Source of the DNA: an uncultured Pelagibacteraceae bacterium
GTDB taxonomy: Bacteria; Pseudomonadota; Alphaproteobacteria; Pelagibacterales; Pelagibacteraceae
Reading direction: 5' to 3'
NCBI GenBank assembly: GCA_902610675.1
Contig: CACLWP010000007.1
Span: forward strand, 1 to 60,491
Length of the DNA: 60,491 nt
The notes under the pieces are model-generated. The model was not told the DNA's origin, did no database searches, and saw nothing but the letters and a program-made list of their open reading frames with translations. Position numbers and translations under genes: made by a program. Every line of letters starts with the position of its first letter. The first letter of the stretch is position 1. Below are positions 1 through 60,491 of the stretch, in pieces.

Positions 1-738
1 TTATGGGGAGGGTATTCAGTTGATAATCCAACACTTACAAGATTTTTTACTTTACACTATTTAATACCTTTTTTAATTTTAGGATTAGTTGTTTTACATA
101 TTTGGGCTCTTCATGTACCTGGAAATAACAATCCAGTTGGTATCGATATAAAAAAACCATCAAAAGATACAGTCCCATTTCATCCTTACATAGTTATCAA
201 GGATGGTTTTGCGTTGTTAATGTTTATGATTGTTTTTGCGTTTTTTGTTTTTTATACACCAAATATTTTAGGTCATGCTGATAATTACATTGAAGCAAAT
301 CCTCTCGTAACACCAGCTCATATTGTTCCAGAGTGGTATTTGTTACCTTTTTATGCAATTCTAAGATCAGTTCCTGATAAACTTCTAGGGGTTATAGCAA
401 TGTTATCCGCTATTCTAATATTAGCTGCACTACCTTGGTTGGATACTTCAAAGATTAGATCTGCAGTTTTTAGACCTTTATATAAACAATTTTATTGGAT
501 CTTAGTAGCTGATGTTTTAATATTAGGATATGTTGGAGCTATGCCAGCAGAGGGTCTCTATTTGTTAGTTGCTAGGATTGCTACAGCATATTACTTCCTT
601 CATTTTTTAGTCGTACTACCGGTTTTAGGATTTAAGGAGAGGACAACACCTGTTCCTTTGAGTATTACTGAACCTATTTTGGGTGGATCACCAAATCTTG
701 CTGCGGTGAAAAAAAAGGATAGTTTTGAAAAACAGTGA
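1..738 (+). CDS. petB: Cytochrome b of the bc1 complex (C-terminal part)
   Basis: The reading frame is open from base 1, so the gene starts outside the window; 245 residues are visible. It is the membrane subunit of ubiquinol:cytochrome c oxidoreductase, which carries the two b hemes and the quinone sites. Two helix histidines of the heme-ligand type are seen near the start ([11 protein letters not shown] and VVLHIWALH), followed by the diagnostic PEWY motif of the Qo site encoded at 328-339, and several hydrophobic helices to the C-terminus. The stop codon overlaps the GTG start of petC by four bases (GTGA), so the two are translationally coupled. The Rieske gene petA would be expected just upstream. 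Confidence 0.96.
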
Positions 739-1514
739 AAAATTTTTTTAGAATATTATTTTTAACAGCACTATTTCTTGGACTTCAATTAAATTCTAAT
801 GCAGCTGAAAAGGCTGAATATTTAAAAACAGATTGGAGTTTTAAGGGTCCCTTTGGGAAATTTGACAGAGCTGCACTTCAAAGAGGATACCAAGTTTATC
901 AAGAGGTGTGTTCTTCATGCCATTCAATGAAATATCTAAGTTATAGAAATTTAGTTCAAGAGGGCGGACCTGAATTTACAGTTGAGCAAGCAAAAGCTAT
1001 TGCAGCATCGTTTGAGGTAAAGGATGGACCGAATGCTGATGGTGAAATGTTTATGAGACCTGGAAGGTTATCAGATAAGTTTGTAATGCCTTACGAAAAT
1101 GAAAAAGCTGCTCAAGCCGCAAATGGTGGTGCATATCCTCCTGATATGACTGTTTTAGTTAAAGCGAGAGGTGATGGAGTTGATTATATCTACTCACTCC
1201 TTCAAGGATATGAGGACCCACCCGCTGGAGTGACTTTAGATGATGGTGTTTACTACAATAAATACATGTATGGAAATAAGATCAAAATGTCTAATCAACT
1301 TTCTGATGGCTTAGTAGAATACTCAGATGGTACCAATTCTTCTGTGGAACAAATGTCAAAAGATGTTACAACTTTTTTAATGTGGACTGCAGAACCGCAT
1401 TTAGAGACACGTCATAGAATGGGTTTTAAAGCGATAGTTTATCTTATTATTTTAACCGTTTTGGTTTATTTTAGTATGAAAAGAATTTGGTCACGTATTG
1501 AAACGAAAGTTTAA
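735..1514 (+). CDS. petC: Cytochrome c1 of the bc1 complex
   Basis: 259 aa with a GTG start overlapping petB. An N-terminal signal peptide (about residues 1-23) sends the heme domain to the periplasm. The heme c attachment site CSSCH is at residues 59-63, and a single C-terminal membrane helix (about 233-249) anchors the protein. The stretch [20 protein letters not shown] and the later MSNQLSDG, which probably supplies the axial methionine, are typical of the family. It passes electrons from the Rieske protein to soluble or membrane cytochrome c. Its 3' end overlaps the convergent ychF gene by 24 bp. Confidence 0.96.
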
Positions 1515-2564
1515 AACGTCACCGTCTTTAACAATATACTCTTTACCTTCTAATCGCATTTTTCCGTTTGTTTTAGAATTTACCCATCCATCATTCTTAA
1601 TAAAATCATTATAAGAGATAGTCTCAGCTCTGATAAATCCCTTCTCAAAATCTGTATGTATTTCACCGGCAGCTTTTGGGGCAAAACAATTTTTTTGAAT
1701 CGTCCAGGCTCTTGTTTCCTCTGGTCCTGAGGTAAAAAAAGTGTCTAGTTCTAAAATTTCATATCCTTTTTGAATTAACATATCTAGGCCTATTTCTTTT
1801 AAACCAATCATTTCCATATAATTTTTTTTCTCATCATTATTCAAATCATTAATTTGGTTTTCTATATCGGCAGATACAATTAGTGAATTTCCCTTTCCAA
1901 ATTTCTCAATAAAAGCTTCTGTGTAATGATTACCATTCTTAATACTTTTTTCATCCACATTACAAACATAAATTTTTGGTTTAAGTGATAATAAACCACT
2001 TAAATTCAATTGTTTTTTATTAAATTCAGATTTTAAATTTGTTAGGTCTTTATTATCATTGATAAAATCCATGGCAGTTTGAAGAATTTTAATCTGATCT
2101 TTATCAATGTTTTTCTTATTATTTTTTTCTAATCTTTTTTGTATCGACTCCAAATCTGCTAAAAGCATCTCGGTTTCAATTATTTCTAGATCCCTAATAG
2201 GGTCTACCGTAGGATTTACATTTTGAATATCATTTGAATCAAAGCATCTAATCATGTGGATGACTGCGTCTACTTCTCTTATATGCGATAGAAATTTATT
2301 ACCTAATCCTTCGCCTTTAGATGCACCTTTCACTAAACCCGCAATATCAACAAAAGAAATCGTAGTGTGAATTATTTTTTTCGATTTTGAAATTTTTGCT
2401 AAATTTTCTAATCTACTATCTGGAACGTTAACAATACCCACATTTGGATCAATCGTGCAAAACGGAAAGTTTGCAGCTTGTGCTTTATTTGAATTAGTTA
2501 AAGCATTGAACAGTGTAGATTTACCAACGTTAGGTAAACCAACAATTCCACATTTAAAGCTCAT
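1491..2564 (-). CDS. ychF: Redox/ribosome-associated GTPase YchF (OLA1 family)
   Basis: 357 aa, the usual family length. The P-loop GLPNVGKST lies at residues 8-16, followed by the switch region NFPFCTIDPNVG that is characteristic of YchF/Obg-type GTPases, and a C-terminal TGS domain. YchF/OLA1 proteins bind ribosomes and hydrolyse ATP as well as GTP; the precise role is not settled. Its ATG shares one base with the stop of pth (TAATG), a very common coupling of these two translation-linked genes. The 3' end runs 24 bp into petC on the other strand, so no terminator separates the two convergent operons. Confidence 0.95.
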   Translation of the reverse strand: MSFKCGIVGLPNVGKSTLFNALTNSNKAQAANFPFCTIDPNVGIVNVPDSRLENLAKISKSKKIIHTTISFVDIAGLVKGASKGEGLGNKFLSHIREVDAVIHMIRCFDSNDIQNVNPTVDPIRDLEIIETEMLLADLESIQKRLEKNNKKNIDKDQIKILQTAMDFINDNKDLTNLKSEFNKKQLNLSGLLSLKPKIYVCNVDEKSIKNGNHYTEAFIEKFGKGNSLIVSADIENQINDLNNDEKKNYMEMIGLKEIGLDMLIQKGYEILELDTFFTSGPEETRAWTIQKNCFAPKAAGEIHTDFEKGFIRAETISYNDFIKNDGWVNSKTNGKMRLEGKEYIVKDGDVLNFRFNT

Positions 2565-3124
2565 TACTTATTATTTACTGTACTTGAAAATAAATCTAAC
2601 TTTTTTTCAACAAGAAATGAAATTGACTCTACAATATGCTCTGAAACTTTTTCTATATCAGTCGATTCGTCCTCATCAAAATTTTGTAAAACATAATCCG
2701 CAACGTCCATTTCTCCTTTTGGTTTTCCTATTCCAATTCTTACTCTAGAGTAATCTTTTCCAATAAATTTATCAATTGATGCAATTCCATTATGACCCGC
2801 ACTAGATCCTCCAAATTTAGCTTTTATTTTTCCAAACTCTAAATCAAGATCATCATGAAAAACAATTACATCTTGAGCATCAATTTTAAAATATTCAATT
2901 AGTTCTCTTATACAAATTCCTGAATTGTTCATAAATGTAAGAGGTTTAATTGCATAAATTTTTTTATTATCAATATTTCCAGTGGTCAGTAATCCTTTAA
3001 ATTTGGGTTTTTGTTTTGATAGACCAAACTTTTTATTAATATAATCTATGACTTTAAATCCGACGTTGTGTCGATTATTTTCACTATCGGGTGTTGGGTT
3101 GCCCAAACCTACAAATAAAAGCAT
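2564..3124 (-). CDS. pth: Peptidyl-tRNA hydrolase
   Basis: 186 aa, normal for bacterial Pth. It releases peptides from peptidyl-tRNA that drops off the ribosome. The N-terminal GLGNP block, the RHNVGF motif containing the catalytic histidine, the FMNNSG segment and the HDDLDL segment with the catalytic aspartate are all present. It lies between rplY and ychF in a minus-strand operon, an order shared with many Proteobacteria, and couples to ychF through a one-base stop/start overlap. Confidence 0.96.
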   Translation of the reverse strand: MLLFVGLGNPTPDSENNRHNVGFKVIDYINKKFGLSKQKPKFKGLLTTGNIDNKKIYAIKPLTFMNNSGICIRELIEYFKIDAQDVIVFHDDLDLEFGKIKAKFGGSSAGHNGIASIDKFIGKDYSRVRIGIGKPKGEMDVADYVLQNFDEDESTDIEKVSEHIVESISFLVEKKLDLFSSTVNNK

Positions 3125-3157
3125 AAATTTATGGATTAAATTTTCAATTTTAATAAA

Positions 3158-3895
3158 TTATTTTTTTTCTTCTGCAGGCTTTTTGTCAACAGGTTTTTTA
3201 TCGTCACCTTCTTTTTTATCACCTTTTGCGGCATCTGGCGCTGCTTTATCTCCATCTGCTGCTGTCGAAGCTGCACCTTCAGCTACTTCTTCTCCCTCAG
3301 CTGCTTCAGCCTCTGCAGGTTTTTCAGGTTCTTTCATCACAGTTGGTGCTGCTAGAGTAGCAATTACAAAGTCTCTTCCTTGAATTGTTGGTACAACCTC
3401 AGGGTCAAGTTTAACTGATGAAATTTTAAAACTTTCTCCAATGTCAACGCCATCAAGATCTAAAGTCAAACCCTCAGGTATTTTTTCACTTGGACATTTA
3501 AACTCTACCTTTCTTCTAACAATATTTAAGACACCACCTTTTTTTAATCCTGGGGATTTTTCGTGATTAATGAAATTTACAGGTATTTCAATTTTAATTT
3601 TTACTCCTGGTAAAACTCTTAAAAAGTCTACATGCGTAGGTTCATCACTAATAATATGGTATTTAATTTCTCTTGGTAAAACATCTTGAGGCTTTCCATC
3701 TACACTCAAAGAAATAATTGTTGAGAAGAAATTTTCTTTTTCTATTAATATTTTGAGTAGCTTTTTTGAAATTGATATTTTTTGATTTTGGTCTTTACCA
3801 CCATAGATAATAGCTGGAACCTCTCCACTTTTTCTAATTGTGTTTAATTGACCTTTTGTAGAATTATTTCTAATGTTTGCTTCAAGTGAATTCAT
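3158..3895 (-). CDS. rplY: Ribosomal protein bL25, long CTC form
   Basis: 245 aa. The N-terminal domain (about 1-90, starting MNSLEANIRNNSTKGQLN and containing IPAIIYGG-like PAIIYGGKD) binds 5S rRNA; a second beta domain (about 95-185) is the TL5/CTC extension found outside enteric bacteria. The last ~55 residues are a low-complexity tail rich in Ala, Glu, Asp, Lys and Pro. The tail looks disordered, and its length probably varies among relatives. It is transcribed with pth and ychF. A short hairpin lies only a few bases upstream of the ATG (see the separate entry). Confidence 0.93.
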   Translation of the reverse strand: MNSLEANIRNNSTKGQLNTIRKSGEVPAIIYGGKDQNQKISISKKLLKILIEKENFFSTIISLSVDGKPQDVLPREIKYHIISDEPTHVDFLRVLPGVKIKIEIPVNFINHEKSPGLKKGGVLNIVRRKVEFKCPSEKIPEGLTLDLDGVDIGESFKISSVKLDPEVVPTIQGRDFVIATLAAPTVMKEPEKPAEAEAAEGEEVAEGAASTAADGDKAAPDAAKGDKKEGDDKKPVDKKPAEEKK

Positions 3896-3898
3896 AAG

Positions 3899-3919
3899 AC
3901 ATGGTTTTTTACCCCATGT
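3899..3919 (-). promoter_or_regulatory. Leader hairpin just before the rplY start codon
   Basis: On the minus strand the sequence ACATGG, a 9-base loop, then CCATGT forms a perfect 6-bp stem ending three bases before the rplY ATG. It covers the place where a ribosome binding site would be, and no other Shine-Dalgarno sequence is visible. It could modulate rplY translation. There is no T-run, so it is not a standard intrinsic terminator. The function is inference only. Confidence 0.35.
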
Positions 3920-3938
3920 TTACAAATAATCAAGGAAT

Positions 3939-4871
3939 TTATTTAAATAAATCTGAAACAGATGTGGAGTTCGAGATTCTTTTTATTGCTTCACCCATAA
4001 GGCCTGAAATTGGCAAAACCTCAATATTTTTAACATTTTTAGTTTTTGCTATGTTGTCAATTGTATCAGTGATGACTAAATTTTTTATAACTGAATTTTT
4101 AATTTTTTTTACTGCGTCCCCACTTAAAACTCCATGAGTGATATAAACATAAACTTCTTTAGCACCTCTTGATTTTAAAGCTTTAGCTGCATTCACAATC
4201 GTACCACCTGAATCAATTATATCATCTACAATAATACAAGTCTGACCTTTAACATCACCGATAACATTCATAACTTCTGATTGACCAGGTCTTGGTCTTC
4301 TTTTATCTACGATAGCTAGTCCAACATTTAAAAGTTTTCCAAGAGCTCTAGCTCTTTCAGTTCCACCAACATCTGGGGCTACGCAAATTATTTTTTGACT
4401 TTTTATTTTTTTTTTTGCATGTCTTGCAAAAATCGGAGTAGAGAAAAGGTTGTCAACTGGAATATCAAAAAAACCTTGAATTTGCCCAGCGTGTAAATCA
4501 ACTGTTACAACTCTATCTGCTCCTGCCGTTGTTATTAAATTTGATACAAGTTTTGCAGAGATCGAAGTTCTAGGAACAACTTTCCTATCTTGTCTAGCAT
4601 ATCCAAAATAAGGGATAACAGCTGTTATATTTTTTGCTGAAGATCTTTTGAGAGCATCAATACATAACAACAACTCCATTAAATTATCATTTGCTGGAGA
4701 TGAAATTGACTGTACGATAAAAATACTATTCCCTCTGATATTTTCGTTTATTTCAGTGTAAATTTCACCGTCTGCGAACTTACGAATACTAGAATTTACT
4801 AATTTTGTTTTTAAATATTTAGCAATATTTTTACTTAAAACTTTGTTACTATTTCCACTTAATAATTTCAT
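3939..4871 (-). CDS. prs: Ribose-phosphate pyrophosphokinase (PRPP synthetase)
   Basis: 310 aa, standard length. It makes PRPP from ribose 5-phosphate and ATP for nucleotide, histidine and tryptophan synthesis. The ATP-binding FADGE segment near the N-terminus, the flexible-loop region with YARQDRK, the metal-binding [11 protein letters not shown] segment, and the PRPP-binding motif [12 protein letters not shown] are all present. It sits between pgeF and rplY on the minus strand. The pairing with rplY and pth is a widely conserved neighbourhood. Confidence 0.97.
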
Positions 4872-4879
4872 TGAAAAGT

Positions 4880-5638
4880 CTAATTAATCATAATTAAAGA
4901 AATATTTCTACCATAATCACCATGATTTGAAGTTAAAGACCTTCTTGCACTGAAAAAATTATTTTTTTTATCAAAAGTGTCTATATTTATCACATCAATT
5001 TTTGAAATATTCATCAATTTTAGTTGAAGTCTTATATAATTAGATAGATCAAAATATAGTATATTTTTTTTGCTTTTAAAAAAGACTGAGTTTTTTTTAT
5101 TTTTTCTTAGAAATTTTTTTTTAAAATCTTCTCTTACATTATAGCTTCTTTGTGAGATACAAGGACCTACAGCAGCGGTTATATGATTTTTTTTACAACC
5201 TTTTTTTATCATAAAATTTATTACTTTAGATACAATTCCTTTAAAGGCTCCTTTCCACCCAGCATGAACGGCTGCTATCATATTTTTATGTTTATCGTAA
5301 AGTAAAATTGGTGCACAATCAGCTGTTAAAACTGCAATAGGCAGTTTAACAACATTTGTAATAATCGCATCTGCTTTCAATTTTTTTGAATTTTGTGGAA
5401 ACTTATTTAAAAAAATAAATTTATTACTATGCGTTTGATGAAGCAAATAAATATCTTTTGAATTTTTGCAAATCTTATTTTTTACAATACTCAAATTTTT
5501 GATTACATTTTTTTTTTTATCTCCTGATCCAGGTCCACAGTTTAAACTTTTGTAAATACCGGTAGATTTTCCTCCAGTTCTGTTAAAAAATCCATGTCTA
5601 ATCTTTTTAAATTTGGATAATTTTTTTGAAATAATCAA
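4880..5638 (-). CDS. pgeF: PgeF/YfiH family (peptidoglycan editing factor, laccase-like fold)
   Basis: 252 aa. The family signature [12 protein letters not shown] and [14 protein letters not shown] supplies the metal-binding Cys and His residues, with a further HQTHS segment earlier. E. coli YfiH acts as a cytoplasmic amidase that removes incorrect L-Ser-containing muropeptide precursors; other members have been reported as polyphenol oxidases or purine nucleoside phosphorylases. The substrate here is therefore inferred. The ATG abuts the stop of the upstream methyltransferase gene with no gap, so they are cotranscribed. Confidence 0.85.
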
Positions 5639-6685
5639 TTAAAATCCTAGTTTATAATTATTTTCTTGTCTTTTTACAAACATGACCTTAAATACTTTTC
5701 CCATTTGATTTTCATCAATTAATTTTCTTAATCTGTAGTAGATATCTGCTTTTCCCGAAAAATTTTGATTTTTAGATATTATTTCAGCTCTCTTTTTGAT
5801 GCCCATTTTTATCAAAAAATCCCTCTGAGTAGTAACCATATCTTTCAACCCACCCAATTGTTTAATTAGTTTTTTAAATATAAAGAAATTTATATCGTGT
5901 GTAATATCGGATTTACCAACATGTTTCAGTATACTAGAATATTCATGATTTGATATTGCTCTAAGTGTATTTTTCATTTTTTTTTCAAAATATCCATAAT
6001 CAATAATAAGTACTCCCCCATTATTTTTCTTTATGAATTTAGTAATGTCTTTTAGATATTTTAATCCACTTAAAGAATATTCAATAAAGTTTTGGTTTTT
6101 AGATATGTTAAAATTAATTTTTTTTTCAAATTTTTTCATGTTAAATTTTTTATTAAAAAAAAACCTACTTTTGTTTTTTTCAATTTTGACGTGCCTTTCA
6201 AACCATAAGTTTTTGTCTTTTATAAACTGTTTTATTGCGATTGAATCAAAAAATTCATTTGCAATAAAAATTGTTGGTTTTTTTTTGATCTTCTTTAGTT
6301 CTGAAATCCAAATTATTTTTTTAAGTTTTAATTCTTTTTTTTGAATTTTAATCATTTTTGGACTTTTTTCGTGAATTATAATATTGCAAGCATCAAAAAA
6401 TTTTGGAAAACTTCTAAAACTTTCTATCAAAATCCTCATCATTGAACCATTACCTGCACCAAGCTCTACTAGATTAAATTTTTTTGGTGAACCTAAATTT
6501 TCCCACAAACCCACAACCCATATTGCTATCATTTCTGAAAACATTCTAGATACATTTGGAGCGGTAATGAAATCACCATCCTTCCCAAAAGGATTCTTTT
6601 TCATATAATATCCATTTTTTTCATCGTACAAAGATAAATTGATAAATTTATCAAGAGGAAGGCTATAATTTTTTTTTGAATTCAT
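5639..6685 (-). CDS. MidA/NDUFAF7-type SAM-dependent methyltransferase
   Basis: 348 aa. The SAM-binding motif VELGAGNGSMM and the N-terminal block containing YYMKKNPFGKDGDFITAP match the MidA/NDUFAF7 family (PF02636). The mitochondrial member methylates an arginine of the complex I subunit NDUFS2, so a role in NADH dehydrogenase assembly is plausible but not shown. The gene overlaps the end of lgt by 23 bp and touches pgeF, so it lies in the lgt-midA-pgeF operon, an arrangement common in Alphaproteobacteria. Confidence 0.85.
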   Translation of the reverse strand: MNSKKNYSLPLDKFINLSLYDEKNGYYMKKNPFGKDGDFITAPNVSRMFSEMIAIWVVGLWENLGSPKKFNLVELGAGNGSMMRILIESFRSFPKFFDACNIIIHEKSPKMIKIQKKELKLKKIIWISELKKIKKKPTIFIANEFFDSIAIKQFIKDKNLWFERHVKIEKNKSRFFFNKKFNMKKFEKKINFNISKNQNFIEYSLSGLKYLKDITKFIKKNNGGVLIIDYGYFEKKMKNTLRAISNHEYSSILKHVGKSDITHDINFFIFKKLIKQLGGLKDMVTTQRDFLIKMGIKKRAEIISKNQNFSGKADIYYRLRKLIDENQMGKVFKVMFVKRQENNYKLGF

Positions 6686-7445
6686 ATTTTGTATAACTCA
6701 AATAACAACCAATTACTAAAAATATTAAACTTAAGACTTGCCCCATGCTTAGATTAAACAAAATATAACCTAACTGCTCATCCGGGATTCTAAAAAATTC
6801 AATTACAAATCTAAAGGTAGAGTAAATTATCAAAAACATTGCAGATATCAAACCTGGAATTTTTTTTGAGATTTTACTTCTTAAGTACATTAGAATTATA
6901 AATAAGAAAAGTCCTTCAAATATAGCCTCATAAAGTTGAGAAGGATGGCGATATAAATTATCGACTTTCATAAATTTTACACCCCAAGGTAAACTAGTTT
7001 CTACGCCGTAGAGTTCAGAATTAATAAAATTTGCGATCCTTCCAAAAAAAATTCCAATGGGTGCAACACTTGATACAATATCTAGATAAACATAAGGGTT
7101 TTGACTATTCCTTTTTGCAAACCAAATACTTGCAAGAATAACCCCTAAGAGTCCGCCATGAAATGACATGCCTCCTTGCCAAATCTTAAAAATTTCTAAT
7201 ATGTTATTTGAATAATAATCAAAATTATAAAAGATTACGTAGCCCAATCTACCCCCCAAGATAATACCCAGGATGAGAAAACTAATATAATCATCAAATT
7301 TTACTTTTAATTCCTCAGTATTTAGCAAAAATTTTTTTGCCATAACCCATCCAGCTAAAATTCCAAATATATATGCTAAAGAGTACCATCTAAAATCTAA
7401 TGAAAAGATATTAAAAGCAACTGGGTCAAAATTATTAATGAACAT
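6663..7445 (-). CDS. lgt: Prolipoprotein diacylglyceryl transferase
   Basis: 260 aa with about seven membrane segments. It transfers diacylglycerol from phosphatidylglycerol to the lipobox cysteine of prelipoproteins. The key motifs are SFHGGLLG (catalytic-region histidine) and GRIANFINSELYG, the Lgt signature. It is the first gene of a minus-strand operon, divergent from ubiK across about 50 bp of AT-only sequence that probably carries both promoters. Confidence 0.95.
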   Translation of the reverse strand: MFINNFDPVAFNIFSLDFRWYSLAYIFGILAGWVMAKKFLLNTEELKVKFDDYISFLILGIILGGRLGYVIFYNFDYYSNNILEIFKIWQGGMSFHGGLLGVILASIWFAKRNSQNPYVYLDIVSSVAPIGIFFGRIANFINSELYGVETSLPWGVKFMKVDNLYRHPSQLYEAIFEGLFLFIILMYLRSKISKKIPGLISAMFLIIYSTFRFVIEFFRIPDEQLGYILFNLSMGQVLSLIFLVIGCYLSYTKYEFKKKL

Positions 7446-7495
7446 TTTAAATTTAAATAATAAAATATAAGTATATTAACTTAATAAATAAATAT

Positions 7496-7744
7496 ATGAA
7501 AAATTCTAAATTTGTCTTTGATAAAATCGCAAAACTACTAGAACAAGGATTAATTTCCTCAAGAGATTTAGCAAATGAATTGGTTAATGTTCTTAAGTCA
7601 AAAAGAGAGGAAATTGTATTCAAAATGAAATTAACAAGTAAAGAAGAATTTGATATTTTATCAAAAAGAGTAGAGTTACTTGAAAAAAAATTGAATAAAG
7701 ATCATCTTAAATTAAAAAAAACTAAACGGGTAAAAAAATCTTAA
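7496..7744 (+). CDS. ubiK: UbiK/BMFP-domain accessory protein (YqiC-like)
   Basis: 82 aa. It has an N-terminal helix (FDKIAKLLEQGL), a central helix with REE, and a C-terminal coiled coil (LSKRVELLEKKLNK) ending in a basic tail, the layout of the BMFP/UbiK family. In Enterobacteria UbiK helps the ubiquinone hydroxylase complex and binds membranes. The identification rests on length and heptad pattern as much as on identity. Its 3' end overlaps the convergent histidine kinase gene by 23 bp. Confidence 0.65.
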   Translation: MKNSKFVFDKIAKLLEQGLISSRDLANELVNVLKSKREEIVFKMKLTSKEEFDILSKRVELLEKKLNKDHLKLKKTKRVKKS

Positions 7745-9041
7745 CCTCAAGACCATTTAAGAATGATTTATCAAGCTTAATATTTCCACCATGAGACCTT
7801 ACGATATCAGAAGCTATTGATAGTCCTAAACCTACACTTGATTTAGAGTCTGATCTCCCCTTATCTATTTTATAAAAAGGTTTAAAAACATTTTCATATT
7901 CACTTTCTGGTATACCTGGACCGTCGTCCTCGACTTTAATAATTAAACTCGTTTTTTTCTTGTAAAGCTCAATATTTAATTTTTTGCCATATTTAATGGA
8001 ATTATCAATTAAATTGTTAAGACATCTTTTTATTAAATTTTTTCTTCCATTAAAATAAATTTTTGCTGGAATACTTTTTAAAATATTTTTGTTGTTATAT
8101 TTCATTATTATTTCATTCATTAATCCACTAAGATTGAAAAGTTCATCTTTTTCAACAAATGACGAACTAGTAAATTGCAAATATTCATTCAGCATTTTTT
8201 CCATTTCATTAATATCTTCAGTTAGTTTATTTGCCAAAAGCTTATCTTTTATAAATGCAGTTTGTAGCTTCATTCTTGTTAAAGGAGTTCTTAAATCGTG
8301 ACTAATTCCTGAAAGCATTTCCGATCTTTGGTTGAGATGTCTCGTTATTCTTTTTCTCATCCTATCAAATTCATAACCAGCTTGACGAATTTCCGCTGCA
8401 CCAGAAGGTTTAAATTCGTCAACGTTTTCACCTCTTCCAAATTTTTGAGCAGCTTTGGCTAATGCAGTAATTGGCCTTGTTTGATTTTTTAAAAAAATCA
8501 AAGATATGATCACAACTATAAAAGCTGGAACAGTGATCCATAATCCGAACAATCTTGCAGATGTACTTGTAAGTCTATCTTTTGGAACTATAAATTTGAA
8601 ATATCCATTTTGAAATTTTATACGTAAATCAACTAATTCCTCATAGTTGATGGTATTAAACCAAAATATTTCTGACCCAAATTTGGATTTTAACTCTCTC
8701 CTTAAAGTTCTATCAATTGGACTAAACCATCTTTCGTTAAAGAGAAAATTGAAATTATCATCTTCAATAAATTCAATATTCAAATCTTGATACAAGGAAA
8801 AAATATTCTTTATTTCATCTTTTTCATATTCGTCATTACTGTAAACTTCAATAAAAGTTTGTATTTCACCAACAAGAGCCCTTGTCATACCTTTATTCGT
8901 TTTAATCCAAAGACTGTCAAAAAATACAATAGTGATTGTTAATTGAATTAAAATTATTGGGACAGCTACTATTAGAAGAGCTCTATAGAATAATCTTTTT
9001 GGTAATAAATTTTTAAAAAATTTACTCAATCCATAAAACAT
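7722..9041 (-). CDS. EnvZ-like sensor histidine kinase
   Basis: 439 aa. Two membrane helices (about 20-45 and 170-190) flank a ~125-residue periplasmic domain; a HAMP linker follows (RPITALAKAAQKF), then the H-box SGISHDLRTPLTRMKLQ (phospho-His near residue 250), the N-box NLIDNSIKYG, and G-boxes EDDGPGIP and VGLGLSIA. It overlaps the preceding response-regulator gene by 20 bp. The signal it senses cannot be read from the sequence. The partner is almost certainly the regulator encoded just upstream. Confidence 0.93.
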   Translation of the reverse strand: MFYGLSKFFKNLLPKRLFYRALLIVAVPIILIQLTITIVFFDSLWIKTNKGMTRALVGEIQTFIEVYSNDEYEKDEIKNIFSLYQDLNIEFIEDDNFNFLFNERWFSPIDRTLRRELKSKFGSEIFWFNTINYEELVDLRIKFQNGYFKFIVPKDRLTSTSARLFGLWITVPAFIVVIISLIFLKNQTRPITALAKAAQKFGRGENVDEFKPSGAAEIRQAGYEFDRMRKRITRHLNQRSEMLSGISHDLRTPLTRMKLQTAFIKDKLLANKLTEDINEMEKMLNEYLQFTSSSFVEKDELFNLSGLMNEIIMKYNNKNILKSIPAKIYFNGRKNLIKRCLNNLIDNSIKYGKKLNIELYKKKTSLIIKVEDDGPGIPESEYENVFKPFYKIDKGRSDSKSSVGLGLSIASDIVRSHGGNIKLDKSFLNGLEVKIFLPV

Positions 9042-9699
9042 AACCAGCTCCTCTTATCGTTTGAAGAAATTTTGGGTTTTTTGGATCAATCTCAATTTTT
9101 TTCCTTAATCTAGTTATAATTACATCTATTGATCTTTCTTTATCTAAATCAATTAATTTCCCAATCTCATCTCTTGCAAATATTTTTCCAGGATTGTTAA
9201 TCATTCTTTCTAATATTATTTTTTCCGTATTATTAATCTTAAATTCAGAATTATTTTGAAAAACAATTTGTTTGTTTAAATCAATCTTAATATTTTCAAA
9301 TTTTACAATTCTTTTTAAATTATTTTCTTTGGTTTTATTTATGATATTTTTAATTCTTAAATCGAGTTCTTTTGGTTCAAATGGTTTAGGTAAATAATCG
9401 TCAGCACCCATCTCTAAACCCTCAATTCTTTCATCTGGTTCACCTTTTGCAGTTAATAAGATCACAGGTGTATTGATGTATTCTTTATTTTGATTTAAAA
9501 AATCAAGTCCACTTTGTCCAGGCATCATTATATCTAAAACAATTAAATCAAACTTTATAATTTTTATTTTTTCTAAAGCATTTTCAGCATTACTAGCAGT
9601 TGTGACTAAATATTTTTTTTCATTAAGATATCTTTTTACTAAACTTCTAATTCCCTCATCGTCGTCAACAACCAAAATATGAGCGATAAATTTATCCAT
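9022..9699 (-). CDS. petR: OmpR-family response regulator, PetR-like
   Basis: 225 aa. The receiver domain has the acidic pocket VVDDDE, phospho-acceptor D56 in LIVLDIMMPGQSG, and LLTAKGEPDERIEGLEMGADDYLPKPFEPKEL. The C-terminal winged helix (about 130-225) includes RSIDVIITRLRKKIE and RGAGYVLW. The sequence style, and its place between a MarR gene and an EnvZ-like kinase, match PetR of alphaproteobacterial petPR loci, named for regulating the cytochrome bc1 operon in Rhodobacter. Here petBC lies about 8 kb away. Regulation of petBC is an inference. Confidence 0.85.
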   Translation of the reverse strand: MDKFIAHILVVDDDEGIRSLVKRYLNEKKYLVTTASNAENALEKIKIIKFDLIVLDIMMPGQSGLDFLNQNKEYINTPVILLTAKGEPDERIEGLEMGADDYLPKPFEPKELDLRIKNIINKTKENNLKRIVKFENIKIDLNKQIVFQNNSEFKINNTEKIILERMINNPGKIFARDEIGKLIDLDKERSIDVIITRLRKKIEIDPKNPKFLQTIRGAGYVLWIE

Positions 9700-10132
9700 T
9701 TATAATTTTATTTAAAACTTCATCAAAATTAAGCACTTGTTGCGAACTTGAATTAAGTAAAGCATTATAAATTCTTTTTTTTTGGATCTCAAAAATTTCT
9801 TTGAAAATTTCTTTTCCTTTTTTAGTCAAAAAAATATGTTTAATCCTTGTATCATTTTCATCTTTATTGAAAAAAATCATTTCAAGTTTAATCAAATCTT
9901 TTAATACTCTATTTAAACTCTGTTTAGTTACTTTAAGCTTTCCTATAAGCTCTGAAATTGAAATTCCCTCATATGTAGATATTAAATGAATTGTTTTTTG
10001 ATGAGCTAAACCAATATCATATTTATTAAGAATTTTTTTTGAGTCAGCAAATGATTCTCTGTAACTGACAAATAATTTTTCAATTAAATGTTTTAATTGT
10101 TCATCTTTTAAATATAAAAGCTCTTTCATCAC
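9692..10132 (-). CDS. petP: MarR-family regulator, PetP-like
   Basis: 146 aa with the MarR winged-helix core: GISISELIGKLKVTKQSLNRVLKDLIKLEMI is the recognition region, followed by the wing DENDTRIKHIFLTKKGKEI. It is the first gene of a three-gene minus-strand operon with petR and the kinase; the stop overlaps the petR start by 8 bp. It is divergent from ilvE across 66 bp. The PetP name rests on its order with petR in Alphaproteobacteria; the ligand is unknown. Confidence 0.8.
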   Translation of the reverse strand: MMKELLYLKDEQLKHLIEKLFVSYRESFADSKKILNKYDIGLAHQKTIHLISTYEGISISELIGKLKVTKQSLNRVLKDLIKLEMIFFNKDENDTRIKHIFLTKKGKEIFKEIFEIQKKRIYNALLNSSSQQVLNFDEVLNKIING

Positions 10133-10144
10133 AGGTAAGTTATA

Positions 10145-10173
10145 TTGACATATTATATATACATAGATATTTT
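10145..10173 (+). promoter_or_regulatory. Sigma70-type promoter of ilvE
   Basis: A perfect -35 box TTGACA (10145-10150) is followed, after a 17-bp spacer, by TATTTT (10168-10173). The ilvE ATG at 10199 would have a leader of about 20 nt. It lies in the 66-bp divergent region shared with the MarR gene, so that regulator could act here. Confidence 0.6.
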
Positions 10174-10198
10174 TCAGTAATATTTTTAAATTTCATAA

Positions 10199-11080
10199 AT
10201 GATACCTTACGATAAAAGATCAGGAAAAATATGGTACAACGGCGAATTAGTTGATTGGTCAGATGTCAAAGTTCATGTTTTGAGCCACGGATTGCACTAC
10301 GCCAGCTGTGTTTTTGAGGGCGAAAGAGTTTATGATGGTTCGATTTTTAAATTAGAGGAACATACTTCGAGATTTTTTTATTCTGCAAAAAGAATGGGTT
10401 TTGAAATACCCTATAGTGAAGATGAGATAAATGTTGCATCAAACTCTATAATCAAAAGTCAAAAAGTTGAAAATGGATATGTTAGACCAGTAGCATGGAG
10501 AGGAAGTGAAATGATGGCTATCTCTGCGCAACAAACTAAAATTCATGTTGCTATTGCAACATGGGAATGGGGCTCATATTTTGATCCAAAATTAAAAATT
10601 GAGGGGATTAAATTAAATATTTCTAATTGGCGAAGACCTGCACCAAACACAATACCATGGGATACTAAAGCTTCAGGTTTGTATATGATTTGTACACTAT
10701 CAAAACATGAAGCTGAAAAAAATGGTTTTACGGACTCTTTAATGTTAGATCATGAAGGAAATGTTGCTGAAGCTACAGGAGCAAATGTTTTTTTTAAAGA
10801 CAATAATGGACAACTTCACACACCTATTCCTGACTCTTTTTTAGATGGAATAACAAGAAGAACTGTAATTGAAATTGCAAAATCAAAAAATATAAAAGTA
10901 AATGAGAGAAAAATTAAGCCTGAAGAACTTAAAAATTTTGTAGGATGTTTTTTAACCGGTACCGCAGCAGAGGTTACCCCAGTGTCTTGTATAGCTGAAA
11001 ATAAATTTAAAGTTTGCGACTTAATTATAGGTTTAAACGAGAGTTATCAATCCTTGGTAAGGAAAAAAAAAGCAGCCTAA
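10199..11080 (+). CDS. ilvE: Branched-chain amino acid aminotransferase
   Basis: 293 aa fold-type IV PLP enzyme. It catalyses the last step of Val, Leu and Ile synthesis with glutamate as donor. Motifs include the N-terminal HVLSHGLHYASCVFEG, the segment WDTKASGLYM holding the PLP lysine, EATGANVFF, and the C-terminal FLTGTAAEVTPV. The length fits the family. It converges with pgsA with a 4-bp overlap of coding ends. Confidence 0.94.
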   Translation: MIPYDKRSGKIWYNGELVDWSDVKVHVLSHGLHYASCVFEGERVYDGSIFKLEEHTSRFFYSAKRMGFEIPYSEDEINVASNSIIKSQKVENGYVRPVAWRGSEMMAISAQQTKIHVAIATWEWGSYFDPKLKIEGIKLNISNWRRPAPNTIPWDTKASGLYMICTLSKHEAEKNGFTDSLMLDHEGNVAEATGANVFFKDNNGQLHTPIPDSFLDGITRRTVIEIAKSKNIKVNERKIKPEELKNFVGCFLTGTAAEVTPVSCIAENKFKVCDLIIGLNESYQSLVRKKKAA

Positions 11081-11661
11081 TCTTTATTGTCTTCTGATAT
11101 TGCATGATCAATTCCTTTTCGCATATAATCATAACCAGTAAAAAGTGTTAAAGCAGCAGATAACCAAAGAAGAATTATTCCAATTGTTTGAGCATTATAA
11201 TCTTGAAAATTTATAATTTTATTTCCAGTTTCACCCGAAAGTAAGAGTGCTATAGAAACCATTTGCAAAACTGTTTTTAATTTAGCTAAATTTGAAACAG
11301 GTAATTTTATTTTTCCTTTCGCTAAAAATTCTCTTAAACCCGAAATCAAAATTTCTCTGGTTAAAATAATTATTGCTGCAATTACTTCATAACTTCTAAT
11401 AGTTCCATCCATAACTAATAAGATTAATGCAGTAGCTACAATAATTTTGTCTGCGATTGGATCTAGCAATTCACCTAATTTAGATTCTTCTCCAAGTATT
11501 CTAGCTAACATACCATCTAAGAAATCAGTAAAAGACGCTACAATGAATAAAATTAAAGCAGTTAAGTCCCCATAAAATCCAGGTAAATAGAAAGCTAAAA
11601 CAAAAAAGGGAACAATTAAAATCCTACCTACAGTAAGTATATTAGGTATTTTTCTAAGCAT
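11077..11661 (-). CDS. pgsA: CDP-diacylglycerol-glycerol-3-phosphate 3-phosphatidyltransferase
   Basis: 194 aa integral membrane enzyme that makes phosphatidylglycerol phosphate, the committed step to phosphatidylglycerol. The CDP-alcohol phosphotransferase motif is seen as DFLDGMLAR followed by GELLDPIADK, with all the catalytic aspartates. There are about five hydrophobic helices. It follows uvrC by 24 bp on the minus strand; uvrC-pgsA adjacency is a classic proteobacterial pair. Confidence 0.94.
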   Translation of the reverse strand: MLRKIPNILTVGRILIVPFFVLAFYLPGFYGDLTALILFIVASFTDFLDGMLARILGEESKLGELLDPIADKIIVATALILLVMDGTIRSYEVIAAIIILTREILISGLREFLAKGKIKLPVSNLAKLKTVLQMVSIALLLSGETGNKIINFQDYNAQTIGIILLWLSAALTLFTGYDYMRKGIDHAISEDNKD

Positions 11662-11685
11662 ATTTTTTTTTATTCATGAAAAAAA

Positions 11686-13506
11686 TTATATATCTTTTTT
11701 TGCAACTTTTACCTCAACACCCTCTACAGATTTTATTTCATCAAGACTGGCTGACTCAACAGCTCGTGCAGATCCGAAATGGTTCAAAAGAGCCCTTTTT
11801 CTTATTGAGCCAATACCCTCTATTTGATCTAACAATGATTTACTTATTCCCTTTTTTCTTTTTGCTCTATGAGCACTGATCGCAAATCGGTGAGATTCGT
11901 CCCGAATTCTTTGAAGAAAAAAGAGAGTGGGATCATTCTTTGTAAATTTGAATTCTTTTCCATTATGAAAAAAGGTTTCATTTCCACTATTTCTAAATTT
12001 ACCTTTAGCTATAGCAATAATAGGTATGTCGTGGAGACCCAATTCATTTAAGGTCTCTCTTGCTACAGAATATTGTCCTTTACCACCATCAACCATTACT
12101 AAATCCGGAAACGATAAATAGCTTTCTTTCTCTTGTACAGCCCTTTTAAATCTTCTGTTCAATACTTCGCGCATCATTCCATAATCATCCTGCTCATTTT
12201 TTTTATTTTTAATATTAAATTTTCTGTATCTTTTTTTTATAAATCCTTCATCTCCATAAGTTATTAAAGCACCTACACTATTAGTTCCTTGAATATGACT
12301 ATTATCATAAACTTCAATTAGATTTATATTTGTTTCTAAATTAAATTTAGCAGTTACTGCTTCAAATAATTCTCGGTTATTCTGACTTTCATAAAGTTTT
12401 CTATTCAAACTATCTTTAGCATTTTTAATAGCTTGATTAATTACTTTTAACTTTGAGCCTTTTTTAGCAACTGAGATAATGATCTGTTTATTTTCTTTAT
12501 GTGAAAGAGTTTTTTCAATTAATACCTTTTCTTTAATTTCCTCAGATAAAATTATTGATGATGGAACACTTTTATTTTCATAAAACTGAGAAACGAAAGA
12601 ATTTATTATATTACTTAATTTTTCATCAGGGTCGTGTTTTGGAAAAAAAGCTTGATTACCCCAGTTTTGTTTTGATCTATAGAAAAAAACTTGAATACAA
12701 GTTTTGCCTGACTCCTTATAGCCTGCAATTACATCAGCCTCAATCAAGTTAGCCTCATTTATTCTTTGTGAGGACTGAATAATATTCAAAGATTTTATTC
12801 TATCTCTTAAAATCGTTGCTTTTTCAAAATCTAAATCTGAACTAGCTTTTTCCATTTGGTCTGAAAGATTTTTTTGTATTTTTCTTGATTTACCCGATAC
12901 AAATTCTATTGCGTCATCTACTGTTTTTTTATAATCCTCTTTTTCTATATAACCCACACAAGGTCCAGAGCATCTCTTAATTTGGTATAAAATACAGGGA
13001 CGTTCTCTATTTTTAAAAACTGTATCATCACAAACACGTAGGTGAAAAATTTTTTGTATCATTTTAATTGTCCAATTAGCTGAACCTGCAGATGCGAAAG
13101 GACCAAAATAAAAACCTTCATTTGTTTTTTTCCCACGATGTCTTTTTATTTGAGGCCATTTGTCCCTATTACTAATAAAAATAAAAGGAAAAGATTTATC
13201 GTCTCTTAAAAGAATATTAAATTTAGGTTTGTGTTTTTTAATTAAATTTGCTTCAAGAAGTAATGCTTCGCTCTCATTTGAAGTGGTTGTAATTTCTAGC
13301 TTTCTAGTTTGAGACAGCATTCTCTCAGTTCTAATAATATGATTTTTTTCAGCCACATAGCTTTTAAGTCTATTGGGCAAATTTTTTGCTTTACCAACGT
13401 AAAGGATATCTCCCTTATCATTAAGCATTCTGTATACTCCAGGTAATTTAGGAATGAGGGTAAGCTCTTTTTTAATAACCTCTTTTCCTATATCAGAACT
13501 TATCAT
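11686..13506 (-). CDS. uvrC: Excinuclease ABC subunit C
   Basis: 606 aa from the ATG at 13506. A TTG ten codons upstream (13536) is in frame but has no ribosome binding site, whereas the ATG is preceded by AGAGAAG. Domains: GIY-YIG nuclease ([22 protein letters not shown]), UVR segment (residues ~200-235), RNase H-like nuclease with [10 protein letters not shown] and MVDGGKGQ, and C-terminal helix-hairpin-helix repeats. It makes both incisions in nucleotide excision repair together with UvrB, encoded four genes upstream in the same operon. The start overlaps folB by 14 bp. Confidence 0.94.
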
Positions 13507-13918
13507 GACTTCTCTTTTTGGTAATTTGAATACCAACCGATGAACAGTCTTTTAAAATCTCTAATTTTTCAATTTTTAACATTATTTTACCTATCCTTTT
13601 ATCTTTAAATAATTCATCAAAAACTGCTTCTGCAAGGGACTCTAAAAAATTATAGTGTTTCTTTTTAACTAGTTTTGTTATTAATCTAACAACTGTTCCA
13701 TAGTTTACTATGGACTTAATGTCTTTATCATTGGTAGGTTTTTTATTCTCATAGTCAATTTCAAGACTAAATTTAATTTTTTGGGATTTCTCTTTTTCAA
13801 AATTATAATAACCAAGTTTAAGATCTAAAATAAGTTCATTAATTAAAATTTTTTTTTCGTAATTGAATAAGCTTTTCGATTTATCAATCTTAACTATTCT
13901 AAGATTATTTTTTTTCAT
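13493..13918 (-). CDS. folB: Dihydroneopterin aldolase (FolB)
   Basis: 141 aa, slightly longer than the usual ~120 because of an N-terminal extension. The FolB/tunnelling fold is recognised from the N-terminal [36 protein letters not shown], and the [15 protein letters not shown] segment carrying the catalytic-region glutamate, with a final [15 protein letters not shown] strand. It forms 6-hydroxymethyl-dihydropterin in folate synthesis. It overlaps the upstream SDR gene by 4 bp, which supports a joint pterin role. Confidence 0.85.
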
Positions 13919-14670
13919 TCTTTACCACCCATTATATCTGGTGTTTGCCAGTTCAAACTTTGACCACTGTCAATTGCTAAAACCTGGCCCGTAATAGAGC
14001 TGTTTTTTATAAAAAAGTCAACAGCATTACAAATTTCATTGACATCAACCTGTTGTTTTAACGGTGTAGCAAGATACTGTTTTTTAAAGTGTTTTTCAGT
14101 TTGTCTTTTATTTTTAATTGTAGGACCCGGAGCTATACCATTTACACGTACTTTTGGTGCTAAGCTCATTGCACTTGTTTTAGTTAAAGTATAAAGGCCT
14201 GTTTTACTTAATGTATACGAAAAAAAGTACGGCGTTAATTTGAAAACTCTTTGGTCAATAATGTTAATTATACTATTATTTTTCCCTCTGGTATTTTTGG
14301 CAAAACCTTTTGATAGCAATGCAGGCGCTTTAAGATTTGCATTTAAATGAAGATCCCAACTTTTAATTGTAAAATTTTCCAATTTATCGTTTTCAAATAA
14401 GGAGGCATTGTTAATTAAACAGTCAAAATATTTTAATTTTATTTTTGAAAATTTAATTATTTTATCCACATCATTTTCTTTACCTAGATCTGCTTTTACT
14501 AAATAAACAATAGTACCATTCTTTTTTAATTCTTTTTTAAGTTTCTCCGCTTTAGATTTAGATTTATTATAGTGAATTACTATCTCAATTTTTGGTCCTG
14601 ATAATTTCTTTGCTATTGCAGCACCTATTCTGGTCGCTCCTCCTGTAATAATTATTTTCCGTGCTTCCAT
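13915..14670 (-). CDS. SDR oxidoreductase, pteridine-reductase (FolM/PTR1)-like
   Basis: 251 aa classical short-chain dehydrogenase: nucleotide motif [15 protein letters not shown] (TGxxxRxG), NNAS, and the catalytic YxxxK in [13 protein letters not shown] followed by NGIAPGPT. The RIG version of the glycine motif, the [13 protein letters not shown] segment and the Ala-Pro-Lys-Val-Arg-Val-Asn context resemble PTR1/FolM pterin reductases, and overlap with folB supports that reading. A different SDR substrate cannot be excluded. It also overlaps the end of uvrB by 19 bp. Confidence 0.75.
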
Positions 14671-16826
14671 TTTTTATCTCTTTTTTTTGTTACTTTGGTG
14701 CCAGGCATACCCATAGTTGATCTCCCTTTTGGGTAAAGTTTATTTTTAACATCGTACTGTCTTATTTTTGGATTTAATGTTATTTCTAATTCTGTGCTCT
14801 CTAATTTTCTTATCTCATCCCTTATTTTTGCAGCTTCTTCAAATTCCAGATTAGAAGCTGCTTCCCTCATTTTTTTGTCCAAAGCTTTAAGATGCTTCTT
14901 TAAATTTCCACCAACATTTGAGCCCTCACTAATCTTGACATAATCTTTCTCATATACGCTCTCTAATATATCGCTAATTTCTTTTTTGACTGACTTTGCA
15001 TCAATTTTATGTTTTTTATTGTAATCTAATTGAATTTTTCTTCTTCTATCTGTTTCTTGAATTGCTTTTTTAATACTTTTGGTTTCTTTATCAGCATACA
15101 AAATTACTTTACCCTCAACATTTCTTGCTGCTCTTCCAATTGTCTGAATCAGTGAGGTTTCTGATCTTAAAAAACCCTCTTTGTCAGCATCTAAAATACC
15201 TACCAAAGCACATTCAGGGATATCTAAACCTTCTCTTAAAAGATTTATTCCAACGAGAACATCAAAAACTCCCATTCTTAAGTCTCGCATGATTTCTATT
15301 CTTTCTAAAGTATCTATATCTGAGTGAAGGTATCTAACTTTAACCCCATTTTCATGAAGGTATTCTGTCAAATCCTCAGCCATCTTTTTTGTTAGAGTGG
15401 TGACTAAAACTCTATGATTTTTTTCAATTACTTTTTTACACTCATGCATTAAGTCATCCACTTGGTTTTTTGCAGGTCTTATTTCAACTGGTGGGTCAAT
15501 CAATCCAGTAGGTCTAATTACTTGATCAATATATTTTCCTTTGGTCTGCTCTAATTCCCATGGGCCAGGTGTAGCTGAGACAAAAACAGTTTGTGTTCTC
15601 ATCAAATCCCATTCTTCAAATTTTAATGGTCTGTTATCCATGCATGATGGTAATCTAAATCCATACTCTGCTAAAGTACTCTTTCTTGATCTATCACCTT
15701 TGTACATTCCGTTTAGCTGTGGAACAGTAACATGGCATTCATCAACAAAAATTAGGGTGTTGTCTGGAAAGTATTCAAAAAGAGTGGGGGGCGGTTCACC
15801 TGGTTTTCTTCCAGATAAAAATCTAGAATAATTTTCTATTCCTGCACAAGATCCAGTCGCCTCTATCATTTCGAGATCAAATTTAGTTCTTTCTTCTAAT
15901 CTTTGCGCCTCAAGTAACTTGTTTTCTGCTTTATGTTTTTTTAGAGTTGTCTCTAATTCTTTTCTAATATTAATAACAGCTTGTTCGATAGTTGGTTTAG
16001 GAGTGATGTAATGGCTGTTGGCATATACTTTAACTAGACTTAATTCTCTTACTTGGTCTCCTGTTAAAGGATCAAATTCTTCTATTTTTTCAAGTTTATC
16101 TCCAAATAGACTTAATCTCCAAGCTCTATCCTCTAAATGTGATGGAAAAATTTCCAAATATTCACCTCGAGCTCTGAAGGTACCTCTATAAAAATTTTGA
16201 TCATTACGCTTATATTGAAGTGCTACCAAAGACTTGATTATTTGTTCTCTATTGTATTCATAATTTTTTTGAAGGGTCAAAGTCATTTTACTATATGCCT
16301 CAACTGAGCCTAAACCATATATGCATGACACACTTGCAACAATTAATACATCATCTCTCTCGAGAAGAGATCTTGTTGCCGAATGTCTCATTCGATCTAT
16401 TTGTTCATTAATAGACGCTTCCTTTTCAATGTAGGTATCTGATCTAGGAACGTATGCTTCTGGGGTATAATAATCATAATAAGAGACAAAATATTCCACA
16501 GCGTTATCTGGAAAAAAAGTTTTCATCTCACCATAAAGTTGGGCGGCTAGAGTTTTATTGGGGGCTAAAATCAAAGCTGGTCTATTTGTAGCCTCAATAA
16601 CTTTCGCCATTGTAAATGTTTTTCCAGAGCCTGTAACTCCAAGTAGAACTTGATTAAATGCCTCTTTATTAGCTCCATTTACTAATTTTTTGATGGCTTC
16701 TGGTTGATCTCCAGCTGGTTTAAAATCTGATTTGATTTTGAACCTTTTTCCTCCTTCAAGTTTTCCACTGATTTTTGGATTTTTACTCTGAATATCTGTA
16801 ATTAAATCTTGATAAGTATTTTCCAT
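14652..16826 (-). CDS. uvrB: Excinuclease ABC subunit B
   Basis: 724 aa, a little longer than the typical ~670-700. The helicase-like core has Walker A GVTGSGKT, the beta-hairpin region [21 protein letters not shown] (DEXH box), and motif [11 protein letters not shown]; a C-terminal UVR domain ([14 protein letters not shown]) contacts UvrC. A short 40-residue N-terminal extension precedes the usual [11 protein letters not shown]. It heads the operon uvrB-SDR-folB-uvrC-pgsA and is divergent from the aminotransferase gene with 35 bp between starts. Confidence 0.96.
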
Positions 16827-16861
16827 ATATTAAGAAAGTAGTAGAATTAAATTATATTTCA

Positions 16862-18049
16862 ATGAGCATAATATCAGACAGTTTAAAAAGAATTAAACCA
16901 TCACCAACAATCGCCGTAACACAGAAAGCAAGAGAACTTAGAGCAGCGGGCAAAGACGTAATTGGCCTTGGTGCTGGTGAACCAGACTTTGATACTCCAG
17001 ATAATATTAAAAATGCTGCGATTAGAGCTATAAAAAAAGGGGACACAAAATATACTGCTGTAGATGGCACTCCAGCATTAAAAGAAGCTGTTATTGGAAA
17101 ATTTAGAAGAGAAAATAAATTAAATTATTCAACTGACCAAATAACAATAGGCACTGGGGGAAAACAAGTACTCTACAATGCTTTTATGGCAACTTTAAAT
17201 AAAGGTGATGAAGTTATAATTCCAGCACCATTTTGGGTTTCGTATCCAGATATGGTTCTTTTAGCTGGAGGAAAACCAAAAATAGTAAAATGTACAGAGC
17301 AAGAAGGTTTTAAACTTACAGCAAAAAAACTAAAAAAAGCAATTTCGAAAAGAACTAAATGGGTCATCTTAAATTCACCTTCAAACCCTACTGGGGCAGG
17401 ATATACAAAAAAAGAAATTCAAAGCTTAGCCAAAGTTTTAGCTAGAAACAAAAAAATTTATATCTTAAGTGATGATATTTATGAGCACGTTAGATATGAC
17501 AATTTTAATTTTTTTACGATTGCTCAAATTTTAAAACTCAAAGATAGAACACTGACCATGAATGGTGTTAGTAAATCTTATGCAATGACAGGATGGAGAA
17601 TAGGGTATGCAGCAGGACCAAAAGATATTATTAAAGCTATAGGTAAAATTCAATCACAATCAACCTCTAATCCTTCTTCTATTAGTCAAGCAGCTGCTGT
17701 TGAAGCATTGAATGGAAAGCAAGGTTTTATTAAAAAAAGATCAAATGCTTTTAAGCAAAGAAGAGACTTTGTAGTTAAAAGCTTAAATAACATAAAAGGC
17801 ATAAATTGTCTTAAACCAAATGGAGCATTTTATGTTTTTCCAAGTTGCAAAGGTCTTTTAAATAAAAAAACGAAATTAAAAACGGATACTGATTTTGTCA
17901 AAAAATTACTCGAAAAAGAAAATGTTGCTGTGGTTCAAGGTTCAGCTTTTGGCTTAGATGGATATTTTAGAATTTCCTATGCAACTTCAATGAACAACTT
18001 AAAAAAAGCAATGAATAGAATTAAATCTTTTTGTGAAAGTTTAGAATAG
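16862..18049 (+). CDS. aspC: Class I PLP aminotransferase (aspartate aminotransferase type)
   Basis: 395 aa, fold type I, subgroup like Thermus/Rhizobium aspartate aminotransferase. Seen are GAGEPDFDTPDNI, NSPSNPTGAGY (PLP-stacking region), SDDIYEHVRYD, and the Schiff-base lysine in GVSKSYAMTGWRIGY; the C-terminal arginine that binds substrate carboxylate is in FRISYATS. It converts oxaloacetate to aspartate with glutamate, though subgroup members also take aromatic or prephenate substrates. It is transcribed alone. Confidence 0.9.
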   Translation: MSIISDSLKRIKPSPTIAVTQKARELRAAGKDVIGLGAGEPDFDTPDNIKNAAIRAIKKGDTKYTAVDGTPALKEAVIGKFRRENKLNYSTDQITIGTGGKQVLYNAFMATLNKGDEVIIPAPFWVSYPDMVLLAGGKPKIVKCTEQEGFKLTAKKLKKAISKRTKWVILNSPSNPTGAGYTKKEIQSLAKVLARNKKIYILSDDIYEHVRYDNFNFFTIAQILKLKDRTLTMNGVSKSYAMTGWRIGYAAGPKDIIKAIGKIQSQSTSNPSSISQAAAVEALNGKQGFIKKRSNAFKQRRDFVVKSLNNIKGINCLKPNGAFYVFPSCKGLLNKKTKLKTDTDFVKKLLEKENVAVVQGSAFGLDGYFRISYATSMNNLKKAMNRIKSFCESLE

Positions 18050-18055
18050 ATAATA

Positions 18056-19003
18056 TTATTTTTGTTCTAATATTTTTTTAGCCGGAATAGTTTTTTTAAT
18101 CCAAGATTTGGGGATAGCGTTCACTCCTTTTAGAGCGGCAAAATATGCGCCAATAAAGTTAACTCTTGAACAGTTGCAGCCCCCAGCTTTAATAGTTCTT
18201 AATATTGCACTTTTATAATTTGCTGAATTAATGATTGAATGTATTGAGCTATTAAAAGTTCCAGGATAGCTACATGCCATCCCTAATTTTTTAACCGATA
18301 ATGAGTGAGGCTTAGATTTTAGTCTTTTCACTTTTTGAATATCATATGCAATATTTTTAAAATACGAATTTTTTTTAAATTTTTTAATAAATTCATTGAT
18401 AGGATCTTGGCTACCTTTAAGTGCTAAATCCAGTAAATAAAATTTTGCTAAAGCATACTTGAGGCTTATTTTTGAAACAGTTACTGTGTAGATAATTTTT
18501 TTTATATTATTCAAATTATACCCATACAAAAAATAAGGAAGTGCAGCACAATAACCATCAGACTCATTAACTTTTATTCCACCAGTTAATTTTTTTTTTG
18601 CCTTGATATTCCTGACAGACTCTATGATGTTTTGGTGGATCCAAGGTCCTTTAATTATTCCTCGCCAATCTTTAACCTTTCTATATTTCGCTCTTAAATT
18701 TAAGTTTTTCCAATAAATACTTCCTGGACCAAAGCTTTTCGTAATATTTTTTTTAAATCTTTTCTCAATATTTCTGTGATCTTCGAGCAATGTATTAAAC
18801 ATAACTTGGCCAATTGCATTATATCCTGAAACTTTTCCTGTCTTGATATTGTAAAATGGACTTTTATTTTTTTTTAAGAAAGTAAAATCTTTTTTCCCTT
18901 TAATATAACTTAGAAGTTTTTTCTGGTTATAAACCCAATGCAATGGTCTAGCTGCTGCATCAGCTACAGTTGCTCCTAAAAAAACGTGCAAATTGTTTCG
19001 CAC
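18056..19003 (-). CDS. ADP-ribosylglycohydrolase/crystallin J1-like protein
   Basis: 315 aa from the GTG at 19003, two bases after the trxB stop; a TTG at 19036 is an alternative start giving 326 aa and a 32-bp overlap. The N-terminal FLGATVADAAARPLHWVYN resembles the GxxxADA...LxW block of ADP-ribosylglycohydrolases, and the C-terminal GCNCSRVNFIGAYFAALKG aligns with the family's GGDTDT...G.LxGA block. The aspartates that bind the dimetal centre in that block are replaced (Cys-Asn-Cys), so catalytic activity is doubtful. The substrate is unknown. It is cotranscribed with trxB. Confidence 0.6.
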   Translation of the reverse strand: MRNNLHVFLGATVADAAARPLHWVYNQKKLLSYIKGKKDFTFLKKNKSPFYNIKTGKVSGYNAIGQVMFNTLLEDHRNIEKRFKKNITKSFGPGSIYWKNLNLRAKYRKVKDWRGIIKGPWIHQNIIESVRNIKAKKKLTGGIKVNESDGYCAALPYFLYGYNLNNIKKIIYTVTVSKISLKYALAKFYLLDLALKGSQDPINEFIKKFKKNSYFKNIAYDIQKVKRLKSKPHSLSVKKLGMACSYPGTFNSSIHSIINSANYKSAILRTIKAGGCNCSRVNFIGAYFAALKGVNAIPKSWIKKTIPAKKILEQK

Positions 19004-19004
19004 T

Positions 19005-19952
19005 TTATTTATGGGAAAGATGTTTTTCTGCTTCAAGAGCAGCCATACATCCCATTCCTGCTGCAGTTACAGCCTGTCTAAAAGTTTTGTCCTTTACGTC
19101 TCCAGCAGCGTAAACTCCAGGAACATTAGTTTCAGTAGAATCTGGTTTAGTGATCAAATATCCCTCATTGTCCATTTTTAATTGATCTTTAAATAGAGAT
19201 GTTGCTGGATCATGACCAATTGCAACAAATAATCCATCAACCTTAATTTCCTCTATCTTATTTGTTTTAACATTTTTAACTTTGATGCCTTTAACATTCT
19301 TGGGCTCTTTGTCGCCAATAACGTCCGCAATCACTGTATCCCAAATAATTTCAATTTTTTTATTCTCCATTAATTTTTTTTGAAGCATTTTCTCTGCTCT
19401 CAAGCTATCACGTCTATGGATCAGTTTAACTTTAGAAGCAAATTTTGTAAGGAACATTGCCTCTTCTACAGCTGCATTTCCTCCCCCAACTACTGCTACT
19501 TCCTTGTCTTTAAAAAAAAATCCATCACACGTGGCACATGCCGACACACCGAAGCCTCTAAATTCTTGTTCTGATTTAATATTTAACCATCTTGCTTGAG
19601 CACCAGTTGAAATAATAATGCTATCAGCAGTAAATTTTTGACCTGTATCACCAACAGCTTCAAAAGGTTTAGATTTTAAATTAACTGATTGAATGTGATC
19701 TTGTATCATATCTGTTCCAACGGCTTTTGCTTGTTCTTTCATTTGATCCATTAACCAAGGTCCCTGAATCACATCAGCAAACCCAGGATAGTTTTCAACA
19801 TCAGTAGTTGTTGTCAATTGTCCTCCAGGCTCAGATCCATAAACTAAAATTGGATTTAGCATTGCACGTGCAGCATATACTGCAGCAGTATACCCAGCTG
19901 GACCGGATCCAATTATTAACACTTTTGTGTGTTTAGTTGGATTTTGACTCAT
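19005..19952 (-). CDS. trxB: Thioredoxin reductase
   Basis: 315 aa flavoprotein. An N-terminal FAD motif GSGPAGYTAAVYAARA, the redox-active disulfide CATC in SACATCDGFFF, the NADPH motif GGGNAAVEEA, and the C-terminal FAD motif VYAAGDVKDKTFRQAVTAAGMGCMAALEAE are all in place. It reduces thioredoxin with NADPH. It is divergent from the ELM1-like gene, with 21 bp between starts, and its stop is followed at once by the ADP-ribosylglycohydrolase-like gene. Confidence 0.97.
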   Translation of the reverse strand: MSQNPTKHTKVLIIGSGPAGYTAAVYAARAMLNPILVYGSEPGGQLTTTTDVENYPGFADVIQGPWLMDQMKEQAKAVGTDMIQDHIQSVNLKSKPFEAVGDTGQKFTADSIIISTGAQARWLNIKSEQEFRGFGVSACATCDGFFFKDKEVAVVGGGNAAVEEAMFLTKFASKVKLIHRRDSLRAEKMLQKKLMENKKIEIIWDTVIADVIGDKEPKNVKGIKVKNVKTNKIEEIKVDGLFVAIGHDPATSLFKDQLKMDNEGYLITKPDSTETNVPGVYAAGDVKDKTFRQAVTAAGMGCMAALEAEKHLSHK

Positions 19953-19973
19953 ATGAAAGCTATATAGTAATTA

Positions 19974-20918
19974 ATGAACAAATTAAAAGGTATATTATTG
20001 ACTCAAGGTATGCATGGAATGATTAGCCAAGTAGAAGGACTAGCAAAAGCGTTAGAGATTGATTTTACTCACCACAGAGTTGAACTAAATAATTTCTGGA
20101 AAATAATTCCTCCCAAACTTACTCCGATCTCACAAAGAGTTTATAAAAAGATTAACCAATCTGATTTTGATCTAATTATTTCTTGTGGACGTAAAAGTGT
20201 AATCCCTGCAATCCATTTAAAAAATAACTCAAAAAAAAAAGTGATTAGTATTCATATCCAAGACCCAAAAGTAAACTTTAATCATTTTGATTTTATTGTT
20301 GCTCCTGAGCATGACTCTATTAAAGGTAAAAATGTAATTAACACAAAAGGTGCGATTCATTATCTTACAGATGCAGAAATTGTTAAAAATAAAGATTATT
20401 TAAATTCATTTATTAAAAAAGATCATAGAAAAATTTGTTCATTAATTTTGGGCGGTCCTACTAAGTATTATGATTATTCTTTAAAAAAAATGGAAAATAT
20501 TTTCTTCATTTTAAATAATTTATTGAAAAAAAATAATTTTCAGCTTGTCGTAATTCCATCTATGAGGACTCCAAAAAATACAATTGAACATGCAAAAAAA
20601 TATTTTGGAAAAAATCATACCATTATAGATAACGTTGATAAAAAGGCTTATCTATCTGCTCTATCAATATCTAATAGAGTTGTTGTTACTTGTGACTCGA
20701 GCTCAATGATTTCAGAGGCTGCATTAACTGGAAAACCTATTTACGTAGCAAATATTTTACCAAGAAAAAACGATAAAAGATTTCAAAAATTTAAAAACTT
20801 GTTCAGTGAGTTGAATATAATTAGAAATTTAGGAGAAGATGAGGAAAATTGGAACTATCAAAAACTTGATGAAACGAATAGAGTGGCAAAAATAATAAAA
20901 CAAAAAATAAATCTATGA
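19974..20918 (+). CDS. ELM1/GtrOC1 family protein (glycosyltransferase-like)
   Basis: 314 aa. The family pattern is the N-terminal LTQGMHGMISQVEGLAKAL, then PDLIISCGRKS-type (DLIISCGRKSVIPA), IHIQDPKVNFNHFDFIVAPEHD, and the C-terminal VTCDSSSMISEAALTGKPIYV, which resembles GT-B glycosyltransferase donor-site segments. Plant ELM1 acts in mitochondrial fission; the bacterial role is unknown and sugar-transfer is only inferred from the fold. It overlaps the following oxygenase by 4 bp (ATGA), so they act as one unit. Confidence 0.75.
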   Translation: MNKLKGILLTQGMHGMISQVEGLAKALEIDFTHHRVELNNFWKIIPPKLTPISQRVYKKINQSDFDLIISCGRKSVIPAIHLKNNSKKKVISIHIQDPKVNFNHFDFIVAPEHDSIKGKNVINTKGAIHYLTDAEIVKNKDYLNSFIKKDHRKICSLILGGPTKYYDYSLKKMENIFFILNNLLKKNNFQLVVIPSMRTPKNTIEHAKKYFGKNHTIIDNVDKKAYLSALSISNRVVVTCDSSSMISEAALTGKPIYVANILPRKNDKRFQKFKNLFSELNIIRNLGEDEENWNYQKLDETNRVAKIIKQKINL

Positions 20919-21583
20919 CGACCTTTTTAAATTCAATTCTAAATCAATCAAAAAAGCATGAACTTCCTTTCACTCACTATGAATATAATAATGCGCTCAC
21001 AGGGGAGGCAATTGAAGAAATTGTAAAAGCAGACATTCCAGATGTTAGTAAACATAATCTTAATTATGATGGTACAAGAGCGATAGATGGTGGCGCTGCT
21101 GAGTTTAGAGAAGGTGACTCTTCAGGTGGTAAGGCTATTAAATTTAGATGTTTTGTAACAAAAGAAAACTCTAAACAATTTCCACATTTAGTAAAATTTA
21201 TTAATGAATTACAGTCTAAAGCAGTTTATGAAAAAATTTCAAAAATGATTAATAAAGATTTATCAAATTCATACGTTCGATTAGAAGTTATTTGCGACCG
21301 AGAAGGTTTTTGGCTTAAGCCTCATTGTGATATTAAAGAAAAACTAATGTCAGGATTAATCTTTGTTAATAATACCAATGAGTCTGAAAACTTGGGTACA
21401 GATTTTTATAATGAGAAATTAGAGAAAGTAAAAACTGTTCCTTATAAACACAATTATGGATACCTATTTACAAGTGGACCAAATACTTGGCATGGTATGG
21501 AAAAGAAAAAAATAGTTAATGAAAGAAGATGCATTCAAGTAAATTATGTAACCTTCGAAACTGATTGGAAAGTAAATATCTAA
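20915..21583 (+). CDS. 2-oxoglutarate/Fe(II)-dependent oxygenase-like protein
   Basis: 222 aa. A probable iron-binding facial triad is visible: HCD within [20 protein letters not shown], and the distal His in [22 protein letters not shown], with a following Arg suited to hold 2-oxoglutarate. The substrate is not identifiable. It is coupled to the ELM1-like gene by a 4-bp overlap, and its 3' end overlaps that of convergent carB by 4 bp. Confidence 0.7.
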
Positions 21584-24500
21584 ATATCCTGAAGAGAGGT
21601 AACTTCTAACTTCTTAGTTTTAAGAGACTTGATAGCTTGTAAACATGCTAAAGCAGTCGACATGTTAGTACAATAGGGGACTTTGTTTTTTAATGTACCT
21701 CTTCTAAGAGCGATTGCATCGTTTAATCTGTGTTCACTATTTCCTCCTCCCGTGTTGATGACTAAAGCAATTTTCTTGGAATCTAAGACATCAACTATGT
21801 GAGGAGACCCACTGCTGACTTTGTTAATAATCTTACATCTCATCCCATGTTTTCTGATATATTCTGCAGTTCCTCCAGTAGCACATAAAGTAAAATTTAA
21901 CTTTATTAATTCTTTTGCTAAATCAATCCCTTCATCTTTATGAGAGTTTTTTAGAGATATAAAAGCAAGACCATGTTTAGGCAAAGAGTTTGCAGAAGCT
22001 ATTTGACTTTTAGCAAATGCCATTCCAAAGTTTTTATCAAATCCCATTACTTCTCCCGTTGATTTCATTTCAGGACCTAAAAGTAAATCACTATTAGGGA
22101 ATTTATTGAAAGGGAATACTGCTTCCTTTACAGCAAACATTCCCTTTGATCTATCTTTTAGATTGAATTTAGACAGTTTTTCTCCAGCCATTACTCTTGA
22201 AGCAACTTTAGCAAGAGGGAGACCTTTGGCTTTTGAAACAAATGGCACAGTTCTGCTAGCTCGAGGATTTACCTCGATCACATAAATTTTATCTTTTTTA
22301 ATAGCAAACTGAACATTCATAAACCCTTTAACTTTAAGCGCTAAAGCTAACCTCTTAGTTTGATTTTCAATTTCTTTTATCAAGAAAGGTTTAATTGATA
22401 TTGGAGGCAAACTACAAGCAGAGTCTCCCGAATGAATTCCAGCTTCTTCAATATGTTGCATAATACCAGCAACATGTACTTTTTTCCCATCAGATATTGC
22501 ATCTACATCTACCTCCATAGCATGATCAATAAACTTATCTATTAAAATTGGGTTATATTCTGCAGCTTTGAATGCTTCTTGCACAAAATTTTTAAGTTGA
22601 CTTTTTTCATGAACAATTTCCATTGCTCTTCCGCCTAATACATATGAAGGTCTAACCATTAAAGGTAAACCAATTTTCTCTGCTATTTGGATTGCTTGTT
22701 TGAAAGTTTTTGCAATCCCACTCTCTGCCTGTTTAAGCTTTAATTTATTGAGAAGATTTCTAAATCGATCTCTATCCTCTGCTAAATCAATTGAAGTATA
22801 TTGTGTTCCTAATATTGGTAATTTATTGACATGTAAAAATTTGGCTAGTTTAATTGGAGTTTGACCCCCAAATTGTGTAATAATACCTAATAATTTTCCT
22901 TTTTCTTGTTCTCTTTTGATTATATTAAAAACATATTCCTCTTTTAAAGGCTCAAAATATAATCTGTCGCTTGTATCATAATCAGTTGAAACTGTTTCAG
23001 GATTACAGTTAACCATAATTGTTTCAAAACCTGCATCCTTTAAAGCAAAACTTGCCTGACAACAACAATAGTCAAATTCAATACCTTGTCCTATTCTATT
23101 TGGTCCTCCTCCCAATATTATAATTTTTTTCTTAGCTGATGGATCTGCTTCACACTCAGAACTTATTGAAAAATTTCTTTGATAAGTTGAATACATATAA
23201 GGGGTAAAGGATTTAAATTCAGCAGCACAGGTATCAACTTTTTTGAATACAGGTAAAATTTTAAAAGCAGCTCTTTTCTGTCTTATTATCTTTTCAGAGA
23301 CACCAGTTAGCTCACACAATTTTTTATCAGAAAAACCAATAGACTTAATCTTATTAAATTCGTTAAAATTTTTTGGCAATCCTTTATTCTTTATCTTAAT
23401 CTCACATTCTATTATTTCCTTTATTTGATCTAGAAACCATGGATCAATTTTAGATAATGAAAATATTTTTTTTAAATTAACTTTCTTTCTAATTGCCTCT
23501 GCAACTAACAGTATTTTATTTGGTATGTTTTCCTTAAGTTTTGTCTCAATCTGTTTTTTATTTAAGTCAAATATTCTATCCAATCCCGAGAAACCAGTTT
23601 CTAATGAAACTAAAGCTTTTTGGAGAGATTCCTTAAAATTTCTGCCAATTGCCATTGCCTCTCCCACAGACTTCATTGATGTACCCAGAGTTGCTGGAGA
23701 GGTTGAAAATTTTTCAAAAGTAAATCTTGGAATTTTTGTAACCACATAATCTATACTTGGTTCAAATGATGCTGGAGTAACTTTAGTAATTTCATTTTTT
23801 AATTCATCCAATGTGTAGCCAACCGCAAGTTTAGCAGCAACTTTTGCAATTGGAAATCCAGTCGCTTTTGATGCTAGAGCTGATGATCTTGATACTCTTG
23901 GGTTCATTTCAATTATTACCATTCTTCCATTTTTTGGATTAATCGCAAATTGAACATTTGAACCACCTGTTTCAACTCCAATTTTTCTTAGACATGCAAT
24001 TGAGGCATTTCGCATTACTTGGTATTCTTTATCTGTTAATGTAAGAGCGGGCGCGACTGTCACGGAATCCCCAGTATGTATTCCCATTGGATCAACATTT
24101 TCTATTGAACAGATAATTATACAATTATCTTTTTTATCCCTTACAACCTCCATTTCAAATTCTTTCCAACCCTCTAAACACTCCTCTACAAGAACCTGAC
24201 TTACAGGAGACTCGTGTAAACCATTCTTGATAATTTTTAAGTAGTCCTTTTTATTCTTTGCTATTCCTCCACCCAAACCTCCAAGAGTAAAAGCTGGTCT
24301 AATTATTGCTGGTAAACCGATTTTCCTCAAAACTTTTGATGACTGATTAATATTATTTACAATTTCAGATTTGGGTAAATCTAAACCAATACTAATCATA
24401 TTTTTTCTAAATTTTTTTCTGTCTTCTGCGTTAGCAATAGCTTTTGAGTTTGCCCCAATTAATTCAATTTTATATTTTTTTAGGACACCTTTTTTCTCTG

Positions 24501-24804
24501 CTTCCATTGCAAGGTTAAGTGCAGTTTGTCCACCCATTGTCGGTAGAATTGCATCAGGTTTTTCTTTTTTGAGAATTTTTTCTAAAACTTCTAAACAAAT
24601 AGGTTCAATATAAGTTTTATCAGCAACATCAGGATCTGTCATAATTGTTGCTGGATTTGAATTAATTAAAACAACTTTATAACCTTCATCTTTCAATGCC
24701 TTGCAAGCTTGAGTTCCTGAATAATCAAATTCACAAGCTTGGCCTATGATAATTGGTCCAGCACCTACAACTAATATCTTTTTAAGATCTTTTCTTTTTG
24801 GCAT
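21580..24804 (-). CDS. carB: Carbamoyl-phosphate synthase large subunit
   Basis: 1074 aa, full length, with the two duplicated ATP-grasp halves (each opening with a GxGPxxIGQxxEFDY-type motif: [18 protein letters not shown] near the start and [15 protein letters not shown] near residue 570) and a C-terminal MGS-like allosteric domain ([15 protein letters not shown]). It uses glutamine-derived ammonia, bicarbonate and two ATP to make carbamoyl phosphate for arginine and pyrimidines. The ATG lies inside the end of carA (23-bp overlap), guaranteeing equal expression. Confidence 0.98.
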
Positions 24805-25975
24805 TTTTTTTCATGTTATTGATAAATTCTTGAAATAAATACACACTATCTTGTGGTCCCGGGTTTGACTCAGGATGATATTGAACTGAGAACACAGGTT
24901 TATCCCTTAATTTTATTCCCTCGATGCTATTGTCGAATAAAGATTTATGTGTAATCTGAATTTTTTTTGGTAAATTTTCTTTAACAACTTCAAAGCCGTG
25001 ATTCTGACTAGTAATTTCTACGTTGTCATTTATTAAATTTTTAACAGGATGGTTTGCACCCCTATGTCCCAATTTCATTTTCTTTGTTTTACCACCTAAT
25101 GCTAAAGCTAGAATTTGATGGCCAAGACAAATACCAAATAAAGGCATTTTATTTTGAATAAGATTCTGAACTATTTGAATTGCATACTTTCCCGTCGCCG
25201 CAGGATCTCCAGGCCCATTAGACAAAAAGACACCATTTGGTTTAAGAGCTAAAATATTTTTAGCAGAGGTCTTACAGGAAACTACAGTAACTTTACATTT
25301 AAAATCAGAAAAATATCTTAAAATATTTTTTTTAATTCCATAATCTATAGCAACGACATGAAATGAGTTTTGATTATTCTTTCTATAACCATATTCTTTT
25401 CTCCAAGTTTTAAGTCCTTTCCAAGTATAATTTTTTTGGGTTGTAACTTTTTCTGCTAGATCTAAATTTTTCAATCCATTCCATTTATTTGTGGCGTTTG
25501 TAAGCTTACTAATATTAAACTTACTTTTTTTTGAGTAAGCAATGGTTCCCTTTGGGGCACCTTTATCTCTTATGAAATTTGTTAAACTTCTTGTATCTAG
25601 TCCAGTAATTCCAACTATTTTATTCTTTTTTAACCAAGCATCTAAATGTTGAAAAGATCTATAGTTTGACGGTGAGGTTATCTCAGAATTAAAAATAACC
25701 CCCTTTGTCCATATCTTATCAGATTCAAAATCTTCTTTATTGGTTCCTACATTTCCAATGTGAGGAAAGGTAAAATTTATAATTTGTCCTGCATAAGATG
25801 GATCAGAAATTATTTCTTGGTATCCTGTCAGTGAAGTATTAAAACAAACCTCTCCTGTAGCCTCTCCTTGAAAGCCAACACCAATACCTCTAAAAATCCT
25901 ATTGTTTTCAAGAACTAAAATACCTGTACTAATATGTGGATTTTTTGAGTTTGATTTTTTTGCTTTTTTGATCAA
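24782..25975 (-). CDS. carA: Carbamoyl-phosphate synthase small subunit
   Basis: 397 aa. The N-terminal CarA domain contains [25 protein letters not shown]; the C-terminal class I glutamine amidotransferase has the nucleophile in [17 protein letters not shown] and the His/Glu pair in [11 protein letters not shown]. It hydrolyses glutamine and channels ammonia to CarB. A lysine-rich first ~10 residues precede the conserved start. It is divergent from yqeY across 126 bp. Confidence 0.97.
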
Positions 25976-26101
25976 TTACAACTCATAAGTTAAAGGTTAA
26001 TACAATAATTGATTTATTATCGCAACAGAGATGTATTATAAAATTGTAAAAAAACAATTTTTCTTTTGAAGAATTTCCTCTTTAAAGTAGATTAAAAAAT
26101 T

Positions 26102-26563
26102 ATGTCATTAAAAGCAATCATTGAGACAGAATATAAAAATGCCCTAAAATCTAAAGATAAGATTAAAATCTCAACTTATAGGTTAATTTTGTCATCAATT
26201 AAGGATCTAGATATATCAAACAGGTCTGGCCCTAACAAAAAAGAGACAGATGATGAAGATATTAAAAGATTATTAAAAAAGATGATGAAGCAAAGAGCCG
26301 AATCAATTGATATTTATAAAAAAAATAATAGATCTGATTTATTAGAAATTGAGCAGAATGAATTTAATATTCTATCAAGTTTCCTTCCTAAACAACTTAA
26401 TGATCAAGACACTAAAAAAATATGTGAGGAAATCATTTCCAACTTAGGTGCAAAATCTATCAAAGATATGGGAAAAGTAATGGGAGAATTAAAAAAACAA
26501 CATGCTGATAAAATTGATTTTTCAAAAGCTGGAGGCTTATTAAAAGAATTATTAGATAAATAA
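26102..26563 (+). CDS. GatB/YqeY-domain protein
   Basis: 153 aa, all-helical, matching the YqeY family: LKAIIETEYKNALKSKDKIKISTYRLILSSIKD, the ER-like RGSDxxDI linker, and the C-terminal KDMGKVMGELKKQHADKIDFSKAGGLLKELL. The domain also occurs as the tRNA-sensing tail of GatB; free-standing YqeY has no firmly assigned role. The stop overlaps the dnaG ATG by one base (TAATG), and yqeY-dnaG-rpoD is a recurring macromolecular-synthesis neighbourhood. Confidence 0.9.
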   Translation: MSLKAIIETEYKNALKSKDKIKISTYRLILSSIKDLDISNRSGPNKKETDDEDIKRLLKKMMKQRAESIDIYKKNNRSDLLEIEQNEFNILSSFLPKQLNDQDTKKICEEIISNLGAKSIKDMGKVMGELKKQHADKIDFSKAGGLLKELLDK

Positions 26564-28338
26564 TGAAATATCCAAAAGAATATTTAGATGAAATTAAAAC
26601 ACGCCTAAAAGTTTCAAGTGTTGTTTCTAAAGTTGTGGCCTTAAAAAAAAGAGGAAAAGAGTTTGTTGGACTATCACCCTTTAAAAACGAAAAAACACCA
26701 TCATTCACAGTGAATGATGAAAAAGAATTTTACCATTGTTTTGCAACTTCAGAACATGGAAATATTTTTGATTTTGTTATGAAAACTCAAAATTTAAGAT
26801 TCGGAGAAGCAGTAAAATATCTTGCGAATATTGCAGGAATGCAACCATACCTGTTCACCAAACAAGATGAAGAAAGAGAAAAAAAATGGAAAGAGTATCT
26901 ATTAATTTACAGTAAGTATGTTGATTTTTATCACGATGAATTATTAAAAAATGAAAAATACTCAAATGCTAGAGATTATTTAAAAAATAGATTATTAGGC
27001 AAAGATGAGGTTAAAAAATTTAAGATTGGTTTTATTGAAAGAAATCCAAGTTTTTTTAATAAACTCAAAAAAGAATTTAGTGAAAAAACTTTATTAGAAA
27101 GTGGTTTATTTTATTTTGATGAAAAGAAAAATGTTTATTTAGAAAGATTCAGAGGAAGATTAATATTTCCAATTAACAATATTTCAGGACAACCGATTGC
27201 CTTGGGTGGGAGAATAATAGAGAATTTAGATTATTTAGCGAAATATATTAATTCACCAGAGACAACTTTTTTTAAAAAGGGTTCAAATCTTTATAATTTA
27301 GACTCAGCTAGGAAATTGTCTAATAAGTTAGATCATATTTTTTTAGTTGAGGGTTATATGGATGTGGTCGGACTAAGTAAAAATGGAATTGATAATGCTG
27401 TTGCGAATCTTGGTACTTCTTTGACTGATAAACAAATTTTAACATTAAATCAATTTTTCGATGACATAATAATTTGCTTTGATGGAGATGAAAGTGGATA
27501 TAAAGCTGCTTTAAGGGCAGCTGAAAATTCAATAAAAGAGTTGAAACCAGAAAAACAAATATCTTTCCTATTTTTACCAAATAAAGAAGATCCCGATAGT
27601 TTTGTGAATAAAAATGGTAAAAAATATTTTTTAGATTTTACTAAACAAAACAAACTATCTATTCATCAATTTATTTTTGGTCATTACAAAAAACAAACAG
27701 AAAACAACCCTTCATCTATGGCAATTTTTGAAAAAAAATTAAGATCCATAGCAAATACAATTAAAGATAATTTTATTAAAAAATATGTCCTAGAGTATTT
27801 TTTAGGAAAAATTGCACAATTAACACCGTATTCTAATCTAAATAATAATAAATCTTTATTCAAGAAAGCAAAATCACTTGATTTAACAAAAAAATTTTTT
27901 AATGAAAGTCAAAGTATCAGTGGTGTTGAGCTAAAAGAGTTCTCATTATTATACTTGCTCTTAAATAATTTGTCTCTTTTTCAGTTGAATATTCATTTAG
28001 TTGAAAATATCAAATTATTCACTGAAATTAATAAGCAGATATTCAATTCTATAATTGATAAATTAAAATTAAATGAACCTATTGATATTGAGAATTTCAA
28101 ATTTGATAAACAATTACTTGATAAGATAAACAAGTTTGCACCTATAAAACATATTTTAAAAAATAAACCTAAAAATGAAACTCAAATTATAGAGTTGCTC
28201 GACGATATTTCGAAAGATTTGTTTAATTATGGTTTAGAGTTGAGAATTCAGGAATTAGAGTCGAAGTTTTCAAAAGATATGAAAGAAACAACATTTAATG
28301 AGCTAAAAGAGCTTAAAAATGAAAGAAAAATCAACTAA
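26563..28338 (+). CDS. dnaG: DNA primase, with degenerate zinc-binding site
   Basis: 591 aa. The N-terminal CHC2-type domain is recognisable (SPFKNEKTPSFTVNDEKEFYHCF), but three of the four zinc ligands are replaced: Ser38, Lys41 and Thr62 stand where Cys, His and Cys are usual, and only Cys59 remains. The TOPRIM catalytic core is intact: VEGYMDVVGLSKNGIDNAVANLGTS and CFDGDESGYKAALRA. A C-terminal helicase-interacting region follows. It synthesises RNA primers for replication, and lies between yqeY and rpoD. Confidence 0.94.
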   Translation: MKYPKEYLDEIKTRLKVSSVVSKVVALKKRGKEFVGLSPFKNEKTPSFTVNDEKEFYHCFATSEHGNIFDFVMKTQNLRFGEAVKYLANIAGMQPYLFTKQDEEREKKWKEYLLIYSKYVDFYHDELLKNEKYSNARDYLKNRLLGKDEVKKFKIGFIERNPSFFNKLKKEFSEKTLLESGLFYFDEKKNVYLERFRGRLIFPINNISGQPIALGGRIIENLDYLAKYINSPETTFFKKGSNLYNLDSARKLSNKLDHIFLVEGYMDVVGLSKNGIDNAVANLGTSLTDKQILTLNQFFDDIIICFDGDESGYKAALRAAENSIKELKPEKQISFLFLPNKEDPDSFVNKNGKKYFLDFTKQNKLSIHQFIFGHYKKQTENNPSSMAIFEKKLRSIANTIKDNFIKKYVLEYFLGKIAQLTPYSNLNNNKSLFKKAKSLDLTKKFFNESQSISGVELKEFSLLYLLLNNLSLFQLNIHLVENIKLFTEINKQIFNSIIDKLKLNEPIDIENFKFDKQLLDKINKFAPIKHILKNKPKNETQIIELLDDISKDLFNYGLELRIQELESKFSKDMKETTFNELKELKNERKIN

Positions 28339-28404
28339 TCTTAATAAATTAGCAATGGATTTTTGTTAATTTGATATTTATAAGTCTTTCAAACTTATAT
28401 TGTC

Positions 28405-30231
28405 GTGGAAAGAATAATTACTAAATCATTTGCTAGATTGATGGGTCGCGGAACTCACCGAGGTTTCATTACACATGAAGAGCTTAGCAAATCACTAGGT
28501 AAAAGAAATCTTTCAGATGAAAATTTATCACAAGCTTTTATTCACATCTTGGATGAGAAAATAATATTAGTTGAAAAAAAATCAGATTACAAAGTTTTAA
28601 GAAAAAAAGATAGCTCATCTAAAGAGGAGGGCAAAACTATAGAAAAAAGTGATGACCCAATTAGAATGTATCTTAGAGAAATGGGCGGTGTCGAATTACT
28701 TTCAAGAGAAGGCGAAATAGCAATTGCAAAAAGAATTGAAGCTGGAAAAGATGTGATGTTAATCGCATTATCACAAAGTCCAATAACAGCTCAACAATTT
28801 TTTGACTGGGATGAAAAATTACAAAAAGATGAAATTCTTGTCAGAGAGATAATTGATATTGATACTAATTATATGGAGGACGAAAATACAGGTCCAAGTG
28901 CAAAACAAAAAAATGCTGGAGAGGATGAAAAAGATGAAAATACAAGCGATGAAGGTGATGATGATTTTAATCCAACACTTGCAGCGATGGAGTCTGAAAT
29001 TAAACCAAAAGTTTTAAAAACAGTTCATTTATTAACAAAAGAGTATCGTAGATTAATTAAATATCAAAAAGAAAAACTAGAGTGTGTTCTTAATTCTCAA
29101 ATTTTTTCAGCATCTAAAGAAAAAGGATATGAAAAAATTGTTAGTGGTATTTTAGAAAACATTAAATCTCTGCAACTATCCCCGTCAGTATTAGAAGAAC
29201 TTGTACAAAAACATTATTTAGAAAATAAAAAGATAATATCTTTAGAGGGAAACCTTTTGAGATTGGCAATGGATCAAAAAATACCGAGAAACGAGTTTAT
29301 AAAATTTTATATAGGAAATGAAATTAATCCAAATTTAAAGAAATTTTTAGATACCAATTCTTTATGGAAACAATTCTTTAGCAAAAATAAAGAAGATTTT
29401 AAAAATATAAGAGAAAGATTAATAGAAATCAGTCATAAGCTCGGAATGTCTGTGACTGATTTTAAAAAATTAGTAAGTAGAGTTCAAAAAGGTGAAAAAG
29501 AGTCAAGAATAGCTAAAAAAGAAATGGTCGAGGCTAATCTCAGACTAGTAATTTCAATTGCAAAAAAATATACTAATAGAGGTTTACAATTTTTAGATTT
29601 AATCCAAGAAGGAAATATTGGTCTTATGAAAGCTGTAGACAAGTTTGAATATCGGAGAGGATACAAGTTTTCGACTTATGCAACTTGGTGGATAAGACAA
29701 GCAATTACAAGGTCGATTGCAGACCAAGCAAGAACAATACGAATACCTGTTCATATGATTGAAACTATTAACAAGATAGTTAGGACACAAAGACTTATTC
29801 TGAGTGAATTCGGAAGAGATGCAACTCCCGAGGAATTAGCAAAAAAACTTAGAATGCCATTAGATAAAGTAAGAAAAGTATTGAAAATTTCTAAAGAACC
29901 AGTTTCTCTGGAAAAACCAGTAGGTGATGAAGAAGATAGTAGTCTTGGTGATTTTATTGAGGACACAAAAGCACTAGCTCCTCTAGAGCAAGCAATTAAA
30001 TCAAATTTAGGCGAGGCAACTACAAAAATTTTATCTACACTTACCCCAAGAGAGGAGAGAGTTTTAAGAATGAGATTTGGTGTAGGAATGAATACAGATC
30101 ATACTCTTGAAGAAGTGGGTCTACAATTTTCTGTCACAAGGGAAAGAATTCGACAAATAGAGGCTAAAGCTTTGAGAAAATTAAAACATCCAAGTCGATC
30201 AAAACAACTAAAAAGTTTTTTGGAAAGTTAA
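28405..30231 (+). CDS. rpoD: Housekeeping sigma factor RpoD (sigma70)
   Basis: 608 aa from a GTG at 28405; an ATG at 28441 (MGRGTHRGF) is an alternative. Region 1.1 (residues ~12-60), region 1.2 ([22 protein letters not shown]), a long acidic non-conserved insert, region 2 ([47 protein letters not shown]), region 3 and region 4.2 ([27 protein letters not shown]) are all present. A TATATT at 28396-28401 with TTGATA 19 bp upstream overlaps the GTG region; if it is a promoter it would favour the downstream ATG. Confidence 0.96.
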
Positions 30232-30234
30232 TTT

Positions 30235-30309
30235 GGGCCGTTAGCTCAATAGTAGAGTACTGCATTGACATTGCAGGGGTAGTTGGAGCGTAACCAACAC
30301 GGCCCACCA
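30235..30309 (+). tRNA. tRNA-Val (GAC), with atypical D and T loops
   Basis: A full cloverleaf folds with perfect stems: acceptor GGGCCGT/ACGGCCC, D stem GCTC/GAGT, anticodon stem CTGCA/TGCAG around loop TTGACAT (anticodon GAC), T stem GTTGG/CCAAC, and an encoded CCA end at 30307-30309. The D loop (AATAGTA) lacks the GG pair and the T loop reads AGCGTAA instead of TTCGANT. It begins three bases after the rpoD stop. Perfect stems argue that it is a functional gene rather than a pseudogene. Confidence 0.85.
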
Positions 30310-30316
30310 ACAAATT

Positions 30317-31174
30317 TTATTTCTGGATTTCCTTAAAAATTTTTCTTATCTTGAAATTATCAAGTAAATTAAACAAAAAATTTCTGTAAAATAATTTTCT
30401 AGTAACTTTTCTAAAAAAAGTTTTTTTACTGAGGAAATCATATTCTGCATCAAGCTTACTTTTAAATTCTCTAAAGTACTCATTATGTCTATAATCTATT
30501 GCCCATTCATTTTTAGCATCATTTTTGACCTCTTTGTTTGAAAAACATTTTTTCGTATCAATAGAAAAAACTACTATTGACTCAAAGAATTCTACAAAAA
30601 ATATTTTCTTCGCATAAAAATTTAAGTTCCTATTCAATAATGGGGATCTTCTATGGATAATATCAATAATTTTTTTGGCATAATTTATAAAAGAATATTT
30701 TGAGGGATTGTAAAATTCTCTTTTTACATAGCTTACGCTCGTATCCTCAACAACTATTTTTCCACCGTCTCTAATGTGTGGCAATGAGTAATGTACAGTG
30801 CTGATTTGTTGTAAGTTTTTGTGACCGCCATCATCTAAAATAACATCAATTTTTCCCTCTTTTTTATAAAAGTTATCCCAAAAATTTTTATCACTTTGAT
30901 TGCCTATATAAACTTTAAATCCGTATTTTTCTAATTTCTTTGCATTAGGGTTTAAATCTATGCCAATTATTTTTGCCTTTTTACCAAAGAATTTTTGCCA
31001 CATAAATAATGATCCACCATTAGCTACTCCTATTTCTACAAATTTAATTTTCTTATTTCTATATTTTGAAAATATCTTTTCATAAACTTGAAAGTAGCTA
31101 CTCCACTTAATTGAAAATTTTTTTGATTTTTTAAATAATTTATATATCTCAAGTTTTTTTGTACTTTGATTCAT
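30317..31174 (-). CDS. Class I SAM-dependent methyltransferase (macrocin O-methyltransferase-like)
   Basis: 285 aa from the ATG at 31174; a TTG 17 codons upstream is in frame but less likely. The Rossmann SAM motif is FVEIGVANGGSLFMWQKFF, then GIDLNPNAK, the acidic IDVILDDGGHKNLQQI, and GGKIVVEDTS. This set is typical of the MycE/CmcI-like sugar or macrolide O-methyltransferases often found in surface-polysaccharide regions. The C-terminal third is very basic and not recognised. It lies just outside the left end of the tRNA-bounded island and points toward tRNA-Val. Confidence 0.7.
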   Translation of the reverse strand: MNQSTKKLEIYKLFKKSKKFSIKWSSYFQVYEKIFSKYRNKKIKFVEIGVANGGSLFMWQKFFGKKAKIIGIDLNPNAKKLEKYGFKVYIGNQSDKNFWDNFYKKEGKIDVILDDGGHKNLQQISTVHYSLPHIRDGGKIVVEDTSVSYVKREFYNPSKYSFINYAKKIIDIIHRRSPLLNRNLNFYAKKIFFVEFFESIVVFSIDTKKCFSNKEVKNDAKNEWAIDYRHNEYFREFKSKLDAEYDFLSKKTFFRKVTRKLFYRNFLFNLLDNFKIRKIFKEIQK

Positions 31175-31269
31175 AAATTTATATATAACCGAAAAACCAA
31201 TAATAATGATATTAAAATATCTCAACTTGCGTGGTAAAGAAAAACATCGTAAACATCAATATTAATTTT

Positions 31270-31309
31270 GGGCCTGTAGCTCAGTTGGTTAGAGCAGTAC
31301 ACTCATAAT
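31270..31309 (+). pseudogene. Truncated tRNA(CAT) 5' half; left attachment repeat
   Basis: These 40 nt are identical to the 5' end of the intact tRNA at 43376 and stop at the first base of the 3' strand of the anticodon stem. The following sequence is unrelated to a tRNA 3' half. It marks the left boundary of the island and probably retains the original upstream flank of the tRNA gene. Confidence 0.9.
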
Positions 31310-31384
31310 TTACGACTCAAAAAAATATCTTAAATAAGTATTGAAAATCAACCTCCATTAGAGAAGTTTTTTTTCAATTAAAAT

Positions 31385-31414
31385 TTACCAACTATTTACC
31401 AACGAATCCAATTA
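31385..31414 (+). repeat. Left inner repeat, two TTACCAAC units
   Basis: 30 nt containing two TTACCAAC/TTTACCAAC units and ending CAATTA. It matches the copy at 43263-43293 in the same orientation with a one-base length difference and a few substitutions. It sits 75 bp inside the left boundary, where an integrase arm-type binding site would be expected. The rest of 31310-31473 holds an 8-bp inverted repeat (ATTGAAAA 31340-31347 / TTTTCAAT 31371-31378) and no gene. Confidence 0.6.
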
Positions 31415-31473
31415 TCCACACAATTTAACTGCTTTATATTTTGGATTTTTTTTAGTGAGATGTATAAGAACTT

Positions 31474-32502
31474 ATGCTCTCAGTTAATGATTTTTTTTCA
31501 GGTTGTGGTGGTCTTTCACAGGGTTTTAAAGAGGCAGGATTTAAAATTCAAGTTGCTGTAGACAAAGAGGAAGCATTTTTAAAAACTTTTTCGCATAACT
31601 TTAAAGGCTCTCAAACAAAAAATTTAGACTTAGGTGATAGTAATATTCTTAAAGATATTCCTAAATCAGATGTAATTATTGCTGGCCCTCCTTGCCAAGG
31701 ATTTTCTCTTACTGGACCAAGAAATATTGATGATCCAAGAAATAAATTATACTTGTCAGTTTTTAAGACTTTGAAATTAACAAATCCAAAAGCTTTTGTA
31801 GTGGAGAATGTAAGAGGCTTAAAAACTATGTGGGATGGAAATGTTTTTAAAGAGATAATTAAAAAATTTGAAAGTGCAGGATATATAGTTACCGAAAGTT
31901 TATTAAATTCAGCTGATTATGGAGTTCCACAAATTAGACATAGAGTATTTATTGTAGGTATTAAGAAAGAACTAAATAAAAAATTCGAATTTCCAAAACC
32001 AGAATTTGATAAAGATAATTATATAACATGTGGTGAGGCTATTGATAATCTACCTAGTCTTGAGAATGGAGAATTAAAAAGTATTAATTATAATGAAAAA
32101 CCGACAACAAACTTTCAAAGGTATGTAATGGACTGTAATAAACTTTATAATCATGAGGCTACATTGCACAAACAATTTGTAAAGGAAACAATAGCTTTAG
32201 TTCCAGAAGGCGGTAATTACAAAGATCTACCAAAAGGAGTAGGCGATAGCAGAAAGTTTAATGAGGCGTGGACTAGATATCATAGTAAAAAACCCTCAAG
32301 AACAATAGATACAGGTCACAGAAATCATTTTCATTACAAATGGAATAGAGTGCCAACAATCAGGGAAAATGCTAGACTTCAATCCTTTAAGGATAGTTTT
32401 GAATTTTTAGGAACAAAAACTTCTCAAAATGTTCAGGTAGGAAATGCTGTACCACCTTTATTAGCATTTAAAATTGCAAAAGAACTTAAAAAATTTCTTT
32501 AA
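31474..32502 (+). CDS. C5-cytosine DNA methyltransferase 1
   Basis: 342 aa, a complete Dcm-type enzyme. Motif I FFSGCGGLSQGF (residues ~7-18), motif IV GPPCQGFS with the catalytic cysteine, motif VI VENVRG, motif VIII QIRHRVFIVG, a variable target-recognition region (~185-285), and motifs IX/X ENARLQSF and GNAVPP are in order. It methylates cytosine C5 in DNA; the target sequence cannot be read from the protein. The stop overlaps the next methyltransferase start by one base (TAATG), and it opens the island's restriction-type cluster. Confidence 0.95.
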   Translation: MLSVNDFFSGCGGLSQGFKEAGFKIQVAVDKEEAFLKTFSHNFKGSQTKNLDLGDSNILKDIPKSDVIIAGPPCQGFSLTGPRNIDDPRNKLYLSVFKTLKLTNPKAFVVENVRGLKTMWDGNVFKEIIKKFESAGYIVTESLLNSADYGVPQIRHRVFIVGIKKELNKKFEFPKPEFDKDNYITCGEAIDNLPSLENGELKSINYNEKPTTNFQRYVMDCNKLYNHEATLHKQFVKETIALVPEGGNYKDLPKGVGDSRKFNEAWTRYHSKKPSRTIDTGHRNHFHYKWNRVPTIRENARLQSFKDSFEFLGTKTSQNVQVGNAVPPLLAFKIAKELKKFL

Positions 32503-33647
32503 TGAGTATCAAATTTATAGATTTATTTTCAGGTTGCGGTGGTTTAACAGAAGCTTTTTTAAATAATAAAAAATTCTCCCCAATAAAAATTATTGATAAT
32601 GATAAATTTTGCTATGACACTACAATTCATAGACTTAAAAAACTTAAATTTAAAAATCCTGAAAAAATTGCAGAACACAAGGATATTTCAAGCAATAAAA
32701 CAATTAATGATTTCAAAAATATTAAGTCAGATATTGTGATTGGAGGGCCTCCATGTCAGGCTTATTCAGTAGCTGGTAGAATTAGAGATAAGCATGGTAT
32801 GAAAAAAGATTATAGAAATTACCTTTTTGAGTCATTTCTTAAGATTATAAATTATAGCCAACCTAAGTATTTTGTTATGGAGAATGTTCCAGGAATGCTA
32901 AGTGCGAAACCAGGAAATATAAAAGTTACAGCTAGAATTAAGAAAGAAACAGATAAAATAAAATATTATATCCCTGAAAATTTATCTGAATGTATATTTG
33001 ATTTATCTAAATACGGTGTACCTCAGAAAAGGAAAAGAGTGATTATATTTGGGGTAAATAAAAAGTTAAAAAACTATAAATCAATATCTAAGAAATTTTA
33101 CGAAACTTTAAGATCCCAAGAACTTAAAAAAACAATTACTGTAAAACAAGCGATAGGAGATTTGGATAAATTTTATCCATTAAATAAAATTACAAAGATT
33201 AATGGAAGAAAATTTTCCCACAAATCAAATTCAAAAAAACTAGATCATTACCCAAGATTTCATAATCAGAGAGATATGAAGATTTTTAAACTCTTAGCTG
33301 AAGATATAGAGAAAAAAAAATTTAAATATAAAACAGTAAAAGAGCTACAAAAACTTTATACAAGAATTGTTGGAAAAAAATCTAATATTCATAAATATTA
33401 TGTGCTTAGAAAAGATGAGCCCAGTAATCTTATACCTTCACATTTATATAAAGATGGATTGAGACACATTCATTATGACTCTAAGCAAGCAAGATCAATT
33501 ACTGTTAGAGAAGCTGCAAGACTTCAATCTTTCCCAGACAATTTTGAGTTTATTGGACCAATGACCGAGCAATACAAAATGATCGGTAATGCAGTTCCAC
33601 CAAATTTTTCAAAATTTTTAATGAAGACAATTGTTAAGTTAAGATAG
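32502..33647 (+). CDS. C5-cytosine DNA methyltransferase 2
   Basis: 381 aa, also complete: motif I LFSGCGGLTEAF, motif IV GGPPCQAYS, motif VI MENVPG, motif VIII QKRKRVIIFG, motifs IX/X EAARLQSFPDNF and GNAVPP. The variable region (about 190-310) is longer and unlike that of methyltransferase 1, so the two should recognise different strands or sites. Tandem C5 enzymes coupled by a TAATG junction often serve one restriction system with an asymmetric site. It converges with the HNH gene, which ends 2 bp away. Confidence 0.95.
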   Translation: MSIKFIDLFSGCGGLTEAFLNNKKFSPIKIIDNDKFCYDTTIHRLKKLKFKNPEKIAEHKDISSNKTINDFKNIKSDIVIGGPPCQAYSVAGRIRDKHGMKKDYRNYLFESFLKIINYSQPKYFVMENVPGMLSAKPGNIKVTARIKKETDKIKYYIPENLSECIFDLSKYGVPQKRKRVIIFGVNKKLKNYKSISKKFYETLRSQELKKTITVKQAIGDLDKFYPLNKITKINGRKFSHKSNSKKLDHYPRFHNQRDMKIFKLLAEDIEKKKFKYKTVKELQKLYTRIVGKKSNIHKYYVLRKDEPSNLIPSHLYKDGLRHIHYDSKQARSITVREAARLQSFPDNFEFIGPMTEQYKMIGNAVPPNFSKFLMKTIVKLR

Positions 33648-33648
33648 A

Positions 33649-34572
33649 CTATCTTGGCATTTTAAGTTTACCAAAAATTTCTTTATTGTGAAAAGTAATA
33701 TTTTTAATTGAAGGCCAAAACTTTCTCTCTTTTGGAAGTGTAACTTTTTTTCCTTCGTACTTTCCTAAAAAACCATCTTTCATCTTTTTGTGAACTCTTA
33801 TTTCATAGCTTTGATCTATCGTAAAACAGCCTCTGTCAAAAGCCCAATGGAAATCAAGGGACATAAGCATACCATTATCTGCGGAATGATTTCCATTAAA
33901 TTGCCAAGGTTTAATATGTGCTGCTTGACAATTTATAGTTTCACCTGTGTCAATGGACTCACCTGTAATACAACACTTATGATCGTAAATATCTCTTATC
34001 GCATATCTGAATTCTGCTTGATTAGAATATATGTCATGTATATTTCTGGCTAAGCGATCAGAAATTCTAGTTGTAGTTTTTTTCGATATTGTGGCTTCTT
34101 TATAAGTTCTATCTTCAGTGTTAATAAAATCTAAATTATCAAATATTAAATGGTTTGTTTGGTTAGTTATTTTCTCAAGTAAATCATATTGTTTATGATC
34201 AGGAGTGAATCTGTATAAAATATATTTTGTCTCTTTATCTTCTGTGTCAGTAAATCTAAAAAATACAATATAATATCCTGGTTTAAAAAATTCTCCATTT
34301 GGATCAATCTCTTCATTTAAATAAATTCTTCTATCATTACCTCTATGTCCAGATTCTGGATCGTTATCATGCGTATATTCGGCGTGTACCAAATGTTTCA
34401 TTTCATCTATTATTATTCCTAAAGACATACTTGGATCTATTTCGTCAGTTTTGTGAGGTGGAAAAAAATCAGCTCTTTTTTTTGAAACTAGTAAAAATTT
34501 ACCGGCTTTGTTAGGTATTCCTTTTCTGTACCCTAATTCATTATCGTATAATTTTTTTACGTAAAAACTCAT
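33649..34572 (-). CDS. HNH endonuclease (restriction-type)
   Basis: 307 aa. The C-terminal half has an HNH domain: CCITGESIDTGETINCQAAHIKPW (first HN-type His in AAHIKP), then NGMLMSLDFHWAFDRGCFTI, the asparagine and second histidine of the HNH_2-type restriction nucleases. The N-terminal ~150 residues are not recognised and may bind the target site. It is the only gene of this cluster on the minus strand, wedged between the methyltransferases and the Z1 ATPase gene; its start is 108 bp from that of the Z1 gene. It is probably the restriction enzyme guarded by the two methylases. Confidence 0.82.
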   Translation of the reverse strand: MSFYVKKLYDNELGYRKGIPNKAGKFLLVSKKRADFFPPHKTDEIDPSMSLGIIIDEMKHLVHAEYTHDNDPESGHRGNDRRIYLNEEIDPNGEFFKPGYYIVFFRFTDTEDKETKYILYRFTPDHKQYDLLEKITNQTNHLIFDNLDFINTEDRTYKEATISKKTTTRISDRLARNIHDIYSNQAEFRYAIRDIYDHKCCITGESIDTGETINCQAAHIKPWQFNGNHSADNGMLMSLDFHWAFDRGCFTIDQSYEIRVHKKMKDGFLGKYEGKKVTLPKERKFWPSIKNITFHNKEIFGKLKMPR

Positions 34573-34680
34573 TCATTTAATTATGTCATGTAAATAAATT
34601 TGCTTCAAAAGGATTATACGTAAGCTTAAAAAGACTTGTAATACTTAATAAATTTATGGTTTAATTATAAAATTTATTTT

Positions 34681-37668
34681 ATGGCTGATTTAAAAGAGAC
34701 AATATACCGTAAACTTTTCAATGTAGCTCTAACAAATATTGAAACTGTAAAAACTGAGGATAAATCACTTGAAAGAGTAAAATTGTCTGTGGAAGCGGCG
34801 TTACAATTTCTACAACAACCAAAAGACTATCCATTTAAAGATAAATTAATTTTACAATTATTTGAAAACATTTCAGTTAAAAGCTCAAGTTCCGCAATTA
34901 TTAAAAGTGAGAATGATCATATAGATTGGTATGATAAAAATAAAGATAGACCTTATTGGGAAACATATAGAGAATATTTAAAAAGCGATAAGCAATTTTC
35001 GCCTGACGCTGTATCAGCTCTAGATAAAACTACTGATATGATGATGCGAAATATAGAAGATCCAAATAGAGAAGGCGCTTGGGATTCAAGAGGCTTAATA
35101 GTTGGAAGTGTTCAATCTGGAAAAACTTCAAACTTTATAGGTTTTTTAAATAAAGCCATAGATGCTGGCTATAAGAAGATTATCATTCTTTCAGGTTTAA
35201 ATAAAAATTTAAGACAACAAACACAATTAAGAATCGACGAAGGTCTACTCGGCTATGATACTGCATTTATGAAAAATGGTGTCAGAGATTTAAAAGGACC
35301 GTTAGCAAGAAAAAGAATGATGTTAAATTTGAAACCAATTCATTCAGCGACTAATAGTAAAATTAATGGAGATTTCAAATTTACAGCAGCAGAACACTTC
35401 ATGAATATTCATACGGATGAACCAACGGTATTTGTTGTAAAAAAAAATAAAAGTATTTTGGAAAGTGTTATAAAATATTTTTTAAATGCTCCTTCAGTCC
35501 ACGGTGTGAGTGTTGACTCAAAACCATTCAAAATTAGAGGTCACCAAGGAGATTACAATTCCTTTATCAAAGATAGACCAATATTAGTAATTGATGATGA
35601 GGTAGATAATGGATCTGTAGACACTGGTGAACAAAAATTAGATGAAAAGGGGGAGTTTGATCCTGAATACGATCCAAAAACAATTAATTCAAGAATTAGA
35701 CAAATTTTAAATATATTCGAAAAAAAAGTATATATTGGATATACAGCAACACCATTTGCTAATATTTTTATTCATCACGAAAAAAAAACGAAGGAAGAGG
35801 GTTTAGATCTTTTTCCGAAGGATTATATCATTGATTTACCTATTCCGTCTAACCATAGTGGTTTAGAAAAAATATTTAACATTGAAAAAGTTGATGGTGA
35901 CGTTATTGAGGATAGAGAAATTGACGATAACTATTTTTTTAATATTGTAAAAGATAATTCTTTGTATCATGATGATCCCGATTGTGCAGAGGGCTGGATA
36001 CCACCTCGTCATAATCGTTATCATATACCGAAATATGAGTATAAGAATGATGATGAAGTTCCTATTCCACCTTCTTTAAGAGAGGCAATAATGTCTTTTA
36101 TTTTAACTTCAGCCTGTAGAAACTTCAGAGGTTATGTTGAGGATGGAAAGTCCATGCTAATTCATGTTAGTAAATTTCAAGATGTTCAAGATATAGTTTA
36201 CAAACAAGTGAGTGATTATATGGATGTTTTACGAAGTCGTATGCAAGCCGGTCACTATCTTCATGACGAAACTATCTCAAAATTTGAGGAAATTTGGCAA
36301 AAGAATTTTTATATTCATAAAGATCAAACTGAGGAAAAAATGCCAACATGGCAAGATCTACTAGATCACAAATATAGTCTTAAATTTGTTGTTAATGAAA
36401 TATGCCAAAATATTAAAATTTTGAATGGAAAGAGTGACGATACACTTGATTATGAAAATTTTTTTAATGAAAATAATTTTGGTTTACACACAATCGTAAT
36501 CGGTGGAGATAAATTATCTAGAGGAATAACATTGGAAGGATTAAGTATAAGCTACTTTCTTCGTTCAGCAAAAATGCCAATGTATGACACGTTAATGCAA
36601 ATGGGTCGGTGGTTTGGGTATAGAATGGGATATGAAGATCTTTGCAGATTATACACTACTGAAAATGTTATTAAGTGGTTCTTTCATATTTCAGTTGCAA
36701 CTGAGGAAATGAGAAATTCATTTAGAATTATGGCTCAACAAGGCGCAACACCATTGGAATTTGGGTTAAAAGTAAGAACTAATCCAAATTTAATTATTAC
36801 ATCCAAGACTAAAATGAGAAGTGCACGTAAAGAAAGAACTTCATTTTCAAGAGAGGTGGAAGAAATAATTACTTTTGAAAAAAACAACGAGGTTATAAAA
36901 TCTAACTTTAACGCAATTAATGAATTTCTTTTAGATATGGATAAGCCTACTATTTCTGGAGAATATGATAATGGTCTTCAAAAGTGGAAAAATTCTTATA
37001 TATGGAAAAATGTTGATCCTAAAAATGTAATTAAATTTCTAAAAAGTTATAAAAAGTTTGAAGATTCAAGAACTTTAGGATGTAAGGAGTATGTAGATTA
37101 TATCAAAAATTTAAACAGTTTTGGGGAACTAACTAATTGGACAATTTGCTTACATGGAAGTGGTTCTTCAAAAGTAAATGAAACTTTTGCTAATAAACAT
37201 AAAGTTGAACTTTTATTAAGAACACCTTCAAATCAAAAAAATGAATCCAAAATAAGTCTTAAAGTGATTACTCAACCAAGAGATGAGCTAATTGGGTTAG
37301 AGGACTCTGAAATAGATGACTATAAAAATAGTCTCCAAAATTTTACAAAAACTCATGATCCTGTGACTGATGAAAAAACCATTATGCAGGCTAGAAGAGA
37401 GCTTGCAAGATATCATAGAAGTGAAAAACGCGGATTATTAAATTTGTACCCAATTTTAGGTGTTACAAATTTATCATCGTATAAAAAATATAAAGGTTAC
37501 AAAAATAGCAAGGGAAATAGCGTTGAGGGGCATCATGATGTTAAAAAAATTGATCCCAATCATTTAACAAAACATCCCTTGATAGGTTTTCAATTAAGTT
37601 TTCCAGTTTCAAAAATGGGAGATAAAGCAGCCATAGAGTACATGGTAAATTCAATTTACTCAGAATAA
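34681..37668 (+). CDS. Z1-domain superfamily II ATPase
   Basis: 995 aa. Walker A is IVGSVQSGKTSNFIGF, Walker B-like DDEVDNGS in PILVIDDEVD, motif III IGYTATPFANIF, and late motifs GGDKLSRGITLEGL plus LMQMGRWFGYR; together with the intervening region this is the Z1 domain architecture. Z1 ATPases are found in bacterial defence loci next to DNA methyltransferases and nucleases, in some cases together with MORC-like GHKL ATPases, which are absent here. The C-terminal ~250 residues are unrecognised. Neighbouring methylases and HNH nuclease make it part of the same defence system by inference. Confidence 0.88.
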   Translation: MADLKETIYRKLFNVALTNIETVKTEDKSLERVKLSVEAALQFLQQPKDYPFKDKLILQLFENISVKSSSSAIIKSENDHIDWYDKNKDRPYWETYREYLKSDKQFSPDAVSALDKTTDMMMRNIEDPNREGAWDSRGLIVGSVQSGKTSNFIGFLNKAIDAGYKKIIILSGLNKNLRQQTQLRIDEGLLGYDTAFMKNGVRDLKGPLARKRMMLNLKPIHSATNSKINGDFKFTAAEHFMNIHTDEPTVFVVKKNKSILESVIKYFLNAPSVHGVSVDSKPFKIRGHQGDYNSFIKDRPILVIDDEVDNGSVDTGEQKLDEKGEFDPEYDPKTINSRIRQILNIFEKKVYIGYTATPFANIFIHHEKKTKEEGLDLFPKDYIIDLPIPSNHSGLEKIFNIEKVDGDVIEDREIDDNYFFNIVKDNSLYHDDPDCAEGWIPPRHNRYHIPKYEYKNDDEVPIPPSLREAIMSFILTSACRNFRGYVEDGKSMLIHVSKFQDVQDIVYKQVSDYMDVLRSRMQAGHYLHDETISKFEEIWQKNFYIHKDQTEEKMPTWQDLLDHKYSLKFVVNEICQNIKILNGKSDDTLDYENFFNENNFGLHTIVIGGDKLSRGITLEGLSISYFLRSAKMPMYDTLMQMGRWFGYRMGYEDLCRLYTTENVIKWFFHISVATEEMRNSFRIMAQQGATPLEFGLKVRTNPNLIITSKTKMRSARKERTSFSREVEEIITFEKNNEVIKSNFNAINEFLLDMDKPTISGEYDNGLQKWKNSYIWKNVDPKNVIKFLKSYKKFEDSRTLGCKEYVDYIKNLNSFGELTNWTICLHGSGSSKVNETFANKHKVELLLRTPSNQKNESKISLKVITQPRDELIGLEDSEIDDYKNSLQNFTKTHDPVTDEKTIMQARRELARYHRSEKRGLLNLYPILGVTNLSSYKKYKGYKNSKGNSVEGHHDVKKIDPNHLTKHPLIGFQLSFPVSKMGDKAAIEYMVNSIYSE

Positions 37669-37717
37669 GAACACATTAAAGCCCTAATACTACCAAACAG
37701 AAGTGTTATAGAAAGAA

Positions 37718-38092
37718 ATGCGCTTTGCCGTTGCTTTTTTTACAATTTTTATTCCCCAAATTTTGTTTGCAGATCAAGGAGTAAAAATTTCCTGTGTGAA
37801 TATGAAAAACTTACTTGATCAAAGCTATAAAATTCACAAATTCAAATTTGATGTTACGACCTTCCAGTATTTTGATGAAAAGGAAAGTAAATATATTGAA
37901 ATACCCAATAAAGACTTAACAATTAAAAAAGATTTTTTTGGAGCCAGGTTTCCAGAATATGAATTAGGTTTTCAAATAAATGAGTTTGAGGGAAAAAACC
38001 CTGTAATGTCTATGTCAAAATATGATTATAAAAATGATAAATTTTTAGATCATTATTTATGTGATGTAAAAAATACGTATATCCAACACTAA
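37718..38092 (+). CDS. Small secreted protein of unknown function
   Basis: 124 aa. The first ~18 residues (MRFAVAFFTIFIPQILFA) form a signal peptide with a plausible cleavage after Ala18. The mature part is ~106 residues with two cysteines (in ISCVNMK and LCDVKN) that could form a disulfide in the periplasm, and it is rich in Phe, Tyr and Lys. No family is recognised. It lies 49 bp after the Z1 gene and its end overlaps the convergent 112-aa gene by 4 bp. Confidence 0.6.
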   Translation: MRFAVAFFTIFIPQILFADQGVKISCVNMKNLLDQSYKIHKFKFDVTTFQYFDEKESKYIEIPNKDLTIKKDFFGARFPEYELGFQINEFEGKNPVMSMSKYDYKNDKFLDHYLCDVKNTYIQH

Positions 38093-38427
38093 ATATCTTC
38101 ATTATGCCATGTAAAAAGGTCGGCTTCAAAAGGAATATTTCTAAATTTTAGTAATGCTTTATATTTTTTAAGTCTGTCCTCTTTTTTAGCACTTTTTAAG
38201 TATGTGAGGATTTCATCGTAGGTAAGTCCTTTCAGCTTATCTTTTTTCACATCAACATATTCCTCATATTCCATACCTGCTATTGCATAGCCTTTATTAG
38301 GATCTATGTGTTCTGCATAACTAATAGTGTCTTCAGTTTCTTTAAGGATATCGTACCAGTGAGCAACCTGATTTTTATTATCAAAAAGATAATCTTTTCT
38401 GTAATCAAACAGTTCTAACTGCTGCAT
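38089..38427 (-). CDS. Hypothetical protein, 112 aa
   Basis: No family recognised. It opens with MQQLELFDYRKDYLFDNKNQVAHWYDIL, carries a D/E-rich centre, and ends in a helix (YDEILTYLKSAKKEDRLKKYKALLKF). No signal peptide or membrane helix is seen, so it is probably cytoplasmic. It is convergent with the secreted protein gene. Composition is ordinary for coding sequence and it has a clean ATG, which supports it as a real gene. Confidence 0.55.
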   Translation of the reverse strand: MQQLELFDYRKDYLFDNKNQVAHWYDILKETEDTISYAEHIDPNKGYAIAGMEYEEYVDVKKDKLKGLTYDEILTYLKSAKKEDRLKKYKALLKFRNIPFEADLFTWHNEDI

Positions 38428-38574
38428 ATTTTTGAAGTATTTAAATTAAGAAAATTGATTAACAATTAATAATATAATTTTTAATTATGTCTTAAGTATG
38501 ATAAGATTAATTAGTCCTGATTTAGAACATAACTCTACTTGCTAGGACTTAAAATAAAACGCTAAAGGAGAAAC

Positions 38575-38748
38575 ATGAAAATAAAAATACAATCAATAAG
38601 AGACTTTTTTAAATCCAAAGAAAAAAAAGGATTAAAACCAATATTTTTTGAAAGTATTGGAGATCAAAATACTTCAAGAGATGAAAGGCTAAAGAATCTG
38701 ATAAAAATTCTAGAAAAAAATGGATTTAAAATTAAAAATAAAAAATAA
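38575..38748 (+). CDS. Small basic protein, 57 aa
   Basis: A 57-codon frame starting at ATG 38575, preceded by a strong AAGGAG ribosome binding site (38565-38570) four bases away. It starts MKIKIQSIRDFFKSKEKKG and ends GFKIKNKK; it is strongly basic, soluble and unrecognised. The strong Shine-Dalgarno is the main reason to accept a gene this short; most core genes here lack one. It precedes a hairpin-rich non-coding stretch and the nuclease pair. Confidence 0.55.
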   Translation: MKIKIQSIRDFFKSKEKKGLKPIFFESIGDQNTSRDERLKNLIKILEKNGFKIKNKK

Positions 38749-38822
38749 TTATTTAAATTGAAATTTATTTTTTAATTATTATATTAATATTGTTGGTTAA
38801 TAAGACTATTTATTAACGTTTA

Positions 38823-38882
38823 GGGAAGAAAAAATACGATTGTTATTTTTAATAGATCTTAAACGGTGTATTTTTTCTTCCC
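38823..38882 (+). repeat. 15-bp perfect inverted repeat
   Basis: The arm GGGAAGAAAAAATAC (38823-38837) is exactly complementary to GTATTTTTTCTTCCC (38868-38882) around a 30-nt loop. No T-run follows, so an ordinary terminator is unlikely in this direction. It could be an sRNA, a protein-binding palindrome, or a scar from a small insertion. Confidence 0.7.
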
Positions 38883-38943
38883 TTATAAATGTTTAAATTT
38901 TTAGAGTTTTATCCAATCAACATAAAATAAATGTAACAATATA

Positions 38944-39016
38944 AAACCGTTAGGTTTGATATTGGATTCGAAGATCTATGCCTAGGATTATTGTATCCTT
39001 ATTAAACTTACGGTTT
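38944..39016 (+). promoter_or_regulatory. Folded 5' leader of the 86-aa/nuclease operon
   Basis: The 7-bp closing stem AAACCGT/ACGGTTT can be extended inward with mismatches (AG/CT, TT/AA), and an inner GGAT/ATCC pair is possible. The stem ends at the base before the ribosome binding site GAGAAAGGA (39017-39025). Folding could therefore control access to the start at 39029. This is inference from base pairing only. Confidence 0.4.
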
Positions 39017-39028
39017 GAGAAAGGATAA

Positions 39029-39289
39029 ATGAAAAAAAATAAGCCAGATTTAAATGTTAATGAAAAATTAGTTAAAATGTTTGAGGATCAAATCCCAGAA
39101 GATCGTCAACAAGTCTTAAGAGATATTGATAGTATTATGTGCAATATGTTTGAATTGCAGCCAAACGATTTACCTTGGATAAATCCTAACAAACATGAGG
39201 AAAAATGGGAAAATCTTATGAATAATTTAAGATTAATTGTTGGTAAGATAGAATACGAAAGTAAGAGAAAAACAAGGACGGTGCATTAA
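39029..39289 (+). CDS. Hypothetical protein, 86 aa, partner of nuclease
   Basis: 86 aa, unrecognised, probably helical and cytoplasmic. It has a strong GAGAAAGGA ribosome binding site four bases before the ATG. It contains FEDQIPEDRQQVLRDIDSIM and a Trp-rich patch (LPWINPNKHEEKWENLM), ending with a basic tail. The stop overlaps the PD-(D/E)XK nuclease start by one base (TAATG), so it is translated together with that nuclease and may be its regulator or cofactor. Confidence 0.6.
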   Translation: MKKNKPDLNVNEKLVKMFEDQIPEDRQQVLRDIDSIMCNMFELQPNDLPWINPNKHEEKWENLMNNLRLIVGKIEYESKRKTRTVH

Positions 39290-40152
39290 TGATTGATTTA
39301 AAAAGAGATGACAAAGGTAACCTGAAAAATGCAACTGGCTTAAATTCACAAAAATGGAGATGTTATAAGCCTGGTCAAGAAAAAGATTTCTCAGTCAGCA
39401 GAAGTAGATTTGAGGATTTTTCTAAATGTCCTAGATGTTTTTATTTAAGAATGGTGAAATGCCTTCAGCAGCCAGAAGGCCCACCATTTAGGCTAAACGA
39501 ACTTACAGATACTTTGTTAAAGAAAGAATTTGATGAGTGTCGAAAAAATAAAAAATCTCATAGAAAGCTAATAGAAAAAGGTCTAGATCATATTATTCCA
39601 TTTGACGGTGGCACCGAGATATTAACAAATAGTAAAAATGAAAAAAAAGAATGGCAAGTTATAGATATATGGCGAGATGCAAGAAGCAAGGGTATCAAAT
39701 CTAGGTTTAAAGATACAAATATAATTTTACAAGGTGGTGTGGATGATGTTTGGTTTAATACTAAAACTAAAGAATTAATTATAGTAGATTATAAATCTCA
39801 GGCCAGTAATGAAGATGTCTCTCAAGATACATATTTTCAAAAGTGGCACCACGATGGATATAAAACTCAGCTAAATTTTTATGCATATATAATGAAAAAT
39901 ATGAAATTGGAATTTGATATATCCAAAGATAGTTATTTGTATGTGGTAAATGGATTAGAATTAGAGGAAGGATTTAATAGTCAGATTAAATTTTCTGAGA
40001 CATTGATTCATCATAAAATAGAGACAGATTATCTGGAAGATAAAATTCAAAAGATGATTGATACAATGAATTCAACTAAAACCCCTAAAGGACATGAAAG
40101 TTGTAAAAATTGTGCTTATGCAAGACAAAGATCAATAATTGATAAGCTATGA
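39289..40152 (+). CDS. PD-(D/E)XK nuclease, RecB/Cas4-like with cysteine pairs
   Basis: 287 aa. The N-terminal SRSRFEDFSKCPRCFYLRM resembles the SxSRLxxFxxCPRxFYxR opening of RecB/Cas4-type nucleases. The catalytic residues appear as GGVDDVWFNTKTKELIIVDYKSQ: the first Asp pair, then Asp-Tyr-Lys. A QLNFYAYIM helix follows (QxxxY motif). Cys47/Cys50 at the N-terminus and a CKNC pair near the C-terminus could hold an iron-sulfur cluster, as in Cas4 and AddB. There is no cas gene or CRISPR in the window. The target is unknown; a defence role is inferred from the island setting. Confidence 0.75.
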   Translation: MIDLKRDDKGNLKNATGLNSQKWRCYKPGQEKDFSVSRSRFEDFSKCPRCFYLRMVKCLQQPEGPPFRLNELTDTLLKKEFDECRKNKKSHRKLIEKGLDHIIPFDGGTEILTNSKNEKKEWQVIDIWRDARSKGIKSRFKDTNIILQGGVDDVWFNTKTKELIIVDYKSQASNEDVSQDTYFQKWHHDGYKTQLNFYAYIMKNMKLEFDISKDSYLYVVNGLELEEGFNSQIKFSETLIHHKIETDYLEDKIQKMIDTMNSTKTPKGHESCKNCAYARQRSIIDKL

Positions 40153-40156
40153 TTAT

Positions 40157-40681
40157 TTAAGGGGCCAATATACCCAATAAAAAGAAAAAAATAAAAGCCA
40201 TAGGAAAAGTTTTCTTAAATTCAATTTGTCCTAATTTGGCAATTATTGAAATTATAGTTATTACTGAAACAAATATAGCAGATCCTATTAAAGTTTCTTG
40301 AAAAAGAGCATCATTAAATTTCAATACATCAATATTTTTTGTTTTTGCCTCTAGATAATAAATAATTGTAAAAAAGGGCACATAAAGAAAAAATATAATT
40401 TTAATAATAAAAAAATTTGAGAACCAATCTATAAAATTTTCAGAAAATTTCTTTTTTTCAGTTTCATTTTCAACTTCATTTTTTTCATCTTTTTTACTAA
40501 ATGCAGAATCAAAAAACTCCCAAGTATTTACAATAATTGATGCCAAAGGCTTAATTAAAATAAAAGTAAAAATAGGCATTAAGAGATAATGGAATATGAT
40601 CATAAAAATTCCACCTCCAATTAGTGCAAATAATATTGCAGCAAGATTGAACCCAGCAAAGTTATTGATCTGATCAAGCAT
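40157..40681 (-). CDS. Membrane protein of unknown function, 174 aa
   Basis: The likely start is ATG 40681, which shares one base with the stop of the upstream gene (TAATG); a longer frame reaches 40735. About four membrane helices are seen (near residues 13-35, 36-50, 88-110, 130-152, with a final hydrophobic tail), with a charged cytoplasmic or periplasmic loop KKDEKNEVENETEKKK between helices 2 and 3. No family recognised. It is cotranscribed with the 383-aa membrane protein. Confidence 0.6.
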   Translation of the reverse strand: MLDQINNFAGFNLAAILFALIGGGIFMIIFHYLLMPIFTFILIKPLASIIVNTWEFFDSAFSKKDEKNEVENETEKKKFSENFIDWFSNFFIIKIIFFLYVPFFTIIYYLEAKTKNIDVLKFNDALFQETLIGSAIFVSVITIISIIAKLGQIEFKKTFPMAFIFFFLLGILAP

Positions 40682-41832
40682 TAAATCGTATTTAAGAAGA
40701 AAATATATATTATTATAAAACCAGTTAAAACCCAAATGTTATGATAGCCAACTCTGTGATATAATTTATATCTAAACTCACCAATTTTACCGAAATCATT
40801 TTTTGTCCAAGATTTACACTCTTTTAAAGATTTTGAAGATTTATCTCGAATTTGAAAAATTATGTACATCATTAAAATAGCTAATCCAATCCATAAATAT
40901 TCATATTGTATATTACTTGACGATAACATTAAAAAGCCGACAGCAATTATGTTTGCTAATAATAATTGAAATGCACTAATAAAAATTATTAGATTAAAAA
41001 ATTTTATTTTTTTCTTTTCATCTTTTTTTATATTTTTATCAAACAAATATCCAAATATACTCCATCCAATCCATATTAAAATTAAGTAAATAAAGTTATT
41101 TAAATTTTTTTCTATAAATTTTGGCTCTCTTTTTTCTTGAGTGATTTGATATTGAGTAAATTTAATTTCATTCTTATTAAAATTTATTTCAGTATTATAA
41201 CATTGACCATTCGGTAAAACTTCAAACTCACTTGAGGTAGGGTGATTGCCTACATAAAATTGATAATTTGGTAAAAGAAAAAAATAATCTTTAGTACCAT
41301 TAGAATCCAAATTTATTAAAACAGTACCCTCTGGAGAAGATGATCTAATTTTCAATCTTTGACTTCCAATCATGTCTGCAGAGGATGAAACAAGCGCTAA
41401 ATTTCTCTTAGGTAATAAAGAAAAATAATATACTTCACCAGTATTAGTTTCACAGGCATAAATAAAATTTTCAGGTTTTACATCTTTAGCCAAATGTCTG
41501 TATCCAGGATGTAAATATCGCCACCAATCATCAGTATCGTTTTTTAAAGATACATCATCAATATTTTTATAATTTGAGAGTATAGCTTCATCTGGAGTTT
41601 CTTTGACAGCTTGTATTATTTCAACTTCTTTTTGACTGCTTAATTTGTTAATTAGTTTTTTATCTATTTTTCTTAAACTTAAAGCTTCAGTGGCAACATT
41701 ATCAATTACTTTTATTCCTTCTGTACCAACACCTAATTTGAATAAAGCTTTAAATTTTCCAATAAATGCATAGCTAGCAGTAGAAGTAGTAGTTAACAAT
41801 ATTATTAAAATTAATTGAAATAATCTTTTCAT
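40681..41832 (-). CDS. Signal-peptide membrane protein of unknown function, 383 aa
   Basis: The ATG at 41832 gives a signal peptide (MKRLFQLILIILLTTTSTASYA); a longer frame reaches 41886 but would spoil it. An extracytoplasmic domain of ~220 residues follows (including DDWWRYLHPGYRHLAKDVKPE and a YYFSLLPKRN beta region), then four membrane helices in the C-terminal third. No family recognised. It is divergent from the M48 protease gene with only 16 bp between start codons, so the two are likely controlled together. Confidence 0.65.
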   Translation of the reverse strand: MKRLFQLILIILLTTTSTASYAFIGKFKALFKLGVGTEGIKVIDNVATEALSLRKIDKKLINKLSSQKEVEIIQAVKETPDEAILSNYKNIDDVSLKNDTDDWWRYLHPGYRHLAKDVKPENFIYACETNTGEVYYFSLLPKRNLALVSSSADMIGSQRLKIRSSSPEGTVLINLDSNGTKDYFFLLPNYQFYVGNHPTSSEFEVLPNGQCYNTEINFNKNEIKFTQYQITQEKREPKFIEKNLNNFIYLILIWIGWSIFGYLFDKNIKKDEKKKIKFFNLIIFISAFQLLLANIIAVGFLMLSSSNIQYEYLWIGLAILMMYIIFQIRDKSSKSLKECKSWTKNDFGKIGEFRYKLYHRVGYHNIWVLTGFIIIYIFFLNTI

Positions 41833-41848
41833 AAAATAGATTGTTAAT

Positions 41849-43255
41849 ATGAAACTATCTAAATTGTCTGATGATTTCAAAAACAAATCATTTAATTTAT
41901 TTGCAATAAATGTTCTTATTTTAAGTGTTTTACCTATAATTTTTTACTTTATTCTTGGATATTTCTCAGGTTTTGGTTTTTATATAATTAATGCTCAATT
42001 GATATTAAATTTTCAAAAAATTACCTTATATATTTTGGTGTTAGGATTGCTGATACCAATAAGCATACTTTTTACCACCTTGTTCACAGGATTAGATAGA
42101 AATAAAATTAGTTACACATTTCCATTTCTAACAAACTTTGTAATTTATGGTTTACTATTCTACCTGGCAGCAGCAATAATAATATTTGTCTTTTGTTTTT
42201 TTCTTTTTTTAAATGAAATTTTAGGATTAAAGGTAATTTTTATATTAATAGGAGCAGCTTTAAGTTTAACCTTTTTTTATATATTTCCCCCTCTTGTAAA
42301 AGGTGTATTTAATTTTACTAAAATTATTTATGTTATGGAGATTGGTGTAACTTTAAATGAGAAAGATCATAGTAAAATTTTTTCAATAGTATCAAATTTA
42401 TCTAAAAAGATTGATGCAAAAATGCCCAAGAATATTGTTTTAGGATTATCAACAGATTTTTTTGCTATTAGCGATGATTTAAAAATATTCAATGGAGTAG
42501 AACAGAGGCTTCTTCAAAATGAAACATTATATATATCTCTTCCTTTTCTTAGAGTTTTTACTATTAAGGAGTTAGAGGGAGTAATAGGTCATGAGCTAGG
42601 TCATTTTCAAGGGAATGATACAATTTATGCTAACAAATTTGATCCAATATTCAGAAGATTGAATGAACATTTTCTTGAACTAGATATAGAGTTTGAAAAA
42701 CAAAAAAAAGAAAACAAATCAGATCCTTTATTGATAAAAATTGTAATCTTTCCATTCATATTTCTTTTCAATGAGTTTTCTAGAAAGCATGAAAAAATAC
42801 AGAAAGAACAAGAGTTGAAAGCAGACAAATATGGAGCTAATGCTTCAGAAAGTTCAAAAGTTTTTATAAATGCTCTTTCAAAACTTTATATTTATAATTT
42901 AGTTTGGAACGATACTAAGGAGAAATTTAATGTAATAGCACAAGACAATAAAAAAAATAAAATTAAAAATTTGAGTTTGGAATTTGTTCAAGATGCAAGG
43001 CAATTATTAGAGAAAGATAAACTAAAAATGTATCTTGAAAATCTTCAATTTTTTGAGCAGGTACATCCTTGCGATACTCATCCACCATTAAAAGATAGAA
43101 TGAAAAATTTAGATGTTGAAATGAAAGAAATTTCAAATAAATCTTTAGCAAATTTTTTACCTTCTGCAGCGTCACTAATTCCAAATATAGATATAATAGA
43201 GGAAAATTTAACATTAGTTTCAGAAGAAATAGAAAAATCTAAAAATGAAAGCTAG
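41849..43255 (+). CDS. Membrane-associated M48 family metalloprotease
   Basis: 468 aa. Four hydrophobic segments lie in the first ~155 residues, followed by a soluble domain with the zinc motif HELGH (in VIGHELGHFQGND) and the third-ligand glutamate in EQELKADKYGA, the pattern of M48 (HtpX/Ste24-like) peptidases. A C-terminal HPPLKDRM segment (here CDTHPPLKDRMKNL) is also typical. It is the last gene inside the island. HtpX-type enzymes act in membrane protein quality control; a substrate here is unknown, though the two membrane proteins encoded next door are candidates. Confidence 0.85.
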   Translation: MKLSKLSDDFKNKSFNLFAINVLILSVLPIIFYFILGYFSGFGFYIINAQLILNFQKITLYILVLGLLIPISILFTTLFTGLDRNKISYTFPFLTNFVIYGLLFYLAAAIIIFVFCFFLFLNEILGLKVIFILIGAALSLTFFYIFPPLVKGVFNFTKIIYVMEIGVTLNEKDHSKIFSIVSNLSKKIDAKMPKNIVLGLSTDFFAISDDLKIFNGVEQRLLQNETLYISLPFLRVFTIKELEGVIGHELGHFQGNDTIYANKFDPIFRRLNEHFLELDIEFEKQKKENKSDPLLIKIVIFPFIFLFNEFSRKHEKIQKEQELKADKYGANASESSKVFINALSKLYIYNLVWNDTKEKFNVIAQDNKKNKIKNLSLEFVQDARQLLEKDKLKMYLENLQFFEQVHPCDTHPPLKDRMKNLDVEMKEISNKSLANFLPSAASLIPNIDIIEENLTLVSEEIEKSKNES

Positions 43256-43262
43256 AATTTAC

Positions 43263-43293
43263 TTACCAACCGATTTACCAACCAATGCAATTA
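43263..43293 (+). repeat. Right inner repeat, two TTACCAAC units
   Basis: 31 nt, nearly identical to the left copy at 31385-31414: TTACCAAC, a 3-base spacer, TTTACCAAC, then a CAATTA end. It lies 83 bp upstream of the intact tRNA. In a circularised element the two copies would flank the recombination core, as integrase arm sites do. 43256-43375 contains no gene; a TATAAA at 43354-43359 probably forms the -10 box for the tRNA. Confidence 0.6.
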
Positions 43294-43375
43294 CAGACAG
43301 AAACAAATAGAAACAAAATATAAACATTCTGACTTGATTAACTTTTTTAATGATATAAAACCTAAGTTTTACTAA

Positions 43376-43452
43376 GGGCCTGTAGCTCAGTTGGTTAGAG
43401 CAGTACACTCATAATGTATTGGTCCCAGGTTCGAGTCCTGGCGGGCCCACCA
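43376..43452 (+). tRNA. tRNA with CAT anticodon (Met or Ile2)
   Basis: A canonical cloverleaf: acceptor GGGCCTG/CGGGCCC, D arm GCTCAGTTGGTTAGAGC, anticodon loop CTCATAA, T arm CCAGG-TTCGAGT-CCTGG, and encoded CCA. The anticodon CAT could be elongator Met or, after lysidine modification by TilS, Ile2; the GGGCCTG acceptor stem resembles alphaproteobacterial tRNA-Ile, which favours Ile2. It lacks initiator features (no C1:A72 mismatch, no GGG/CCC anticodon stem). Its 5' 40 nt are the right copy of the island repeat. Confidence 0.93.
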
Positions 43453-43471
43453 AATTTATTTAGAAAAAAAT

Positions 43472-44059
43472 TTAATTATTAGAAAAATCTTCTAACACTT
43501 CAAATAAAGCATCGATATTATTTTCATTAGAGCTTAAAACTGATGTGAATTCTTCTTTCTGAGTTCTTGCTAAACTTAGACCCTCTATTATCAAGTCTCT
43601 TATAAGAGGGTTATTTGGATCTTTTGTATAAATTCTCCAATCGATATTTATTTCTGGCCTTTCTTTGGTAGCTTTTAAAACACTATTTACAATAGTGTAA
43701 CTATCATTAAGCTTTTCTTTATTCGTTACGTCAATTTCAGGGTTAGTGTATTCAGCTAATCTACTAGAGAAACTTTTTAAAAAATACTTTTCGAATAATT
43801 TAATATATCTTTTTTTTTCTTCTCCACTAAGACTTTTTCTTTTAATACCAAGTGTATAAAAACCAATACCTCTTATATCAACAGTTTCCTTCGCAATTAA
43901 TTTCAATTTTTCTATTTTTTCATCTTTAGAAATATTTTCACCCAGTAATTTTGAAGCTCTATTTACAGTAGACTGGACAAAAACATCTGGTTCAATTGAG
44001 AAGGAAACTGATGAAATCGAAAAAAAAATAATTAAGAGTGCTAAAAATTTTCGTTTCAT
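43472..44059 (-). CDS. mlaC: MlaC-like periplasmic phospholipid-binding protein
   Basis: 195 aa with a signal peptide (MKRKFLALLIIFFSISSVSFS). The body matches the MlaC/Ttg2D family: VDIRGIGFYTLGIKRKSLSGEEKKRYIKLFEKYF and the later INIDWRIYTKDPNNPLIRDLIIEGLSLARTQKEEF. In the Mla pathway MlaC ferries phospholipids between the outer-membrane MlaA complex and the inner-membrane MlaFEDB transporter. It lies directly behind the mlaA-like gene, so the two form a partial mla operon. Confidence 0.85.
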   Translation of the reverse strand: MKRKFLALLIIFFSISSVSFSIEPDVFVQSTVNRASKLLGENISKDEKIEKLKLIAKETVDIRGIGFYTLGIKRKSLSGEEKKRYIKLFEKYFLKSFSSRLAEYTNPEIDVTNKEKLNDSYTIVNSVLKATKERPEINIDWRIYTKDPNNPLIRDLIIEGLSLARTQKEEFTSVLSSNENNIDALFEVLEDFSNN

Positions 44060-44074
44060 TATTTATGAATGAAA

Positions 44075-44863
44075 TTACTGTGTCTCTATTTCTTCCCAAT
44101 CACTATCATCCTGGGTTTCAATAATTTTCATGCTATTTAGGATTCTTTGCTGTCTATCCTGTAGATAAAGACTTTTTACTGACGCGTAAAAGTCTAATGA
44201 ATTTTTTTCTAAATTTTCAATTGAATCAAAGTTCTTCGCTCTGAAATCCACACCAGCAGTTACTTTCGATGCATAATAATCTCCATCCTTAACATAATTA
44301 GTGTCATTTCGCACAGTTATATTATACCAAGCATCTCCACCAACAAAGTTTGTTAAAGATGCGACTGTATCTCTAGCAGTGCTAGGACCTAGAACTGGTA
44401 ATACCAAATAACAACCAGGTCCAACACCATGTGATGCCAAACTTTGTCCATAATCTTCTTTTACATATTCAATGAATCCTAAATATGTCGCTACGTCTAT
44501 TAAACCCAAAATTCCAATAGTTGAATTTATTATAAATCTACCTGTATTTACTCCAGCTAAAGCAAATTCACCTTGTAAAATATTATTTGGTATAGTCACA
44601 ACGTTTGATAAATTGTTTAACGAGTTACTTACTCCAGTCTTAACCGGTGATGGTAATACTCTATATACACTTGAAACTGGTTTAAAAATTATTTTATCCA
44701 ACCCTTGATTAAGAGCGAATGATGCTTTGTTGAAGGTCTCAGAGCAATCTTTGATTTCAGATGGTTCATTTTTTTTCAAAATAAGTTCACCATCTGAACC
44801 TGCATAAACATTTACTGTTAGCGTACAAGTTGTAATTAAAATTACTAATATTTTCTTAATCAT
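44075..44863 (-). CDS. mlaA: MlaA/VacJ family outer-membrane protein
   Basis: 262 aa from the ATG at 44863, which begins a hydrophobic signal (MIKKILVILITTCTLTVNVYA); a longer TTG-type frame to 44914 is unlikely. The VacJ core is clear: FNKASFALNQGLDKIIFKPVSS, NLSNVVTIPNNILQGEF, NSTIGILGLIDVA, YGQSLASHGVGPGCYLVLPVLGPSTARD. A cysteine in ITTC could be the lipobox, but the residue before it is Thr, so lipidation is uncertain. It removes mislocalised phospholipids from the outer leaflet of the outer membrane and is followed by mlaC. Confidence 0.9.
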   Translation of the reverse strand: MIKKILVILITTCTLTVNVYAGSDGELILKKNEPSEIKDCSETFNKASFALNQGLDKIIFKPVSSVYRVLPSPVKTGVSNSLNNLSNVVTIPNNILQGEFALAGVNTGRFIINSTIGILGLIDVATYLGFIEYVKEDYGQSLASHGVGPGCYLVLPVLGPSTARDTVASLTNFVGGDAWYNITVRNDTNYVKDGDYYASKVTAGVDFRAKNFDSIENLEKNSLDFYASVKSLYLQDRQQRILNSMKIIETQDDSDWEEIETQ

Positions 44864-44927
44864 TTTAATTCTATATATTACAATGTTTAACAAATTAAAA
44901 TAAGAATAAATCATTTTTATAGCTCAA

Positions 44928-45659
44928 ATGTGGCCTAAAATATCACTTAATTATTCACCCAATTTTAATTCAATTAAAAGACCTAAAAAAAAAATTAAAT
45001 TTATAATTATTCACTATACCGGTATGTCTAATCAATTATCTGCTTTAAATAGGCTTTGCGATATCAAAGCAAAAGTTAGCGCACATTACTTTATAAAAAA
45101 AGATGGTTCAGTATTAAATCTTGTTCCTCCACTTTATGAAGCTTGGCACGCAGGCAAGTCTAGCTGGAAGGGTTTAAAATCTCTAAATAAATATTCATTA
45201 GGCATTGAAATACAAAATTCTGGTCATGATAATAAATATGAAAATTTTTCCCAAAAACAAATAACTTCTACAAAAAAATTATTAAAGTATTTAATAAAGA
45301 TATACAAAGTTAATTCAAAAAATGTTTTAGGACATTCTGATATTGCTCCAGACCGCAAAAAAGATCCTGGAGAAAAGTTTCCATGGAAAGAGCTAGCAGA
45401 ATCTAAATTATCACAATGGCATAATTTGGATGTAAAAAAACTAAAACAAAAAAGATTAATTAGGCTAAATTTAATTGAAGAAAGTAATTTTATTATAAAC
45501 TTGAATAAGATTGGTTATTTTAGAATTTCACAAAAAAATTATAATTTAAAAAAAAAAAATATTATCAAATCATTTCAAAGACATTTTAGGCAAAAGTTAA
45601 TAAATGGGATTCCAGACCAAGAATGCCTAATAATTAGTGAGAATTTGTTGAAATCTTAA
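44928..45659 (+). CDS. N-acetylmuramoyl-L-alanine amidase (Amidase_2 type)
   Basis: 243 aa. The zinc-binding fold is shown by FIIIHYTGMS (first His), LVPPLYEAWHAG, SLGIEIQNSG, LGHSDIAPDRKKDPG (second His and Asp), followed by a C-terminal peptidoglycan-binding-like helical domain (IIKSFQRHFRQ). No signal peptide is visible, which suggests a cytoplasmic AmpD-like role in wall recycling, though AmiD-type location cannot be excluded. It stands alone between mlaA and rnpB. Confidence 0.88.
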   Translation: MWPKISLNYSPNFNSIKRPKKKIKFIIIHYTGMSNQLSALNRLCDIKAKVSAHYFIKKDGSVLNLVPPLYEAWHAGKSSWKGLKSLNKYSLGIEIQNSGHDNKYENFSQKQITSTKKLLKYLIKIYKVNSKNVLGHSDIAPDRKKDPGEKFPWKELAESKLSQWHNLDVKKLKQKRLIRLNLIEESNFIINLNKIGYFRISQKNYNLKKKNIIKSFQRHFRQKLINGIPDQECLIISENLLKS

Positions 45660-45701
45660 TAATTATTCTTGAAAAAAATTGATTTAATTATACATTGTTA
45701 A

Positions 45702-46057
45702 TGCCAGATAAACGACTTATCGCTTTACGAAATTTAAAGAGGAAAGTCCGGGCTCCGCAAGGATACAGTGCCAGGTAATACCTGGCGGGGGGAACCCTAG
45801 GGATAGTGCCACAGAAAATAAACCGCCATAACATGGCAAGGGTGAAAAGGTGTGGTAAGAGCACACCGGTTCTATTGGTAACAATGAACGCTGGAAAACC
45901 CCACTGGGAGCAAGACTGAGTAGAGGTGACATTGTTGAAAAACTAAAAGCCATCCTTGGCTAGTCATCAGGGTTAGTCGCTTGAGTTTGGAAGTGATTTC
46001 AAATCTAGAGAAATGATAGGTTTAAATGACAGAACCCGGCTTATAGTTTATCTGGCA
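45702..46057 (+). ncRNA. rnpB: RNase P RNA (type A)
   Basis: About 356 nt. The 5' P1 strand TGCCAGATAAAC (45702-45713) pairs perfectly with GTTTATCTGGCA (46046-46057). The conserved core GAGGAAAGTCCGGGCTCC occurs near 45740, and the 3' conserved segment AGAACCCGGCTTA near 46031. It is the catalytic RNA that matures tRNA 5' ends. It fills the gap between the amidase and mraZ. A short antisense frame over it is not a gene. Confidence 0.95.
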
Positions 46058-46138
46058 ATTTCTTTTTCTCTCAAATAATTAATTTAATGTCACTGAATTT
46101 CTGCCTAATTTATCAATTTAAACTAAAAATTGAATGTA

Positions 46139-46167
46139 TTGACACATAACATAAAAACCCATAATAT
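46139..46167 (+). promoter_or_regulatory. Promoter of the mraZ-dcw operon
   Basis: A perfect -35 TTGACA (46139-46144), a 17-bp spacer and -10 TAATAT (46162-46167) lie about 40 bp before the mraZ ATG. This is the best sigma70-like promoter match noticed in the window. The -10 box lies inside the CCCAT repeat array. Confidence 0.7.
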
Positions 46168-46182
46168 CCCATTTATTCCCAT
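46158..46182 (+). promoter_or_regulatory. mraZ: MraZ operator: three CCCAT repeats, 10-bp period
   Basis: CCCAT occurs three times with 5-bp spacers (46158-46162, 46168-46172, 46178-46182); on the other strand this reads ATGGG repeats. MraZ of other bacteria binds TGGG-type repeats with 5-nt spacers in front of its own gene. Binding here would cover the -10 box and repress the operon. Confidence 0.7.
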
Positions 46183-46209
46183 ATACGGGAATTAAGGATT
46201 TTATGGTTT

Positions 46210-46653
46210 ATGTTTTTATCAACATACGAAAACAAATTGGACAAAAAAGGAAGGGTGTCGGTGCCGGCAAGCTTTAGATCTTATCTCTCAAATTTAGGAT
46301 ATAATGGAGTGATCTGTTATCCATCATTCAATAATCAATCTATAGAGGTATGGCCACAGGATAGGATTGAAAAAATTTCAAATTCAATAGATTCTTTAAA
46401 TCCTTTTGAGGAAAAAAGAGATTTTTTTGCTACGTCAATATTGTCAGAAAGCATAAATTTACAATTTGATAGTGAAGGAAGAATTTCACTTACTCCAAAA
46501 TTATTAAAACATGCAAAAATTAGAAATAGCATGCTGTTTGTTGGTCAAGGTAAAACTTTCCAAATATGGGAACCAGCAATATTTGAAAAATTTAAGATAA
46601 CTGCAAGAAAAAAAGCAAATTTAAACCGAGCAGGTCTTAAATGGGAGTATTAA
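46210..46653 (+). CDS. mraZ: Transcriptional regulator MraZ
   Basis: 147 aa with the two SpoVT/AbrB-like repeats, each with a DxxGR pattern: ENKLDKKGRVSVPASFR near the N-terminus and LQFDSEGRISLTPKLL near residue 85. It is the first gene of the dcw operon and represses it in other bacteria. The start at 46210 fits the family N-terminus (MFLSTYENKLDKKGR). It is followed 26 bp later by ftsZ rather than rsmH. Confidence 0.93.
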   Translation: MFLSTYENKLDKKGRVSVPASFRSYLSNLGYNGVICYPSFNNQSIEVWPQDRIEKISNSIDSLNPFEEKRDFFATSILSESINLQFDSEGRISLTPKLLKHAKIRNSMLFVGQGKTFQIWEPAIFEKFKITARKKANLNRAGLKWEY

Positions 46654-46679
46654 AAAACAAATAATGGGGGGATAACAAA

Positions 46680-48146
46680 ATGACAATAAACTTTAAAACA
46701 CCAGAGATAAAAGAATTACAACCAAGACTTTTAGTAATGGGAGTTGGTGGTGCAGGTGGGAATGCTATAAATGAAATGATAGAGAATGGGATGCAAGGAG
46801 TAGAGTTTATTGCTGTTAACACAGATGCACAAGACCTTAAACACAGTAAAGCAAAATCAAAAATACAAATTGGATTAAATTTAACAAAAGGCTTAGGGGC
46901 AGGAGCAAAAATTGATATAGGACAAGCTGCAGCTGACGAGTCACTAAATGAAATTATTAATATTTTACAAGGTGCAAACATGGTTTTTATTGCTGCAGGA
47001 ATGGGTGGTGGTACAGGAACTGGTGCAGCGCATGTGATTGCTAGAGCTGCAAAAGAATTAAATATTCTAACTGTTGGAGTAGTAACACTTCCATTTTTAT
47101 ACGAAGGTCCATCTAGAATGAGAAGAGCTCAAATTGGTTTAGAAGAACTGAGAAAACATGTCGATACTATTATAGTTATCCCAAATCAAAATTTATTTAA
47201 AATAGCAAATGAACAAACTACTTTTGAAGAGTCATTTAATCTTTCAAATAATGTTTTGATGCATGGTGTTCAAAGTGTGACAGATCTAATGGTCAGACCT
47301 GGTATTATCAATTTAGATTTTGCTGATGTTGAAACAGTTATGGCATCTATGGGTAAAGCCATGATGGGAACAGGTGAAGCTGAAGGTGAGGGAAGAGCTA
47401 TGAACGCCACTGAAATGGCAATAAGCAATCCACTAATTGATGATTATACCTTAAAAGGTGCCAAGGGTTTATTAGTGAATATTACCGGTGGCAAAGATTT
47501 AAAATTATTTGAGGTTGATGAAGTTGTGAACAAAATAAGATCTGAAGTTGAAGTTGATGCAGAGATTATAATTGGAGCAATTACAGATCCATCTTTAGAC
47601 GGTAAAATAAGAGTATCAATTGTTGCTACTTCACTAGATGGTCAACAACCTGAGACAAAATCAGTAATAAACATGGTACACAGAATTCAAAATAGAAATC
47701 CAGGTTATTCTGATTTTTCAAATTTATCTAATAATAACTCGTTTAATTTTTCTGGCAACAATCCAATTTCAAGTGGCGCAAATGCTTTAAAACTTGAAAA
47801 TGAAGTTCTCGCAGGAAACACACATGAAGAAATCGCAAATGAAAACGTAAACCAAATCAACAATCAGTATCATGAGGAGTTACTTAAAAATCAAGAAGTA
47901 AATAGTATAATCGAAAATACTGATCAAGATGATGAAAATTCCTTCACAAAAGAGGCAATGGAAGAATTAATCAAAGAGGAGAGACCAGTTAATGATTTAA
48001 AAGAATTTGGAGTTGACAAAGATGCACCAGATTTATTTAGCTCTGAAAATGAAATATCAAATTCTGAGGAGTTATTATCATCTGAAAATTTTGATCAAGA
48101 GGATGATTTAGAAATACCAGCATTTTTAAGAAGACAAAAAAATTAA
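46680..48146 (+). CDS. ftsZ: Cell division protein FtsZ
   Basis: 488 aa tubulin-like GTPase that builds the division ring. The N-terminal [13 protein letters not shown], the tubulin signature [11 protein letters not shown], the synergy-loop region [11 protein letters not shown], and a long variable linker (about 320-475) ending in the conserved tail [11 protein letters not shown] are seen. A GGGGGGA ribosome binding site lies before the ATG. Its place between mraZ and rsmH, at the front of the dcw cluster, is unusual: in most Alphaproteobacteria ftsZ follows ftsQ and ftsA at the end. Confidence 0.97.
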
Positions 48147-48164
48147 TTGTCTTCAAAAAAATAA

Positions 48165-49175
48165 ATGGAAGCCACCATAGTACAAGATAGTATCAAACAC
48201 TATCCAGTACTGCTAAAAGAAATTATTAGCATTATTACCCCTCAATATGGTGGCACATTTATCGACTGTACTTTTGGTCAAGGTGGTTACACTCGAGAAA
48301 TTCTTAAAAATAAAAATAACAAAGTAATTGGAATTGACAGAGATTCTGAAAGTTTAAAAATTGCAAAAAAAATTGAAAAAGAATTCCCTGACCGATTTAC
48401 CTTTAAGAATTTAAATTTTAGTAAATTAGGAAATTTAAAACTCAAAAATGAAAATGTTAGAGGTATATTATTTGATTTAGGTTATTCATTTACACAGGTT
48501 AAAGATCCAAAAAAAGGATTGTCTTTTAACTCTGGCGGATCGTTGGATATGCGGATGGGTTTAAACGAATTCTCAGCTAAAGAAGTAATAAATAAATTGG
48601 ATGGAAAAAGCCTTATTAAAATTTTGAAATCTTTTGGTGACGAAAAAGATGCAAAACTAATTGTTAAAAATATTCTAAAAGAAAGATTTTTAAAAGAAAT
48701 AGATACCCCCCATTTAGTAAAAATTATTGATAAATCGAAAAAAAGAAATATTAAAAAAATCCATTCTGCAACTAAGGTTTTCCAAGCTTTAAGAATCTTT
48801 GTTAACAAAGAAATAAGCGAACTAATTTATGGAATGATCAATGCAGCTAAAGTTTTAAAAAAAGATGGACTTTTAGTTGTTGTAACTTTTCATTCTTTAG
48901 AAGATAAAATTGTAAAATATTTCTTCAGAAGTCTTTCAGAACATAAAAGTGTATCTAGATACCAACCTAAAGAAATACAAGAAAAAATTTTATTTAAATT
49001 ACATCAAAAAAAACCAATATTCCCATCAAATCAAGAACTGAAAGAGAACTATCCCTCTAGGTCTGCAAAATTGAGATATCTAATTAAAAGAGAAAATTTT
49101 TATGATTTTAAAACCGATATTTTAGACAAATTTAAAGATTTAATAGAAATTGAAAACCTTGGACTTAACTTATGA
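48165..49175 (+). CDS. rsmH: 16S rRNA (cytosine1402-N4)-methyltransferase
   Basis: 336 aa. SAM-binding [16 protein letters not shown] and IGIDRD, the [10 protein letters not shown] block, LDMRMG, and the C-terminal [16 protein letters not shown] are typical of RsmH (MraW). It methylates C1402 in the ribosomal P site together with RsmI. It follows ftsZ by 18 bp and overlaps ftsL by 4 bp. Confidence 0.95.
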
Positions 49176-49483
49176 AAAAAACTTTAACTATTGGTTTAAT
49201 TTTTTCACTTATTGTACTTACTACTATTATAAAAAATTCTACGAAGAAAATTGATGAGGAACTATTTACTTTAAAAGAGAATATATCAGATTTAAATCTA
49301 GAATTAGATAATATGAAACTTGAATTTGATTATTTAAGTTCTGCAGAAAAACTTATCAATTATCAAAACCTTTATTTTGAAAATAAGTTGACCCAAAAGA
49401 ATATAAATGAAATTGGAATTATTGACTTCACAAGAGAAAAAATTCTTACAAACGATTTGAAAATTTTAGATAGTAAAAAATAA
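49172..49483 (+). CDS. ftsL: FtsL-like cell division protein
   Basis: 103 aa. A short N-terminal membrane helix ([16 protein letters not shown]) is followed by a coiled coil (residues ~28-60, [23 protein letters not shown]), the topology of FtsL. Sequence identity in this family is always low, so the assignment rests on topology and position between rsmH and ftsI. FtsL links FtsB/FtsQ to the septal synthase FtsWI. Confidence 0.8.
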
Positions 49484-49487
49484 TAAT

Positions 49488-51158
49488 ATGAAGTTTATTC
49501 TTCAAGAAAACAAAGAGGAATTTGAATTTAAAAGTGACAAAAAAAACTTTGATATTAAATTTAATAGAGTTGCATTTATTTTTTTTATCTTTTTTCTTAT
49601 CTTTATAATTTATTGTATTCATCTTACTCATCTGGGATCTAGAGATTTAAACTCTAATACTTCAAAGAATTACGGGTCTTTAGATAAAACTCAAAGAGCA
49701 AATATATTAGACCGAAATAATCATTTTCTAGCGAAAACTGTAAATTCTATTGACATTGGAATAAATCCAATTGAAGCGATAGATAAAAAAAAATTGTTAC
49801 TTAATCTAAAATATATTTTTCCTGACAAAGACTTTGAATTAATCAATTCTAAACTGTCAAAAAATAAATTTTTTTGGTTTGAAAAAAAAATTTCAGAGGA
49901 AAATTATGAGAAAATTATGATGTTGGGTGATAAATCAATAAAACCTCATGAAAATCTCACAAGAGTTTATCCTCAAAAAAATTTATTTAGTCATATAATT
50001 GGACAGATTGACGACGATAACTTAGGGATTTCTGGATTAGAGAAATCATTAGATTTAGACTTAAAAAAAAATGATAAATCTATTCAACTTACTGTCGATA
50101 AAGACATTCAGTTTTTAATAAGAGAGGAGTTAATAAGGTTTAATAAAATATTTAAGACCAAAGGTAGTGCATCAATTTTAATGGATATTGATAACGGTGA
50201 GGTATTATCAATTATCTCATTGCCTGATTTTGACCCAAATCAAAGAGAAAATATTACAGATGTAAATTATATCAATAGAGCAACCAAAGGTGTTTATGAA
50301 TTTGGTTCTGTTTTTAAAACTTTTACCTTGGCAGCAGCCTTAAATGAAAAGATAATAGAGTCAAATACTGAATTTAGAAATTTAGAAAAAAGTATTACTT
50401 GTGGAAAAAATAAAATAAGTGAATACGACCAAAAAATTCCCTCCAACTTAACTGCTGAAGAAATACTAATACGCTCAGGTAACATAGGCTCGGTAAGAAT
50501 CGGCCAAGCAATTGGTATTGAAAAATACAAAAAATTTTTAAATGATCTCGACTTAATTAACTCAATACAATTTGATATAGAAGAAATGGGTAAACCAATA
50601 TCCTTTAATTGGGGAAAATGTAAGCTTGCAACTACGTCATATGGACATGGAATTACTACTACAATTTTACAATTAACCAGCGCTTACTCCACTATCGCTA
50701 ATGGTGGTTTTAAGATTAATCCCACACTTATAAAAAAAGAAAAATATACCAAAGGGGAAAGAATTATAGAGGAAAATGTTTCGACAAATCTTATCACAAT
50801 ATTGAGAAAAATTGTAACTACAAAGGAGGGTACTGCAACATTAGCTAACGTAGAAGGCTATGAAGTTGCAGGAAAAACTGGAACTGCTGAAAAAATTTTA
50901 GAAGGTGGATACTCTCGAAAAAAGATTAATACTTTCGCTTCTGTATTTCCTGCCTCAAATCCTAAGTATAGCCTGGTTGTCATGTTGGATGAGCCTAAAA
51001 CAAATAGTGATTATGTTTATAATTATAGAGATGGATCAGGGATAAAATACAAAGGAACTCCTTTTAATACTGCGGGTTGGACTACTGTTGAAGTTGTTGG
51101 TCAAATTATAGAAAAGATTGGGCCTATTTTAGCCACAAAATACACGGAAGTTAATTAA
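49488..51158 (+). CDS. ftsI: Peptidoglycan D,D-transpeptidase FtsI (PBP3)
   Basis: 556 aa. One membrane helix near residues 28-48, a dimerisation domain (RANILDRN... motif DKTQRANILDRNNHFLA), and a transpeptidase domain with the active serine in GSVFKTF (Ser274), the SGN motif in IRSGNIGSV, and KTG at 463-465 in AGKTGTAE. It crosslinks septal wall with FtsW, encoded four genes downstream. Confidence 0.95.
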   Translation: MKFILQENKEEFEFKSDKKNFDIKFNRVAFIFFIFFLIFIIYCIHLTHLGSRDLNSNTSKNYGSLDKTQRANILDRNNHFLAKTVNSIDIGINPIEAIDKKKLLLNLKYIFPDKDFELINSKLSKNKFFWFEKKISEENYEKIMMLGDKSIKPHENLTRVYPQKNLFSHIIGQIDDDNLGISGLEKSLDLDLKKNDKSIQLTVDKDIQFLIREELIRFNKIFKTKGSASILMDIDNGEVLSIISLPDFDPNQRENITDVNYINRATKGVYEFGSVFKTFTLAAALNEKIIESNTEFRNLEKSITCGKNKISEYDQKIPSNLTAEEILIRSGNIGSVRIGQAIGIEKYKKFLNDLDLINSIQFDIEEMGKPISFNWGKCKLATTSYGHGITTTILQLTSAYSTIANGGFKINPTLIKKEKYTKGERIIEENVSTNLITILRKIVTTKEGTATLANVEGYEVAGKTGTAEKILEGGYSRKKINTFASVFPASNPKYSLVVMLDEPKTNSDYVYNYRDGSGIKYKGTPFNTAGWTTVEVVGQIIEKIGPILATKYTEVN

Positions 51159-51160
51159 CA

Positions 51161-54004
51161 ATGTTACTAGGCAATTATTTAACCAATATAGATAATAGTA
51201 AAAAAAATTTTTTTTTCTCAGGAATTTCATTCAATTCAAAAGATATAAAAAAAGATAATATTTTTTTTGCTATAAAAGGGAACAATTTTGATGGAAATAA
51301 ATTCATTCCTACTGCAATAAAAAAAGGCTCTAAAGTTATTATTAGCGAGAAAAGATTTACAAATTTTCAAAAAGATATTTTATTCATTCATACTAAAAAT
51401 ATAAGAAAACTTTTAGCAGAAATCGCTTTTAAAATTTATAAGAATAAACCAAATAATTTAATTGCAGTAACTGGAACAAATGCAAAATCATCTGTTTCAG
51501 ACTTTTATTTTCAATTATTAAAACTTAATAAAATAAAAGTCGCTTCAATTGGAACGTTAGGTGTAAAATCCAAAAATATTAGAATTAATTTACCGAATAC
51601 TACAATAGACCCGATTCGAATAGGACAAATATTATCTAAATTAAAATCTCAAAAAATTAATAATGTAATTATGGAAGCATCTAGTCATGGCCTAAGTCAA
51701 CATAGGTTAGATGGTTTAAAGTTTTCATCAGGTATTTTCACAAATTTATCCCAAGATCATCTAGATTATCATAAAAATTTTAAAGAATATTTTAAAGCAA
51801 AACAGTACTTATTTGAAAATTTGATAAAAAAAAAAGGAAATGTAATAGCAGATGAAACAATACCAGAATTTAAAAGAATAAAAAAAATTGCAATTTCAAG
51901 AAAATTGAATTTGCAGACTTTAAATAATAACAAAAACCAATTTCAAATCTTATCTCATAGTTTTAGAGGTGAGAAACAAGTATTAAAGATAAAACATAAT
52001 AATCTTACGAGAGAAGTAAGTTTAAATCTTATTGGAAAAATACAATTAAAGAATATTTTAATGGCTATTTTAGCAGCAAAAAATAGTAATTTAAGTTTGT
52101 TCAAAATTCTAAATGTTTTATCAAAACTTAAACCAATAGATGGAAGAATTGAAAAAATAGGTAAAATCAAAAATGAGTCTAAAGTAATACTTGATTATGC
52201 ACATACACCAGATGCGCTAAGAATATGTCTTTCAAATCTTAAAGAGCAATTTCCTAATAAAAAAATAATTTTACTTTTTGGTTGCGGAGGAAATAGAGAT
52301 CAGAATAAAAGATACAAAATGGGAAAGATTGCAAGTAATTATTCTAGCGAAATTTATTTAACTGACGATAATCCTAGATTTGAAGATCCGAGAAAAATTA
52401 GAAATGATATTAAAAAAGGTATTCAGAACACTTTGATAAAAGAAATTTCGGATAGAAAACTAGCTATATCTGAGGCTATAAGAAATTTAAATACAGGTGA
52501 TATTTTGTTAGTTGCTGGTAAAGGTCATGAAAAAACACAAGATTTTGGTAAAAAGAAAATTTTCTTTTCTGATAAAAAAATCATTTTTGATTGTATTAAA
52601 ATTAAAAATTTTAATTTATCTAAAAACCTAAAGATAAATATTATTAAAGAAGCATCGAAAACCAAAAATAAAATTCTTTTAGTAAAAGCAGGTAAAGCAA
52701 GAATCAACTCCAAAGAGGTAAACAAGAATGATATTTTTTTTGCTATTAAAGGGAAAAAAAATGATGGAAATAAATTTATTGGAGAGGCATTTAAAAATAA
52801 AGCATCATTAGTTGTTGTAAATAGAATTCAAAATAAATTCAATGTTAAACGTCAGATAAAGGTAAGAAATACATTAGAATTTATGACTGAAATTTCCAAA
52901 ATATTTAGAACAAATATCGACACAAATATAATAGCTATTACAGGAAGTTGTGGGAAAACTACTCTTAAAGAATTATTGGGTAATGTGTTAAGAAAGTTTT
53001 CTAGTGTTAGTATTTCTCCAAAATCATATAACAATATATTTGGAGTACCCTTAAGTTTATTCAATTTAAAACATAGTGATGAATTTGGAATTTTAGAGGT
53101 TGGTATGGATAAAAAAGGTGAGATTGATAATTTGACAAATATTATAAAACCAAATGTTGGTTTGATAACTAATATTAATTATGCACATGCAAAAAATTTC
53201 AAAAATATCAAACAAATTGCCTTAGCTAAAGCAGAGATAATTAAAAATATATTACCTAATGGTTTCGTTGTCTTGAATGCAGATGATAGTTTTTTCAAAT
53301 TACATAAAAAAATTGCCTCAAATAACAAGATTAATGTAATTTCTTTTGGGATTAAAAGTAAAAAAGCAAATGTTAAGTTGTTGAATACAAAAAAAGTTAA
53401 AAAAGCATTTAAAATTAAGGTTAAAATAAATGATAAGTTTAAATATTTTATAATATCTAATAATTTTCAAAATAATATCTATAATATTTTAGGTGCTTTA
53501 ACTGTAATAAGTATTTACAAAAATGTGCTTAAATTGAATGAAAAAATTTTCTTAGATTTCAGAAGCCCAGCAGGAAGAGGAGATCATTCTATTATTAAGA
53601 TCGGTAACAAAAAAATTAACTTAATTGATGAAAGTTATAATTCTAATCCTCTATCTTTAAAATCAGCTTTAAATAATTATGATAATATTGACACAAAAAA
53701 ATATCGTAAATATCTGTTGCTTGGAGATATGATGGAACTTGGGACACATTCAAAAAAACTTCACCGATCAATCGCTCCTTTAATTAATAAGACAAATATT
53801 GATAAGGTATTTGTAATGGGAAAAATGGTCAGAGAAATATTTAACAATATTATGAAAGTTAAAAGAGGAAGAATTTTAGTAAATAAATCAGGAATATATG
53901 AATTAATTAAGAGAGATTTAAATAGTAATGATTATTTAATGATCAAAGCCTCAAATGCGACAGGTTTTAATAGTATAGTAAATAACTTAAAGAGGTTAAA
54001 TTAA
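51161..54004 (+). CDS. murE: MurE-MurF fusion (two Mur ligases in one polypeptide)
   Basis: 947 aa with two full Mur ligase modules and no stop between them. The MurE part (about 1-480) has the P-loop GTNAKSS at 105-111, where Ala108 replaces the usual Gly, and the DNPR motif at 403-406, which marks meso-diaminopimelate as substrate. The MurF part (about 485-947) has a standard P-loop GSCGKTT (595-601) and NPLSLKSAL near the C-terminus. Together they add meso-DAP and D-Ala-D-Ala to the UDP-MurNAc peptide in successive steps. It starts 3 bp after ftsI and is followed at once by mraY. Confidence 0.93.
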   Translation: MLLGNYLTNIDNSKKNFFFSGISFNSKDIKKDNIFFAIKGNNFDGNKFIPTAIKKGSKVIISEKRFTNFQKDILFIHTKNIRKLLAEIAFKIYKNKPNNLIAVTGTNAKSSVSDFYFQLLKLNKIKVASIGTLGVKSKNIRINLPNTTIDPIRIGQILSKLKSQKINNVIMEASSHGLSQHRLDGLKFSSGIFTNLSQDHLDYHKNFKEYFKAKQYLFENLIKKKGNVIADETIPEFKRIKKIAISRKLNLQTLNNNKNQFQILSHSFRGEKQVLKIKHNNLTREVSLNLIGKIQLKNILMAILAAKNSNLSLFKILNVLSKLKPIDGRIEKIGKIKNESKVILDYAHTPDALRICLSNLKEQFPNKKIILLFGCGGNRDQNKRYKMGKIASNYSSEIYLTDDNPRFEDPRKIRNDIKKGIQNTLIKEISDRKLAISEAIRNLNTGDILLVAGKGHEKTQDFGKKKIFFSDKKIIFDCIKIKNFNLSKNLKINIIKEASKTKNKILLVKAGKARINSKEVNKNDIFFAIKGKKNDGNKFIGEAFKNKASLVVVNRIQNKFNVKRQIKVRNTLEFMTEISKIFRTNIDTNIIAITGSCGKTTLKELLGNVLRKFSSVSISPKSYNNIFGVPLSLFNLKHSDEFGILEVGMDKKGEIDNLTNIIKPNVGLITNINYAHAKNFKNIKQIALAKAEIIKNILPNGFVVLNADDSFFKLHKKIASNNKINVISFGIKSKKANVKLLNTKKVKKAFKIKVKINDKFKYFIISNNFQNNIYNILGALTVISIYKNVLKLNEKIFLDFRSPAGRGDHSIIKIGNKKINLIDESYNSNPLSLKSALNNYDNIDTKKYRKYLLLGDMMELGTHSKKLHRSIAPLINKTNIDKVFVMGKMVREIFNNIMKVKRGRILVNKSGIYELIKRDLNSNDYLMIKASNATGFNSIVNNLKRLN

Positions 54005-55090
54005 ATGCTTTATCAATTTTTACTTAATTTTGTTGATACCTTTGGTTTTTTGAATGTATTTAAATACCTGACATTTAGGACTGGTTTATCTTTTTTTACC
54101 TCGTTGGTTATTGTTTTAATTATAGGAGGATCTTTTATAAAATTTTTTTCAAAACAAAAAATTTTAAATCCTATCCGCAATGATGGTCCGGAAGATCATA
54201 TAATTAAAAAAATTGGAACTCCGACTATGGGTGGAGTAATTATCTTGTTTGGTTTGTTGATATCAGTATTATTTTGGGCTGATTTATCAAATTTAAATGT
54301 TTTATTTTGTTTATATATCGCAATTTCTTTTGGTCTACTTGGGGCATTCGATGATTATAAAAAAATAAAGTATAGTAACTCTTCAGGTATCTCATCAAAG
54401 TTAAAATTAATCTTTCAAATAATACTAGCAATAATTGGTGTGGGTTTTTATGTTTACTTTAATGACTATCAAGATTTAACAAATCTATACTTTCCTTTTT
54501 TTAAAAACCTTATCATTAATCTTGGATGGTTTTTTATACCTTTTTCAATATTTGTAATTATTGGTTCATCAAATGCTGTAAATCTAACTGATGGATTAGA
54601 TGGGTTAGCGACAGTGCCTGTAATACTTGTTGCAGCTTGTTTTGCATTTATAAGTTATGTCACAGGTAATGTTGTCTTTTCAAATTATTTACAAATTCCT
54701 TATATAGAAGGAACTGGAGAAGTTTCAATTTTTTGTGGAGCAATCATTGGCTCTTGTTTAGGTTTTTTATGGTTCAACGCACCTCCAGCAAAAATTTTTA
54801 TGGGAGATACTGGATCTTTGTCTTTGGGTGGCTCTCTTGGAGCAGTTGGTATAATTACAAAACATGAAATAGTTTTAGCAATTACGGGAGGTTTATTTGT
54901 TCTTGAAGCTGTTTCAGTGATTGTGCAAGTAATATCATTTAAAATTACTGGTAAAAGAGTTTTTAAAATGGCACCAATTCACCATCATTTTGAGAAGAAA
55001 GGTTGGCCTGAATCAACCGTCGTAATTAGATTTTGGATAATTTCTATAATTTTGGCGATGATTGGACTAGCTACATTAAAACTAAGATAA
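54005..55090 (+). CDS. mraY: Phospho-MurNAc-pentapeptide translocase
   Basis: 361 aa with about ten membrane helices. The signatures NDGPEDHIIKKIGTPTMGG, NLTDGLDGLA (Asp pair of the active site) and APIHHHFEKKGW are present. It attaches phospho-MurNAc-pentapeptide to undecaprenyl phosphate to make lipid I. The ATG directly follows the murE-murF stop, and the stop shares one base with the murD start. Confidence 0.97.
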   Translation: MLYQFLLNFVDTFGFLNVFKYLTFRTGLSFFTSLVIVLIIGGSFIKFFSKQKILNPIRNDGPEDHIIKKIGTPTMGGVIILFGLLISVLFWADLSNLNVLFCLYIAISFGLLGAFDDYKKIKYSNSSGISSKLKLIFQIILAIIGVGFYVYFNDYQDLTNLYFPFFKNLIINLGWFFIPFSIFVIIGSSNAVNLTDGLDGLATVPVILVAACFAFISYVTGNVVFSNYLQIPYIEGTGEVSIFCGAIIGSCLGFLWFNAPPAKIFMGDTGSLSLGGSLGAVGIITKHEIVLAITGGLFVLEAVSVIVQVISFKITGKRVFKMAPIHHHFEKKGWPESTVVIRFWIISIILAMIGLATLKLR

Positions 55091-56400
55091 TGGGTGATAA
55101 TTCACAAATTTTCTTTAATAAAAAAATTTTAATTTATGGATTAGGAAAAAGTGGCCTTTCGTCATTCAATTTTTTAAAAAATAAAAATGAAGTATATTTA
55201 TTTGATGACAACCTTGGCCTTAAAATTAACAAGTCTATTAAAAAAAAAATTCTCAATTTTGAAAAATTATTAAATATTAAATTTGATTTAATTATATTAA
55301 GCCCAGGAATTGATATAAAAAAATGTAAGTTAAAAAATTTACTTAAAAAAAAAAATGAAGATATTTATACAGATCTAGATGTTTTTTACACTTATTATAA
55401 AAATATCTCTATCACAATAACTGGTACTAACGGTAAGTCTACTACATGTAAACTTTTGTATGAAATCTTAAAGGATCAAAAAAAAGATGTAAGATTAGTG
55501 GGTAACATTGGCACTCCTATACTATCTATGAAAAAGATCTCAAAAAAAACAATTTTTGTAATTGAGGCTTCATCTTACCAACTAGAATACAGTAAAATTT
55601 TTTCATCAAAATTTGCAGCTATCCTAAACATTGCACCAGATCATCTAGAGAGACACGGTAATCTAAATAATTACATAAAAGCAAAATTTAAAGTTTTTAA
55701 TAATCAAAAAAGGAGTGCAATTGGATTTATAAATAAAAATGATCATTTAATACAAAAAAGAATAAAAGAAAAAAAGCTTAAGTTAAAACTGGTGAATGTG
55801 GATACAAAATTAAATAATTTTCTTCTGAAAAGAATTAGAAATAAATTTTTTTTATCAAGATCAAATCAAGCAAATCTCTCTTTTGTTTTAGAAATGGTTA
55901 AAAAATTTAACATAAAATTAAATCAATTATTTAGAAGTATTAATAAATTTAAAGGATTGAATTATAGGCAGGAAATTATCTATAAAAAAAATAAATTACT
56001 CATAATTAATGATTCTAAATCAACAAGTTATTCATCCTCTAAAGAATTACTAGAAATGTACGAAAATATTCATTGGTTAATTGGTGGTATTCCAAAAAAA
56101 GATGACAAATTATTATTGTCAAAAAAATATTTTAAAAATATTAAGATTTATGTTTTTGGTAAAAAATTTAAAAAATTCTCGAAAGATTTAAGGAAAAAAG
56201 CAGAGTTAAAAAGATTTAAAAATTTAAATCTTGCACTATTGGCAATTTTTAAAAATATTCATATAAAGAAACATTCAAATAATACAATCCTATTTAGTCC
56301 AGCCTCTGCATCATTTGATAGTTTTAAAAATTTCGAAGAAAGAGGATTATATTTTAATAAATTAATAAAAAAACATTTGGATGAAAGAAAAATTATTTAG
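55090..56400 (+). CDS. murD: UDP-N-acetylmuramoylalanine-D-glutamate ligase
   Basis: 436 aa from the ATG at 55090 (TAATG overlap with mraY); an upstream TTG within mraY is in frame but not credible. The N-terminal nucleotide-like fold YGLGKSGLSS, P-loop TGTNGKSTT, and LNIAPDHLERHG are seen. It adds D-Glu to UDP-MurNAc-L-Ala. The protein is very lysine-rich, in line with the base composition. It overlaps ftsW by 20 bp. Confidence 0.95.
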   Translation: MGDNSQIFFNKKILIYGLGKSGLSSFNFLKNKNEVYLFDDNLGLKINKSIKKKILNFEKLLNIKFDLIILSPGIDIKKCKLKNLLKKKNEDIYTDLDVFYTYYKNISITITGTNGKSTTCKLLYEILKDQKKDVRLVGNIGTPILSMKKISKKTIFVIEASSYQLEYSKIFSSKFAAILNIAPDHLERHGNLNNYIKAKFKVFNNQKRSAIGFINKNDHLIQKRIKEKKLKLKLVNVDTKLNNFLLKRIRNKFFLSRSNQANLSFVLEMVKKFNIKLNQLFRSINKFKGLNYRQEIIYKKNKLLIINDSKSTSYSSSKELLEMYENIHWLIGGIPKKDDKLLLSKKYFKNIKIYVFGKKFKKFSKDLRKKAELKRFKNLNLALLAIFKNIHIKKHSNNTILFSPASASFDSFKNFEERGLYFNKLIKKHLDERKII

Positions 56401-57508
56401 TTATATTTCTTTTTATCAATGGTGGAAAAGTATTGATAAACCTATTTTATCATTGATCTTAATTTTATTTTTGGTGGGTTTATTTTTCTCACTAGTATCA
56501 ACTTCTTTAATTGCATCTGATAAATTAGATACGAATACATATTTCTTTTTTTTTAAACACACAGTCTTTGTTTTTCTTGGTTTCTTTTTAATTTTTTTTC
56601 TTTCTTTTATACCTGAAAAAGAAATTTATAGAATTTCTGTAATATTTTTCTGTTTATCATTAGTTTTGCTATTACTTGTTCCTATAATTGGAGTGGAGAT
56701 TAAAGGTTCAAAGAGATGGATCGATTTGTTGGTACTGCCAAGAATACAACCTATTGAGTTTGTAAAACCTTTTTTAATAGTAATAATAAGTATGATAATT
56801 TGCACTCAAAAATATACTAATTTTAATTTAAAATATTTTTTAACTTTTTTGTTAACTGTTTTGGTATCAAGCCTTTTGATACTTCAACCAGATATTGGCC
56901 AAACTCTTTTAATCGGTTTTAGCTGGTTAGTTTTGATTTTTATTTCTGGTATAAGTATATTTTTTTTGAGCTTAGTTTTTTTCATTTCTTTAATCGCAAT
57001 AATATCCATCGTTAGCTATCTGCCACAATTTGAATACATTAAAGATAGACTATTTTCTTTTTTTAATCCTGAAATGGGCACTCATAATTTTCAATCAGAT
57101 AAAGCCTTAGAGGCAATAATAAGCGGAGGTTTTTTTGGGAAAGGTATTGGGGAGGGAACATTAAAAAACAGAGTCCCCGAAGCTCATACTGATTATATTA
57201 TTTCAGTAATTTCAGAGGAGTTTGGAGTAATCTTTATAATGCTAATTTTATTGACTTATCTCATATTGATAATTTCAGTTTTAAAAAAAGTTTACAGCGA
57301 AAATGATAAAAAGATCAAGCTAATATTAACAGGATCTATAAGCTTGATACTTATGCAAGCAATGATTCATATAGGAGTAAATATTAGACTATTCCCAACT
57401 ACTGGAATGACTTTGCCATTTTTAAGCTATGGAGGATCATCAATTATAAGTATTTCTATCATGTCTGGAATAATTTTAAATTTAACAAAAAGAAAAATAA
57501 TTGAATGA
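56381..57508 (+). CDS. ftsW: Septal peptidoglycan glycosyltransferase FtsW
   Basis: 375 aa SEDS-family membrane protein with about ten helices. The conserved KGSKRWI, PIEFVKPFLI, LQPDIGQT (catalytic-region Asp) and late TTGMTLPFLSYGGSS blocks are present. It polymerises lipid II at the septum with FtsI. It overlaps murD by 20 bp and murG by 4 bp. Confidence 0.96.
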   Translation: MKEKLFSYISFYQWWKSIDKPILSLILILFLVGLFFSLVSTSLIASDKLDTNTYFFFFKHTVFVFLGFFLIFFLSFIPEKEIYRISVIFFCLSLVLLLLVPIIGVEIKGSKRWIDLLVLPRIQPIEFVKPFLIVIISMIICTQKYTNFNLKYFLTFLLTVLVSSLLILQPDIGQTLLIGFSWLVLIFISGISIFFLSLVFFISLIAIISIVSYLPQFEYIKDRLFSFFNPEMGTHNFQSDKALEAIISGGFFGKGIGEGTLKNRVPEAHTDYIISVISEEFGVIFIMLILLTYLILIISVLKKVYSENDKKIKLILTGSISLILMQAMIHIGVNIRLFPTTGMTLPFLSYGGSSIISISIMSGIILNLTKRKIIE

Positions 57509-58569
57509 AAAATATATTAATCTCAACAGGAGGATCAGGAGGGCATGTAGTGCCAGCAAAAATTCTGCGTGAACATTTGCAATCAAATTTCAATGTTTTT
57601 ATTTCTACTGATTTAAGAGGGTTGAAATATCTAGACGGTAAAAAAAATGATATTCTTTTAATAAATACTCCCAAATTAAATCTTAATATATTTTTTATCT
57701 TTAAAATATTCCAATTAATTTATTTGGTGATTAAAACGGTCTTATTATTAAAAAAAAATAAAATTAATATTGTTTTTTCAACAGGAGGATATATGTCGTT
57801 ACCTGTTTGTTTTGGTGCAAAATTATTAGGAATAAAGATATACTTAGTCGAACCCAATATTGTTTTAGGTAGAGCAAACAGACTCTTTATGGGTTTTTGT
57901 AACAAAATTTTTGCTTATACAGAAAATTTAAAAAACTTTCCTGAAAAACTTAAACATAAAATTCAGATAATATCTCCACTAGTTAAAAGAAATTTTTATG
58001 AGAAAAGAGAAATTAAAACAGAAAATAAAGTATTCTGCCTTTTAGTTGTGGGTGGCAGTCAAGGAGCAAAGATTTTTGATAATGTAGTAAAAAATGTTAT
58101 CATTAATTTGTCGAAAAAAAATAAAATTAAAATTATTCAACAAACTCATAAAAGTAATACTGACAATCTAAAGAATATTTATGATGAGGCTCAAATTGAA
58201 AATACCATTTTTGATTTTGAGGAAAATTTAGCAGGTTTTATAAATCAATCAGACCTATGTATTACACGCGCTGGTGCATCTACTTTAGCAGAATTATCAA
58301 TCATGAATAAACCATTCCTAACAATCCCCCTAGTTTCAGCAAAAGATAATCATCAATTTGAAAATGCAAATTTTTATCAAAATTTAGGTTGCTGCTGGAT
58401 TATGAATCAAAAAGACTTAAATGATGTTAATTTAGAAAAATTTTTAGACCATATAATTATGAATAAGTCTGAGTACAATGTAAAAAAAAATAACTTAGAA
58501 AAACATAATTTCCAAAACTCATGGAATAATATAAACCAAAAAATATTGGAAACTATTAATGAAAATTGA
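57505..58569 (+). CDS. murG: UDP-GlcNAc:lipid I N-acetylglucosaminyltransferase
   Basis: 354 aa GT-B enzyme. The G-loops STGGSGGHVVPA and STGGYMSLPV, the third G-loop VVGGSQGAKIFD, and the donor-site region CITRAGASTLAEL are all seen. It converts lipid I to lipid II at the inner face of the membrane. It overlaps ftsW by 4 bp (ATGA) and murC by 11 bp. Confidence 0.97.
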   Translation: MKNILISTGGSGGHVVPAKILREHLQSNFNVFISTDLRGLKYLDGKKNDILLINTPKLNLNIFFIFKIFQLIYLVIKTVLLLKKNKINIVFSTGGYMSLPVCFGAKLLGIKIYLVEPNIVLGRANRLFMGFCNKIFAYTENLKNFPEKLKHKIQIISPLVKRNFYEKREIKTENKVFCLLVVGGSQGAKIFDNVVKNVIINLSKKNKIKIIQQTHKSNTDNLKNIYDEAQIENTIFDFEENLAGFINQSDLCITRAGASTLAELSIMNKPFLTIPLVSAKDNHQFENANFYQNLGCCWIMNQKDLNDVNLEKFLDHIIMNKSEYNVKKNNLEKHNFQNSWNNINQKILETINEN

Positions 58570-59953
58570 ATTAGCTAAAAAGGAGATTATCCATTTTATA
58601 GGTATTGGTGGAATAGGTATGAGTGGGCTCGCATTGATTATGAAGGCAAAAGGTTTTCAAATTCAAGGTAGCGATATTTATAAGAACAAAAATATCGAAA
58701 AATTAATAAAACAGGGTGTTAGAATTTTTGTTGGTCACAAAAAACAAAATATAAAAGATGTAACAATTGTGGTGACTTCATCTGCGATAAAAAAAAGTAA
58801 TCCAGAATTACTAGAGGCTAAAAGAAAAAAATTACCAGTAATAAAAAGAGGGAAGATGTTAGCAAATCTTGTTTCTTTAATGAAAAATATTGTTGTAGTT
58901 GGATCTCACGGTAAAACAACAACGACATCTTTAGTAAGTTCTATTTTTGAAAATACTAAGTTAGATCCTACAATAATTAATGGAGGAATAATAAATTCAA
59001 TAAAGAGCACTGCAAAATTAGGTAAGAGTGACTGGTCTATATTAGAGGCAGATGAGTCAGATGGAAGTTTTACTCATATTTCCCCTACATATTCTATTAT
59101 AACAAACATAGATAGAGAACACATGGATTTTTATAAATCAATAAAGGATTTAAAAAATCATTTTCTACACTTTATAAAAAAAGTTCCATCGTTTGGAAAA
59201 TCTTTTATTTGTATTGATGATAAAATTAACAATGAATTAATTAAAGACATAAAAAATAAAAATTTTTTTACATATGGAGTCAAGTCTAAGGCTAATTTTC
59301 TTATCAAAAATATAATTCAAAACAAACTTTCCTCAAAATTTGATTTAACTATAAATTTACCAAATAAAAAAAAAACAATCTTAAAAAACTTTCAGATTCC
59401 ATTATTAGGTATTCATAATATAAGAAACTCTACAGCTGCAATTGCGGTCGCTCTTACCGTCGGAATTCCAGCTTCTAATATTAAAAAAGGTCTGAAAAAT
59501 TTTAAAGGTGTCCAGCGAAGATTTAATAAGATATTCACATTTAACGGAGTTGATTTTTATGATGATTATGCCCATCATCCAACAGAGATAAAGTCTGTGC
59601 TAGAAGGAGTAAAAAAAGTTTTTGATAAGTGTGAAAAAGTGTGTGTTTTTCAACCACATAGAATATCAAGATTAAAAGATTTAAGAAATGAATTTACTCA
59701 CTGTTTCAGAGATGCGGATACAATTATATTATGTCCCATTTTTACAGCAGGAGAAAAAATTAAATTAGGTTTTCATTATAATGATTTTGCAAAAGAAATA
59801 ATTAAAAATTCAAAAGTAAAACTATTTATGATTAAAAATAATATTGAATTAGCAAAATTTCTTAAAAAAAATATTTATGGAAACAAAATCGTCATAGGAA
59901 TGGGTGCTGGTTCAATCTCAAATTGGATGAAAAAATTACCTGATTTAATGTAA
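58559..59953 (+). CDS. murC: UDP-N-acetylmuramate-L-alanine ligase
   Basis: 464 aa. The N-terminal HFIGIGGIGMSGLA, P-loop GSHGKTTTTS, EADESDGSF, and DDYAHHPTEI are the MurC landmarks. It adds the first amino acid, L-Ala, to UDP-MurNAc. The start overlaps the end of murG by 11 bp, and its stop shares one base with the murB ATG. Confidence 0.97.
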   Translation: MKIELAKKEIIHFIGIGGIGMSGLALIMKAKGFQIQGSDIYKNKNIEKLIKQGVRIFVGHKKQNIKDVTIVVTSSAIKKSNPELLEAKRKKLPVIKRGKMLANLVSLMKNIVVVGSHGKTTTTSLVSSIFENTKLDPTIINGGIINSIKSTAKLGKSDWSILEADESDGSFTHISPTYSIITNIDREHMDFYKSIKDLKNHFLHFIKKVPSFGKSFICIDDKINNELIKDIKNKNFFTYGVKSKANFLIKNIIQNKLSSKFDLTINLPNKKKTILKNFQIPLLGIHNIRNSTAAIAVALTVGIPASNIKKGLKNFKGVQRRFNKIFTFNGVDFYDDYAHHPTEIKSVLEGVKKVFDKCEKVCVFQPHRISRLKDLRNEFTHCFRDADTIILCPIFTAGEKIKLGFHYNDFAKEIIKNSKVKLFMIKNNIELAKFLKKNIYGNKIVIGMGAGSISNWMKKLPDLM

Positions 59954-60491
59954 TGCAGATACATCAGCTTAAAGAATTGTTAAAAGAATTTGATAAAAAT
60001 GTAATTTACGATCAAGATTTAAAAAAAAAAAATTGGTTTAATATTGGAGGAAAGTCCAAAGTTTTTTACAAGGCAGAAAATTTAAGGGATCTAGTCAAAT
60101 TTCTCAAATTACTTGATAATAAGGAAAAAATTTTTATTATTGGCGCAGGCTCTAACACTTTAATTTCAGATAATATTTTTGATGGAGTTGTGATAAAGCT
60201 AAGTAAAAATTTTAATAGAATATCTTTATTAAGAGAAGATGTAATTATTTCTGGAAGTGGCGTTTTAGATAATAGTTTATCTAGTTTTGCTGCTGAAAAT
60301 AATTTGAGTGGTTTTGAGTTTTTATCTTGTATTCCAGGATCCATCGGTGGAGGAATTAAAATGAATGCCGGATGTTTTGGAAGGGAATTTAAAGATATTC
60401 TTCTTTCTATTCAAGCTATAGATCAAAAAGGGAATTTAATAACAATTCCATCAAAAGAAATAAATTTTGATTATAGAAGTAATGATTTGTC
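59953..60491 (+). CDS. murB: UDP-N-acetylenolpyruvoylglucosamine reductase (5' part)
   Basis: The gene runs off the window; about 179 residues are visible. It begins at the TAATG junction with murC. NWFNIGGKSKVFYKAE and the FAD-binding IIGAGSNTLISD are seen, then SGSGVLDNSL and FLSCIPGSIGGGIKMNAGCFG. It reduces the enolpyruvyl group to give UDP-MurNAc, using NADPH and FAD. ddl, ftsQ and ftsA would be expected next. Confidence 0.95.
   Translation, partial: MQIHQLKELLKEFDKNVIYDQDLKKKNWFNIGGKSKVFYKAENLRDLVKFLKLLDNKEKIFIIGAGSNTLISDNIFDGVVIKLSKNFNRISLLREDVIISGSGVLDNSLSSFAAENNLSGFEFLSCIPGSIGGGIKMNAGCFGREFKDILLSIQAIDQKGNLITIPSKEINFDYRSNDL

What the first reader, a model, noticed from the sequence alone, without database searches (positions are those of the whole stretch)
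34681..37668. Z1 ATPase combined with two C5 methylases and an HNH nuclease: candidate variant defence system
Seen: a 995-aa Z1-type ATPase (GSVQSGKT, DDEVD, QMGRWFGYR) beside two complete C5 cytosine methyltransferases and an HNH nuclease, all inside a tRNA-bounded island (cluster 31474-37668). Known: Z1 ATPases occur in restriction-type loci with methylases, often with GHKL/MORC-like ATPases and PD-(D/E)XK nucleases. Inference: this set lacks the GHKL partner and uses an HNH nuclease instead, so it may be a distinct composition with an ATP-driven step.
Basis: partly seen in the sequence, partly recalled or inferred. Interest (0 to 1): 0.7.

Follow-up and report, generated by a model that had tools for sequence, protein, structure and literature searches.

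The report
Marine bacterium's restriction cassette plus motor
In a streamlined ocean bacterium (SAR11), a DNA-cutting and DNA-marking defence cassette that can stand alone sits next to an ATP-burning DNA motor gene that elsewhere mostly belongs to a larger defence system, suggesting that motors and cutters are swapped as modules.

Summary
In detail: a 995-aa DEAD-Z1 ATPase lies beside two intact C5 methyltransferases and an HNH nuclease in a laterally transferred, tRNA-Met-bordered SAR11 island. The GHKL-less composition is real. The window's Z1 belongs to a supported clade in which 0 of 9 loci (0 of 5 with long flanks) show a GHKL ATPase; GHKL was found in 13 of 14 loci of two other Z1 clades of the order and 16 of 18 other Pseudomonadota loci. 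Six of the nine (three of four lineages) have an HNH nuclease nearby, with three dissimilar N-terminal halves. But the four genes are not obligate partners: a genome rated 100% complete in the same order carries the same M1-M2-HNH cassette without a Z1 match. Best reading: a Type IIS-like R-M module with an exchangeable partner, a MzaC-class Z1 motor. The characterised parallel is CglI/NgoAVII, where a smaller DEAD-Z1 subunit drives a PLD-B3 nuclease. Whether this Z1 powers HNH cleavage is untested; I give about 40%. New variant of a known kind.

The parts
31474..32502 (+). M1, C5-cytosine DNA methyltransferase, 342 aa, complete
   Evidence: PF00145 E 3e-73; 57% identical to G121 M1, 54% to a Lactococcus lactis plasmid methylase
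32502..33647 (+). M2, C5-cytosine DNA methyltransferase, 381 aa, complete; start shares one base with the M1 stop
   Evidence: PF00145 E 1.9e-59; 67% identical to G121 M2, 43% to the neighbouring L. lactis methylase
33649..34572 (-). HNH restriction nuclease, 307 aa: N-terminal part of unknown family (about 1-150, presumed target recognition) + HNH_2 (200-253; H219, N233, H242 read as active-site residues)
   Evidence: PF13391 E 9e-11; PADLOC HNH / Type II restriction enzyme; full-length relative in G121, 39%; alignment
34573..34680 (.). 108-bp divergent intergenic region between HNH and Z1
   Evidence: ORF coordinates; in 31200-38800 promoter-like matches are no more frequent than in shuffles
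34681..37668 (+). DEAD-Z1 (SF2 helicase-like) ATPase, 995 aa, MzaC class
   Evidence: PF10593 E 4e-72; PADLOC MzaC 1e-177; NCBIfam MzaC 703 bits, below cut-off; tree
31270..31312 (+). Copy of the first 43 nt of tRNA-Met: probable left border of the island (att-like)
   Evidence: direct repeat D7, 98%
43376..43452 (+). tRNA-Met (CAT): probable right border of the island
   Evidence: ARAGORN; repeat D7
30235..30309 (+). tRNA-Val (GAC) after rpoD: outer left flank
   Evidence: ARAGORN; also at the left flank in L022
37718..38427 (.). Two small genes (124 aa +, 112 aa -) that travel with the Z1 block; membership doubtful
   Evidence: both in L022, L023 and, by similarity, L021; relatives occur elsewhere in SAR11, also without this Z1
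39289..40152 (+). Cas4-like PD-(D/E)XK nuclease, 287 aa; possible but unproven accessory
   Evidence: PF12705 E 6e-13; relative (67%) directly beside Z1 in G660; but 12 of 200 relatives, own genome included, match it and two cases looked at show no Z1 nearby

Best explanation
A modular anti-DNA defence. M1, M2 and the HNH protein form a self-sufficient Type IIS-like restriction-modification cassette: two C5 methylases (probably one for each strand of an asymmetric site) protect the host, and the HNH protein recognises the unmethylated site through its N-terminal part and cuts with its C-terminal HNH domain. The adjacent, divergently transcribed 995-aa DEAD-Z1 ATPase is a motor of the MzaC class, related to those of MZA/paraMORC-type systems, but without their GHKL and AIPR genes; it now travels with exchangeable R-M modules in laterally moving SAR11 islands. 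Most likely it works like the H/N subunit of CglI/NgoAVII: loaded at an unmodified site by the nuclease, it hydrolyses ATP, moves along DNA and triggers or multiplies cleavage. Shown: gene content, intactness, purifying selection, lateral transfer, lack of a detected GHKL/AIPR gene in the clade, the cassette without Z1 in another genome. Inferred: target asymmetry, role of the HNH N-terminal part, loss as the direction of change, and the coupling of Z1 to HNH (about 40%).
For: R-M core stands alone: G121 (rated 100% complete, 9 contigs) has M1-M2-HNH in the same convergent layout (57/67/39% identity) and no Z1 match. M1-M2 relatives in tandem on L. lactis p275D are convergent with a PLD-B3 (RE_NgoFVII) nuclease; M1 relatives on Photobacterium and Acinetobacter plasmids lie near BpuJI_N nucleases. 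Z1: window, SAG-MED19, G595, G660, G037 form a clade of FastTree support 1.00. With two later additions and near-identical loci, 0 of 9 clade loci have GHKL or AIPR (0 of the 5 with about 8 kb on both sides) and 6 of 9 have an HNH gene within 8 kb; 13 of 14 loci of the two other Z1 clades of the order have GHKL and 0 of 14 HNH. In the 200 relatives both genomes with window-clade Z1 (G000, G037) have HNH_2 directly beside it; HNH_2 occurs in 8 of the other 198. HNH and Z1 lie in one tract of 96-100% identity to L022, while the methylases are 93-94% identical. Homology to a working system: a gonococcal locus of C5 methylase + PLD-B3 nuclease + 629-aa Z1 aligns with the window's Z1 (23% over 569 columns, two-sequence E 2e-22) across the Walker A, DDE and DT..Q..R.FGY motifs; the acidic pair is at residues 150-151 of that ORF, the numbers of the N.NgoAVII residues whose mutation abolished ATPase and cleavage (PMC4267653).
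Against: No direct evidence that Z1 and HNH interact. The cassette stands without Z1 in G121, and a G595-type HNH + C5 methylase in G081, which had no Z1 match (73% complete). Z1 of the same clade stands without a recognised HNH in G660 and G1023. The nine clade loci are four lineages: G1073 Z1 is 99.9% identical to G037, G1023 80% to G595; window, L021, L022, L023 are one. In G595 HNH is 3.2 kb from Z1 with three genes between. AIPR is also absent in all 8 loci of the 835-861-aa SAR11 clade and in 5 of 18 other Pseudomonadota loci, so its absence is not special. The HNH N-terminal part could not be identified (AlphaFold mean pLDDT 29 and 38; no match to the L. lactis PLD-B3 nuclease). The window's Z1 is only about 23% identical to the NgoAVII motor and lies in another branch. 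Four of the nine loci are cut by contig ends close to Z1.
Confidence: 0.5

Rival explanations
1. Two independent defences side by side: a complete Type IIS-like R-M (M1-M2-HNH) and a separate Z1 effector that shares only the island, or at most uses the methylation as its self-mark.
For: The cassette occurs without a Z1 match in G121, and a G595-type HNH + C5 methylase in G081. In the same Z1 clade the neighbours differ: G595 and G037 HNH share detectable similarity with the window's only in the C-terminal half, and G660/G1023 have other genes. Many Z1 loci carry C5 methylases with other partners.
Against: In this clade an HNH gene is within 8 kb of Z1 in 6 of 9 loci (three of four lineages), although HNH_2 was found in only 10 of 200 relatives; HNH and Z1 share one identity tract; I know of no described way for a Z1 protein to act without GHKL, AIPR or DUF4420 partners, whereas with a nuclease there is one (CglI/NgoAVII).
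Confidence: 0.35
2. A decaying MZA-type locus: the Z1 gene is a remnant of a system that lost GHKL, DUF4420 and AIPR, kept by chance in the island.
For: G595, G1023 and G660 have DUF4420 next to Z1, the window and G037 do not, which could be stepwise loss in genomes under streamlining.
Against: Z1 is intact and under strong purifying selection (dN/dS 0.067 at dS 0.67); the ATPase motifs are kept in the five aligned members; it was recently transferred between SAR11 lineages (Z1 99.1% identical against 82.5% for rpoD).
Confidence: 0.07
3. The HNH protein is a modification-dependent (Type IV, McrA/SBD-like) nuclease, not the partner of M1-M2.
For: Its C-terminal half matches the NCBIfam model of phosphorothioate-binding nucleases (66.8 bits, cut-off 180) and the PDB sequence 6yex (HNH endonuclease, 3e-06) and, insignificantly, TagI (0.18).
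Against: The similarity covers the C-terminal half; no other Pfam family was reported for this protein or for its G121 relative, unlike the SRA-HNH protein of G163; the protein stays with M1-M2 in the same layout in G121.
Confidence: 0.08

Closest known systems
CglI / NgoAVII ATP-dependent restriction systems (R2H2/R2N2 complexes)
   Same: C5 methylase + separate nuclease + separate DEAD-Z1 ATPase, no GHKL; homologous ATPase motifs; M1-M2 relatives pair with the same PLD-B3 nuclease family in L. lactis
   Different: Nuclease is HNH, not PLD-B3; two methylases instead of one; Z1 is 995 aa and of the MzaC branch (about 23% identity); Z1 is divergent from the nuclease gene; no biochemistry here
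MZA (mzaABCDE) and Z1-DUF4420-C5 methylase systems (MORC/paraMORC-type RM, PMC2292703; PMC9523054)
   Same: Z1 protein is of the MzaC class (PADLOC 591 bits; NCBIfam 703 bits), C5 methylase adjacent; DTLMQMGRWFG fits the DThhQXuRhFG motif of PMC2292703
   Different: No MzaB, D or E found in the window's neighbourhood; the only match to my MzaA (sigma factor) profile is the rpoD gene beside the island, which I take as housekeeping; the DUF4420-type nuclease, a core gene of all variants in PMC9523054, is absent
Type IIS HNH restriction-modification (e.g. HpyAV; HphI, MnlI, Eco31I as HNH enzymes)
   Same: HNH nuclease with two methylase activities, usual for asymmetric-site systems (PMC2816704, passages)
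   Different: Both methylases are C5 here (HpyAV uses C5 + N6A); site unknown; extra Z1 motor
Corynebacterium diphtheriae BH8 island: EcoRII-like nuclease + Z1 helicase + C5 methylase + DUF4420 (PMC5379612, passages)
   Same: Type II-like nuclease with Z1 and a C5 methylase in one island
   Different: EcoRII-like nuclease and DUF4420 instead of HNH; other phylum

Membership tests
CglI/NgoAVII-type ATP-dependent R-M | C5 methylase in the locus | tested here: met
   two, PF00145
CglI/NgoAVII-type ATP-dependent R-M | DEAD-Z1 ATPase with intact motifs, homologous to N.NgoAVII | tested here: met
   23% over 569 columns, two-sequence E 2e-22, motifs aligned, against a gonococcal locus with the NgoAVII domain set
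CglI/NgoAVII-type ATP-dependent R-M | R protein with PLD nuclease + B3 DNA-binding domains (PF09565 + PF20731) | tested here: not met
   R candidate is HNH_2 with unidentified N-terminal part
CglI/NgoAVII-type ATP-dependent R-M | ATP-dependent cleavage by a nuclease-motor complex | not testable with these tools
   needs purified proteins
MZA system | MzaC (Z1) above the curated cut-off | tested here: not met
   703 bits, cut-off 1500; none of 398 genomes of the phylum passed it either; PADLOC match strong
MZA system | MzaB GHKL ATPase, MzaD, MzaE AIPR in the locus | tested here: not met
   none near Z1 in the window; 0 of 9 clade loci for GHKL and AIPR, 3 of 9 have DUF4420
Z1-DUF4420-C5 methylase system (PMC9523054) | three core genes Z1, DUF4420, C5 methylase | tested here: not met
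   DUF4420 absent in window; present in G595, G660 and, by my profile, G1023
Type II (IIS-like) R-M | methylase(s) plus nuclease as an autonomous cassette | tested here: met
   same trio without a Z1 match in G121; activity not tested
Type II (IIS-like) R-M | asymmetric site, cut at fixed distance | not testable with these tools
   inferred from two methylases and from the nuclease types of M1/M2 relatives

The most novel reading that the evidence does not exclude
An ATP-dependent restriction enzyme of a new build: an HNH nuclease of Type IIS style driven by a MzaC-class DEAD-Z1 translocase taken from an MZA/paraMORC-type system. It would have arisen independently of CglI/NgoAVII (PLD-B3 nuclease, small Z1), with one Z1 lineage in SAR11 serving a series of exchangeable R-M modules, so that Z1 is a portable motor that turns ordinary Type II enzymes into ATP-dependent ones.
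Probability: 0.35. Interest if true: 0.7.

Novelty: new variant of a known kind. Interest (0 to 1): 0.5.

Why it matters
It gives a natural with/without comparison (M1-M2-HNH in G121 without Z1 and in the window with it) that makes the role of Z1 ATPases in restriction directly testable. The role of the Z1 protein inside MZA-type systems is not explained in the passages read here; a stripped-down set of four genes is a simple place to find it. It also shows that even streamlined SAR11 genomes move modular restriction systems between lineages on a tRNA-Met island.

Tried and rejected
Fold of the HNH protein (three nearly identical sequences, mean pLDDT 29) and of its first 140 residues (pLDDT 38): too poor to search, so no fold search was made. 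Viral contigs: no relative of Z1 or HNH confirmed. Phage records: Z1 matches in 6 short unannotated 'Bacteriophage sp.' records from human faeces and HNH matches in 8, not followed up. PDB by sequence: nothing significant for Z1; for the nuclease 6yex, chiefly its HNH region. PHROGs: no family for Z1. Promoter/terminator scan: no excess over shuffles. Hypothesis that the Cas4-like gene 39289-40152 is a fixed part: a 67% relative abuts Z1 in G660, but 12 of 200 relatives match it and the two cases looked at (G143, G042) show no Z1 nearby; left open. Hypothesis that the HNH N-terminal part is homologous to the B3 domain of the L. lactis nuclease: no signal. My own GHKL profile hit one window ORF weakly (7722-9041, 8e-07), some 25 kb from Z1; not counted. 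In one search L077 and L078 (and plasmid L132) count as without GHKL by profile, but each has a 612-633-aa neighbour whose first residues look to me like a GHKL N-box (Pfam none and PADLOC PDC-M33A for the L078 protein). My role profiles were built by three rounds of inclusion from a few seeds and miss some genes: the AIPR of L061 (Pfam) and annotated HNH genes in L054 and L128 were not counted.

Rows dropped before counts; of 24 other genomes with a match, 18 were examined; G349 (contig end) and G306, G483, G541, G570, G575 (weak) were not; of 51 plasmid records, 20 were examined for composition, and one more as the NgoAVII comparison; of 21 other genomes, 20 were fetched; G078 (weak) was not, and G810, G663, G063 (636-638 aa) are in none of the groups. 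From, G053 and G094 (weak, open frames of 875 and 851 aa) were not fetched. The tree leaves out L021, L022, L108, L125; G1023 and G1073 were found later and are placed by identity: G1023 80% to G595, G1073 99.9% to G037.
Full report
WHAT IS THERE. The four genes are real and intact at the stated places: M1 31474-32502 (+), M2 32502-33647 (+), HNH 33649-34572 (-) and Z1 34681-37668 (+). Pfam confirms two C5 methylases, an HNH_2 domain at residues 200-253 of the 307-aa protein, and a Z1 domain at residues 465-703 of the 995-aa protein. PADLOC and NCBIfam both point to MzaC for the Z1 protein, the latter below its cut-off. M1 and M2 share one base at their stop/start; HNH runs against M2; HNH and Z1 diverge from a 108-bp spacer. 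The named records with close relatives are uncultured Pelagibacteraceae/Pelagibacterales, i.e. SAR11.

THE ISLAND. tRNA-Val (30235-30309) follows rpoD, and tRNA-Met (43376-43452) lies at the right end. A copy of the first 43 nt of tRNA-Met at 31270-31312 makes a direct repeat of 98% identity with the real gene, as expected of an integrated island. The block 31260-38747 is 96.8% identical to the named record AH-326-O21 (L022), while the rpoD side is 80% identical. In that pair rpoD has dS 1.6, M1 and M2 0.27 and 0.32, HNH 0.035 and Z1 0.043, and windows of 250 bp show the step in identity at about 33.7 kb, between M2 and HNH. So the block moved between SAR11 lineages, and HNH and Z1 share one recent tract. 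Selection is purifying in all four (dN/dS 0.04-0.08).

THE Z1 LINEAGE. Of 200 relatives 11 have a Z1-type match, and only two, the window's own genome and G037, have the close type. Of 397 genomes of the order 22 have a PF10593 match, and of 399 of the genus 12 match the clade profile at 1e-20. Neighbourhoods were fetched. A FastTree tree of 58 Z1 proteins puts the window with SAG-MED19, G595, G660 and G037 at local support 1.00, next to a Terribacillus plasmid gene (0.96); deeper nodes are partly weak. G1023 and G1073 were added later by identity, so the nine clade loci are four lineages: window type, G595/G1023, G660, G037/G1073. Counts within 8 kb of Z1: window clade, GHKL 0 of 9, AIPR 0 of 9, DUF4420 3 of 9, C5 methylase 7 of 9, HNH 6 of 9. 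Four loci (L021, L023, L163, L164) are cut close to Z1; the five with long flanks (window, L022, L107, L109, L062) show 0 of 5 for GHKL and AIPR. Clade of 1073-1092 aa in the same order: GHKL, DUF4420, AIPR and C5 methylase 6 of 6, HNH 0 of 6. Clade of 835-861 aa: GHKL 7 of 8 (the eighth ends 97 bp from Z1), DUF4420 5 of 8, AIPR 0 of 8, C5 methylase 7 of 8, HNH 0 of 8. Other Pseudomonadota genomes: GHKL 16 of 18, DUF4420 18 of 18, AIPR 13 of 18, C5 methylase 17 of 18, HNH 1 of 18. Plasmids: GHKL 13 of 20, DUF4420 16, AIPR 12, C5 methylase 15, HNH 0. What sets the window clade apart is thus the missing GHKL and the HNH modules; a missing AIPR is common. Outside SAR11, GHKL-less Z1 loci with Type II nucleases also occur: Priestia aryabhattai (DUF4420, AlwI-type nuclease, C5 methylase) and a Helicobacter plasmid (HaeIII nuclease, C5 methylase).

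THE R-M MODULES ARE EXCHANGEABLE. The HNH proteins of the window, G595 and G037 share detectable similarity only in their C-terminal half. The methylases of G595 are 32-38% identical to the window's where they align. In G037 HNH abuts Z1; in G595 three genes (DUF4420 and two methylases) lie between them. The window's own module is found in G121, a genome of another family of the order rated 100% complete: M1 57%, M2 67%, HNH 39% identical in the same layout, between what read as housekeeping genes, and without a Z1 match. An HNH protein 57% identical over its whole length to that of G595 sits beside a C5 methylase in G081 without Z1 on its 3.5-kb contig; that genome had no Z1 match either, but it is 73% complete. 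In the 200 relatives HNH_2 is found in 10 genomes; both genomes with the close Z1 are among them. Outside SAR11 the M1-M2 pair has its best tandem match among the plasmids on Lactococcus lactis p275D (54% and 43%), convergent with a PLD-B3 nuclease of the NgoFVII family; M1-like genes of Photobacterium and Acinetobacter plasmids lie near BpuJI_N nucleases. Enzymes that read asymmetric sites frequently need two methylases (PMC2816704, passages); BfiI is described as Type IIS in PMC4267653, that BpuJI is Type IIS is recalled.

HOW IT PROBABLY WORKS. The studied parallel is CglI/NgoAVII: C5 methylase, PLD-B3 nuclease R and a separate DEAD-Z1 protein. The nuclease binds the site, the Z1 protein hydrolyses about 170 ATP per second, and cutting needs both (PMC4267653, introduction and first part of the discussion; PMC5737866, abstract and conclusion). 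I fetched a gonococcal locus with exactly these domains (C5 methylase, PF09565 + PF20731, 629-aa Z1). Its Z1 protein aligns with the window's at 23% over 569 columns, including the Walker A, DDE, GG...RG and DT..Q..R.FGY motifs; the acidic pair is at residues 150-151, the numbers the paper gives for the N.NgoAVII mutations that abolished ATPase and cleavage. By analogy the window's Z1 would be loaded by HNH at an unmethylated site, translocate, and trigger cutting. This coupling is inference. The cassette in G121 suggests that this HNH family does not need Z1 in general, just as the PLD-B3 nuclease beside the M1-M2 relatives in L. lactis has no Z1 annotated within the 11 kb seen. A recruited motor would convert such an enzyme into an ATP-dependent one; an independent neighbour would not. 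I put coupling at about 40%.

WHAT IS KNOWN. A 2008 paper (PMC2292703, abstract and passages; Iyer et al., authors recalled) described operons of MORC/paraMORC GHKL ATPases with an SF2 helicase bearing DThhQXuRhFG, which fits the window's DTLMQMGRWFG, with a new nuclease, cytosine methylases and Vsr; Candidatus Pelagibacter is in a figure's abbreviations. A 2022 paper (PMC9523054, section 11) defined a core of Z1 + PD-(D/E)XK nuclease (written there as DUF4220) + C5 methylase. A 2017 paper (PMC5379612, passages) noted an EcoRII-like nuclease, Z1, C5 methylase and DUF4420 in one C. diphtheriae island. The window departs from each: no GHKL, no AIPR, no DUF4420, HNH instead. My searches of the held library listed no title or abstract start that describes an HNH + Z1 + two C5 methylase set; the lists were capped, and subscription papers are mostly missing (the 2018 paper on the CglI motor is not held; its title was seen in a reference list).

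VERDICT. New variant of a known kind, of middling interest, with a clean experiment available.

Noticed in passing
window 39289-40152: Cas4-like PD-(D/E)XK nuclease gene; a 67% relative abuts Z1 in G660 (L109) and another lies 2.9 kb from Z1 in L023, but 12 of 200 relatives match it and two cases looked at show no Z1 nearby.
   Followed up: partly
window 37718-38092 and 38089-38427: Two small unknown genes (124 and 112 aa) that accompany the Z1 block in L021-L023; relatives of the 112-aa gene occur at other SAR11 loci (L111, L115, L120, L163, L167).
   Followed up: partly
L115 and L122: Two other SAR11 Z1 loci lie within 6 kb of an rpoD-like 607-aa gene; in the window the island also starts beside rpoD, so this may be a shared insertion hotspot.
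   Followed up: no
L163 4489-5643: 384-aa protein of no Pfam or PADLOC family between DUF4420 and two C5 methylases in G1023, whose relative G595 has an HNH module: candidate unknown nuclease.
   Followed up: partly
L123, L124, L125: Third SAR11 Z1 type of 636-638 aa (about the size of the NgoAVII motor) without recognised methylase or nuclease beside it, but with a divergent 148-167-aa gene.
   Followed up: no
L178 5980-7176: SRA + HNH_2 protein (PF02182, PF13391), probably a modification-dependent nuclease, in G163.
   Followed up: no
window 30317-31225: Methyltransf_24-type gene between tRNA-Val and the left island border, absent at that place in L022.
   Followed up: no
phage records H41-H46: Six short 'Bacteriophage sp.' records from human faeces encode Z1 relatives (29-37% identity); not annotated, nature of the records unclear.
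   Followed up: no
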